The notes below the pieces were generated by a model. That model did no database searches and had not been told where the DNA came from. It was given only the letters and a program-made list of their open reading frames with translations. This document shows positions 1 to 64,000 of a stretch of DNA of 64,000 bases, in pieces. The stretch comes from Pseudophaeomoniella oleicola. Taxonomy: Eukaryota > Ascomycota > Eurotiomycetes > Phaeomoniellales > Phaeomoniellaceae. Made by a program: the position numbers and the translations under genes. Every line of letters starts with the position of its first letter. Position 1 is the stretch's first letter. The stretch is from positions 434,001 through 498,000 of the forward strand of contig QWDQ01000006.1 in NCBI GenBank assembly GCA_003868215.1, given 5' to 3'.

Positions 1-3000
1 GCCGAAAGAGACAGGAGGATCCCTAATCATGCCGAGGGAGTGAGAGATGAGAGACCTTTGTTCTTGGATGAGGTTCCACTTGTGATGACACGAGACGGTC
101 CACTGACACGGAAGTCAAGCCGTATTTGTTGATTGCCCGGTTAATGGTGACTAGGGAGGGGGGCACTAGAGCCTTTCATAAATGGGCGCCTTCGTAAAAC
201 GTTACTGGGGTACCGTGGAATACAATACCAAAACGTATCAGTACCGGTGCCGTATGCAATGTGCGTTCCCGTAAGGTGTCTGATCTACCCTAAACGACGA
301 CTTTCTTTTCATAGATCAGCAGCAGCCAGCCATTCCTTGCCATTTGCCATGCTTATGCCGGTGGGCAGGCCAAGGCTAAGGTCTGAAATCGCTTACTCTC
401 ACACCCACGAGTCTGCTTGGTCACAGCACACTTTACGGTACATAGGTGCCGCACAGCTTGTCGCCAGTCGAGGCGCAATGTAAGACCGAGTCAGAATGAC
501 CTAGTGAAAATCATAAGCGTTGCACAACGGTATTAATAACGGTGTCCATCCTCGGTGGCGTACAGATCATACCCTATCGTTTGCTATTCCCTTGAGGATC
601 AATAGATGGGAGCATCACGTTTGCTTTTGCTAAGCCAACAGAGGCAATACGCGGGACGCAGATTCCGCCGATGAAATGAACAGGAAATATTGCCTACTTC
701 CACATCCCTCGCTGAAGATCGATACGACTATTTTTATATTGGGTAACGGATCAACCGGTGAGAATGGCACCAAAAGTGATGATCATTACAGCGCATAATG
801 TGTCAAATGGCTGTGTCGATTGGTAAAAATGATCGTCCCTAGGGTCCTCGTGTCTGGAATCGAAAGCTGTGTTGTACTACGTACCATAGTAGTAGCGAGG
901 TAGGTACATACGACATGTATTAGGCAGTGATTGTCTGTTGTAAATGCTACACAACCTCCTTGTGCTTTTGCGGTTGTGCAACATCATCGGCGCTGTCCAA
1001 CCTGGCTCGCGTCACGCATGGGAACTGGTACATACCTCTTGCGTTAGATATGTACCTACGTAGTATGTGCCTTGCGTACCTTGGTAGTAATTAGGTACCT
1101 ATTGATATGCCGTTGGGCTCGAGATGGTGAAAGCCGATAAGACGAGAGAATAATTGTGCAGTGTGATCTTAAGGCCGAATCCCCCAGGGTATGCCGACTT
1201 AGGTAACTCCGTACCCTGTAACAAATTGAGACATGCGCTGTATGCTGTAAATTAGATTGATTGTTGTTATTGCCTTGAATCTTCCGGATCCTCTGTGCTC
1301 TCGGGGGCCGATTTCAGCCTGTTGCATTGGACTTCCCCGAAGGTAATGCCGTTTTGTGACCACTATGCCACTTCCTACGGAGACAAGTGCATCCGGTCTT
1401 CCTTTTTCTCGGCCACTTACTTGGTCCCTCCACGATATACAAAGCAAATATATGCGGCGCTGTGCTGTGCTGTGCTGTCCTTAGGTGGGATATAGAATGT
1501 TTCGACGGTCTGATAGTGGTCGTACAGCCGTTCCAGTCTCGACATGCAGAGTTGTTGTTGGCGGGCATGGCTGTAGGAATCGAGCTTCATGCGCCCCGAA
1601 TTTCCTATTATGCGATAGATCGACCTGGGCTTTCGGTCATCACCGCTTGACTCTGCCGTCTCCTCCAGGTGCGTCTTCATGGTTACCGCCATCGGTGTCG
1701 TAAGAGGGAGAAATAGGGACAAACTGCCTGTTCCTAATTTACATACCTCTTGGAGGAGAGCATCCTAGATAAGGCCCAGCCCCCAAAGCCGGTGCGCCCG
1801 TCTGCCCGCTCAGAGACGGCCCTGCTCTTCCAAGCATTGCTCGATTATACCATAGTACAGCGTTACAGGAGGCATCGGTTCTGCCGAGCTGCATGGGAAT
1901 CTCGGCTACACAGGTGGCGGCCATGACCAGGACAAGACTGCTGATAACTGTGACATTGGAATTGAACCAAGTCTCGAATCTTAGGCCGGATCAAGTACTA
2001 CAGTAGTATACGAGACTGTCCATGCTGTACCTATCTAGGTAATCTGTACATAAAAGATATGTATGTATTGTCGCATGACCATGTCGAAGCTGGACCAACT
2101 GGATCAAAAACTTCATAGTCAGATCATCAAGACCAATCCTGAAAAGTCACAGCCAGGTGTCATTCCTTGTAATTCAGCTTGTTAAAGAAGCTCGAGGGAA
2201 ACTGTATGCTGCTCCTCCAGTTTGCAACAATGGTCATAACGTACTCTAGTACGATGACGCCGGCACGATCAACCATGACAAGCAAAGACAGCCTCCGCTC
2301 GGAAGAGCCAGCAACATTGCAATATAAATCATAAAATTGAGGTATTTAGTACACCCCTAGCGTACAGTATATGCTGGTATCAATGGAACAGTACCTAGGT
2401 AATATTATGGTATATGATGTACCTTTTCAGCTAGCTTACTCAAACAATAGCCGGGGTTGACCTACCATACCAATTCCTCTCCAAATCGAGTTGCACCTCT
2501 TTATTTTCATATTGCATACACACACACACACACACACACAATCACTCACTCACTCACTCACATAGGTACATAGGTACACACTCCTCATGCACCTATTCCG
2601 ATGTGGAAGTTAGAGTAGTCACTTACATCTTGTCTGCTTCACCGACGTTAGCAGAGCGATCTCCATCAAAATGATATCTGAGCAATTCCTTCAAACCTCA
2701 TCACCCGAGCTCTAGTATTCATATCCACATCGCTTGTTGAGCGAAGCAAGGCACGAAGATCAACCTTATCGGATGATCCGCTACAAGTCTACAGTAGTCA
2801 ACGGTATCATTGCAGGGATATTGAAGAACCTCACCGATGTTCGAAAACCCACGCTTGGCTCTTCTGTGTCGTTTGGGATCCATGTCGAGCATGTGGACGC
2901 AGCTCAAACCCAGAATGGTCACGTACTATTGTAAATGTCTCCGTACTACGTACATACGTAGGTGAGAGATAGAGGGATCCTCAGTGACAGTATGTGCGGG

Positions 3001-4400
3001 CCCTCCTGAGGACCACAAGTTGGTTCCTCCCGCGCGTTGGACAAGAACCGACTTCACCAATGGCGGCATATCCTGTCTCCGCTCTCCAAACAACTTCAAC
3101 AAACGCCTCAATGCATCTCGGCATACCACAGTATTGCTCGACCGTAGGACCTCGTGGAAATCCCGAGGATTGCCAAACCCTATTGGCATTGTCCTCGTCA
3201 AGTCTTTGACCATTGACCGCCCGGTGGGTACGTGCAGGTCGCTCGATCAGTAATTTAAATCATTGCCCTTTTGAGGAACGGGTTTCGACTTGAAAGCGGA
3301 GAGGGTGATTCTTGATTGGCAAGTTATTGCGCCTGGAGTCGTATCAGAAGTGGAGAAGGAGTTACCGAGAGAGTTTGATCATGCTTTTTTGTTTGTCTAT
3401 GCGTCTCGCTCTCTCTCTCTCTCTGGCTCTGTGAAAGCAAAGCCGTCAATCCATCGAGCCATACGTTGATGGAGAGTGTACGGTGCACGGGGGAAGTTGG
3501 TCGACCGAAATCGCCCTCCGGTGGATCTCACTCGGTCCACCTCTACTCCTTCGATTTGCCCGTAGCGTAGTAGATATTGATGAGCGAGTCAGCAGGCAGC
3601 TTTCGGTCGGGAAAATCCAGAGCACGAATTCAAGGTGATGGGTCAGCGGGGGAGTATCAGAGGAGATTGTATTGCCTTGATAGCTCCAGCTGATGTTTTT
3701 CCGTTCTGCGATGAAATGTAGGTACCTGGTATGAGCCTAAGGTAGGTACCGATCATGGTCAGCGACCGTAGTGGTCTACGTTAACTGTATGCTACTGTAG
3801 TAGCCAGCCATGTACGAATCCAGATATCTGGGAGACGCATCTGAAGGCAGACAGACGACAGAACGCATGGAGAGTGATGGGGAATGGCGTGGGATGGATG
3901 GTGCGTGGAAATTGTTTCCAAAATACCATAAGTTACCGGGTATTGACCAGCATTTCTCATCCCATGAGGGAAGTATGCACCGAGTCTCTCAAACCTTACT
4001 CTCTTTCTTCTTTTCGGCTCTTGATAATTAGTAACTTAATTGTTGTCTGTCGGCTTCAAGGTCCTAGAACATCTTTCAAGTCACCTGGATTTGAATATTA
4101 CTCTTCGCTTATTGGCAAAACTATGGGTAAATAAATCTCTGAATCAATCTGTTCACATCATGTTTCTCCCCTGCTGTCAAGTTGTCAATACTGATGATGG
4201 TTGACTCTAACAAGTGTTGGTCGTAATAGCCAATCAGTCGAACATAGTGATACAGAACGTCAATAATAGGTAAAGGTAACAGTCAGTAACTTACCTGAAG
4301 ATTGGTTTTGGTGAGGGGAACAAAGGGAAACAGAGGGTGTTGTCCTCACTGTAATTTCTTTCATTTCTTTTTTAAGTTGGTGTTTTATTGATCAATACCA
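1..4400. other. Left-edge region with no convincing gene
   Basis: I see no protein family or consistent exon chain here. The region holds short repeats: a CA run then CTCA repeats near 2517-2565, a CT run near 3408-3424, many TAGGTACCTA-like words, and TACTACGTA half-palindromes near 875 and 2943. A minus-strand ORF at 2926-3213 (95 codons, ATG start) is the longest that reads like protein, but the plus strand is open over the same stretch and I recognise neither, so I do not call it. The region may be the long promoter and leader side of the CON7-like gene to the right. Confidence 0.5.
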
Positions 4401-5358
4401 ACTGTAAGAAACCCTGTTACTTACATACCATCCGCAGTAAAACCCAAACCGAGTGAAGAAAAATAAATGATATTTTTTTTATATCCACATCGTGTCTGGT
4501 CTACTAGACTACTTTAATCCACGCTTTTTTTCCTCTTTCCCACCCCATCAACCCACACACTACCTTCCCTGCATCTTCCCAACCCTGGTCTATTCAGAGC
4601 ACACTAGTTGTTTTCTTTCTTCTTACTTCTCTCGACTGGGCAAAGCGAATACTACGCAAGCTCGTGAAGGGGGGAAAGAAGTCAGAAAAGAAGGCAAGAA
4701 GGCAAGGGGACTACGCGCAAATCCAATTCCGCGCTATCTAGCCACCACTCGGCAGACATCAGGGACAAGACCAACGACGAGGAGATAGAAAGAAAGACTA
4801 AAACTCGACTGGCCTACCCACTCATCTCCATCCACTTCATTGCAACCCATAAAATCAACCATCCCGTTCAAAAAGGTTACTAGTCTCTTAGATCGAACCT
4901 CACTTTGTTTCTTCTCGCTTCGCCTTCTTGGGAACAGTCGCTCACGCCATTGACCCGACCGTCCCATTCTTACTTGTACTGGCGTCCAGCCTTTGCTCCT
5001 CCTGGCCTCGCTCAAAAATCCCACCTTGAGAGAGAGACTACCCAACCCATCAATTCTCTGTCGGACACACTTGTACCTGCAAGGCATCCCTCCACCCTAA
5101 AACCCAGCTAGGCGTCTTGGGCTCTATCAAGCATCACTTCAAATTCCTGGAGAGGCTTTATTCTTGCTCGTCGGCCTCGAAATCCAATTCCTATCGTCAT
5201 CAATTCAGACGCCGCGGCATTGGATCTCGACGTCCGCTCGTTCATTCGTTTTTCACAGATATCGACGCGCTGTCGTCGTTTCAACCCCTTCAAGACAATT
5301 GCTTTGCGCCAACCTTTCGACACGACTCGAGTGTTGCGCAACGCTCACGACGTAGTAT
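4400..5358 (+). promoter_or_regulatory. Probable promoter and long leader of the CON7-like gene
   Basis: This stretch is rich in C and T on the plus strand and has several short upstream ORFs, for example one opening near 4492. It leads straight into the CON7-like start codon. Pyrimidine-rich stretches before the start are common in filamentous fungi. The transcription start cannot be placed from sequence, so the split between promoter and 5' leader is inference. If the leader starts near 4.5 kb, the upstream ATGs would be expected to limit translation. Confidence 0.35.
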
Positions 5359-6817
5359 ATGGACAGAACCGGGTCTGATTACGCGCAGTCAGGTCAGTTA
5401 CGCTGTTGTCATCCCTCCCCAAGTGATATGCGCGCGTACTGACTATCAAGGATGCCTCCAGACCAAGCCTCTACTGCTCAGTACACCCCGCAGACGGACG
5501 TGCGATCTTCGACCTTGTCGAATTCGAACACCCCGCAGTCAGATTACAGTCTGAACCCGCCATCTGCTCGATCGGGAGGTTTTCCAGAGTATCTGACGCG
5601 CCAACCTCAATATCATCACGCGCCGAATTCGACCCCAGGTAGCGTGGCAAGTATGGCGCAAGCAACAAGTCCGTCAATCACCCTCCAAGATGGCCAACAT
5701 CATCATTCAAACCCCATGAAATCTGACAACTCGGTCCCTATAGATCCCTCCATCGCGGCCCAGTCGAGCCCTACTTATCCTCCACCCTACTCTCCGTATA
5801 ACCCACAGGGACATGATATGTCACAATACCAGGGTCACCCACCACCAGCTATGTATGGACGTCCAGAGTGGCCTCCACAATACGCCCATCAGCATGGAAT
5901 GCCGGCACCTTACAGCTCACCTGCAACGACCATGAGCTCAGCATCCCCAGCTGTGTCCGCTGGCAACCGCCCGGGTCAGGTCAGTATCCTCCAGCACTGT
6001 GCATGGAGTCTCCAGGACACAACACGCTGACTTTTGATTTCTTGAAGCTCTACTCTTTCGTCTCGATCCCCGGCGCGCAGCAACATAAGCGACCGCGTCG
6101 TCGCTACGAGGAAATTGAGAGAATGTACAAGTGCGGTTGGAATGGGTGTGAGAAGGCTTATGGTACTCTGAACCATTTGAACGCCCACGTCACAATGCAA
6201 TCCCATGGGTCAAAACGTACACCTGAAGGTATGTGCACATATGTCATGATTTCTAGTTCTCCCGATCGCAAAACTGTTCGAATGAAGGGCGCTTTCCCAT
6301 CCGCACATGTGACGGAGATCGGTCTATAATTTTACACCGATTTTCACTTTATTCGAGTCTTGTCTGAGTTTACTGGTGCGGTGGCTAATTGAATTTATCG
6401 CAGAATTCAAGGAGATTCGGAAGGAGTGGAAAGCCCGCAAGAAGGAAGAGGACGCTGCACGAAAGGCGCAAGAGGAGCGTGAACGGGCCGCTGCTCAAGC
6501 TCAAGCTAGCCAGGTTGATGGACAAGCTCCTGATCCAGCTCAACAAGGCCAAGCTCCAAGCTACCCAGGCAGTGTACGACCACAATTACCTCCAATTGGC
6601 TATGCCCCGGCAGACGGGCAGGTCCCAGGTCAATATGCCGGCCAACAACCTGGAGTGGTTTATCAGCAAGGCAATGGTCAAATGGCGTATCCCAACTATC
6701 CACACTCTCCCTATGCTCAGGGTGGACAAGTCTACCAAGGGCGTAAGTAGATCCTCGATCCCGCAGTCCCCCGTTTCACGTTGCTAACAGGTAACAGACC
6801 AACAATACAGTTCATAA
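5359..6817 (+). CDS. CON7: CON7-like C2H2 zinc-finger transcription factor
   Basis: Five exons: 5359-5392, 5462-5979, 6048-6228, 6404-6742 and 6798-6817, giving 363 aa in consistent phase. The N-terminal half is a low-complexity Q/P/S-rich region. It is followed by a basic KRPRRRYEEIERMYKC stretch and a single zinc finger of form C-x4-C-x12-H-x5-H (CGWNGC...LNAHVTMQSH), then a charged helix (EFKEIRKEWKARKKEED) and a Q/P/G-rich tail ending HQQYSS. This arrangement is what I know from Con7p of Magnaporthe and Fusarium, a nuclear regulator of morphogenesis and, in pathogens, of infection structures. The first exon encodes only 11 full codons (MDRTGSDYAQS) and joins in phase to DQASTAQYTPQ. The last intron removes a stop that unspliced reading would meet. 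Family assignment is strong; the role in this organism is inferred. Confidence 0.85.
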
Positions 6818-9800
6818 ACCTCTCGCTCATATGCACATAGTGATGGCTCGATAGGATGATTTGATGACCGCAAGATTATCTGAACAATACCCACGGTGGG
6901 GGCGGAGGATTATGAATCGGGTGGTCCCTGTTTGCAATGCATGAGATCCCGGAGTCATCGCATAGTATTGCACAGTGATGCTACGGGCGGTAGTATTTGG
7001 TTTAGCTTTTGTTGTCTTCTGTGTCTATTGTGAATTTTTATTTTTCTCATCTCAAAAAGAACGTCAGTTTGGTTGGGCGGTCATTCTGGATTGATGGAAT
7101 GCTTTCCCGAATCTTGTTGCCTAAGGCGATTGCGCAACATGTTCTACGCTATTCAGGAACAAGGCTTTCATTTGCAGACAGCGTGTATTGCATACGACTG
7201 TCGGGAGGTATACTCGATGTTCTTGCGCTTCTAGAGGGAAAGGCGGCATGAGTTGAAGATTTGGGACTTGGTCATGCTGGCTACTCGACTCGACGCATTT
7301 TGGCTCCGAGGGTCCTGTGGCCTTCATCCTTATACTGTACATGCTTCTGACAGCGTTCTACCAAAAAAAACCTCGCGCAGCTTTTGTTTTTTTGGACATC
7401 TGTCGTTGAAGGGCGACCATTCCGACAGACGCAAGGGTGGCATCTCTCATTTTGCACTCGATTTCTAGCTTTCAAGGAACAAATGCGCCTGTAGCAATAG
7501 ACGTTCCGAAGAGCCACCACTTCCCTGCTTACATAACCTTTTTCTAGAATGCAATCCTCGATTTTGGCTCCATGTTTGTATCTCGGTGCATTGGTTTAGA
7601 TGTTGAGTGGAAAGAAAGATTTGGTCTGACGCGATGCTCCATGTCGTTAGATGGTGTCCATCCAGCCTTATAACTTAGTTGCGTCTGCAGCTTTCCACTG
7701 ACACGGGTCAAAAGGCTTCTTATGCGTTTCCCACGTTCCCGAAAACGGATGGTTAGAACAAGTGCACGAACACACAGGCCTCGAGGCTCTTGGGCCAATT
7801 CGATCATTGGCCATCCCTGTCGACTTTTAGCTAGTCGATAATGTGCAATGTGTAATGCGGCATACTTGACGGTAAGCGTCTTCGTTGAATATAGTGCGAT
7901 CTCAAACAATGTACTACGTAACCGTCGTCCCAGCTAAAGACCGGGTCTTGCGGTTTACTGGTATTAGGTCGCTAGGATACTGAACTGGCCTCACTGGTAA
8001 TTCGGACCTAAAATCTAAGCTTTGTTTCTTCCCGTTGGAACCGTCTCCCTCTTCCCCTTCCTCTAAGTTACTACGTTATCATCTTTCTCTTTCTAAATTA
8101 ACTTGGGTCCGTCGAAACCGTCGAGTCAACGCTTCGCTCGCTCCCTTGCGGCAATCGCGGGAACCAAAATGGCCCAGCACCAGCCAGCACCAGCCAGCAC
8201 CCTAGGCTTGGGACGAACAGGGAGACTTTTCGACGGTCGCACACACCATGCGCGGGCGACTATAACCCACGAACGACGCCGGTCTTTCACACTAAATGGT
8301 TTCCGGTTTCCTCAGGGATTTTGAATTTTCCTTAGAGAGAAACCATTCATCAACGGTGTCCTTGAACCACGCGACGCCCGTTCATGGGTAGGTAACCCTA
8401 GAGTAGTGGTAGTGAGTGGTATTAGTCTGGTGCCCTTAACCATGTAAGTCATATAGAAATTAATAGTGCAAGTCACACGTTTCGAGGACGGTGGATCGGT
8501 CTCAACGGATAAAGAGAGCGATTGGAATCATGGCATTTACATTTACGCCCTGAACACGTAATCATCCATCCTGTGCATACTCGGTATAACTAATAATTAG
8601 TAGAATCAACCAAGGCCAGGACTTGACTTACTATGATATTAATCTATCCACACCGTCGACACACAAAAGGCCTCCGACCTCTTGAACCCATGCAAGACAC
8701 TGACCCTGACCCTGACCCTGACCTTGACCCCTGGCCTTGACATTAAATATAGCGGCCATCATATAGTGTGGCGTCACTAACACAAGCGTCCTTTCCTTTC
8801 CTTCTTCTTTTTCCCTTTGTACTAATAACAACATCGATGCAGGGAATGACCATGCAACAGACAGGTACACTAAAACAATAAACCCCCCGAATAGGATCAA
8901 TTACCTCTTACCTCTTTTCTCCTCCGCCTTTTCCACAATTGCGACCAATCCACATGACTTGCAATGACAACCCGTCGACCTAGTAACATCTGGTACGGTA
9001 TCGAACAGTTTGTTTCTCAACTTTTCCAGTACAGCAAACCTGCCTGAACATCTGCAGCTTTTTCCATCCCCACCACCCACACCCGTTCAGTAAATACACA
9101 TGGCTTCTAGAAAAGACCCCTGATGGGATTGACCCTTGTGACCATACCAGATGTTGAAGTAGGCCCGTGGAGCGACCGACATTAGAATGCAGCAGCCACT
9201 GCTCTAGTTGGGAGAGCAAGGTAAGGGAGGCAATCCACGTCTGTCGCCTGTCTCATATGCGCCGTTCCCGCAACTGATCAAACTATATCTCCTCCATTTA
9301 TCGATGGCAACGAAGTGGGAAATACTGAAATCTACCACAATATTGATAACCTGATGCGCAACGCTCCTCCGAAGTTTCTCATGATGTTCCGTCCGGAAAA
9401 AGAAGCGGAATGGAGACCGGAAGGCGCAATCAATACCAACGTCTTCATACACAAGCAAACCAAAAAGGCCCATGTTTCAATCATCACCAGATCGCGATTT
9501 TCTCTTTCAAAGTTTACCAGTGATCATAGACATCATCTCATTACAGCCTCTCCAAAGAAAGGAAGCAATGTCAGTCGTCTCAGAAACCCTAGGATTCCCG
9601 GCCGCCTTGCTAAGACGACCATCATCGTTTGCTGCACCCTGTATCATCACAAAACAGAAGCAATTCCTCAACCGAGAATCTCAACTTCTTCCATCTCTCA
9701 TGTGTAAGTTAAGCAACCGCTTCGATGCTGTGTGTGCAATGATTCAAAAGAAACCCATCAAATCGTCACACGAGGTAGTGCGCCATTCTTTGCGATTAGT

Positions 9801-10371
9801 CAATTTCACGTCCATTATCATCTAATTACATTATTCTAGATTGAGAGAGAGAGAGAGAGAGAGAGAAGCCCCTAATGAATATCGATTTTCTTTTTTGCTG
9901 CTTTTTTTTTGGTTCTCTCATATAATTACATGATGTTACAGACCCTGACTCGAGTACTGCGAATGCTTGTCGTGTCGACGACGGACTGGTTGGATTTATT
10001 TCATCGAAGCGAGAAAGGTGTTTTGGTATGGCGGGGGCGCAGAGAGACAGGTAGGTAGGTAGGTAGGTAGGTAGGCAGGAAGGGAGGGAGGGTAAGCCAG
10101 TCTGGGTAAAAGTAAGTGAGCGAGATGGAATGAAAGTTGTTGTTGTGCGTTTTTTATCGACGACTGACTGTTATGCTTCTGGCATCTCGAGAATACAGCG
10201 CACAGAGCGAGGGAAAATGAAAACATCTAGCATTATGGTGCGTAAACATCTTAACATATCCCGTATATATATTTATATTTACAACACACCTAACCTATGC
10301 AATGCAAAAAGGAAGGGCGGGCCTCCATCTTCCATTTATCATCTGTTGCAACACGAGGAAAAAAAAAATTC
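6818..10371. other. 3.5-kb intergenic region, no convincing gene
   Basis: Many ORFs open here, but none shows a family signature, a good ATG context or an exon chain; several begin with GTG or TTG. The region holds a TGACCC hexamer run at 8701-8731, a CAGCACCAGC repeat near 8178-8205, a GA run near 9841-9866 and a TAGG run near 10050-10075. The right end probably carries the 3' UTR of the NDUFAF7 gene, which is transcribed toward this region. Confidence 0.5.
8701..8731. repeat. TGACCC hexanucleotide tandem repeat
   Basis: About five units of TGACCC in tandem, the fourth with a C-to-T change. The unit is not the TTAGGG telomere repeat. Confidence 0.9.
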
Positions 10372-11921
10372 TCAAACAGCAACATCCCCCCCAAATCCAA
10401 CCGGTCTTCTCCTCCCCCCAGACTCCGGCACAATCGCCATGACTTTATATACCTTCCCCATCCCTCCTCCTCCTCCTCCTGCGGTCCCTCTATCAACCAA
10501 CCGTTTCCAACCCGTCTCGATAGCTTTCGCTTTCTCCTCCACCACCCCTTCGCCCCCAACACCACCACCACTGCCACTGGTGGTCTTCTGCATCAACTGC
10601 CTCGCCCGATCCTCAATGCCAAGACTGACGAGAAAATCAGCCTGGTCGACGGGGCCGTGGACTTCGACGGCCGGGCTCGCGTCGAGGGCGGCGGTGGCGA
10701 GGGCTGTGAAGTCGACGTCGGCGCTGAGGTCGGTTTGGCCCGGGAGGGTGAAGGGGGATGTCAGGGTGTGGTGGCGGATGCCGCGGAGGGAGTTTAGGGG
10801 GATGGTGGAGGCGGGGCCGTAGTCGATTATTAGGGCGGCGCCTTTGGGGGGGGGCGGGGTGGTGTTACTACCGCCGATGTGGCGTGCGATATCTTGCGCG
10901 AATTTTTGGGATTCGGGGCTTATCTCGATGTAGGCGTCTGGGATGGATTTGATGGCTTTGTAGCGTGCGGATGTCTCGGGTAGGACCAAGGAGTTCGGGT
11001 TGGGGAACTTGGATATGGAGAGCTGGAACTCGGGTTCAGGGCTTTCGAGGTCGGCTTCCTTCTTTGCATTGAGGGCAACTACCAGCTCCCGCCATTGAGG
11101 GCCGCTGGTGGGTTTGCTAGGTTTGGGCGGCGTTTCTGGGGTGGTCGTCTTCTCGGGTTCGGCGGGAGCAGGGACCGTTTTGAAGGCGTGGATGGGGAGG
11201 GCGTCGAAGAACTCATGCGCGATGAAGAATGGCATCCGAGGCTTGGAGCCAGGGTTGTTGTTGCCTAGAAGCGCCATATCCTCTATCCATTCGATGGGTA
11301 TGTTACCGTACTTGCTGATAGCTCTTTGTCCATCTTTCGTTGTTTCAAAGCCGTTGTCTCCACAGAGCAGAGCTCGTTGCGCCTCTCTAAGTGATGGGCT
11401 TGCTTCGACCAGCAGAACTGAATCTATTGCTTTGGCGAACGGTTTGAAATTCCTCAGCGTCCGCAGCATATCATCCATGAGAGTCCCACGTCCTGGTCCC
11501 AGCTCGATAAGCTGGACTCCATTGCTGGGTGCGCCCTGCGCCATCCATTCTGTCAGGAACCATATGCCCACCAGCTCTCCGAATATCTGTGAGATCTCCG
11601 GGGATGTCACAAAGTCGCCTTCTTTGCCAAACGGGTCACCCGTCTTTCTTGTTGTCGTATAATAACCACCGTCCGGAGAGGTGAGGCATTGTCGCATGTA
11701 GGCTGCAATCGAGAGAGGTCCAGTGGTCTAGACGCGGTTAGCACTGCCAGTCTCAGATTGAGAAGCTTGCCATTTACCTCAATTGCACTCGCAATTGTCT
11801 TTGCCAACGGTGTCGACCATGTCCTCCCACTGGAAGCCCATCGTGTGGTAACTATGATTGAATTCCGGGTAGATCTCCCAGATGCTAAATGTCGCTTCAA
11901 GGCAAACAATCCATTGCGCAT
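10372..11921 (-). CDS. NDUFAF7: NDUFAF7-type mitochondrial protein arginine methyltransferase
   Basis: Two exons: 11921-11778 and 11727-10372, separated by a 50-bp intron, giving 499 aa. I start at the ATG at 11921; the frame is open a little further upstream but only from a TTG. The first ~35 residues are rich in R, S and T and almost free of acids, as in a mitochondrial presequence. The SAM-binding loop reads IELGPGRGTLMDDML, and the family hallmark HEFFDALPIHAF follows about 100 residues later. A GxxxDYG-like strand (AALIIDYGPAS) lies in the C-terminal half. Members of this MidA/DUF185 family dimethylate an arginine of the 49-kDa (NDUFS2) subunit during assembly of respiratory complex I. 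An insertion rich in P, T and K in the middle and a glycine-rich tail look lineage-specific. Confidence 0.88.
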
Positions 11922-12637
11922 GCCGGACAATGATTCTGCCGCGAGCTACTCGACAAGCAACGAAAGAGTTCAATAAGTACAATCACTATAGCCAAAACAT
12001 CCAATTCTCCCGAGGTTGCCGTACACATATACGCTGATCGAGTATCAATATTATTTTTTGGACAGCTGGCGCATCATGGGTTTTCAGGGTTCAAGCTGTG
12101 GTTGTTCTCCGTATCCGTAATTATTTGAGATGGAGATCGTGACCAAAATCGTTTTCATCACCTGTTCCTACGCTGTCGCGCACTGGCAAATCTTCTATTT
12201 CTTCGGGCTCATAAGCATACGTTGACCATGAGGTCTTGAGCTCGTACTTGTCTCTATCTGCACTCTCTACAACAGTTCGACAGCTCTCTATATCGAATCC
12301 AATTCTACCGCTATCCACTTTTACACCCTATCCATTCGGGGAAGCAGTGATTCAACTTCTCCATAGCACGGGGTGCACGGAGAGCCGAGCATCGTGTAAT
12401 CATTCTCTTTACCCGTGTTGTAGAGGACCACGGGCTCCATCAATGTGCATCTCTTTATTCAAGATTGATGGCGCATTATGATAGTGGGATTGAACGGTCT
12501 ATTTCGCGTCCGTCGGTCCCCTTTTTGGGGCACGCGGCTGTCAGCGGTCGATGGTTGTGTCATTCGTTCTCTCTTTGGCCGCACTAGTCGGGCCGGCATA
12601 AGATACTGTCGCTTCACCTATAGCTGCCGTTGCCGAA
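11922..12637. other. Intergenic region with one protein-like minus-strand ORF
   Basis: Between the NDUFAF7 start and the end of the F-box gene. A minus-strand reading at about 12318-12121 (65 codons, rich in D, E and V, ending GHDLHLK) looks protein-like but opens with GTG and has no upstream ATG in frame. It could be the last exon of a small gene or a relic. I could not join it to another exon. Confidence 0.3.
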
Positions 12638-14764
12638 TCAATCAGAATCTCCTTCGAATTCTGAATCGTCTGGATCTGTGGTTCCGGAGATAGATATGTC
12701 AGTTGGATTGCACACCGGGCCACTTTGACATACAAGCTGTCCAGCAGCAAAGGACTCTGCCTCGATAAGAGGAAATGCAATCAAGCAAATATGACATCAT
12801 GTTCCGTGATCCATTCATCTTGTATTCTTCGTCGACGGTAAGACTCACCTCTCCAAAGTGTAAAATCGAATCTGCCTCCGACTCTCTCCTCTATCAGAGA
12901 TCTCAATTCGAACTGCTCGCCCTCCGTCAACCCAAACCCGACGTCTGCATTCATGATCGAGAGCCAGAACCCCCTATTGCTTATCTCATTTCCTAACCCG
13001 CTCTCGTTATCGTCGTTGAGGTTTAAGCTACTGATGTAATCGTAGATTCCTCGGAACGTGAACTGGGTCATTGCGTACATAAAGAGTATCTTCAGGTTTT
13101 TCAATGTACTCAGGGCAGGAAATATAGTGTCCGTTATATCTGTGCCTGAGGTCCAGAGTTCGACGAGATCAGGAAGAGATAGACAAAGCTTTATGATGTG
13201 ATCGTTCGTGAAATTGTCGCTCAAGTCTTTCAGGTATAGAAACTTGAGATGGGGAAGCTGAGTGATGCTATTTACTAGGAGGTCAAGATCGACCGGCATA
13301 GCATCCTCGCCCCCGTCAGCTTTAAGTGAGAGCGATGTTAATGTTGCCGAAAGGCGAGGAAGGGTGCTGTGAAAGTTTGAGGCGGACTGATTCAGCATTT
13401 GATAGCCCTCGAGTCCGAGATGTGTCAGGGGTGGAGGGACATCGGACGTTGAATCTAGGATGGAGGTAAGGATAGATGGGCCGCTGTAGAATCGCCTTAG
13501 GTCCAAGGATGCGAGTGATTTGCACGAGAGTAACCAGCTAATCACAGCAAGGTAAACGTCATTTTGGGTCTCTTCGAGGCGGATCATGCCACTGTGATCT
13601 TCCAGTAAAAGCGTGTGAAGTGATGTGCAGGATGAGAGGTTGGGAAGGGCAATGATTGCGTGTTCGCTGAGGGCGGCAAGTTTCAAGGAGCGTATAGACT
13701 TGCGGTGATGGTGGGACATGGTAGCGAAGGACTGAGATGAGATCTGAGAGGGACTGAACGTCTCGAAATTGACAAGAGTGTCGGAAGACAAATCTGACAG
13801 GAAAGTGGCGAGGAGTCCATCAGCGGAAGGGTCGTTCCATTCAAAGATAGTAAGGGTACGGAAGTAGGGGCAGTGTTGAGCGATTGATCTGCCTGCACCT
13901 TTGGATAGAGCTGCACCGCTCCATATACGGAGTGCCTCCAGCCTCGGGAGATTTTGCAGCCATTGGGGTAGCTGTGTAGCTTGGACACCTTTGCTTGTCT
14001 TAGCTACTGTCATACTGCAACTTGGTTTAGCTTACGATGTCCACCAAGCTCTTCCAATAAATACGATTTCGCAGTGATGGCTAGGCACTCGTTAGATCCT
14101 GCAGGCACTTGTACAAGGGAAGTAGAACCTTCGCCGACTGCATTCAAAGACATCTCTGAGTCAAGGACCGAAAGAGGACGGCCGGTCTTCTTGTCCTTCA
14201 GGAAGGTAGAATCCTTCCGGATATTGAACTTCGCGAGATCACCCGCGAAGAATGACCTGACAGCTGTCAGGTGAAAGTGCGAAGAGACATGGGATAATAC
14301 TGACTTCTCGACAGAACCACGGAATTTCTGGTCTTCGAATAGATTTTCTAGATCTTGAAGGTTCAAGGACCTGATATAGCTGGCATAAGGTCTAAATGTC
14401 TTGCCGGTTGAGGATCTGATCATGGACTTCCAGAGCAGAGCCCACTTTTTGATGACAATGTCCCATTCACGGTTTTGGCGAGCAAAGCTTGTTGGAGCAT
14501 TTCCGCGACGTCGACGTAGGACTTCGAGCTCATCTTGACCAGCCACCAGAGCAGTGCGATCATGAAGGCTACAGATAGTTTAGCTGACACTCGAAACCCT
14601 TGCAATTTGTCAAAAGCTTACCGGTAGATGGTTTTCAAAGCTGGATCACAGAAACGAGATCCAGCCAAAGCACATCTATATAGAGTTGTAAAATCCCCTT
14701 CAGCCCCAAGCTGGTTACAAATGAGGTGTAAGATATCATCGGGCAACTCTGAGATCTGTGACAT
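12638..14764 (-). CDS. F-box / leucine-rich-repeat protein (SCF-type substrate receptor)
   Basis: Four exons: 14764-14622, 14568-14036, 13979-12849 and 12675-12638, giving 614 aa in consistent phase. The N-terminus reads ELPDDILHLICNQL, an F-box helix that would bind Skp1. The body from about residue 230 on is a run of leucine-rich segments such as LPRLEALRIWSGAAL, LTHLGLEGYQML and LPHLKFLYLKDL, expected to form the substrate-binding surface of an SCF ubiquitin ligase. The last exon is short. A consensus GTGAGT donor at 12848 and an acceptor at 12676 join FDFTLWR in phase to an acidic tail, DPDDSEFEGDSD, typical of these fungal proteins. Without that splice the frame would instead end at 12781. 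The gene is divergent from RAD9. The substrate is unknown. Confidence 0.75.
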
Positions 14765-15089
14765 GACTCAATGCTACAAATGATCAGACGCCAATGCTGC
14801 TATCGTACATCAACCTCTCGCTGACGGAACGTGATGCTTTCCCATGTTGATGTTGTCATCTCGGTCGGAACATGGACTAATTCCGAAAAGGGTTATATTA
14901 TTTTTCTGCCGGACAACCACGACAACGCGACTCGAAGCGCGTCACAGATATGGAATATCGTCCATCATCCTTCATGTATTGCACGGCACGTTCAGGTTCA
15001 GGGAATCACTTCTCACAGACGATTTGCAGTCTCCAGATATAGATTCATGGTCAATGACATGACTACCTAAGAAAGCAAAACCTCTGGGG
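14765..15089. promoter_or_regulatory. Shared divergent promoter of the F-box gene and RAD9, with ACGCG/CGCGT pair
   Basis: 325 bp separate the two start codons. ACGCGA at 14925-14930 and CGCGT at 14938-14942 form an inverted pair about 150 bp upstream of RAD9. ACGCG is the core of the MluI cell-cycle box bound by MBF at G1/S genes. The function is inferred from motif and neighbour. Confidence 0.4.
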
Positions 15090-16686
15090 ATGCCAATGCC
15101 TTCTCTCTCATTCACGCTTCTCCCACCAGCCATCTCACGATTGCATGAAGCCCTTTCGTGCCTTGCCAGATTCGACGATTCAGTATATCTTGAAGCCTCC
15201 AAGAATTCCCTATCGCTGTCGACCATCAACACCTCCAAAACGGCTTATGCGTGCTTCAAATTTGACGCATCAACCTTCTTTGACTCATACCATCATGATC
15301 CGGCTGCTGTCGCTGGCTCCGGTCCCCAACTTCATGGGTGCCAATTTTTGAACAAGGTCTGCATACCGATCGTCCTCAAACCAACCTGTCATGTTTGACA
15401 CGGGGTCTAGGCATTAGCATCTGTCTTCAAAAGAAGAAGTACAGATACACGTGAAAAGCAAAGTGCAGCCGAACGTTGTGACGTACAATTATTTTCCGGG
15501 CCAGATGAGACTGAATGCAGGCTGCTTATACAATTACATTGCCATTCAAGTATGCTATCCCCCAAGATTTTCTCCCGAATTGTTAACCTGATGGGGACCT
15601 TAGGCGTGGTCTATACGTATCGCCTGACATATGAAGCTGTGGAAGTTATGCATGCAAGATACGACCAAAGTAAAACCCAGAACTCTTGGACCATTGACTC
15701 TAGGGTTGTTCGTGATGTAGTAGAGTACTTCGGTCCTAAGACAGAACAGTTGGATTGGTTCTATGCGAATGACAAGGTCACGTTTACGAGCTACACAGAA
15801 AAGGTTCAACACGGGCGAGGTAAGTCTTGATATCTGAACATTTGTCACACTGTCGCCAACGAAATCTAGCAATTTTGAAGCAGCCAATGCATACATCCGT
15901 TGCACTTGAACGAAGAGACTTCATAGAGTTTGACGTGCAGGCTGGCCTCCATATATGTATGGTGGTGAAGGACTTTCGGACAGTCGTTGCAATTGCGGAT
16001 GCTCTTCATACTAGCATAACTGCGAGGTATTCTCACGGTAACCGTCCATTGCAATTTTCATCTGAAATAGAAGGAATGGCTTGCGAGTTCACTGTAATGA
16101 CCCGGGGTCACTCTGATGTGAGCGACAATCAGTCAGCTACTAGCACACCAGCGCGTGATCTCTCCGTGAGACCGGTGTCAAGACCACAGCAGATACGAGC
16201 AAGTGCGCAGAAGACGAATGAAGCTCCCATGCCACCTCCGCCTATTAGATCCACGTCAGCAAGACCATCAGCTCCACCAAACATAAACACTCCATCGTCG
16301 ACAACCGACGCAGCTGTCGTGGCCGCACCTCCTGCTAGTCTAGATCCAAACAGTATTTTCATACCTGCCGACGACGATCAGGCATGGGATGAACCAGATT
16401 ACACAGCCGAGGAAGATGACGTCGGTTGGGACGCCAGCTTGAACCGGGTATTCCACTCTCCATGTCCGTTTCCAACCATACTAATGGCTCTATCAGGATT
16501 CCTTCAGCGCGGATCCAGCCCGTCGCTTACAGGACGGGGGCTTCTCTGCGATGCCTGCCGGCCCCCAATTGCCTGATCATCCGGGCATTGCACCTACTCA
16601 GCGTCTATCGGAAGTGAGCAATCTCCAATCTACTTTCAGAAAAACAGATGCTCACCGTATCATAGGTCCGGGGTCTGTTCGACTGA
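15090..16686 (+). CDS. RAD9: RAD9 subunit of the 9-1-1 DNA damage checkpoint clamp
   Basis: Six exons: 15090-15356, 15411-15549, 15604-15819, 15870-16447, 16497-16613 and 16666-16686, giving 445 aa. The N-terminal two thirds form the PCNA-like clamp fold. Landmarks are LARFDDSVYLEAS, AYACFKFDASTFFDSY, ASVFKRR, AERCDV, DETECRLLI, YRLTYEAVEVMHA, KTEQLDWFY, VTFTSYTEK, RPLQFSSEIEGMACEFTVMTRG. A proline/serine-rich disordered tail with an acidic patch follows and ends in VRGLFD, the usual fungal RAD9 end. RAD9 pairs with HUS1 and RAD1, is loaded at damaged DNA and recruits the TopBP1/Mec1 kinase pathway. The last exon codes for only six residues. The gene converges on ATS1, with the two stop codons only 59 bp apart. 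Confidence 0.92.
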
Positions 16687-16745
16687 GCAAATGTTCCACA
16701 GGAACCGAATGCAGGTTAGGGCTTCAGATGGTGATTTTGTGCTGC

Positions 16746-17903
16746 TTAGCCATCATCATTAGTCATAATAATGAACGAGGTAGCGCATCCAGCGCCTACA
16801 TCAACGATTCGCCATCCTTCTTGAACATCTACTGAGATAGTGTTCCATCTACCTGCGACTGTATCGGTTGTACTGTGTCCTTCTGAGTCGAGCCCGCAAT
16901 TTCCATGTTCTCCCCACCCCCAACTAACGACACGCCCCTCTGTGGTGAGAGCAATTACATGTTCACTTCCTGCAGCAAGCCTTTGAAGGTTCGGTATGTT
17001 CGGCGGCGGAAGTTGGCCACGATCATTTCGTCCGCAAGCGACCACAGATCCTTGATCTCTCAGGATATAAAGACTTCCCCAGCTAGCAGAAACACTCTGC
17101 TTTGCGGGCAGGTCAAGATTAAGTGAACTGATGTCTGCTTTCTTGATCCATTTCTCTTCTCCTAGGAACGTAGATCTTCCTTCTTCGCCAAACAACACTG
17201 TAACATTCTTTGCACAGATAACCTTTTCAACTGGAAACTTGATCCCTTCGATCAGCTTCGGCATCCACTGCACTTTCTTCCCCTTGTCGGCTATGCTGAA
17301 ACCCAATTCTCCCTTCCTACATGTTCCCCAACCCCAGACTTCTCCATTGCTAAGCCGCACAACTACGTGCGACATACCTGTGGAGACATCTTCGAAAACA
17401 GCATCGAGGCCAGGGCTGATCAGTAAATCTTGCGGTAGGCTGACTTCAGGTTGGCCCTCCCCCAGACCAAGCTCCCCCTTCAGCCCTCTACCAAGAACGT
17501 AGACCCTGTTGCCATCTTCGGAAATGAGCACACTCGTGTCCCAGGTTGCAGCTATATCTTTACACCTGAGGGGCTCGGTGTCTTGAGGGTGGGTAATGAC
17601 GCGGAATAAGCTGGGCTGCTGTCCATTGTTACCTCCCTCGTCTATAGTACTAGACGATCCTCCTCCCTGACCTCTTCCAGAAACGCATACCAGTCCATCA
17701 TCGAAAAGAACTAGAGTGTGATTGCCACCAGCAATGAGCTTTTTGACTGATCTTGTTTGGAAATGTGTTAAAAAGGGTGCACACGATGGATGGAATTTGC
17801 ATAGTTGCGGCACAGAGACATCGTCAAAGTGTCCAAGAGAGAGTTGGCCCGATCCGTTGGAGCCGAGAGCGTAGATCAGGAAAGAGGTTTCGCCCTGCGC
17901 CAT
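16746..17903 (-). CDS. ATS1: ATS1/KTI13-like RCC1-repeat protein
   Basis: A single exon of 385 aa with ATG at 17903. It carries RCC1-type beta-propeller repeats: YALGSNGSGQLSLGH at the start, VYVLGRGLKGELGLGE, VWGWGTCRKGELGF, VVACGRNDRGQLP and VVSWGWGEHGNCGLD. Length and the ALGSNGxGQLxxGH opening fit yeast Ats1/Kti13. That protein partners with Kti11/Dph3 in diphthamide synthesis and in Elongator-dependent tRNA wobble uridine modification. A generic RCC1-like protein is the alternative. It is divergent from the PPR gene with 301 bp between the starts. Confidence 0.8.
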   Translation of the reverse strand: MAQGETSFLIYALGSNGSGQLSLGHFDDVSVPQLCKFHPSCAPFLTHFQTRSVKKLIAGGNHTLVLFDDGLVCVSGRGQGGGSSSTIDEGGNNGQQPSLFRVITHPQDTEPLRCKDIAATWDTSVLISEDGNRVYVLGRGLKGELGLGEGQPEVSLPQDLLISPGLDAVFEDVSTGMSHVVVRLSNGEVWGWGTCRKGELGFSIADKGKKVQWMPKLIEGIKFPVEKVICAKNVTVLFGEEGRSTFLGEEKWIKKADISSLNLDLPAKQSVSASWGSLYILRDQGSVVACGRNDRGQLPPPNIPNLQRLAAGSEHVIALTTEGRVVSWGWGEHGNCGLDSEGHSTTDTVAGRWNTISVDVQEGWRIVDVGAGCATSFIIMTNDDG

Positions 17904-18204
17904 GTCATGGTTGAGAAATCGTCTAATGAATTCTCAAATCCTCCGTGTTTCTTCTCGTTTGAAAGGATTGAACATCGCCGGCCTTCATATCAACGTACGG
18001 TGGGCATACTCACCCGAGGTCCTCGTTGAATGGAATGATTAGCTAATCTCTCTGCTATCGATAAAGTAGCTTGGCGACAAATTTATTTTCTTAGGGACGT
18101 TCATTGTATCTGCCTACCTCATAAAGCTCGCCGTTTCTTTCTGCAAAGCTCCATTTGAGTATTCCTGACATCTACGAACAGGGCTTCGTTACCTCCCCGC
18201 CCAG

Positions 18205-20397
18205 ATGAGCCTCGCTATCCCAAGCAGAACCCCTTTCCTTTGTTCATCATGTACAAAAAGTCTTTATCGCGCTGTTGTTTCGTCGCATACCAGTTTGCCG
18301 CAAGCGTATGAATTTGCGACTCAGTTATATCAACGAGCGCCACACTCGACTTATGCTAGTATACGCAAAGGACACCATGTACGAGCGCTGAATAGGGCGA
18401 TAGAAGCTGACGCTAAGGGCAAAAATCTGCCATGGAGTCCAAAACGTCATCGGAAGGGTCCTGTCACATGGGAGCGCAAGTCTTTACGGGCTCAGGCTTC
18501 GAACAGAGGACACTTAGATGCTCTCAAACCAGAAGGCGCCAAATACGACTTGTTCAGCGAGCTCGAATGGACAAGAGATCCCCTTGACATTGCGAATATA
18601 GTACGCCGGGGACTCCGAGATGGCCAAAGGGATCAAGCCCTCGAAATCTGCAGAATAGCATTCACGAGGGGCATCAGAAATGTGGTATCGTGGAATTACA
18701 TGATAGACTATCACATGGAACGCGGAGAGCCAAAATTAGCCATGACTGTTTATAAGGAGGTGCGTGTATTCTCTACTTCGATGCTTCGTATTGCTTACAG
18801 TTGACAGATGAAAGAGCGAGGATGCAAACCAGATGCTCATACCTACACGATCGCTCTTCGAGGTCTTGCGCGCAATGCAGACAAGTCGGACAGAAAGTTC
18901 AATATCGTTCAACAAGCTATGAAGGTGTATGATCACTTAATTACAAAGAAATCTGGAGTGCGACCGACGAACATCCATTCGAATGCTCTACTTCACGTGT
19001 GTGCTCGAGTAGGCGATATGGACGCTGTCTGGAAAGCTGCAGGTATCTTTTCAGAGTCCGGCCAAGGAGCGCCAGATGCGAAAACATACACTACAATCCT
19101 TGACGCGCTTCTCCACGCCAGCGAACCTCCAGATACCGACACGAGCAAGGATGGCGATCTAAGCTCTCATGCTGCGGATGCTCGTAAGAAGCTTGCCTCA
19201 TCCACAGTCGCGGACGCTGAAGGCGTATGGCAAGATGTAATGTACCGCTGGCAGAATGGCGAACTCGTTATGGATGAGTCGCTCGTCAATGGCATCGCGA
19301 GGATATACCTCCACAGTGAGTCAAAGGCTGACCAAGAGAAGATCTTCAGACTGGTCGAGGATACTATGAATATCCGTGTTGCCCAATTGTCTAGTCGATC
19401 TACTCAGGGCTCGCGGGCTTCTTCCGATGCCTTTGGAAGTATTGAGTCTTCTACTGATGTAAGTGGCAACGTACCATTAGGCGGACAGAGCTCAGCGTTG
19501 ATGAGCCGAACGCCGGAATATGTTGCTCCAACTCAAAAAACACTTTCTCTTCTCATGATGGCATGTGCGGAATTACGCCTCAGAAAACCGGCAACCCATT
19601 ACTGGGCCCTTTTGACGTCTACCAACGGCCCCTACAAGCTCCAGCCAGATGTGGCCAATGTGCTTGATTATCTTCGTCTCCTCCGAGTCTCTCGAGCCTC
19701 TGAGGAAGTCGCCAATGTTGTCAAACAATTGGCAGAACGTCCTTTTGGTGCCTTCAACTCTTCAGCTTGGTCGCCTGGTATCTTCTCAGTGGCAATCTCA
19801 ACATGCAAACGTGATATTTGGAATCCCAATTGCTTCAAAAACGCCACACAAATGATAGATACAATGACCAAGGTTTTTCCTGCGGGCCCTGCACAAAAGC
19901 CTCTCCCCGCCATCATTCATTCATATCTCGAGGTTGCAATTGGTCCCGATCCAATCTCCAAAGACGCCGAAGTATCTTCCGGGCAATATCGTCCCATCTT
20001 CTCTGCTTCCGCGCGCAATTTAGTCGAGGCATCGAAACGTATCATCCCCTACGTTGAACACTACACTGGCAACAACAGTGAATCGGTCCGCTTAATCGCT
20101 CAAGACGCCGTCAGCGCTTATGACAGATTACTCAAAGATACGAAGGCAAGGCAGGAAATCGGCCCGGAACTTTCGCAAGCCCTCGAAGCTTCGAGACGGA
20201 CATTCACTTCTTTGGAAAGCCGCGCTCTCAAAAAGGAAAAGGAGATGGAGCGCGCATCGCTACGTGAAGTCCAACCAACATCCGACCAACAACCGCAGCA
20301 CCATCCTTCAATAAGAACAACAAATGAAGCAGAAGCCGAAGCAGAAGCAGAAGCAGAAACTCTATCCGCATTAATATCAAAGGCCCGAGAAACCTAA
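18205..20397 (+). CDS. Mitochondrial pentatricopeptide-repeat (PPR) protein
   Basis: Two exons, 18205-18759 and 18808-20397, joined in phase 0 across a 48-bp intron, giving 714 aa. The N-terminus (IPSRTPFLCSSCTKSLYRAV) is basic and S/T-rich, as in a mitochondrial targeting sequence. PPR motifs are visible: VVSWNYMIDYHMERGEPKLA, then KPDAHTYTIALRGLA, RPTNIHSNALLHVCARVGD and APDAKTYTTILDALL. These are paired helices that read single-stranded RNA. Such fungal PPR proteins stabilise, process or help translate mitochondrial transcripts; the layout resembles the CCM1/Ppr3 type, but I cannot fix the ortholog. The C-terminus is a charged helix that ends in an EA dipeptide run. Confidence 0.82.
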
Positions 20398-20680
20398 TCT
20401 CCCAAAATGATACCGAAAAGTGGGAAGGAAAGGGAAAGACAATAATCGGTCGACTACATCCACACGCAGGCGTCTCTAAAGCATCTCAATTTCTCTTTTG
20501 CAATGTAACAACAACAGCCAAATTACCAAACAAACAGTTTAACCAAATATCTTTCATTTACTTGCTTCCCGTCTTACAATGTATATCTATCTACATTACC
20601 TACCTACCTAATATAACCTTGTATACCTTAGGTACATAAGATAAGACAGATCTATCTCTCTCTCTCTCTCTGTATAACAA

Positions 20681-20721
<41 letters not shown>

Positions 20722-21578
20722 TCTTCTCACCTCTTATACACTCACTCACTCACTCACTAGGCGCGAAAAGAACAATGGACCAAAAAGATGTGTTTGAAAA
20801 CACCTCTTTTTCTTACCTATGTTCTATGTAATTAAATAATACCGTGAGTGTGTTTGAACTAATATGTTTTCTTTTTCTTTTTTATTTCCTCTGTACGTTC
20901 GAACGACTTGTAAAACCACCATCATCACCATCACCATCGCTCACCAACATCTAGTCATATTTTTTTCAAGATAGATAGACAGGGTCAGTCAGCTATTTAC
21001 CTCGCCTGGGTACCTAGATATCCGTAAATATGTAGACGGATGTGCGTATGTCCTTGAAAAAGGGTGATCGACGCCTTTATGAACAGAGAAGTCCTCAGGT
21101 TTTCATCTTCTCATTTTCATATTCAACATATCTGGTTTAACTGGAACTTCGATGCATACAACAACTGGAAATTATCATTTTTGAGGTAAAACTTGTTACG
21201 TCCTCTATCCCTGAGAACTGAATAATATCACAAGACAATGAGAAGACCTCACAGAACCCATAAGAGACGCAGAGGCAGCAATCGCCACGCATATCAAATG
21301 CAACACCTGTGATATAGCTTTCCGCAGAAAGCTACTAGTGCGCAGGTTGACACAGCACACCACATAGGCCTACCCATCCCACAGCTGTTCCGATGACCTG
21401 GCTGAGAACGAGGAGCTTCTCCCTTTCCCCTGTATTCCTCATGAGCCTTGCCCATATTTTCTATCTAGAATGCAATAAACGCCATTATGTGCCGACTATT
21501 GCGAGTCGGTTTATCGGGGAATAATCGGAACGGAAGATCCCAAAAGGAAAACCAGAAACGATACACTTTGCAATCAAT
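20398..21578. repeat. Intergenic region with TC, AC and CTCA microsatellites
   Basis: No gene is seen between the PPR stop and the DBP2 stop; the two genes converge. The stretch holds TACC/TAGG words near 20600-20635, a TC run near 20652-20671, a long AC run near 20683-20715 and CTCA repeats near 20740-20758. It probably carries both 3' UTRs. Confidence 0.6.
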
Positions 21579-24057
<2,479 letters not shown>

Positions 24058-24533
24058 GATTTGCGCTTATCGTCTACCGAGATAGTTGAAGTCGAAAGAA
24101 GATACCGCAGGATCACTCTGATACTTCACCACACTGAAAAGAACGAAGAAAGTAGAAGCCGATAGATCTAGAAGAAAAGGGAATCTGGTGAAAAGGCAAG
24201 GGAGTGAGCTGGTGATGTTGTAGGAAAGTGAATTACGAGGCGAAGCAGAAAAAAAATAGGAAGGGACGAGACCCTGGCAAAATTCAGATTATTTACACGC
24301 TAGTCCGGTTTAGGTACCCGCCAGCCTTTCCTTATCGTGTTATCAATTTCCCACCAAAATTTACAGTTCAAACAAAGACCATAACTTGTGCAATGAGGGA
24401 ACCCGGATACAATGTACACAATGTACACAATGTACCTACCAAGGTAGGTAGTCTATACATGGCTATGTCTTAGTCTGAGAATCCTATGTCTGTGTACACT
24501 TGAGCTCATCAGAGACACATCAAGCGCCATCGT
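24058..24533. promoter_or_regulatory. Region between the DBP2 start and the THI20 stop
   Basis: It would hold the DBP2 promoter and the THI20 3' UTR. The visible structure is a short tandem repeat near 24407-24436 (three ACAATGTAC units) followed by CTACCAAGGTAGGTAG. No ORF of interest. Confidence 0.4.
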
Positions 24534-26541
24534 TCAAGCATTCAGTGCCGCATCCCAAAACGCAATCTCCATTTCAGTTGCTCCTATAAAGGTCTTCACC
24601 AATGCATCGATCCTGTCCGGAGATTGTTTCATCATGTGTTTTTCCAGAAGTGCTGATATTCGATGTTAGTGATATTTGAACGCTCATTCCCATTGCAGGA
24701 TGCACTTGCCTGAGCCGACCCTGGCCGCTTCATTGTAGTCGTCAGCAACGTAGTTAGCAATCCATGCCCAATATCTATTTCCTTCTCTGACCGTATTCGT
24801 ATCTTCGTGTAGTCTTGTAGCGACCTCTCCATACCCTAGCAAGCATGGTGTCAAGGCGATCTGGAGGGCCAACCAGTCTTCGGAATGTCCGATGTCGAGG
24901 ATGAACCTGCTGTACGCAATGGTGGCTGTCTCTCGTCAGCTATGATTGCCGTTGAAGATTTTCCGACGTACCGAGGCTCTCTTTAGAGCTCTCTATCGCT
25001 TCTCTGCTGAGGCCGAAGCCTTTGCAATAGTCCAGATGGAGGCGTGCTTCATGCTTGATATGCAAAACGATTGAAGAAGACTACACATTATTAGCAGAGT
25101 CTCCTGACTGACTTTAGAGGAGCTCACCGCTACTATATCGTCCATATTCTTCGCCTTGTTTGCTGCCAGGGCGTGTGAGCGAGCATAGTGAGTCTGAGAC
25201 CGGTCAGTCTAGGTCCAGTTCAAAGTCCCCCTGTGTCCAATCAGGAATTATACCAGATAGAGATAATCCTGGACGAGGAAATGCTTGAACACATCGACTG
25301 GTAAGGTCCCATCACCGATGCCTTGAAGGAACTTGTGGTGGGTGTACTTGTACCACACTGGCTTCACGTCTTCACGATCAAGCAGATAGTCGATAAATTT
25401 TCCCCTAAGTTCGCTGGTCAATTGAAGGATGTCTTGCGCCTGTAGACGTATGTACTTACGGAACGAATGGCAATATCTGTAGCGAATGGAAATGATTGAT
25501 CGGCCCACTTCCCTTTCCCATATCTGATGATAGCCGTATTCCTGCATGCACGTAGGTAGTAGCAGCTTTCACAGCTCTATCCAGCGAGTAACCCTTAGCG
25601 AGGTTGGCTGCAACGGCCGAGGCCAGCGAACACCCTGTTCCGTGAGTGTTTCTAGAGTGAGTATACTGGCTTTCGATTGTAGTGAATTCCTTCCCATCGT
25701 ACAAGACATCCACAACAAGCTCACCCTTTTCCTGAGACTCGGCACGTTTGTGACTGGAAGTCAAAGGCAGATGTCCGCCTTTCAACAATACTGCGGCTGG
25801 ACCAAGAGTCTGTACCTTCTTCGCTAGTTCTTTCATCTCCGACAGATCATTTGGTGCATCGACATTGATTCCAGCATCCTCCAGGAGCAATAGAGCTTCC
25901 GGTACATTTGGTGTGAGGACTGTCGTGATAGACAGTAGCTTCTGCCGCAGCGTCGCAACAGCATCCCTCGGTAACAATTGAGATCCTGATGTTGAAATCA
26001 TAACCGGGTCTAGCACAACACAGGGTACTCGGTACGCTGCTAGAGTCTCTCCCACAGTATCAATAGTGGCTTTCGATGCCAGCATACCTGCAACACAATA
26101 TAGTTTAGACGTAGATCGAAGTAGCGCGGATGAAGGCAAATGCAACGGTTAGTCATACCAATCTTGATCACTTGACTGTCGATATCATCTAAGCAGGCTT
26201 GGATCTGCTTCTTGACAAAGTCAGGAGGAGTTACTTGTACGTCTAAGACGCCGGTAGTGTTCTGCGCAGTCAAGGCGGTCGTTGCTGTCATAGCATAACA
26301 GCCATGAGCAGCCAGGACTTTCTGGTCGGCTTCGAGCCCTCTGGAAAGTAAAAATCAGTATCATTTCAGAGCAGGCTATCGTCTGATTCTGTTGCTGATA
26401 TCGCTTTCAGGTTCAGGCAGGTGACCTGTTGTGACTGAGAGCCTGTGACTGTGTAGGGAAGCATGGACAGGGAGAAGGACGGACGCACGCTCCACCCGAA
26501 GAATCCGAACCCGCGATAACCAAAACGCTTGGTGGTGCCAT
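24534..26541 (-). CDS. THI20: THI20-type hydroxymethylpyrimidine(-phosphate) kinase fused to TenA thiaminase II
   Basis: Eight exons: 26541-26489, 26340-26159, 26087-25460, 25404-25254, 25193-25128, 25080-24972, 24925-24710 and 24652-24534, giving 507 aa with every phase agreeing. The N-terminal half is a ribokinase-fold ThiD domain: VLVIAGSDSSGGAGLEADQK, TALTAQNTTGV, the LDPVMISTSG loop, VLLKGGH and the anion-hole motif NTHGTGCSLASA. The C-terminal half is a TenA domain (DYLYLTHYARSHALAA, HIKHEARLHLDYC, AIAFWDAAL-type end). The enzyme phosphorylates HMP and HMP-P for thiamine synthesis, and the TenA part salvages pyrimidine from degraded thiamine. The last intron (24709-24653) uses a GC donor, CAG|GCAAGT, instead of GT. 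The neighbouring POL1 gene is on the same strand, ending about 400 bp upstream of this start. Confidence 0.93.
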
Positions 26542-26939
26542 GATCGACTTCTCCTAAACTTGTCCAACCAGCACTTTTTACACTGAAGACTACGGTCTGA
26601 GGACGATTATGAAGGCACCTGGTGCTTTTTCAAGTGTCGTCTGTCCTGGCTCCACCGATGCCAACGTGAGAATGGCGGGGCAACTCAGTGCCCTTATCGC
26701 AGATTTTGCCTGCCGCTGCGTACGAAATGTACGGCAAAGTCAGGCCGGGTACGTATCTAAAGCACGGAAGCAACTTCATGAAACGAGAGACTGTATAGAC
26801 TTAAAGTTGCTGTGATTTCACTAAAGAAGGTCCTGTGGCTATCCTGATTTCTCCCTAGGTCATGCTTTCCAAGACGCCATCCTAACCCCGGTGTCATCAA
26901 GGGCAATCGTACTGCTGGAACACGTCGTAGTAACAGCAC

Positions 26940-29900
26940 TCAATGCAGTGCGAATGCAAACAAGCTGTCCATTTCCACCCACTGTCTTCCGCACTTTTTC
27001 AGGTACGCCTCTACTGTACTCTTTATATTGTCAAATGTTGCTCGGTTGGCTTCCGCTAGCACGACAATCCGCTCCTTGACATCGCCTTCCAATTTGATCT
27101 CCTTGGCCTTCTTCTTGGCTTTCTCAACGTCAAAAAGACCAGCAAAGTAGAGAAGCTGGTTGTACATCTGCTTTTCAGAGTACTCATACGTCATCTTCCC
27201 AAGACATCCTTCCGCTCGACCCCGCGGTCCTAAGCATCGGTGGCCGTAGACCGAGATCTGGCGTGTACGGTTGCCACAGGAGGAATCATCACAAACGAGC
27301 CAGCCTTCGTAGTACCGCGAAGCCTCCTGACGTATCTGGTATTCCAACTGTGCGAGAATCGAAATGACAGGCATTGGTTTCCTACAGTCCGGCGCAGAAC
27401 AAACCAGACCGGCAGGAGTACAAGCCTCATATGATTCACAAAGGCCCTCGAACGCTGTCTGATTCTGACATGAGCGACAACGGAGGGAAAAGCGGACAGC
27501 ATCTCTAAAGCGGAGGCTGTCCGGAATTTGCGATTCCAGTGGGAATATTTCATTGTCTTGTTGGCGTGTACCGCTAGTGGCATTGATCTGGTATTTGCGA
27601 GTATCCAAACCCAGGCATTCTGCCAGCCGTACAGAATCTGTTCCTGGAATAGGGGCACAAAGACGTTCAATTGGAGGAAACAGCTGTTTTAAAAGATAAT
27701 ACTCAATGTCTGGTATCAGGCCGGAATCCTTCTTCAAGACGTCTTGTGGGCTATATGCTCTCTTGGGTGCTGGAAGAGAAGCGGTTTCACTATCGCCCAC
27801 GGTCACGATGTAGGACATGACATCGTTCACACGTACAGTTTTGCCCCTCGCGATTTCGCGAAGGGCTACCTGAACCTGTGGCATAGAGTCGCCATTTGGA
27901 TAATCTTTCGGATTCTTTCCCAATTTCTGTGAAACATCAGTATCGCACCTTTGCCGTTACCATAATCACTTACAGTGTAGATGACATATTTCTGAGCGGG
28001 AATCTCGTATGCACGCATTTTTTCGGAAAGTTCGCGCAGATACCCGTGAATCTTCTCCAAGACGATCTCCGGATCATCTCCTGACAAGACCTCATTGAGC
28101 AGTTTTGTCGATGCTTCCTTTGACAACGCACAGTACTCTCTTCTCTTCATATCCAGACCTTTGACTTCGAGCTTGTCAACATATTTACCGTCCACCTCTG
28201 ACATATTGATTGCTGCATACTTCTTTTTCGCATGTAGTAAAAGACGGCGGAAAATGTTGTCGATGTCGATTTCTAGAAGCTTATATCGGTCATTAACAGC
28301 TCTCTTGAATTCGTTTCCGACCTTGAGAGCTTCTGCAATACTTGCTGCATTGGTGTTAATCATGACCGAATCAGTATCACCATATATGACCTGCAAAGCA
28401 TTGCTCTCTGCTAGCTCTTTGGTACTCCTCAAGATTTCTCTTCCTTTAAACGTGGTGAGCATAGCCAACGGCCGAGCGTAGAATCGAGACTGTGTATAAC
28501 CCAAACAACCATACATGGAATTAGCTGTAAGCTTTAAAGCTAATTGTTTGGTGTCCCAAAGAGCGATTTGATCCTGGGTTGCATTCTTGTCTTTCATCAG
28601 CTTCTTGACCTCGCGGCGGCGATTGACGAGAGTTGCAATGAGTTTGGGCAGAATACCCTGCGCTTGATCATGCGGAACTTCTGGGACGCGTTCTTCATGT
28701 TCATTTTGAGACTAGAAAATTGGTCAGTGAACGATAATCTGGGATAGAGGGTGTATCTCACTGATTCGGTCCTGTCAACGGTCGTAAAGCAAATATTGAA
28801 CTCTTGGATGATGCTGGGATACAAACTGTTGAAATCCATCACCAGGACAAATTTGTCATAGAGGCCTTTCTCAGGCTCGAAAACAAGACCACCCTTGTAT
28901 TTGTCTTTCTTCTTAGTATCACCATTCTCTTCACCAGCTTCATCATCTTCGACTTTCGCACGGCTCTTTCCATACACCTTGTCCGGGCATATGTACTTGT
29001 TACGGTGAAATTCGTGCAGCAAAATATATTCGTTTCTCTCTGCTCTGGTCCCACTAAGTGTTCGAGCCCACGAATTACCAGCTAAATTGGTGAGAACTCG
29101 AGTCAATGGTAGCATCTGCAGACGAAGCACGAGAGCAGCAACGAAGTATGTGTCGGCATCACAGTGACCGATATAATTCATAAGTCCATCCTTTGTTGCG
29201 GCCCAAGTCTTCAAGGCAGCCTCATTATCGATCTCTCGGCGGATATTCTTGTCGCCTAGATACAGTTGGCACATTTCTGTAAGACTCCACTGTTGGCATT
29301 TGGTCATCAAGGATTTGCCCATATCGTTAGCTAAATCGCATATCAGACGCCCTGCTACCAGTTGTCTCTCCGCGAAGAAGCTGTTTCCCCCTTTGTTGAA
29401 GTTCTTTGGCCATTCGCCACGCCTGAGCCGGCCAATCCGGTGCCAGCCAGGGGTCTTCTTCTCTCGCATCCGGTTGAGGAGGATACTATAATCAACTTCT
29501 TGGAGCTGGTGGCCCATGAGCACGTCGGGGTCCATTTTCTCGAACAAGGCAAGGAACTTGCTCAGCAAGAACTGCTCGCTCTTCTCCAACATAAAGGTTC
29601 CTTTTTGTTTCTTGGTCTGTGACTCGAAACCAAGCGGGTAAGATGGTCCCGAGGGTCTCATAACAGTGAAGGTCGTGCTTGGGAGCTTTTCGGGCGCGGT
29701 AGTATCTGTCAATGAAACGTTTTCATATACCCGGGCGCTAGCCACAACGATTTCTTGCTTATTTTCTTTAACGTTGAGTTGTGTCCGAAGCGCCAAACTC
29801 ATAAGAGTCAACTTTGGCATCTCGAGATTCTCGGATTCTGGTATGGGAGTAATGCATGATGGTTTCGTTACAGCACACTCCAGCTTGCACCAAGAGGCAT

Positions 29901-31440
29901 TGTTGACGGCTGCGAAATCAGCGTCTTCGATTTTCAACCAGCAAGGTCCCATGATGTTTCTCCAAAGTACAAATTGTTCGAAAAGCGCGGTATTAGTACC
30001 GAACACATGCGAAAACGTTTCGCCTTTGAGATCCATGGGAAGGGTCTGTTTGTCGTAAGGATAAAGGAGTTTCAGATACTCGGTTTCTTTTGGGATGCCA
30101 GGTACCTCGAAGGCATATTTCCTCGTACAAGATTTGATCTTGTGCATTTCCACTTTCAAACGTGACATGATCTCGTCCACCTCTTGATAGACATCATTCA
30201 TATCGACCTCGTCGGATGTATCATGTCCGTGCCGATGTCTATGTTCACGAGGCAGGAAATACAATTTCCGCAAGATGTTGTCAACTTTGACGAAAGCACT
30301 GACATATGTTCCAAGCTTTTTGTTCTTGACCTTACCAAACAAACACAAACTCCCATTAATCTCCGTGTAGTCGAGCCAGAAGAAGTTGAGGCTCCCATCA
30401 TCCTCGATAGCGTCTTGAGGTTTCAGCTTACCGAACATCTGGGAGTCCGTGGCGGGAGTGCTGAGCACGTTTAGTTTGCTAGTAACATTGTTCCAGTCAG
30501 CAGCATCAACGTCTGGGGTTGCTGGAAGGGTTGGCGACGAGCTCTCTGGTGAAGGCAAAGTTGGCTTCTTTACTTTGGCAGACTGTCGGATGCCGGTCAT
30601 GTTGACCCTTCTGACAGCGCCAGCGCTGATATCCCCGACAGCTGGGGCAACGTCCATATCATTTTCCTCATCTTCTTCGACTTTGACAGCGCTTTGTTTT
30701 CTTTCCACGACCTTGGCCGTTGGAGACGATGGGGCAGGGTCGCTCATTGGTGTGTCGTCGTCAAAGGCGGCAGGAAGAGGAATCTCATCGTCATCGAATC
30801 CCGAGTCTAGGGGGGTATCTTCAATTGGTCTTGTTGCGCGGTTCGCCGACTTATGCTGTGTTGGTGGTGGTGACAGCACGCGGACTTTGCGACGGTTCTC
30901 TGTCTTGATGGACTTCCGGGGATAGCTGGGCAAGGGTACAACGTTGGCATCCATTTCTCCTAAGAGGCCAGCCATAAACGCCTCATCTTCGACACTCGTT
31001 TGAATCTGGCACAATTAGCAATTATACATGGAGAGAAACAGTGACCAATGATGTACCTTTGGCTTTGGCTTTGCAGATATAGGCACAGAACCAATACCGA
31101 AATAATTGGCAATCGAGTGGTTCGTCTTCTCCGTCTTCTCGCGATCCTCTTCACGTTTCCTTTTTGCTGCTTTACCTCGAAGAGGTACCTCATCTTCATC
31201 GCTTCCACTGCTGTACTGTCTCTCATTCTGCCACTCTTCGCGTCCATCATCGGCATAGCCTTCTCCATTGTCGTCCACCACAAAATCATCTTGGTTTAAT
31301 CGACTGCGGACCACTTTCTTGTAGGCCTCCTCGTCGACGGCATCATAGATATCACCAGCCTCTTGGACGACATACGTATCTAGTCGCTTTTTGCCAGCCG
31401 CACGCAGGGCTTTCAGCTCCGCGATTGCTTTTGAGGCCAT
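26940..31440 (-). CDS. POL1: DNA polymerase alpha catalytic subunit (POL1)
   Basis: Four exons: 31440-31057, 31005-28762, 28711-27974 and 27926-26940, all phase 0, giving 1,450 aa, the usual length. The acidic N-terminal ~350 residues are disordered. Family B polymerase motifs follow: motif A DFNSLYPSIIQEFNI (near residue 852), motif B KLTANSMYGCLGY (near 940) and motif C YGDTDSVM (near 986). The C-terminus has the two four-cysteine modules, CRSC...CTPAGLVCSAPDC and CDDSSC...CLGPRGRAEGC, that bind the B subunit and primase. Pol alpha-primase makes the RNA-DNA primers at origins and on the lagging strand. As in other alpha subunits I see no intact proofreading acidic motif. ACGCG motifs upstream suggest G1/S control. 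Confidence 0.97.
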
Positions 31441-32007
31441 TTTGCTTGCTTTACAATGTCATTAGAGCCTCTTGATATAAACGAAAAGATATGCAGAAGA
31501 CAGAGCATGAACGACACCTCTGATCACGTCTCGTAGATATACATCAATAAGAGAGTGTGATCACGAATCTGGTAGTGGCTACAATGTAATAGTTAATTGG
31601 AAATTGGGGAAGACACGCGACCGCGTTCCAAAGCGCGCTCGACGCGGGTCCATTTATCCAAGGAGGTTAAGTTAGTCTCGGTCCTTACCTCCAGCCACCG
31701 CAACACCGAATCGTCCCCACATGATACTTGTCGACTCCTGCTACTCCCTAATTATCCTGAAAATTGCTGGCTGTGGCCGTAGACGAGAGACAAGAGCTAC
31801 GTAGGTTGGGTAAACTTAGAACAGACCATGGCTAGATGAATGCATTACGGAATGTTTGGAGAATATGTGTTTCTACTACATCTCGATCGTCAAGTAAGAA
31901 CATGTCTGTCAATCGTCATTGAATTCTTCAGCTAAAAGGTACTGCTGAGACATGAAATCACCATTTTTCCGCTACCCGTTGAAAAGCACATCCCAATCGT
32001 ATCAAGT
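31441..32007 (-). promoter_or_regulatory. POL1 upstream region with ACGCG/CGCGT cluster
   Basis: Lies between the POL1 start and the RPL7 stop. ACGCGA at 31615-31620, CGCGT at 31622-31626, GCGCGC at 31633-31638 and ACGCG at 31642-31646 sit about 175-205 bp before the POL1 ATG. ACGCG is the MCB core recognised by MBF in yeasts, where POL1 is a classic target. Binding here is inferred. Confidence 0.5.
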
Positions 32008-33531
32008 TTAGTTCATCTGCTTGATCAAAGCGTTGATGTTCTCCTCACGGTTACCGACATCACCACCCTCAACGAAGTGCTTGAACTTTCTGGTGTGGAA
32101 GCCGCCAGTTGGGTTGGAAAGCTTGAACGGCCACAAGAAGTTGCTGGCCTGCTTGAAGTTGGGACCAACAGTGTAGATCTCGTGAATCAAATCCTCAATG
32201 CAGACAATGCCATATTTGCCAAGAGATTCCTCGATGATTTGGTTGTCAGTGAGGGCAATACGTTGCTTGTTGATCTTTCCATATCCACGTTTATAGATAA
32301 GCTCACGGACAGACTTCAAGTTGGGGTATCCATAGGCGACATATGGGTTGATGATGGTAAGCATCTCAGCGGTGGCCTTGGTGAGACGAATGAAGACGCC
32401 ATTGTTGATCTGGAGGAGACGGAGAAGCTGGAGAATCTTGCGGGGCTTAGGAGCAATCTTGTTGATACTGTATGCTGTGAGCAGGTAAGTCACAGGAAGA
32501 GAAGATGGATGCTTACCCCTTGATACGAACGACGAAGACCAACTTGGGCTCGGCATCAACATAGAAAGAACCTTCTCCTCTGCTCAGACGGTGCAGGCGG
32601 ATCTTCTCCTTCTCGGCATCACGGTACTCCTTAACGTAGGACTCAGCGCGCTTGAAGATGACACCACGCTTCTCCTTGTTGGCCTGCAAACAGCAAATTA
32701 GCTAATCGTCCTTATGCGCACCTCATGCAAAATAAAGATATTTATCCACCACAGCTCAGCCCCGAAAGATGGTTAACAAAGCGACAGCATCGACCCAAAA
32801 GGTCTAGCCGAAAAGGTTGGAAGTTGTCATCACGGTAGAAATAAAGGCGCTTATATTAGATGAGCACATACCTTCTTCTTCTGCTCGAGCTCAGCAATGC
32901 GAGCTTCACGAGCCTTCTCCTGACTCTTCCTCTTCTTCAGCAAGGTCTCTGGCATGAGGACCTGGTCTTGAGTCGGCACAGTTCTGTATTAATGAAAACA
33001 TGACAAGGTTAGCATAGTCCGAAGGATTTGTATGACAATCGTCGAGTAAGAATTGCAGCTTCAGCGCAGCATTCTTTTACCAGGTATAACACTCGACGAC
33101 ATATTTTTAATCGGTGAAGAGGTGATGGTTGAACACCGAGAGTCTCGGCCATCGATTCCTCATCCGACAAAGCCTTGAATAATATCAAGAGAGCCATCGC
33201 GACCGTTTACAGACCTTCCAGCCATCTCAGAAAGATGCCGATTGTGAAAGTAGTCGCGGCGTTGATTTTCAAAGTGAAGAAGCAACTCTTCAACTTCAAT
33301 GCCCCAAGAGCGACGGAGCCTTTTGGATCTTTCAATCCGAAGGCCGCCCTCATGCTGGGAATATCGAGCTGGTAAGCATTGAGCCCCAAAGAGGCAGCAA
33401 GCAAACCCAGCAAAATGTGCGGACTGTAACTGAACCTTCTCGTAATGCGTGGTAGGGAAGCTGTGAGATCCTTACGTTGATGTGGTTGGCACATCGACCT
33501 TGCGCTCGATCTTAGCCTTCTGGGAAACCAT
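32008..33531 (-). CDS. RPL7: 60S ribosomal protein L7 (uL30)
   Basis: Four exons: 33531-33476, 32983-32872, 32683-32517 and 32467-32008, giving 264 aa. Hallmarks are [95 protein letters not shown] and the end [14 protein letters not shown]. The protein binds 5S/25S rRNA regions in the large subunit. Intron 1 is long (33475-32984, 492 bp) and intron 2 (32871-32684) carries a C/D snoRNA. The start is the least certain part: the body from [11 protein letters not shown] on is unmistakable, but the first exon ([15 protein letters not shown]) makes the protein a little longer than the usual ~250 aa, so a different short first exon inside the 492-bp intron is possible. It is divergent from SNF8. Confidence 0.92.
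32756..32833 (-). ncRNA. C/D box snoRNA in RPL7 intron 2 (snR39/snR59-like), predicted LSU rRNA 2'-O-methylation guide
   Basis: On the minus strand, inside intron 2 of RPL7, there is a box C (GTGATGA, 32833-32827) and a box D (CTGA, 32759-32756), 78 nt end to end. The stretch just before box D (32773-32761) reads ACCATCTTTCGGG. It is perfectly complementary over 13 nt to the universally conserved LSU rRNA sequence CCCGAAAGAUGGU. By the box D+5 rule the methylated base is the G of CCCG, equivalent to yeast Gm805. Yeast RPL7A and RPL7B host snR39 and snR59, which target the same rRNA neighbourhood, so host gene and target agree. The terminal stem is weak: CTACC/GGTGG pair, but with a 5-nt offset. 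Confidence 0.85.
32984..33475 (-). other. Long first intron of RPL7
   Basis: 492 bp from GTAAGGAT to TAATACAG. I searched it by eye for box C/D pairs and found only a poor one (GGATGAGG near 33160 with CTGA near 33060), not enough to call. Long first introns are common in fungal ribosomal protein genes. Confidence 0.6.
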
Positions 33532-33956
33532 CTTGTCGGTGTTTTCGAGATGGATAGAAGGACGTTGTCGTTTGTCGAAAATGTCGTTTGGCGCAGGGAA
33601 AAAGTACAAGTTTAGAGAATTGTTGAAAATTCGTCTCAAGACAGTGGGTGCCAAGGCTGTGCGGATTGTCTTAGCGCACTATTATTTTAGTGGGTCTACG
33701 CAGGAGTAAGCCAATCCACATTCAGTTGAATGACCCACTAGTCCCAGTTACTACTACGTACCTCTAGATATCTGACCAGGTACCTTAGGTGAGATACAGT
33801 ACTTCGAACACTTCTTACGATATCAACGCCTTCTCTCTTGATACAAAAGTATACTCAGGGGATATACCGGATCGTTAAACCCATTTACGTTACATGTCTG
33901 CAGCTAAAGTTGTCTGAGTCTTGCCTGTGGGCATCCCCCGTGGTCATTACGGTACA
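33532..33956. promoter_or_regulatory. Divergent RPL7/SNF8 promoter region
   Basis: 425 bp between the two start codons. It contains TACTACGTAC near 33750 and TAGGTGAG/ACCTTAGG words; no specific factor site is recognised. Confidence 0.4.
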
Positions 33957-34773
33957 ATGGCTACTCGTCGGGGAGTAGGCCTAGGTGCCTTTACCAACAG
34001 AAACCAAGCATCTCAGTCTTACGCAGCTCACGGGTCGAATTTGAAGACAAGTCACGCCAACTCTCTTCAAACTCAGCTTTCGGTTTTCCAATCACTACTA
34101 CATTCTTTTGCATTGGAGCATGCTGCCACCATCAAGTCTAACCCTACGTTTCGCGCCGAGTTCGCTCGCATGTGCAATGCCATCGGTGTAGATCCACTCG
34201 CTGGGAGTAATGTCAAGGGCAAGAAGACAGACAGTCTCTGGGCTAAAGTACTTGGCGGGGATGTCAACGACTTTTATTTCGAAGTCGCTGTCAGGGTCGT
34301 CAATTTGTGTCGCGCAACTCGTGCTGAAAACGGTGGCCTTATTGGCGTGAAGGAATGCTGTACGCAGGTAAGCAAAGGTAAGGCCATTGGAGGAGGGCTT
34401 CAGGTATCAGAGTACGGCATCCTGTCTGTGATATCCAGCGGCTTCAGACTAACCATCCTGTAGGGATGACGTGCTACGGGCCGTGAAGTCTCTTGAGCCC
34501 CTTGGCTCGGGGTTCACGGTATTGCAGATTGGCAGCAGGCAATTCATTCGTTCTATTCCTAGAGAATTGAACACGGACCAGTCGACTGTTCTGGAAGTCT
34601 TGCAGCTACTGGGTTTCGTGACGGTCTCCATGCTTCAATTAAATCTACAGTGGGAACGTGCACGTGCGACAGCAGTGCTTGACGACTTACTCACTGATTC
34701 CCTTGTCTGGATAGACATGCAGAGCGAAGAGAAGGAATACTGGTCGCCCCAAACTCTGCTAGAAGGAGGATAA
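33957..34773 (+). CDS. SNF8: ESCRT-II subunit SNF8 (VPS22/EAP30)
   Basis: Two exons, 33957-34411 and 34464-34773, giving 254 aa, the family's usual length. I start at the ATG giving MATRRGVGLGAF, the standard N-terminus; the frame also opens upstream from a TTG. Other landmarks are LSVFQSLLHSFALEHA, FRAEFARMCNAIGVDPLA and WAKVLGGDVNDFYFEVAVRVVNLC. Across the intron SE joins DDVLRAVKSLEPLGSGF, then STVLEVLQLLGFVTVSML, with two winged-helix domains in the C-terminal two thirds. SNF8 with VPS25 and VPS36 forms the Y-shaped ESCRT-II complex that sorts ubiquitinated cargo into multivesicular bodies. Confidence 0.93.
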
Positions 34774-35496
34774 AGATCAAGTGCAAATGTTGCTCCGACT
34801 TTTTTAATGATGCGATATTCAGGAGCCTTTCTGCATTCATCAGTCGGATCACATTCCCGTCAAGGAAGTTCTGCAGTGCAATGAGGCTGTTGGGGTTCAG
34901 ATCCATCTCACAGCAACACTACAAGACAATCTACCATACGCTGCACAGGCAAGGCTAGCCCAAAGCTTTTGCCAAACATCTTAGGTGTAGGCAATTGGGG
35001 TGCTTAGTAAGAGGGCCAACCGGGATTGGTTCCGCCGCTTGTCAGGCCATGCACCATGTCCAATCCTTGGATCATTAAGGGATGGAGCCACACTACGTGT
35101 AAAAGACTCGATAGAAAATGTATATGCTCGGATTTCAACATCGTAGCCATATGCATTATTTATTCTTTCCAGAGATGCTTGTTGCCATTAAAAATGGTGA
35201 AGTTGGACTGCTAGCGCCATTCGTGCGGGTAACGTCATAAGCGACTTGGTGCATTTGGTACCATCGACTTCTACCAACCATTGTTCCGCGTCTACAGCAG
35301 AACTATTTCACAACAAGCGTGATATTCGCGACAGGCGTCCAGGCGCCGAATGGATGTAAAGACACTGCTTTGTGATCTGTCCATGTTCCTTGCTCTTCCA
35401 GGACATCGTTCTTCATTTTGTATTCGGTCCTGATATGGTCGAGAAATTTCTTCAAAACAATGAACAACGGCAGATAACAAGTTGCGACCCAAGTTC
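34774..35496. other. Intergenic region between SNF8 and the SAL1-type carrier
   Basis: 723 bp with no ORF that reads like protein. It should hold the SNF8 3' UTR and the promoter of the carrier gene. Confidence 0.5.
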
Positions 35497-37467
35497 ATGA
35501 TGGACAGGGAACCTCATCACGCCCGCGAAAAGCGCATAGAGGGCCTTTGGAGCACCTTAGATCCTAAGCAAGATGGCCAGATTGATATCCATGGCTTGCG
35601 CAAAGGTCTGAAGAAGATGGATCATCGTACGCATCCCCGGGCAAATTGGCGTCAGAGACAAGGACTGACTTTTCCGAAGCGCTGAAGAATGCCGACAACT
35701 TGCTTGAAGATGTACTAAAAGCTGTCGACACAAGTGGTGATGAGAAAATCCAATATCATGGTGCGCATAACTTTGACAAGAGAACGTCTTGGACGCTAAT
35801 CTGACGCAGAATTTCGCGTTTTCGTCGACCACGCTGAACGAGAATTGTGGCAACTGTTTGAGAGCATCGATCGCGATCACAATGGAGAGATAGACAAAGA
35901 GGAGCTTCATTCTGCATTCTCTCGTGCTGGGTTGGCGATATCAAAGGCGAAGATTGACCAATTCTTTCATGAGGTGGATACCAACCACGACAATGTGATC
36001 ACTTTTGAAGAATGGCGGTTCGTTAGGTCAGTTAACATCGGTGGATGTGAGCTGACTCCCACAGAAACTTCCTTCTCTTCATCCCTAGTGGCACACGTCG
36101 ATTGCGTGATGCGTTCTCGTATTACTCCTCCATAGGGACGCTGAATCCAGAGGGAGATGTGCATATCAATGATACGCTACAAGGACTCGGTGAGGACGAA
36201 CAGACCCCTAGTCGAATTTCAATCGGTGATTTCCCATCCCGTGTTCTACTTGCGAACCCTAATGCAAGACGTCCAAGCTCTTCGTCCAACACTGTTTGGC
36301 AAGGCGACCCCAGTCCACTTATTCCCACGGATCCTGAAGACCCGTTTGAATTGCTGCTGACGTCGATCGTCGAATCAACAGGCTATTTTGTAGCTGGTGG
36401 TCTTGCTGGCATGATTTCACGGACTGCGACCGCGCCTCTAGATCGATTAAAGGTGTATCTCATAGCACAAGTCGCCAACAAGGAAGCCGCTGTCCAAGCA
36501 GTCAAGGAAGCCTCACCAAAGGAAGCCGTGCGTCATCTCGGCAGGCCGTTAATCGAAGCAACAAAGGAGCTATGGGCCGCAGGCGGTATCCGTAGTCTCT
36601 TTGCTGGTAGGTTTGATGTTTGCTAAGATACGTGCGTTCTAATCGAATCTAGGTAATGGTTTGAACGTTATTAAAGTTATGCCCGAGTCAGCAGTCAAGT
36701 TTGGTTCTTACGAGGTACGCTCCTACGAGACTACTAGGGCACACTTGTTGATGTTCTACCACAGGCAGCTAAGAGGGCATTTGCACGTTTGGAAGGACAT
36801 ACGGATACGAAGCACCTGAATCCATGGTCACAATTTCTTGCTGGTGGCCTTGGTGGTGTTGTGTCCCAGTGTATGGTTTATCCCCTGGACACTCTCAAAT
36901 TGTAAGGACCATATCCTTCTCTGAGGCTCGATACTAACGCAGATCAGCCGGATGCAATGTGAAACCGTATCTGGTGGTCTCCATGGCAATGCCCTTATCA
37001 TTCAGACTGCCAAAAAGATGTACAACCAGTATGGGATGCGATCCTATTACAAAGGGTTAGGCATGGGCCTCGCTGGCATGTTCCCTTACTCTGCGGTTGA
37101 TCTCTACGTTTTTGAACGTCTCAAACGATTTCTGCTCTCTCGAAAGGCCAAGGCCAACCACTGCCATGAAGATGACGTACTACTCAGCAATTTCGCTACG
37201 GGAGCCATCGGCGCATTCTCCGGTGCCATCTCAGCCACGTCGGTATACCCTATGAACGTCGTGAGGACGAGATTGCAGGCACAAGGCACAGTCCTTCATC
37301 CTCCAACTTACACAGGATGGGTTGATGCTGCCAAGAAGACAATCCAACATGAAGGGCCTCGAGCTCTTTTCAAAGGAGTAACACCCAACCTCTTGAAAGT
37401 TGCTCCGTCGGTTTCCATTTCCTACGTCGTATATGAAAATTCAAAGCAGCTGATGGGGCTGCAGTGA
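35497..37467 (+). CDS. SAL1: SAL1/SCaMC-type calcium-regulated mitochondrial ATP-Mg/Pi carrier
   Basis: Seven exons: 35497-35626, 35680-35760, 35810-36017, 36065-36606, 36653-36714, 36765-36901 and 36948-37467, giving 559 aa. The N-terminal half has four EF-hand loops: DPKQDGQIDIHGL, DTSGDEKIQYHEF, DRDHNGEIDKEEL and DTNHDNVITFEEW. The C-terminal half has the three mitochondrial-carrier repeats with the PxD/NxxKxR signatures PLDRLK, PLDTLK and PMNVVR. It is an inner-membrane protein with the EF-hands facing the intermembrane space, exchanging ATP-Mg or ADP for phosphate when cytosolic calcium rises. A serine/proline linker follows the EF-hands. Two adjacent ATG codons open the frame (MMDREP). 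Confidence 0.93.
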
Positions 37468-37940
37468 TACATTCGGAAGAGCGGTTAGACTTTACTTTCA
37501 CGTGATGGCGTCCAATTGTGATACCCTGTTGAATAGCGCTGAACCCTGGATGAAGCAAAGGAATGATGGTTTTGGTATGCTCTCTGGGTAACTTGTGCAG
37601 GCGTCCTGTCCTGTAGCATAAATAGTCCATGTACCTACGCCCGATAAATCAAATTCACAACGCTGAAGACGCGCACTTTCTTTCAAGCAAAATTGAACAC
37701 ATGCGCTGCATATTTGGCCGTTAGGTAAATCCTACCATTTGTCATCTTCTAAGATAATTCTATACGTGTCCTGAATTTGGTCGATGATAAGTCAATGAAG
37801 ATCTCTCCTTTGACGTATAAAGTAGTACGTCAGACCGATTTCGGCCCGTGATAAATATATTCCAGTGCATGATTCCAGCATCCCACCACCATTCATATTA
37901 TAGGGCCGTCCCAACCTACTGATGTACCTTGCCCCGGAAG
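37468..37940. other. Intergenic region, SAL1-type carrier to ABC ATPase
   Basis: 473 bp without a gene. It contains one AGTACGT word near 37822; nothing else of note. Confidence 0.5.
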
Positions 37941-40131
37941 ATGAGACAATCATCACCTTTGCTGTTCAGACGAGGCTCCTTGCTTCTTCAGTCAGTGAAG
38001 AGTTCAGCTGATCTGTCCAAGGCGCCCATCATAAAAATCGAATCGGGTACTTTCTACCGTCACCACCCAAATGCCGTTGAGCGGAGTGGTAATCCTCCTC
38101 TGTTCACAAATCTGACTTTTGATCTACCTTCTCAGCCGATCGAACATCGTTCGAGAATAGCCTCTGGCTCTGCGACGGAGATTGACGACCAACAACACTG
38201 GGCAGTCATCGGCACAGACAGCAGAACAACGCTACTAGAGATATTACGAGGAAGCTATTTGAGCATACCTCCTTCCGCAAGATCATATCCATATCTTTCC
38301 TCGGAAGCAATCTCCAAAAAGGATCCGGCACTGAGGGTTCCTAGCCGGGCCATCCAGTATGTCGGCTTTTCCGGAGATCGCGGACAAGGTAGCGGTGGTG
38401 TGAGGGGGGCCTATTTGAGTGCTCGATACGAAAGTCATCGAGAACAGACAGATTGGTCTGTGATGCAGTACCTGAGAGGAGAGACAGAGCTCAATCCAAC
38501 GGACAAATCACTCAAACATGTAAGATGGAATGAGGACTACCTGAACCAGGTGATCAAGGATCTACGGCTTGGAAAACTTGTTGATATGCCCGTTGCCAAC
38601 CTCAGTAATGGCCAAACACGGAGAGCTAGAATTGCAAAAGCTCTCCTCGAGCGGCCAGAAGTCTTGCTTCTTGATGAACCTTTCAGTAAATATAGACTGT
38701 TTTCTCCTGCTTCAGAGTTTCGGACTGACTCGTTCAGTGGGGCTTGACCCTCCTACATTGACTACCCTCTCACCTATACTCCGCGAGTTGGCGTACAAGT
38801 CCTCACCACGACTGGTTCTGTCTCTCAGGCCCCAAGATCCTGTCCCAGATTGGATTACACATCTCTTCATACTCGGCAATAATCATACAGTTGCCCTTCA
38901 AGGGAAGACCACCGACGTACTTACCCAGATATCGCACTGGGTTGATGGGCGAGACGTACCGCTGGCGAATGGCCAAAAGATTTCAGCTGACGAGATGACT
39001 GCAAAATATGGACCAGCGTTAACTGAAGTTGGTCGTGTCCTGAGGGAAATAGATTTCCAACCCTCAGCATCCACCATCGCCTCCTCTCCAGCTGAGATTA
39101 CCAATGAGACTTCGCAAGCAGCCACAGGACCTGTGTCTGAACCGCTTATCGAATTAAAGTCCGTCCGCGTAAATTACGGTCCCAAAACCGTCCTTGGGCG
39201 TGGTTCTCCCACCGGTCTCGATCTCACTATATCCCGAGGTACTCGTCTTTTGATACTGGGCCCGAACGGCTCAGGCAAGACGACCATCCTCTCCCTTCTT
39301 ACCTCGGACCACCCTCAGTCTTATGCTCTCCCAGTGTTCCACTTCGGCCGGGCCCGGCTCCCGGAGCTGGGAAAGCCTGGCATCTCACTCTTCGACATTC
39401 AAAACCGGATCGGGCATTCCTCCCCTGAGATTCATGCCTTTTTCCCGAGATTTGTCTCCATCCGTACTGTGCTCGAGAGCGCATGGGCTGAAACATTTGT
39501 GGCGAAACCTCGACTGACCGAAGATGCCATCAAAGACGTGGACGCGGTACTGCGATGGTTCGAGCCAGAGCTCAACCCCAACTATTCCTCTACCAACATA
39601 GAGGCTCCGCCGCCTTCTGGCACTACTTCAGATCTCTCTTGGGCATCTAACAAAGAAGACTACTCGTTCTCTTCCCTGGCTTTCCCTGCCCAACGACTCC
39701 TTCTCCTTCTCCGCGCTCTCATCAAAAAGCCCGACATCATAATCCTCGACGAAGCATTCTCCGGCCTCTCCCCCGCCGTCCGCGAAAAAGCCATCGCCTT
39801 CCTCGAAACCGGCTTCACCACCACCGTCCATCCTGGCCCCCACGGCAAGGGCTGGATACGCACATCAACAGAACAAACACCAGCTTCCTCCTCCTCCTCC
39901 CCTCCTCCGAGGTTCACCGGCCTATCCACGGACCAAGCCTTGATCGTCGTCAGCCACGTGCGCGAAGAGGTCCCGGGCTGCGTCAAGGAATGGATCCGAT
40001 TGCCGGGCGAGGAGGAGTTCGAAGCGGCGGAGCACGGTGCACCTGAGCCGCAGATTCGGAGAGGAAGGGAAGATGGTGAGGGAGGAGTCGCGCACAGCGA
40101 ACAGGGCTGGAGACGCATTTGGGGTTTGTGA
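37941..40131 (+). CDS. Soluble tandem-ABC ATPase (YDR061W/ModF-like), possibly mitochondrial
   Basis: Two exons, 37941-38685 and 38738-40131, giving 712 aa and joined so that LLLDEPF continues as MGLDPPTL. I start at the ATG of MRQSSPLLFRRGSLLLQSV, which resembles a mitochondrial presequence. There are no membrane segments. Two nucleotide-binding domains are present. NBD1 has a signature (LSNGQTRRARIAKALL) and Walker B (VLLLDEPF), but its Walker A is degenerate (GTDSRTTLLEIL). NBD2 has a perfect Walker A (GPNGSGKTT) and Walker B (IIILDEAF), but no recognisable LSGGQ (SSLAFPAQRLLLLL instead). This fits the little-studied fungal family of YDR061W. The function is unknown; a chaperone-like or RNA/ribosome role is speculation. 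Confidence 0.8.
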
Positions 40132-40664
40132 TACTATGTCTGTGTGGCTCGTGGTGTTTCGATAATTAGAGAAAACCGGACAAGGTCCGATACGCACGAA
40201 CGCATGGACTTCTAAGGAGAATAGGAAAAAGAAAGGAAGACACGGGTCGCAAAGGATATATTGTAAGATAAATGTATGTACCGATCTAGATAGATAGATA
40301 TACATATACACATAGTTTCTCTCAGATCGACAACAAACTTTACAAACAAATTATTTTGCATTACTTCGGTTGGCCGTATATATATAGATATCCTCTGATA
40401 CATACATAGATACCCCCCCCCCTCCCCAATCTCTCTCTCTCTCTCTAAATGAAAATAAAAAGGAAAGCTCGCTCTTAACTTGTTGAATGGCTGCTCATGA
40501 AGAAAGGACATGGGAGTAAGTGAATGAGTAGATTGCTTGAACGTTACATTGCCATTTAACTGAGTCGCTCGATGATTGGAAAAGAAAAGAGAAAAAAGCG
40601 ACAGAAAAATAAAATAAAAACAAACAGATTTCTTCAATGGAAAAAAAGACACAGAGAGCACACT
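40132..40664. other. Convergent 3' region between the ABC ATPase and EXO84
   Basis: 533 bp between two converging stop codons. It contains TAGA/TATA repeats near 40285-40395, a C8-9 run near 40413 and a TC run near 40431-40446. No gene is seen. Confidence 0.5.
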
Positions 40665-42845
40665 TCACCGTAGACCTAGACCGACAGGTCGACCGTCTCC
40701 GCCGCCGTCTTTCTGCGCCGTAACCGTCGCTACACCGCCGTCACCCTGATCCCTTAAGCCACGACCGACGACGTTCTTAAAGTCGAGCCCGACTTCGGCG
40801 AGCAGCGCCTCGTGTTCCTCGAGGATGCCGATGCAGGTGTTCCATACGTCGCCGCCTCGCTCGACGCTGCCTTGCATCTGGCGGACGAGGATGGCGTTCA
40901 GCTGTTCGAGGTGCTCTTTGGCCCACTTGATGGCGGCGGAGGTCATGAGGGAGGGGAAGCAGGCGGTGTAGGTTGTGATGGTGTTGCGGATCAGTGTGAA
41001 GTAGATGTATGTCAGGGAGAAGATGTAGGTGGGGAGATCCCCTGTGAAAAGGACTTGTCTTTCGAAGGACATTACGTTAGCTGGCCGGGACTGAATTCAA
41101 AGGGGGAAAAGAAGGCAATAGCATACCGAGCACGCTTGTTGATGACATTGGACCGGCATTGGAGATATGCTTCTCGAGCTCGATCTTCAAACCCGAGTTT
41201 CGTTAACCATGACGTCTTCTGTTTTGTTGCTTCCATAAATGCTGGGGTATCGACCATCGCCCGGATAAGAACTCCTGCTAACTTGCCAGCTCGCTCGTCG
41301 GTCTTTGCAAGAATGAGATCACGAGCAACGTTGTTGCCTTTGAGGCCTTTTGCTAACCGTCGAAGCTTCTCCACGCGTTCGACGGCATCGTCGAAACGTT
41401 GCAGCGCAATGTCGATGTCCAGATCATCGATTTGGCCTTCAACCCATCTTAGGTTTTGTTGCTTCCCATCGACATCAATTAGGACCTCTGGTTTCGCCTT
41501 TGACTGATTTATGCTGTCTACTATCTGCGTCGTTCGGGCCGTAGAGGAGTCTCTCGAGGCAAAGAGGTCCAACGCAGACTTCGGTGAGGTCTTGTCTGTC
41601 TCTGCTCGAGCAGATTTCCTTAAGTCTTCTACAGTCTTACGGAACGTAGTAAGAAGATCAACCTTTGCAGATTCGTCTCTTTGATCATGTCGGTACGTGT
41701 AAGTCTTTCCGCCGTATCGTACATTCACGGCAGTCCCGATGTTACGTTCGTCAATAATACCTTCTGCACCAGAGGCAGCAAGATTCGCTCCGAGGTCGAC
41801 GAGATCGATATCTAGCAGTGGCCAGCATTCTTCCGCCACCAATTTCGTCGGCGGCGGGCCTTTTTGTGGAGCATTTGGCTCTACTCGTTTTCGCTTTTTG
41901 GATGCGACGAGCAGATTATCGTTGAGAAGAACAATGTGAACAGGTCTTTTCGGTTTCCACGTCGCAGAATCTAGTTCAACCCAATGTCCAGTCTCGTATA
42001 CTATATGCCGCCCAGGTATTGCCGGCAAGAATTTCTGAGACTTCTCAACATTCTTCCATAACGTTTGCAACTGGATATTCCACATGTTCTCCAGGTTTGC
42101 GACAGAGCTCCTGTTTACATTTCGCCTTGCCCTCGCGTCGTCGAAAGTGGGCGATTTCATACCAGACAGCGTTGTGCTACCTGCTTGACCAAGGGCAATG
42201 GTAAGGTCCGACATTAACGATTTCAGTGTATTCATCTCGCCCTTTAGCTTCTCTGCCTCTTGACTAATCTTGATGAATTGAGTCCTGTTCTGGTAAACAT
42301 TCTGTTGCAGGTCTGCTGAGGTGCGATTCCTCAATTTCTGCAGTTTATTTTGATATCCCTGGATGTCCTGTTCAGAAGCATTCGCAAGGATACTTGAGAC
42401 ATCTAAGCGGTCGGTCAGCGCCAAATACCATCGGTTTTGGTCAAACTTTACATTGCTCAGGTTGCAGGCTCGGATCTTTGAGCGCATTGGGATCTACCTC
42501 GATTGGCCCCGAGGTACCAGCGGTCCCAGGTCTCCTAGGAGACTGTCCTCTTCCATTCGCATATTGCTGCGGGATCTTAGGGATACCAGGCACAGGAGGC
42601 GCTCCGGCGCTGAAGTCAGGTAACTGATTGAATCTTGTAGAGTACCGCCGTTTGACAAGATCAGCAGTTGCGTCCGATTGTTGACCTTTCTCACGGGGTA
42701 CAGGAAGCAGATTCCCGCTGCCTCCAGGGGGGCCTTGTTTCGTAGGGAAGGGTCCTGAGATCTGTGTCGGTGCACTGATTTGTGGTCGGACTTGTTGTTT
42801 TTTGGTACCCTTCTTACGAAGAGTCAATCCACGTCCGTCACTCAT
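40665..42845 (-). CDS. EXO84: Exocyst complex subunit EXO84
   Basis: Three exons: 42845-42452, 42402-41127 and 41058-40665, giving 687 aa, typical for fungi. The basic, proline-rich N-terminus leads into the conserved coiled coil: EQYVSSILANASEQDI then DLQQNVYQNRTQFIKISQEAEKLKGEM. A PH-like domain follows (IVYETGHWVELDSATWKPKR...VHIVLLNDNLLVASKKRKR), then the helical exocyst repeat region (IDIALQRFDDAVERVEKL, YIFSLTYIYFTLIRNTI, IKWAKEHLEQLN). EXO84 is one of eight subunits tethering secretory vesicles to the plasma membrane at growing tips. Both introns join in phase with family-conserved sequence. It shares a 349-bp divergent promoter with TOM20. Confidence 0.93.
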
Positions 42846-43194
42846 AGTGGCATTGAATAATGTTTGTGTGGTGGTTCCTCATCTGTACTGTTCAACAGTA
42901 GTGAGACGTGTCTGTTAGGAGCTGTTAGGAGCTGTTAGGTCATCGGTTAAGGACTGTAGACTGGTGGAACAGCATCGTGTCGCGGAGGACGGATCTCTCC
43001 GTCACGTACCTCCGATAGACCCTGTGAAATTTCCTGCTTCAATCTTGACATACTGCAACAGAACACCAACAGAACAACGCTTCCATCTAGCATTCGTGGA
43101 GCGCCAAAAGGACCATAACTTCATTGAAGAATACCGTCGTGGTCAATCCGTCAACTTTTCTTTTCTGGATTTAGCAGCAATTCACAGTCACAAC
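42846..43194. promoter_or_regulatory. EXO84/TOM20 divergent promoter
   Basis: 349 bp between start codons. It contains three tandem copies of a 10-mer (GCTGTTAGGA-like) at 42911-42940. Functional meaning unknown. Confidence 0.4.
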
Positions 43195-43837
43195 ATGAAG
43201 ACATCTACCATTGTCACAGCGTCGGTTGGAACGGTTATCACTGGCTTCCTCGGTACGTATTGTTTTCGGTCGCTTTTCTTTTCGATATGCAATCGCGTAC
43301 TCTCTTGACATGCGCCTAATATTCTATAGCTTATGCTGTATATTTCGATTACAAAAGACGCAATGACGCTGGATTCCGCAGAGCCTTGAAGAAAGAATCG
43401 AAAAGGCAAGCTCGAGCGGCCAAGGAAGAAAAGGAAGCACAAGGCAAGCAGCAAGAGGTTGCTATCAAGCAAGCCGTGGATGATGCAAAGGATGCAGGCT
43501 TCCCACAATCATTAGAAGAAAAGGAGGCATACTTTATGGAGGAGGTTGCGCAAGGTGAAGCTATGGCACAAGAAGGTATGAAGCCATGAAATTTGCTTCG
43601 ACATCGATGGATGACTGATGTATTACAGGATCGGATCCAATTGGCTCGGCGCTCTGCTTCTACAAGGCGCTCAAAGTTTACCCACAGCCAAAAGACCTCA
43701 TCAACATCTACGACAAAACTGTGCCCAAAGAAATCCTCGAGATCCTTGCGCTCATGGTCGCTCACGATCAAGATATGAAACTTGGTGCGTCATTTACTGG
43801 AGGAGACAACGGGTCTGACAGTGGTCACGTCGAATAA
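43195..43837 (+). CDS. TOM20: TOM20 mitochondrial import receptor subunit
   Basis: Three exons, 43195-43252, 43330-43575 and 43629-43837, giving 170 aa. It has a short N-terminal membrane anchor ([26 protein letters not shown]) followed by a charged linker rich in K, E and A. The TPR-like receptor domain reads [38 protein letters not shown]. The tail is short and acidic. TOM20 sits in the outer mitochondrial membrane facing the cytosol and binds the hydrophobic face of presequences before passing them to TOM22 and TOM40. Length and order match fungal TOM20. Confidence 0.93.
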
Positions 43838-44338
43838 AAGCATTGAGCCTTCAGCACTGACAGGCGAGGGTGAAATGGGCTTTGGCGCCCCCTGTTTCTT
43901 TTGCTTCCGCTTTTGTACACCATTGTATATTGTACAGCATTTTGTTGGGACGAAGCGTTTTCACATGTATGAAGGCTTCGAAATGACTTGGAGCTGTCGC
44001 TTTGCCTTCTAGTAGGCGTTCAGGGAAGCTGCGACCTGATCTATTGATGCGCGTACCAGGATAATAGAACTCATGAAACAGATCATGCTTCCATACACAA
44101 AAGCTCCTGCCCTTGGCGACAAGAAACCTTCCAAGCACTGCATTGCACGTAATACTCGTGGCGTCCATGGCGGCCCGCTCATGAGTCTGTGTTGCATCGT
44201 AAATCCTGGTTGACGACGCCGTTGACATATCGTATTCCGTCTACGAATATATTGTTTCCTCTGTTTGCAAGACCAGACAGTCCATAATCATCATCAACAA
44301 CCTGTCTTTACTCGGTATAATGAAACGGCCAGCATCCA

Positions 44339-44605
44339 TTACTTCAAATTTCCGACGTCAGAGCCAAGTCTTCCTGATGATGAAGATCTTTGTCTCGAGG
44401 AAACAGGAGGCTGAGGATCTGACAGTGTTGGTAATATCCTTTGATTAGTAGTTCTCGGCAGCGCGTTGGATCGGCCTTGAAACTGAATTAGCGGTCCGTA
44501 TTGAACATAGCGCATTGACCATTGACCATTGGCCTGCCGCAGCTGCTCGAAACACTCCCATTTGTGCCGAAACGCCCTTTTCTTTATCTTGTCCTTCGCC
44601 CGCAT
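44339..44605 (-). CDS. Small hypothetical protein (uncertain)
   Basis: An 88-codon ORF from the first in-frame ATG (MRAKDKIKKRAFRHKW...), rich in K and R at the start and S and R at the end. The same frame stays open upstream to about 44725, so a missing upstream exon is possible. No family is recognised. It lies between TOM20 and the GH72 gene and would share the latter's promoter. A second open minus frame at 44228-43851 reads less like protein and I do not call it. Confidence 0.3.
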   Translation of the reverse strand: MRAKDKIKKRAFRHKWECFEQLRQANGQWSMRYVQYGPLIQFQGRSNALPRTTNQRILPTLSDPQPPVSSRQRSSSSGRLGSDVGNLK

Positions 44606-44836
44606 CTTGGTTTCGACTGCTGCGAAGTTCTTTTTCACTTCTTCAATCACTGTTTGCTTTCTATTCCAGGGCTGTTCACCCTTTAATACCTTGTTGGAAG
44701 TGCATTTGCAACTTCATCCACTCGCTTACCATTGCTGGTTAGACATTTCGCTCGCTACACGCTTTCATACCCCTTACAGCAACCCCCCCTCGGCCCACAT
44801 TCTTACGCAAACAGCAACGTGTAGGCGTGCGCAAAC

Positions 44837-46445
44837 ATGGTACGGGTAAGCATGCAAACCCTAAGGTATGCGCACAATGGGACGCAGACTGACTCTTGTC
44901 TGTAGCTTTCATTGTCCAGCCTTGCGCTGGTAGCTACACTACTCTATCCTGTGGTCTCAGCTGTCCAGTCCGTAAGGGTTTCTGGCTCCAATTTTGTCAC
45001 CAATTCAACGGGGAATCGTGTTATGATCGTTGGGGTTGAGTAAGATCCACTGCAGAGCCGTATTCCCAGGCCTGACGACTGACTTCTATAGCTATCAACC
45101 TGGTGGTTCTTCTGGATTCGATCCTGCCTCTGGCATAGATCCCTTGAGCAATGCTACTGTGTGTCTTCGGGATGCGACATTGATGCAACGCCTTGGTGTG
45201 AATACCATCCGTGTTTACAACCTTGATCCGGACCTGAACCACGATGCATGTGCTGCGATATTCAACGCCGCCGGTATCTACATGATCTTGGATGTCAACA
45301 GCCCCCTCGAAAACGGGTCTATCAACCGTGCAGCACCATGGGAATCGTATAATGTCGAATACCTCACTCGAATCTTTCAGGTCGTCGAGAACTTTGCCCC
45401 ATATCCGAACACCCTTGGTTTCTTTGCCGGAAACGAGGTTATCAATGAAGACAGTGTTGAGCAAGTACCAAACTACTTGCGTGCCGTGACTCGGGACCTG
45501 AAGGATTACATCTCTAATCATGTAGGCCGAGAAATCGGTGTCGGGTACTCTGCGGCGGATGTTCGTGGTGTTCTCTCAGATACGTGGAACTATCTTGGCT
45601 GTGAACTATCCAACTCCACCTCCTCCAAGATTGACTTCTTCGGCTTGAACTCGTACTCGTGGTGTGGTGACAGTTCTTACACGACTTCCGGTTATGATGT
45701 TCTTGTTGAACAGTTCTCCAATACGACCATTCCAGTTTTCTTTTCGGAATACGGTTGCAATCTCGTTCAACCTCGAGGATTTACTGAAGTTCCGGTCCTT
45801 TACGGGGAACAAATGTCGGTCTTGTCTGGTGGATTGGTCTACGAATACAGTCAGGAGGTTTCCAACTACGGTCTGGTTGTCTTGAACGACAACGATACCG
45901 TCACTCTTCGACAGGATTACGCCAATCTGCAGAGACAATATTCGAGCTTGAACCTTACTCTGTTGACAGATGCCAATTCTACTGCAACATCTCTCACTGC
46001 ACCTAGCTGCGACCCATCATTGATCACTAGTGGTGAATTCACAACCGATTTCTCAGTTCCAGCCCGTCCATCGGGTGCGGCAGACCTGATCTCCAACGGT
46101 ATCTCCAACCCGAGGCGAGGCCAGGTCGTGAGCGTCAGCAACTTCAACGTTCGCGAAACAGTTTACAACGCTGACGGAAGTGAATTAACTGGGTTAAGTC
46201 TTACCCAGCTGTCCGATGACCAGAGCAATGCTCCGGGATCGAACGACAGCGGTACCTCCAGCGGTTCCCCCAGCGGCACCTCCGCATCTGCATCTGCATC
46301 CGCTTCCGGATCTGCCTCCGGAAGTGCATCGGCAACAGGTAGCTCTGCCTCCGCGACAAGCAGTGCAGGAGCTGCATCTTCTGTTGGCGTCGCCGGAAGT
46401 GGTATCGCACTTCTGGCTGGTGCTGTTGGAATATTGATGCTTTAG
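44837..46445 (+). CDS. GPI-anchored beta-1,3-glucanosyltransferase (GH72, GEL/GAS family)
   Basis: Three exons: 44837-44845, 44906-45039 and 45092-46445, giving 498 aa. The first exon is nine bases and encodes only MVR. Exon 2 completes a signal peptide (LSLSSLALVATLLYPVVSA). The catalytic domain has VSGSNFV, VDYQPGGSSGFDP, the acid/base glutamate in FFAGNEVIN and the nucleophile glutamate in FFSEYGC. There is no cysteine-rich CBM43 (X8) module after the catalytic domain. The C-terminus is a serine/alanine/glycine-rich stalk ending in a hydrophobic tail, as for GPI attachment. The enzyme cuts and rejoins beta-1,3-glucan chains in the cell wall, making it a GEL1/GAS3-5-type member without the carbohydrate module. 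Confidence 0.93.
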
Positions 46446-49400
46446 ACGGGACAATGCAAAATGGTGGAATGTATGACCATGAAAGCAATGTCTCATACAG
46501 GTGGTACACATGGTCGCAAACACTAGATTAGATCTGCGTGTTTCTTCGGAGATCTCGAGCATTCTCCTTGCCTTTCAACTGTTCATATTTCAATCCCCCA
46601 TAGCAGACTTTGGTACATAATAAGGAGAAAAAGGCCTGGCGCTTTTTTCGTCTTGTAGTACAGGTCTGGCAAGCTCGGATTGGGTATTTTATTTGTTTAA
46701 TATATAGATAGGTATTCTCCAATCTAGAATCAGTTTTGCTCATGTTTGCCATTTGAGTTGTGCGTTATGCCTTGTTCTTGTGATTGCGGACATGGGAAGT
46801 AGTGCCATACCATACTAGAGGGCTTGTAGTACTGTGGTTGCCATTAATTACCTACATTTGATATTACTGTAAATTCCGATTCAGCAAAATCTTGAGCGAC
46901 TAGAATATATTTCTCATCGCCCCAAATTAACCTCGGCTGTCATGGTCCCAAACTTAGGAGATCCGCTCCTAACATCTTCTGCCACTTATTTCTGTTTGCC
47001 TTTACGGGTTAACACCTTTGTTCAAGGTGCCTCATTCGAAACTGAGGGTCGTCTATTTGTACTCGTGCTGGGAACACACGACTGCTACAAGGCGTTAAGC
47101 AATGGAAGATACCTGTCTCGAGGAAAGATAATTTCGCAGAGCGACTTCCACCCTGAGTTGGCGGCGTGAGAATACATCGGTGCGAGGGTTTGGTGGTTGA
47201 GATGTTGTCTTACGGGGCGGATCGACTTTTTTGCTGTTTTGACTAGAAAGTACTTGTGTAGTTTTTTGAATTTCTTTTGTATGTTCTCTCTCACTTTGTG
47301 TGCACGTGGGGATGGTGGGGTGCATCACGACTAACTACAGCTGGCTCAAATGAATCATTTTCTAACTTCCCTCTCTTCATTACCTATTGATATTGTGTAT
47401 AGATGTAGGTAGCATTGTCCTATTGCGAAGTGATGTTTCTATTCTCACGCAAGTAGTCAAGGAGCCAGAATGCCATTCTTAACGAGCAACAGCAAAAGCT
47501 GGCTGGTGCTCTTTCTATCTACATGTAACCTTCCCCCCGTCCGGAAAATACGGCAGGAACTTGGGTAGAGAATATCATAAGATTGGAAGAAAGAGTTGGG
47601 GCGGGCAAAATTCGAATGGCACTTTTTATGAATACGAATGGAGGTGTCACTTCTCTCCTATCACAAGTCCTTGATATCCCTGATTTCTGAGCCAGTAATT
47701 TCTCTGTTGGGTGACTACTATCTTTATGTGCCCCCTGGAGGGTGCAGTATACAGTACCTATGGAAGAACGGTATTGGCCCTTTGACAGATAAGGCGCATC
47801 TAGGTAGGTTTAACCTACCTCTACTGTGCATCTATATGCAGTCTGTTACCCAAATACCCGCAGCCCAAGTTTCAGAGGGCGTGGTACGCTGACTGCCTAG
47901 AGGCTGTCCACGTATCCAAGAACCCCCCTGATTGCTCGCACGAAAGGATGATTGTTGATTTTGTACCTGAGACATGTGAGGTACACACATCTGCTCGGTC
48001 TCCTGGTCTTTCGGGTGCTCGGACGAATGGAGTCCGAAGGAAGAGGATAACTGGAAGAGTTCTTCGAGATGGAATGGCAATTGAGAGAGAGAGGCACACA
48101 CACATGGTCAGCCAATATCCTACAACCACCGGGTCATCTAATGCGGTTTAAGTGCACAAGGATGTTTTTTGGTATTGGGATGCTTCAACAAGCCATCACA
48201 TAGTACGATAGGTTATGACGTGTTGGTACCTTTATCTTTGTTGGGATTTTGATACTGTACCATAGTACATAGTACGCAATACGGGAAAACTGCGTCAAAG
48301 ATCGATTCAAAGCCGCCGCTGCGGCGTTGTGTCCGTAAGGCACACCAACTACTGTGCGACGACGTACGTTGTACTGCATAGTAGGGGCTATGTCTGCCAG
48401 TCACGAGCAAAAAGGTCATCAATAGTGGCGATCTGGCCGGGTACGAGGATCGGCGACCTGCCTCCTTGCTCAATAACTCGAGGAGATGGATTTGGTTGGA
48501 TATGGATCATGTCTTTTCGGCGGGTATATCTACCTAGGTACCTTATCGATGCTGTTACCACCTCGGGAGGAGGTGCTTGCTTACTGTGTGGTTTGGAGAC
48601 CTCTTCGGACATATGGAAAGCAAGACTTCACACAGCCAATCACTGCGAAGATTCGGCATTACTAATCGCACTGTGTCTTCTACGCACCTACTACGTAGTA
48701 AGTATAATTGAATTGCTGGGAAAGAAAGTGATATCCGAATATCCGGCCGGAGATTTGTGGTATCGCAGTATGGAGATGGGAAGTTATCATACTACGTAGT
48801 AGTCAAGCACCCACTCTTCCTTCTGCGGCCCCATGGAGAAGTGAACGGCTTAGTAGGTTTCAATCGGTCAATTGATACGGCTCCTACAGCGTCGCGGTTC
48901 AGGGGACGGCAGTTGCTCAGCAGGCGTGATATGTCAAGTGCCGTTAGGGGGGTTTGGGGGGTGTTACTAGGGATGTATGTACATAGTAAAAAGGACACGA
49001 GTTGTGTGCTCATGATTCATGGTGCATCTTCATTGACTATATCGGGCCAAGATTGATATTCATGGGGTTTGACTCCAATGGGAAGTGGTTACGTATCATT
49101 AGTCTAGGCATTCGTAGTAATTAGATGTTAGGGGCCGCTGTGGTTTGTTGATGAGACTCGAAGATTACCTTGCATAGCGGCCTGGAGATCCATTGACCCC
49201 GCCAATGATGCCATAACGCGGCCCTTCGGAAGCTTCGCCCCCTCCATCGAGGCATGTTTGACTTCCACTATCCCACTGATTCAGTACCCCGCCAATTCTA
49301 CCCGTCCTCGCCGTACAATAGAGATAGCTAAGGTACCTCTGGAAGGTAACTGAAGAACCACTCAGTAATTAAGTGCAGTACAGATATATGCAGCAGGGCA

Positions 49401-50168
49401 GATACCCTACAAAGTACCAGGTATATATTCACATCTCGATAATGATTCATCGAATTGCTAAAGGTACTAGGTAGGCAACCTGCTTTATTGCTCATGCGTA
49501 CTACGTAAGATATCTACGCCACTATCCCGCAGGGATTCTCAATGACTGCAGGTGTTTTACTGCATCTCAATCGAGGGGGTGAAAGTTCCGTACAAGAACA
49601 GTACAGTATTCCGTACAGCTGGACACCTGGGCAGTCGATACCTACCTAGCCTCTTGCTTCCCCTTCTACCCACTTGGTTATAACTACTACGTAGTAAGCG
49701 TTAGACATTGTCAGGTAGACTGATGCGCGCGTACAGCTGGAGAATACAAATTTAGCTCGAACCATTCAAAACAGCCATCGCCTATCCGCATGTGTGGAGT
49801 ACAGCGTTGTGTTTGATACGTAGTGCGGACTGGGGAAAGCTGGAGGACAACCTCCACTAGTTACCGTATTGTGACATACTACCTTACGTAGTACTGCCTC
49901 GCTGCCTCGCTGCGTAGTGTCGTGCCCCCTCGAGCCCCATCCTTTCACCCTCGGCTCTCTATGCAATATCCTCCCGATCTGCCACCCTCCCTCGTCCCTC
50001 CTCCATTTCATCATAAAAGCTCCATACTGTTGGAAACCCTTTTATTCCCTCCTCGCCTTTCTTCCTCCTCTTATACCGTCACTCCCCTCCTTTGGCACAT
50101 CAGATTCTTTTCATTTTTGATTTGAGTACTAACTTGATACCTCTTACACATTATCACTCATCATCGTC
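46446..50168. other. 3.7-kb repeat-rich intergenic region, no convincing gene
   Basis: No family or exon chain is seen. A 74-codon minus-strand ORF with an ATG at 48612 (to 48388) reads somewhat like protein (MSEEVSKPHSKQAPPPEVV...), but the opposite strand is also open over it, so I leave it uncalled. The region is rich in TAGGTACC words and carries three exact copies of the palindrome TACTACGTAGTA at 48689-48700, 48790-48801 and 49685-49696, plus partial copies near 49498 and 49887. The last ~250 bp are C/T-rich and look like the aldehyde dehydrogenase core promoter. Confidence 0.5.
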
Positions 50169-51773
50169 ATGTCGCTCACAACAAAGGTCACTGCGGGTCA
50201 CATTACCTACGACCAACCGATTGGTCTTTATATCGATGGCAAATGGGTGAAGGGCAAAGAAGGAAAGACCTTCGAGACCATCAACCCTTCCAACGAAAAG
50301 CCCATCACTTCAGTCCACGAGGCAGGTCCCGATGGTAAGCCAAAGCGATGCGTCCATTCAGATGTGTGAACCAATTGGCTAACGTCTCTCAGATGTCGAC
50401 ATCGCGGTTGCTGCCGCACGAAAAGCTTTTGAGGGTTCCTGGGCGCAAACTACCCCATCTCAGAGAGGAAAGCTCCTCACGAAGCTGGCAGATCTGTTTG
50501 AGGAGGAAATAGATACTCTCGCCGCCATTGAATCTCTAGACAATGGGAAGGCGTTTTCCATTGCCAAGGGCGACGTTGGGGGTGCAGCGGGTTGCTTGAG
50601 ATACTACGGAGGCTGGGCCGACAAGATCCACGGCAAAGTGATCGATACTGACCCAGAGACTTTCAACTTCACCCGACACGAGGCAGTTGGTGTCTGTGGT
50701 CAAATCATCCCATGGAACTTCCCCCTGCTCATGTGGTCGTGGAAAGTCGGTCCTGCCCTTGCAACCGGTAACACCATTGTCTTGAAGACTGCCGAGCAGA
50801 CTCCATTGTCCGGGTTATACGCAGCACATCTTGTTGACAAGGCTGGTTTCCCACCAGGCGTTGTCAACATCATTTCCGGCTTCGGAAAGACCGCCGGTGC
50901 AGGTGAGTTTTGCACCATTAGTTATAAATCTGATCGTGAAGACTGACCATTTTCGCAGCCATCGCTTCACACATGGATATTGACAAGGTCGCATTCACCG
51001 GTTCCACCCTCGTTGGCCGAACCATCCTCACAGCTGCCGCCAAATCCAACTTGAAGAAGGTCACCCTCGAACTTGGAGGCAAATCGCCAAACATTGTCTT
51101 CGACGATGCCAACATTGACGATGCCATCTCTTGGGTTAACTTCGGTATCTTCTACAACCACGGCCAATGCTGCTGTGCAGGGTCGCGAATCTACGTTCAA
51201 GAGGGCATCTACGACAAGTTCATTGAAGAATTCAAGCACCGTACGTTGAAAAACAAGGTTGGGGACCCGTTCCACCCAGAGACGTTCCAAGGTCCACAAG
51301 TATCTCAACTCCAATACGACCGCATCATGGAATACATCAAGGCTGGTAAAGATGCAGGCGCCAAGCTCGTTACTGGTGGCGAGCGTCATGGTGACCAGGG
51401 CTACTTCATCCAACCCACCATTTTTGCGGATGTCACTCACGACATGAAGATCGTTCAGGAGGAGATATTCGGCCCTGTCTGCAGTGTTCATAAGTTCAAG
51501 ACTGAAGCGGACGTTATCAAGCTTGGTAATCAGACTAACTACGGTCTTGCTGCCGCCGTCCACACCAGCAATCTCAACACTGCTCTCCGAGTCTCAAAGG
51601 GCCTGAGGGCTGGTACTGTGTGGGTGAACAACTACAATATGCTCAACTACCAGGTCCCATTCGGTGGGTTCAAGGAATCTGGTATTGGACGAGAACTTGG
51701 CAAATATGCCCTACAGAACTACACTGAGATCAAGTCAGTGAGAATAAGGATGGGCAGCGCTCTGTTCGGTTGA
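50169..51773 (+). CDS. NAD(P)-dependent aldehyde dehydrogenase
   Basis: Three exons: 50169-50334, 50393-50902 and 50959-51773, giving 496 aa, the standard ALDH length. Motifs in order: [39 protein letters not shown] (cofactor pocket), [22 protein letters not shown] (glycine motif), the general-base glutamate in [13 protein letters not shown] and the catalytic cysteine in [14 protein letters not shown]. The C-terminus has [20 protein letters not shown] and [14 protein letters not shown]. No targeting peptide is visible, so it is probably the cytosolic enzyme that oxidises acetaldehyde to acetate in ethanol use. The exact substrate cannot be told from sequence. Confidence 0.93.
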
Positions 51774-52084
51774 GCAACGCGAGATTAGGTGTATATGCTT
51801 CGAAATCAGTCTTAGCCTTGTTATGGATATCTATGGGATGCTCGAGGATAGTAGCTACGGATTAGTTATGGGTCGTTATTGGCGTGCAGATACCTTCAAA
51901 TGAAAAAGTAAAAATCGTCAACTACACTTCGTTTTGTTTCTGCTCCTCTCGTTAGCGAGGTCGATATACCTGTAGTGGTCTTCAAGTATAAAGCAAGTGA
52001 GTCCCATTAGTTCTCAATAAGGAAGAGGTAGTTCAGAGGGGTGATCAGAATTAATATACATATAGAAAGAACCTCGAAATCTTC

Positions 52085-52613
52085 TCAACACCCTTTCACT
52101 TTCGCAACCCCAAACCAACCATCAATCTCCACCACATAACGATGAGCCCTTTGCCTTGCGATCCTATCTCCTATCTTCTTCCCTTGTTCGACCTGAGTTT
52201 CCAAAGATCGTTCTAGTGTTGATCTTCAACATCATCCGTTAGTTAACCGTCCTCTTTCCAAGACAAGTGCTGGATGTTGATCAACTTACAAGGGACCGGC
52301 AGGGTAAGCTGGCGCGATTCATGACAGAGTGGCAAATGATGAAGACGTCTGCGCCTTCCTTATGATGTACAAGTCAGTTCTCTGGGAAATATCATGCGGA
52401 GGGTGGGAAGGTAGGTGGTTGCTTACCGCTGGCGCAGGAATTTGAGGAGTGGGCAGCTGAGGAGTGGGTATTCGAACCTCAGGCCGGTGCCTATAGGAAT
52501 CATGTGTCAGTTTCTGGAATCTTATGAGGATCAAGGAGTTGTGGATCTTACCGCTGCCACCGTCGTCGTCGGCTGGCGACGGGCGCACCGGCCTGATGCG
52601 CGACGGAAGGATG
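52085..52613 (-). CDS. 3' exons of an unrecognised minus-strand gene
   Basis: Four short exons chain in consistent phase: 52613-52552, 52490-52427, 52358-52290 and 52192-52085. All donors are consensus (GTAAGA, GTAAGC, GTAAGT). The encoded C-terminus runs from a basic SRRRRWQRHRPE stretch through a proline repeat (IPTPQLPTPQIPAPA) to ADVFIICHSVMNRASL and ends YVVEIDGWFGVAKVKGC. I do not recognise the family. The 5' part is unresolved. The first of these exons starts inside an arm of the palindrome array at 52.6-53.0 kb, so that array may have supplied its splice acceptor or split the gene. More exons probably lie at 53.1-54.3 kb. Confidence 0.5.
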
Positions 52614-52990
52614 CTACTGTGAGGTTGCAAGACGCTGTCGCTTGTTGGACTCTTGCGATGCCACAGTAGCATCCTTCGCATGGCCCGGGGGAGGTCCCTG
52701 GACGGTCTCCAAAGTTGTCAGGCACCTCCCCCAGGCATCTCGCGAGTATGCTGCTGTGATGTCATTGAGCCGGAGCCAACGACACCACAGTAGCATACTT
52801 CGCAATGCCCGGGGAGGTGTCTGCAGGATTTGTGCCGTGGCTGCTTCGCAAATCCTGCAGATACCTCCCCGGGGAGCCTCACAAAGAGCTACCGTGATGC
52901 CATTGAGCCGGAGCCAACGACACCACAGTAGCATACTTCGCAATGCCCAGGGGTGGCAAGGTTCACATGTGGTGAACTTTACCACCCCAA
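52605..52990. repeat. Array of alternating palindromes (inverted tandem repeat)
   Basis: A short unit is repeated in alternating orientation. The word CCACAGTAGCAT(C/A)CTTCGCA occurs at 52661-52680, 52785-52804 and 52923-52942. A 48-bp segment at 52763-52810 is identical to 52901-52948, a period of 138 bp. Each copy faces an inverted, diverged copy (near 52609-52631, 52747-52768 and 52886-52907). Between them lie three further hairpins: 52687-52700/52719-52732, 52811-52832/52849-52870 and 52950-52966/52972-52988. The mismatches between arms that I checked are mostly transitions. Confidence 0.85.
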
Positions 52991-53115
52991 GACCCTGTCC
53001 ATACCCCCTCTATAGGGGTTCAGACAACCTTCATTAAGGAGCAGCCATATTTCGGGCGAGGTACTCCTTACCTGATGAAGGCGGCTGTATGAACAGGGTC
53101 TATAATCCCCGGAGG

Positions 53116-54300
53116 TTACCCCTGTACCCTGAAAAGTCAGCAAATGAGCACGAAGAAAAGTCTCGTTTTAGTTCAAAAAGACTCACCAGGAGCAGAGATG
53201 TCCAAAGGACTCAGCATAGCGCTGAATGAAGCTGCTGTTGTCCTGGGCCAATATCCGGATAGCAATGGATTCGGTGTCGGGATGCCGGGGGATGATCTTC
53301 ATGGTGGCGTTGGGAGAACATGATGCCTTGAAATCAAGGTGGTCAGTCACTTTACCTATGGCAACATAGGAGATGGCACGACTTACATGATGATGCTCTC
53401 TCTCGCCATGGTTCGTGACCGACAGCAACATTGCCGGCGATACCTTTCGGTCGATCCTGTATGTATGACAACAGTCAGCCTGGTCACTAAACAGATGATG
53501 GACAACAGCTTTGTGAGAATGAGGGGTATCTTCCATCAGATTCAAAGCAGTTACTTTATGACTCAATCATGACAAAGGACCTCTGATCAAGGTACCAAAT
53601 TGTTCTGAGCTCGTACATGTTCATCACAAGGAAATGTTGCTTGTTGAAACCTGCAAACAACGGCAGGAGGAGAGAAAGAATGAATGAAAACGTACCTTCA
53701 GCATCCTCTTGGGACTCATCAAAGTGCTTTGAGCTTCGGGTTCTGTTTGCTTTTAAAGGGTAGAAAGCTCTACCCGGAAAGACAACGACATGTTAGCAAG
53801 CCTGTCGCCAACGAAATGATGAGGTACACAGAGGATGGAGTGCCATGTTCAGACCATGAATGTTAAATCAATGAAGTATCGTCAACCGAAGTGGTTGCCT
53901 CTCAGTTCTCTCAAGGTTCATCATAACAAGAGGGGGCATGCATGATGGAAGGAAAGGGGACTTGACTTACCATTATATGTGTGAGAGAGGAGATTCGTTG
54001 ATGCGATATCACAAGACGGAATTGTGTCTGGACCGTGTGAAGTGTTAGTCCTCTGTTCACGATATGGAACAGATGGCGTCCCTCTCATCGTTTGCTAGAA
54101 AGAAAGGGGCATATGGTCTGACAAGGACGATTGTGCGTGGTCAAGAGGAGGGTTCAAAGGGGCAAATGACTTACCTCGATAGAGGGAGGAGAAAAATATC
54201 CACCAAAGACCCGCTCAGACCCAAAAGTCAGACGGAAGGGAGAATGAAAATGGGGGAAGGCATGATATCACATCTCTGTTTCCTTCTCATACAGAAGGGA
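53116..54300 (-). other. Possible further exons of minus-strand gene(s), unresolved
   Basis: Minus-strand donors of good consensus sit at about 54174, 53970, 53695, 53386, 53186 and 53071. An exon pair can be read across 53695-53651: FDESQEDAEG joins FNKQHFLVMNMYELRTIWYLDQ and ends at a stop at 53556. A second open frame, 53536-53183, starts MEDTPHSHKAVVHHLF and contains NATMKIIPRHPDTESIAIRIL before a donor at 53186. I could not join these to each other or to the 52.1-52.6 kb exons in one frame. They may be one gene, two genes, or a spliced noncoding transcript. Confidence 0.35.
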
Positions 54301-54463
54301 GAAGACAGTTGTTGTACATCAATGATCCTTTGAGGAGCAAAGAGGCTATTTGAATGGAGCTTCTGGAGGAGAGAGATGTTGATGTAAAAGAAGAAAGAAA
54401 AGAGGAAGAGGAGGATGTGAGAGAGATATTTATACGTGGGGAGGAGTCTCGATCGATGCCTAA

Positions 54464-54609
54464 ATACGCCGTTATGGTCACTACGCTCGACCACGACGGC
54501 ACCAAAAGGAACGAGACGGAACCGTGGGAAGCCTGGATACGCCGTTGTGGTCTCTACGCTCGACCACGATGGCACAGAAGAGAACCAGACGGAACCGTGG
54601 GAACGAGGG
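54464..54609. repeat. Two tandem copies of a 73-bp unit
   Basis: A unit starting ATACGCCGTT begins at 54464 and again at 54537. Both contain CTACGCTCGACCACGA and AGACGGAACCGTGGGAA. The copies differ at a handful of positions, several of them transitions. Confidence 0.85.
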
Positions 54610-55265
54610 GGAGGGTATGGTAGGGTTTAGGGGTGTCCAATTGGCCGAACGGACTCGATTCGTTCTGGGGAGTAGAACAGAGCAGAGCAGAGGTCAAGAT
54701 ATCAGGCAAAGAATGCTGTCTGCAACGCACACACGACCAGACCAAACGAACGACAACGATCTCTCTGTCTACTAGGAGGACATCACGAATCTAGCACATC
54801 AGGTGGAGGTACGTACCAACGACGACAACACAGGTATACACAGGATCAAAGAGAAGACGCAGTCTTCATTCATGCTGCTAACTATCCACAGACCACATCT
54901 CCCCTTCGCTGGGCTCGACATATCAAGATCTATACGAAAAGCTATCAAAGAGAAAGCTCTAGCATTACAACCCGCATTCATCCATCAAACGCCGACAAAT
55001 CCATCTAGCATCCCAACCGAGACAGTTAGCAGCAATCAGGTCATTCTTTGGGGAAAGAACAAAACTCAATGGAGAATACAGCATCTCTCCATTTCAAACC
55101 AGACAGTCGAACTAGCTAGCGAGAATAACAGACAGACAGACAATCACAAGACCCATTTATCATCATGAAAAGACGAAACAGGAAGGAAAGAAACAATAAA
55201 AAAAAGGGGGGGAGGGGGGAGATACAATAGATATACATACATACAAGCAGACAAAAGTACATACA

Positions 55266-55299
<34 letters not shown>

Positions 55300-55752
55300 G
55301 ATACAGACAGACAAGAACTCCAAATACAAACATAAAATGAACCACAAAGTGTTCCAGAAAGTTTCTACGTCTTTATCATGGAACTGTTTACTGTATCGGT
55401 TTGACCCCTTTTTTTTCCTTTTCCCCCTTTTTTCTTCTGTGTCCGTGCGTGTGCTGAACGTTCTCACAACGATGATATCATTCATAGATATGATCTAGAT
55501 TTCACGGTTTTTTATGGTTTTGTAGTTTTTGTATAGCTGTGACCCGTGACAGTGATGGCTAGGGCTAGGGCTATGTTTGTCCATGATGCTTTACCTTTTT
55601 TTCGTGTGTGTGTGTGTGTGTGTGTGTGTGAGTTGTTAAACAAACATGGATCAATATAACTAACTATGGAGGGAAGTATGTCATCAACCACTTAGATCCC
55701 TGATCAGCGCGAGGAAAAAAAAGAGATCATCCAGGACCAACACTCCTACTTC
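54610..55752. repeat. Intergenic region with microsatellites
   Basis: No gene seen. It contains an ATAC run near 55255-55293, a GT run near 55605-55630, G-rich and T-rich runs near 55200-55215 and 55408-55432, and GGCTAGGGCTAGGGCT near 55557-55572. It lies past the 3' end of the P450 gene. Confidence 0.6.
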
Positions 55753-57790
55753 TCACTCCCCTCCCCTCCTCCTTCTCATCCAACAATTCCACCCATACGG
55801 CACGGCCGTAAAATGCGTCTCGAACCTCCACTCCTTCTTCGCATCAACCATTTCGATCTCGTAGTCACGCGTCAGCTGTGCTGCGACTTTGGAGATCTCG
55901 AAGTGCGCGAGGTTGCGGCCGGGGCATTGGTTGTAGCCGGCTCCCCACTGGGGCGAGGAGGAGAGAAGAGGTTAGTGGGTTTTATGGGTTGGGGAGGGAA
56001 GGGAGGGAAAGGGTGGGATTTGGGAACTTACATGTATTAAAAACTTGTCCATCTGGCTATATCGGTCGGGATCGAGCCAGCGGTCGGGGTTGAAGGAGTT
56101 GCAATCCGGGCCGAAGAGGGTGGGGTTGCGGTGGAAGACCCAGGGGTTGATACTTAGGACGGTCTAGCAGAAGATTTGTAGTAGTCAGTAATGAAGGGTA
56201 TGGTACGATTGTGAGTGAATAGTTCACAGAAAGCTGGCATTTCAGGAAAAGTACATCAAAATACAAGATACATCCAGCAGACGAGATAAGAAGTCCAGCA
56301 TATCAGGAAAGTACGGTAATTTCTTTTACTTACCCCTGGCTCGAAGAATCTACCGGCGACTGTGATGCCACCAGCAGGGACCACGCGAGGGAGACCCGTC
56401 CCGATTGCGGTGTGGTAGCGGTAAGTCTCTTTGATCTACCTGAGGTCAGCTTATCTCGATAGGCCTCATTTAGTAATACTCACACAAGCCTGAAGGTACG
56501 GCAGTTTCTGTGTTTGAGCATACGATATAATGTCTGAGAGCTCTCCTTTTGCCTGAGCGTCATCGATTTCCTGGCGCAACCGTTCAAAGTACTTTGGGTT
56601 TCTGACCAAATAATAAAATAAACCTTGCAAAGAGGCGCTGGTTGTATCTGCTCCGGCACCGATGTTTGCGACTGCGGCTCCCATGACCTCGGCTTCCGCC
56701 ATACGGTCAGGATACTCGCGGCGAACACTCATCCAACGCTCCACCATGTCATTTCGGGCTTCTGGGTTCTTCTTCCTGGAATCCAGGGCTTTCAGGCAGG
56801 TGTCGAAGATGTGCGAGGATGGCTGCAGGCCGATACGGCTCAGAAGTGGGTTGCCCAAAGTGAGATTGTGTAGCCAGACGTAGTAACCCATAATGGCAAC
56901 GTAGAGGGCCAGTGCACGGGTGTTGGCAATGGCGTTTCCGACGTCGGTACCGGTTTCCAAAAACCGAAATGCCCTGGAAAATGTCACCTCGCCTACGACG
57001 TCGAAGGCAAAGTAGTTGAACCATCGGTCGAATTCGACAGGCTTCCCGGCCTGGGATAGTTCATCGAACCGTGTTTCGAGCAGCTCTAGGAGCTTATCGA
57101 CGTAGGGTTCTGACTTGATGATGTTGGAAAGAGCATATCCTGAAGCAACGTTTCGTGACTTGTGGATATGGCGTTTTGGATCCAGCTCGGACATCTGATT
57201 CACATAGTGGTAATCCGGTAGACTGAATATAGAATACCATTTCCCCTGTCACGTTTGTCATTAGTCACAACATTACATCGGGAGTCACACGGTCTGGCAT
57301 CGAGTAGGCCAGCGTTATACGAGGCAATACGTAATAAGTTGTCGCGGTAGAAGGGGGCTTACCTTGGGAATGTTGGTGTGAAGCAGTTGCTTGATGGCAT
57401 CGGGGTGGGCGACGCTGACTTCGTTGTATGCAATACGTACAAAATCGCCTGTTTTGAAGACGATTCAATTAGAAAGGAGAATCAGATATAGTGGCAGACC
57501 TGATAGTACGCTCTCAAGCATTGGATTCGATATGGGTTATCAGGGACGTTCATACCATGTTCACGATGTAGTTTGATCACTTCAACCTCGGTATGGCCTT
57601 TGCAAAGTTGATATACTTGCCAGAAGTGCGAGAACGAGGCCAGGAATGGGCCGGGAATATCGCTGATGGACGAGAAATACCGCCTTCTGACGGCAATAAC
57701 AACCGCGAGTATCGAAGCCAGCGACAGCACGGAAAGGAAGGGGGTAGCCCATACATTGGACCAAGCTTCGATTTGCGGCACCACGGCCAT
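55753..57790 (-). CDS. Cytochrome P450 monooxygenase (pisatin demethylase-like)
   Basis: Six exons: 57790-57556, 57448-57363, 57245-56484, 56435-56334, 56163-56032 and 55947-55753, giving 503 aa. It has an N-terminal membrane anchor (FLSVLSLASILAVVIAV) and the hinge DIPGPFLASFSHFWQ. The I-helix reads ANIGAGADTTSAS, with the oxygen-activating acid/threonine pair. The K-helix ExxR-type segment is IKETYRYHTAIGTGLPR, the PERF-like region is FNPDRWLDPDR, and the heme loop WGAGYNQCPGR holds the cysteine ligand, with W where F is usual. The sequence around the heme loop is typical of the pisatin demethylase/CYP57-like group of fungal detoxifying or secondary-metabolism P450s. No biosynthetic cluster is visible around it. 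The substrate is unknown. Confidence 0.9.
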
Positions 57791-59471
57791 GGCTCGATGA
57801 AGGATTCTGGAATATGCTGTTCTGATATCTGCTCGTTGTTTGTTTCAATGTAATTTCACGTAAGGATCAAGAATCCATCGGACAGTTGACGAGGACTGAT
57901 AACGACTGGACGCTCCAACTAGATAGCCAATGGCATTGCGACGTAGAACCGGGACAAGGCGGACAGTTCAGGATGTCCTCTTCGTCAAACAAGAACAAGA
58001 CTACACCAAATTGAAACCCAAAAGGGGGAGATGAGCTGACCGCCGAGTCGGTTGAGAAGAGGAAGCAACACGCCAGGTAAGTGATTATCGATTGTTGCGT
58101 CTTCTCACGCTCACAAGCTCGGCAGGCCCAGGTCTTTGAGTTGGCTACTGACTGCTGCCGACGAGGCGAGTCTCTCTCGGGCAAGCGAACAGTAGCCTAC
58201 TAAGTTACGTTACTGTATGTAGCGAGGTAGTCTGCTTTAGTGCAACGTCCGTCCGGTCGCTTATGCCTGAAGATGGGTCCACAAGAATTATACTACGTTG
58301 TACGTTGTATGTTGCACAGCAATTACCAAAACAAGGAGGAGCTTTCTTATCGACGCCGAGAAAGGTCAGGGGAGAGCAGAGAGGTCTGACCCGATATCTG
58401 TATGAGGCACCTTACTATGTGACAAGGCATGGCTAAGATGTCTAGCAGGTGCATCCGACTTTACTTCCTGGCATCCTCTCAACGAAGGATCAGGCATTTG
58501 TTCGAGGCCGACGGCTTGCACTACTATGTGAACACTTGCACATCATATGCTCTCAAACTCATATCTTAAGGGACTACTCGTATCACAGTTCAACCCCAGT
58601 ATCTCGGAGTACGAGGTGGTTCTAATGAAGCTCATTGCACGGAAATCTGGACGATCCAAACCCACCAAACCAACATCTCTCCACTACTTCTTTTCTCCTG
58701 CAACGAACCACGGTCAGTGTTTATATCCACCATCCATCCTTGCCGTTTGCCGGACTGGGGTTCGACAGTTTTCTTCATCCTGTCATCCTTGTCGGCTCGG
58801 ATCCGACCTCGAGATTCCGGTAGTGTTAGCGAGTGGACGGTCGTTGCGGCCTTTCCTCTTGCTGCAAAGATCGACTTCGTCTCAAACGCTTAACTCGTAA
58901 ATACCTTCCACATCATTTCCCCGGCGCTCTCGGCTACTACTCCATACTTTAAAGCATGCTGGCGACTGTTGCTCTATCACAGTACTATCCTGAGCCAACG
59001 ACACGCTGTAACGGCACCAATGGCGTCTAGTGTCTTCTGATCTTGGTAACCAACCGCTGGTCCCATCGCCTTGTCTCCTTTTCAACTGTTACTATCTGAA
59101 GCTGATCGACCGTGCTACAAGCGTTGATGGCTTGAAAAAATCAAATTCAGATCCCGACATCTCCACACATGCCATGGCGAGACGTTGTCTAATGTTGGTG
59201 TCGCTATCAGAACTATTGGGGGATGTACAGGGGACATGAAACTACTCCGTTCTATCGTAGTAGTTGGTGCGAGCGACCAGAAGGATCTGTTCTCCACCGA
59301 TTGTTGCGGTACTCAAGCGCTTGCCCTGTGCACAGGAAATCACGACGATCGGCTATTCAGTGCATGAACCATACATGAAGGCTTCATACGCCAGAAATTC
59401 CGAGATGTAGTTACCACCTCTGCTTTTTCTCGATGCATGGCCGTTGACCCCAAGCCGACATTCTCTTCACC
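57791..59471. promoter_or_regulatory. Shared upstream region of the P450 and the rhodopsin-like gene
   Basis: 1.68 kb between two divergent start codons. No ORF reads like protein. It contains a short repeated word (TACGTTGTACGTTGTATGTTG) near 58291-58313; otherwise nothing stands out. Confidence 0.4.
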
Positions 59472-60894
59472 ATGGCGTCTGCGGCTGTACCAAATCTAAC
59501 GCCAGAATTTCTCGCGCAAGATCGCCGTCCTGTCGCAATCACTGGGATTGGCGTAACTACGGCATTGTCTATTGTGGTGGTCATCGTCCGCTCCTTTGCA
59601 AGACGGAGAGTGATCAGGAACTTTGGATGGGATGATGCCATCATCTGTATTGCCGCCGTGAGTGGCCTTGAATTCCGCGATTGGCTGACGCAGTCTCTGC
59701 AGCGAATACGCTTCCGACCTTATGGACTGGTGACTGATCATGAGCGGTCGTTTAGGGGCTCAACGTAATAGTCATGGCGCTTTCGCTGAAGGTTCTGCAA
59801 TATGGTGCCGGTCGACATATATACGCCTTGACAGCTCCAGACCTTGTCCAGTTGTACAAATGGCTTGTCTCTGCCCAATTGACCTACATGCTCGCCTTGT
59901 GGGTGTGTCGGTTATCAGGCCTGGCATTCTACGCTCGTCTCAGCCCCGTCCCCCAGTTTCGACTCTACTTGCGTGTATCGGTCGTCTTCGTCACCGCCGT
60001 CTGGATTACGCAGACGCTTGTCATTGCCCTCCAATGCATCCCGCTAGCAGCGCTTTGGGGTGGTGCAGAGGGGAAGTGCCTAGGTTCCAAAGCCGTGTTT
60101 ATCTCGACGGCAACATTGACCATCATTTGCGACTCGCTCATTCTCTTGCTTCCTCTACATATTGTGTTCACCATCAAAAGTTCATTGACTCGCAAAATCG
60201 GCCTTGCTGTTGTATTGTGTTTTGGGATATTGTATGTGCTTCCCTTTCTCATAACTTGTCTAATAGACCGAGGCTAACTCTACTTCCGCTCCAGCGCTGT
60301 CATGTAAGTCTCCATGCCACCACGTCCTCGTTCGAACAACCTCCGAACCCCTGATCTCTCTCTACGCTCATTCAAAGCCTTGCACCCCCTTCATCCCGTT
60401 AAACCTCAACATACTAACCCTTTCCCTACAGCACATCCGTCTTCCGCATCGTCGCCATGATCCCCGCCATCACCCACGCGGATGCAACATGGTATTTCTC
60501 CACCGTAATGGTCTGGTCCGACACCGAAATCAGCACCGCCATCATCGCCCTCTCCCTCCCGGCCCTCAAGGGCCTCTTCGGCGTCCTCTTCGACCGCGAA
60601 AAGTCGTCCGAAAACAGCAGCTATATTCGAAGCGGTGGCGGCGGCAGATCTGACACCGACCGCCGAATGATCATGAATCTCAAATCGCTGCGGTCGTTGT
60701 CCGATCATAATAATGCCCGGAAGGGGCAACGTCTGTACGAAGGACGTGATACGGTCCCGAACAATGTCCGTGTGGACGGCGGCATGAGCGATAACACGAG
60801 CGAGGAGATCTTATGGGACGGACATGGCAACGACGGGAATGCGATCAATGTCAAAAGGACCGTTGATGTAAGCGTTGCTGATGCATCGAACTGA
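59472..60894 (+). CDS. Fungal rhodopsin-like (PTH11-related) seven-TM membrane protein
   Basis: Four exons: 59472-59657, 59756-60231, 60295-60303 and 60432-60894, giving 377 aa. Exon 3 is a nine-base microexon. The N-terminus reads RRPVAITGIGVTTALSIVVVIVRSFARR, the family's first TM helix. It is followed by the conserved FGWDD and, 22 residues on, YGAGRHIY. Hydrophobic helices continue through LAVVLCFGIFAVITSVFRIVAM and end after IALSLPALKGLF. The cytosolic tail is S/D/N-rich. These proteins belong to the large fungal rhodopsin-domain family that includes PTH11-like candidates; ligands are mostly unknown. It lacks an N-terminal CFEM domain. The 99-bp first intron is chosen because it restores the family spacing between DD and YGxGRH. 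Confidence 0.87.
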
Positions 60895-62314
60895 GCGACA
60901 TGATGTATGTATGTATGTATGTATGTAACTAGTTACGAGGTTGTTGTTGTTGTTGTTGTGCCAATGGGAAAAATTTCATTCTTCAAATGTATGTACCCAT
61001 CTATTAATAACCTCCTTTCTTCCCTTCCTCCTTCCCCCTTTAACGTATTTATCTACCTACCTACTTCACATATCCCAACCCCAAAAATAACAGAATCGGG
61101 GGGGGGGGTTTAAACATCCTTAGGTATTCACTCCTCCATTCCCCATTCCTTCCTTCCTTTCTAGCTAGGGTCCTTGAACATCATAGAGGAGGTTAGGTAG
61201 GTTCGTTAAAAAAACAAAAAAAGATCGGAATTTTTGTTGTATATACCTACCTACAGGTACCTACCTAGCTTACATTACCTAGGTAAGGTAGGTAGGAAAT
61301 CAGATACTTGCGTATTAACTAATTAATACATGAAAGAAAAAGAAAGAGAGAAGGAAGAAGAATACAAACTTCTCTGTTTTTTTTCTTTCTTTTTCTCTGG
61401 TTGAACTTCTTGTCGACTTTTTTTCTTCTCTCTTTTTGGGTTGAAAAAGAGGAAAGAAAAGGGGTGTTAGTACACACATTTTCATCACATCACGTATTTC
61501 AAATATTAGCCGACAGAACAGATAGGTAGATAGATATTACTGTAGCTTACTACCACTATCCATTCAGAGACACCGATGGTCAATGGCTGATTACAGAGAC
61601 GCGCTTATCGAACTCGAATGATTTTTGCAGTTTATCATTCTGTCAACTGTCTGGATTGCATAACCTTGCCCAGCCCTGCCTATCCCTGGTTATGGTGATG
61701 ATAATTTCTTTACGGCTGCTGCCGTTTCGCGAAGAAGGGTATTAAGGCATGACGCTGCTTGGAGAAAATAGTAAAAACAGGCCTCCATGGTGAAGAAAAA
61801 GGAAAGAAGGTCTCGTCTATTACGGCCTTGTGTGTAGAGGATCATACATTGTGTGGAACGCGCGACGACTTGTCTGAAAATCAGATATTGCGAAAGAAAA
61901 AAAGAAACAGAAAACCAGAGTAGAGTAGAGCAGACTGGGCTTCCCCGTTCATGTCGAAGCATATTGAAACCATCCTCCCTTTTGCTATCCTTTGGGAAGC
62001 AAACGTTCCTGATAGCTTTCTCCCGTAACTCCCATACTCCATTTGCAGCAATTTCAGAGGTTGGTCATTCTTCTTGTTGATCCCATGTCCTGACATGAAT
62101 GAAAGCCGCCTAGCTCCGCCGCGAGTAGTATGTTGCCCTCTCAGATAAGAGAGAAAGCACGGATGAGAAGAGAGAAAATCACTGGATGCCGAAAACATGG
62201 ACAATCAACACTCCAGAAAGCGAGTAGAAACGCCTCTTGATGGGGCCCTTTGCCGATGCAATGCGTCTGACTGCATCTTGTACCGCATAGACAACTTCGT
62301 TTCCTTCTCCAGCG
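60895..62314. repeat. Intergenic region with simple repeats
   Basis: No gene seen between two converging stops. Repeats: TATG run at 60905-60926, TTG run near 60940-60958, G-run near 61097-61107, TACCTACC/TAGGTAGG words near 61240-61300, and pyrimidine/purine runs near 61340-61460. Confidence 0.6.
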
Positions 62315-64000
62315 TTACCACCAGATGAGGTTGTCGTTATTCAGACCGGGGGTGCCATTGTGTACTGCCATCCAATCGTCGACGCCGATGAAAGGGTCGT
62401 TGAATTGGTTGTCCTGTACAGCACCATTAACCATCTCGACTTGAGGAAACATGACAGGATCTCCCATGATCCCCGCAGTATTGAGTCCAAATCCAATGGG
62501 AGCAGGAGCAGCAACAGGGCCCGGAGCTGCGAGCATGGCGGCGTTCAGTCCAGCTCCGCGAAAAAGGGCTGGAGCTCCTGTGTCTGTATCTGGTCTCTCC
62601 GGACGCCGGTCATATCCTGCCCCAGCGCCAACCGTCAAATTCTGATTATGAGCTGGATATCGATCAACCACTGCATCTGCCCTATACTGCTGAGCTGAAC
62701 CAGGTCTGTGTGCTGGCACGAACTCTGGCTCGGCAAAAGCTTCTTCTGGTTCGAACCTAATATCTTGTAACCCAAACGCAGCATCATGTTGATTGAACAC
62801 TCCGGGCAATGGGTTCTGTGGGTATCGAGGAGCGTCGTGTTGTGGAGCTGCTGGAACTTGTTCGTATTGATTGACCTCTTCGTGTGGAAGTCTCGGTGGC
62901 GGCAGGTTTGCATCAACGCCATAGATCATCGGTGGCGGCACGACACCAATTTCATGGTATCGATGGCCTTGATGGATACGTTCTCGCGGCATCTGCGGCT
63001 GGTCACGACGACGTAATAAGCGCTGTAAAAGCCGGTGAGGACCTCCTTGTCGATCCTGAGCTGGGAGGGCTTGGGCGACACCTCGGCCATCGTTGCCTGC
63101 TGGACGTAACCTCCCACCATCATTATAGAACATCTGTGCTGCACGATCTGCCTGTCCCAACAAGACAGGAAATCGTTCTAGATTCTGTGGGTCGTCGGCA
63201 GGAGCATTAGCGAGTTCCATCTGAATGGGTCGCAATCTTTCGCGGAATTGACGACCGGGTCCTTCATTGAATGGTATCACTTGTTCCCCTTCGCGTAACA
63301 AGTCATGCAAACCGCGGTATTGGCCCAGTCTTGGATCCACTGGTTGATCGTCAAAGACGGGTCGCACTGCTGCCATCGGTCCCGGTGGAGGACCGTCGTC
63401 GACCTTCAGGGTATTCTCATCGATATCGGGATTTTCCTCCACCAACTGATGGATGGTGGTCTGCTGTACCTCGAGGCGTCTTCTAGCGTCTAAAAGTGTT
63501 TGGGCTTCATTATTGAGTGCACACTTCGAGCCTGGTTCGTTGAAATGATCGTATCCGCCTCCCGCGTTTGATGTGATGTCCTCGCCACACGCGTAACACA
63601 TTTTGCTTTGACAATTGGTGCAGACCATTTTATTACAACCAAAGTCCTTTATGATGGGCATCTTGCACTTGCGATTTGGGCATCTTCGCAGGATAGCATC
63701 AGTCATCGCTTCTTCTACCGTATGACGGAGGCTCTCGCCGTGACTTAGTTTCGCCTCTTCGCATGTTTTAGGGATGTGCGTTTCCTCTCGGCAGAGACGA
63801 CAACTGGTCTTCGAGCACTTAGGGTTCTCACAGCGGAATTCCCTGTCCACTTCAACGGATGGGCATATAGCCTTGAATTCGCAGAACGGGCAGTCTTCCA
63901 GGCCTTCCAAAGCTGCTGATCCTATTTCCTCGTTGCACTGCAATTCTTCAAGCTTCTCCACAGCCTTTGCGTCAAGAATCTGGTGAAGCCTCCGTTTTGA
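62315..64000 (-). CDS. RBR (RING-IBR-RING) E3 ubiquitin ligase, RNF216-like, C-terminal part
   Basis: The reading frame enters at the right edge (SKRRLHQILDAKAVEKLEEL) and runs 561 codons to a stop at 62315, so the start lies outside the window. An IBR domain comes first: CPFCEFKAICPSVEVDREFRC...CSKTSCRLCREETHIPKTC. The second RING follows: CPNRKCKMPIIKDFGCNKMVCTNCQSKMCYACGED, where the cysteine of FGCNKMVC is the expected catalytic acceptor of ubiquitin in this class. The spacing and HIPKTCEE segment resemble RNF216/TRIAD3. The remaining ~400 residues are P/Q/R/D-rich and predicted disordered, ending NLIWW. The first RING should lie just outside the window. The partner and substrate are unknown. 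Confidence 0.88.
   Translation of the reverse strand, partial: SKRRLHQILDAKAVEKLEELQCNEEIGSAALEGLEDCPFCEFKAICPSVEVDREFRCENPKCSKTSCRLCREETHIPKTCEEAKLSHGESLRHTVEEAMTDAILRRCPNRKCKMPIIKDFGCNKMVCTNCQSKMCYACGEDITSNAGGGYDHFNEPGSKCALNNEAQTLLDARRRLEVQQTTIHQLVEENPDIDENTLKVDDGPPPGPMAAVRPVFDDQPVDPRLGQYRGLHDLLREGEQVIPFNEGPGRQFRERLRPIQMELANAPADDPQNLERFPVLLGQADRAAQMFYNDGGRLRPAGNDGRGVAQALPAQDRQGGPHRLLQRLLRRRDQPQMPRERIHQGHRYHEIGVVPPPMIYGVDANLPPPRLPHEEVNQYEQVPAAPQHDAPRYPQNPLPGVFNQHDAAFGLQDIRFEPEEAFAEPEFVPAHRPGSAQQYRADAVVDRYPAHNQNLTVGAGAGYDRRPERPDTDTGAPALFRGAGLNAAMLAAPGPVAAPAPIGFGLNTAGIMGDPVMFPQVEMVNGAVQDNQFNDPFIGVDDWMAVHNGTPGLNNDNLIWW

Follow-up and report, generated by a model that had tools for sequence, protein, structure and literature searches.

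The window, by which we mean the whole 64-kb stretch of Pseudophaeomoniella oleicola DNA that was analysed, contains a four-exon gene for the ribosomal protein RPL7/uL30 on its minus strand, and the second intron of this gene carries an element resembling a box C/D snoRNA.

The RPL7 gene and its introns

The gene and the intron that contains the element were delimited as follows.

32008..33531, minus strand: RPL7/uL30, 264 aa, four exons (33531-33476, 32983-32872, 32683-32517, and 32467-32008), splice sites from sequence
32684..32871, minus strand: intron 2 of RPL7, 188 nt, GTATGT...CAG, phase 0 after codon 56 (KKK/ANKEKR)
32701-32697, minus strand: branch-site-like CTAAT in intron 2, assigned by motif only

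The reading frame of exon 4 matches the Pfam family Ribosomal_L30. Among the best 120 of 7759 matches to the spliced 264-aa protein, the named ones are mostly 60S ribosomal protein L7 from filamentous fungi (at most 89% identity), and two unnamed proteins are 94-95% identical. The nearest named genera are mainly Eurotiomycetes. Solved L7/uL30 chains also match the product (best E value 1.1e-135), and the assembly has one RPL7 locus, all three matches (3/3) being exons of this gene. The N terminus encoded by exon 33531-33476 (minus strand) is about 14 residues longer than that of protein P0002 (250 aa); the extension is common to P0001 (264 aa, 94% identity), the closest among the best 120 of 7759 matches. 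Intron 1 (32984-33475, minus strand) is long, with 492 nt versus 188 and 49 nt for introns 2 and 3, and an Rfam search of it returned no matches at E values up to 2.

The element lies wholly within intron 2, 38 nt past the 5' splice site and 72 nt ahead of the 3' splice site. Its location in an RPL7 intron, proposed in a preliminary description of this DNA, is confirmed by the Pfam match, the named L7 proteins, the solved chains, and the splice sites around the element. The snoRNAs snR39 (RPL7A) and snR59 (RPL7B) of Saccharomyces cerevisiae (RF01197) both occupy the second RPL7 intron, and the same position was found here. In the match to chain 3j6x (residues 25-264 to 4-244), codon 56 falls at residue 35 of the chain if there is no earlier gap. 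We take this chain to be the S. cerevisiae protein, in whose gene intron 2 presumably follows codon 35.

Boxes, guide, and spacing of the intronic element

Within intron 2 and its immediate surroundings, the following features were located.

32756..32833, minus strand: 78-nt element resembling a box C/D snoRNA, counted from box C through box D (not its mature ends)
32827..32833, minus strand: box C GTGATGA, read from sequence
32761..32773, minus strand: guide ACCATCTTTCGGG, 13 nt, complementary to LSU rRNA CCCGAAAGATGGT
32756..32759, minus strand: box D CTGA, read from sequence
32804..32807, minus strand: possible D' box CTAG, weak, aligning with CUAG in the Rfam consensus for snR39
32785..32791, minus strand: possible C' box GATGCTG, weak, aligning with AUGUUG in the Rfam consensus for snR39
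32785..32810, minus strand: predicted 26-nt hairpin with the possible D' and C' boxes as its internal loop (minimum-free-energy fold)
32834..32839, minus strand: possible external stem, 5' arm TCTACC (fold prediction)
32745..32750, minus strand: possible external stem, 3' arm GGTGGA, 5 nt past box D (fold prediction)

Box C, guide, and box D are all present, and together they span exactly the positions first given for the element. The two boxes have the forms RUGAUGA and CUGA and stand 67 nt apart, and a single G separates ACCATCTTTCGGG from box D. As the guide of a box C/D snoRNA, we accepted an rRNA complement of 10-21 nt immediately 5' of box D or D'. The reference for the LSU was a 48-nt stretch from fungal sequences printed in PMC12287172, and against this source (GGGACCCGAAAGATGGTGAAC) the complementarity claimed at the outset extends over 13 of 13 nucleotides, 1 nt from CTGA. 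The boxes, the guide, and their spacing, as well as the intron and the host gene, are directly observed.

The combination is hardly expected by chance in the window, where both strands together hold 11 RTGATGA-N35..71-CTGA pairs (still 11 with gaps up to 74). In one of these 11 pairs, a 13-nt complement to the 48-nt LSU stretch stands at most 2 nt from box D, versus 1.8e-5 expected; counting every 13-mer in about 5400 nt of rRNA raises the expectation to 2.7e-3. Both figures assume equal base frequencies. The guide 13-mer on its own is weak evidence, with 3 places on both strands of the 26-Mb genome and about 0.8 expected; the other two copies lack a CTGA after them. None of these three places is an rDNA copy, as judged by the flanks, and so the target rRNA segment is not in this assembly. 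The pattern CATCTTTCGGGNCTGA is exact at the present locus only (1 exact among 67 places with at most two mismatches; 29 places for the reversed control). Thirty of the 67 near-CATCTTTCGGGNCTGA places were checked. At one of them, L043 (C47:598523), both boxes are exact and the guide has a mismatch beside the target; because chance should give some 0.2-0.3 places of this sort among the 29 checked besides the present locus, it was set aside. This locus (1433-1516) includes GTGATGA, CTGA, the near-guide ACCATCTTTCTGG, and an internal CTGA; it may owe its motifs to chance or be a snoRNA for a different target.

Beyond this genome, the pattern TGATGA-N35..65-CCATCTTTCGGGNCTGA gave no stretches in viral_contigs and one in genome_contigs, on a Haloferacaceae archaeon MAG contig in which Rfam found no snoRNA at E values up to 1. 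This match was dismissed since about 0.9 such matches are expected by chance. The sequence ACCATCTTTCGGGGCTGA was likewise absent from viral_contigs, and an LSU-like 25-mer match there (L005), which Rfam did not identify as rRNA, was left out of the analysis.

Predicted target residue of the guide

The guide is complementary to the rRNA segment served by snR39, snR59, and snR39b, and counting five nucleotides back from CTGA leads to a C that stands opposite the G of CCCG, so both the segment and the D+5 arithmetic of the preliminary description are upheld. Since the SNORD2 consensus guide has the identical D+5 nucleotide, this G corresponds to yeast G805, if snR39b is the Gm805 guide. We consider it highly probable that RPL7 intron 2 encodes here a box C/D snoRNA that corresponds in position to yeast snR39/snR59 and guides 2'-O-methylation at the G of CCCG. 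Splicing and debranching of RPL7 intron 2 would release the snoRNA, which would bind the C/D proteins Snu13/15.5K, Nop56, Nop58, and fibrillarin. These proteins and this pathway of release from introns are general for the snoRNA class. ACCAUCUUUCGGG would pair with LSU rRNA CCCGAAAGAUGGU, and 2'-O-methylation would be directed by the D+5 rule to the G of CCCG (yeast Gm805). We infer the transcription and processing of this RNA, the methylation, and its exact site.

In yeast, several papers give Am807 to snR39/snR59 and Gm805 to snR39b (PMC5295604, PMC2806949, PMC5199042), and a like assignment in older numbering appears in PMC3511168. By D+5 the present element points to G805, where the yeast literature has A807 for snR39/snR59. 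By our reading of the columns in a table of PMC11542601, plants, human, and yeast all carry both methylations; the CLASH passage in PMC6171561 concerns snR39B-mRNA hybrids only. The discrepancy had been interpreted as a target shift or a merged role. While the element, the RPL7 intron, the guide segment, and the host-gene linkage in that interpretation all stand, the novelty of its last point does not: the Rfam snR39 consensus ACCAUCUUUCGGGGCUGA, which aligns with the element from end to end, has the identical guide spacing, with GGGG preceding CUGA as at the present locus. A Gm target is also listed for an intronic snoRNA of this kind in tables for Neurospora crassa and Trichophyton rubrum.

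The N. crassa snoRNA CD47 (75 nt) is likewise intronic with a D-box guide, and its listed yeast homolog is snR39b (PMC2780460). Its target is 26S-Gm785, its guide has 16 bp versus 13 nt here, and its table entry does not name the host gene. An asterisk places CD47 among the RNAs with an annotation in the N. crassa database that experiments did not detect, yet its expression column reads N, R; the printed table has no entry for Am787 (PMC2780460). The T. rubrum RNA TRnc_2265 (87 nt), which came from a small-RNA cDNA study, is also intronic, with an RF01197 snR39 call and a Gm target (PMC3890542). That target, 25S Gm808, is a Snoscan prediction, the host gene is not named in the entry, and the likeness to the present element is by description only (PMC3890542). 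A Gm site is thus the assignment published for two filamentous fungi, N. crassa and T. rubrum, in these tables.

A functional snoRNA of like kind that methylates A807 in vivo (the second A of CCCGAAAG) despite the D+5 rule is improbable. This explanation would agree with the yeast literature, in which snR39/snR59 serve the A site and snR39b serves the G site although the spacing of the snR39 consensus matches that found here, and also with the outcome of a narrow search (few patterns, part of the matches checked) that found no convincing separate A807 guide in the genome. However, it is the G and not the A that lies opposite the D+5 nucleotide, and the printed N. crassa and T. rubrum tables give Gm.

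In that search, the A807-guide pattern CATCTTTCGNCTGA had 40 genome places with at most one mismatch, of which 1 was exact (27 places for the reversed control); a check for a box C upstream covered 30 of these 40 places. At the sole exact place, L012 (C43:26142), the box C ATGATGC has one mismatch and 9-10 bp form with the rRNA, which is too weak to be claimed as a guide; the locus has no Rfam match at E values up to 5. Positions 1428-1514 of L012 hold a possible box C/D-like element with A807-type spacing CATCTTTCGCCTGA, apparently in an intron. Searches for TGATGA, a gap, and CATCTTTCG found 3 places (reversed control, 3) and 8 places (reversed control, 1), and among these 11 places only the present locus continues with GGG and CTGA.

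A broader proposal, which we regard as unlikely though less so than methylation of A807 by this element, is that in filamentous ascomycetes the RPL7-intron snoRNA guides the G805-type site with no dedicated A807 guide, targets having been exchanged relative to yeasts while the host intron stayed unchanged, or else that the A807 assignment of yeast snR39 is wrong. The latter is conceivable because the family consensus itself has G805 spacing. The residues exchanged under this proposal would be two nucleotides apart in the rRNA.

Covariance models and predicted fold

At gathering scores, Rfam leaves the locus unnamed. Under permissive limits, the snR39 model (RF01197) aligns with the locus from end to end (positions 1-95 of 95), with 84 nt here placed on the 95 model positions and a score of 21.9 bits, far below the gathering score of 40. 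A scan of the whole 26-Mb genome with this model at E values up to 10, which carried 55 of its 4202 first-look candidates on to scoring, returned one match, the present locus. Sub-threshold RF01197 matches occur in 8 of 14 control genomes. Because these controls also match below the cut-off, the snR39 scores are uninformative, and the location of the match is informative.

The SNORD2/snR39b model (RF01299) does not pick out the locus. It scored 22.5 bits against a cut-off of 37 over positions 12-63 of 69, with an alignment that runs beyond box D, and in the genome scan (E values up to 10) the present locus ranked third of five matches; 12 of the 14 controls had matches as well. The element shares the guide words and the D+5 site with this Gm805 guide family, and the 22.5 bits arise around the guide only. 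In the RF01299 model, the guide is internal and is followed by more sequence and a second CUGA, unlike the arrangement here. Elsewhere in the window, a fungal signal recognition particle RNA lies at 46935-47232 on the plus strand (RF01502, 105.2 bits, full length); nothing else in the 64-kb window reaches a gathering score in Rfam.

The segment from box C to the guide was also compared with the snR39 consensus, and 167 of 2000 shuffles (global alignment) and 105 of 2000 (local alignment) reached the observed score. By this sequence comparison, likeness to the consensus outside the boxes and guide is not significant; CTAG and ATGNTG nonetheless line up in the snR39 alignment. Given the low scores and the non-significant inner similarity, we file the element as a box C/D snoRNA that is a positional and guide counterpart of snR39/snR59, and leave it outside the Rfam family. 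The predicted external stem TCTACC/GGTGGA comprises 6 bp, and the overall fold is no better than that of shuffled sequences, 145 of 200 and 127 of 200 of which fold at least equally well. Although the weak covariance scores and the missing fold signal are what a chance set of motifs or the relic of a dead snoRNA in an ordinary intron might give, such an origin is very improbable for a guide, two boxes, and a spacing that are intact inside an RPL7 intron, with 1.8e-5 expected in the window.

A possible regulatory element in the RPL7 intron

Equally improbable, in our estimate, is the reading that this part of the intron controls RPL7 splicing and is not a guide RNA. Its appeal lies in a motif of about 30 nt, named "rpl7", that was proposed as a splicing regulator in fungal L7 introns (PMC5640933). 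That paper describes 22 examples from 17 species, every one in an L7 intron, with conserved nucleotides round a central loop, and its RT-PCR sizes for Aspergillus nidulans imply an L7 intron of 184 nt (437-253), similar to the 188 nt found here. An autoregulatory structure is also described for yeast RPL7B; it lies in intron 1, however, while the yeast snoRNA lies in the second intron. Splicing control would leave boxes C and D and the rRNA guide unexplained. Furthermore, the predicted fold suggests, purely as an idea, that the published, unexplained rpl7 motif may be part of the present snoRNA and correspond to its inner hairpin (32810-32785).

Conservation of the snoRNA in RPL7 introns

With the intronic methylation-guide snoRNA as the preferred explanation, the linkage of element and host gene can be placed in a wider context. 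The suggestion of a host-gene linkage kept across ascomycetes is supported, and its conservation in fungi had already been published (PMC2246297, 2007; PMC8476143, 2021). According to the latter study, the RPL7 intron position is kept in 82% of fungal species, and its figure 7 shows a box C/D snoRNA in the RPL7 intron of its eight intron-poor species. In Fusarium graminearum, a putative intronic SnR39 is reported to drop on deletion of the debranching-enzyme gene (PMC9606315). An ortholog of snR39/snR59 was, as reported, not found in three species of the Candida parapsilosis group (PMC5033589), so the RPL7 linkage is not universal.

The element of P. oleicola would be an ordinary intronic methylation-guide snoRNA, new as an instance only. 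Its spacing is of modest use, in that the family consensus and the tables for two filamentous fungi say Gm where the yeast papers say Am807. It would add another fungus to a known case, that of a snoRNA kept in one intron of a ribosomal-protein gene over long fungal evolution.
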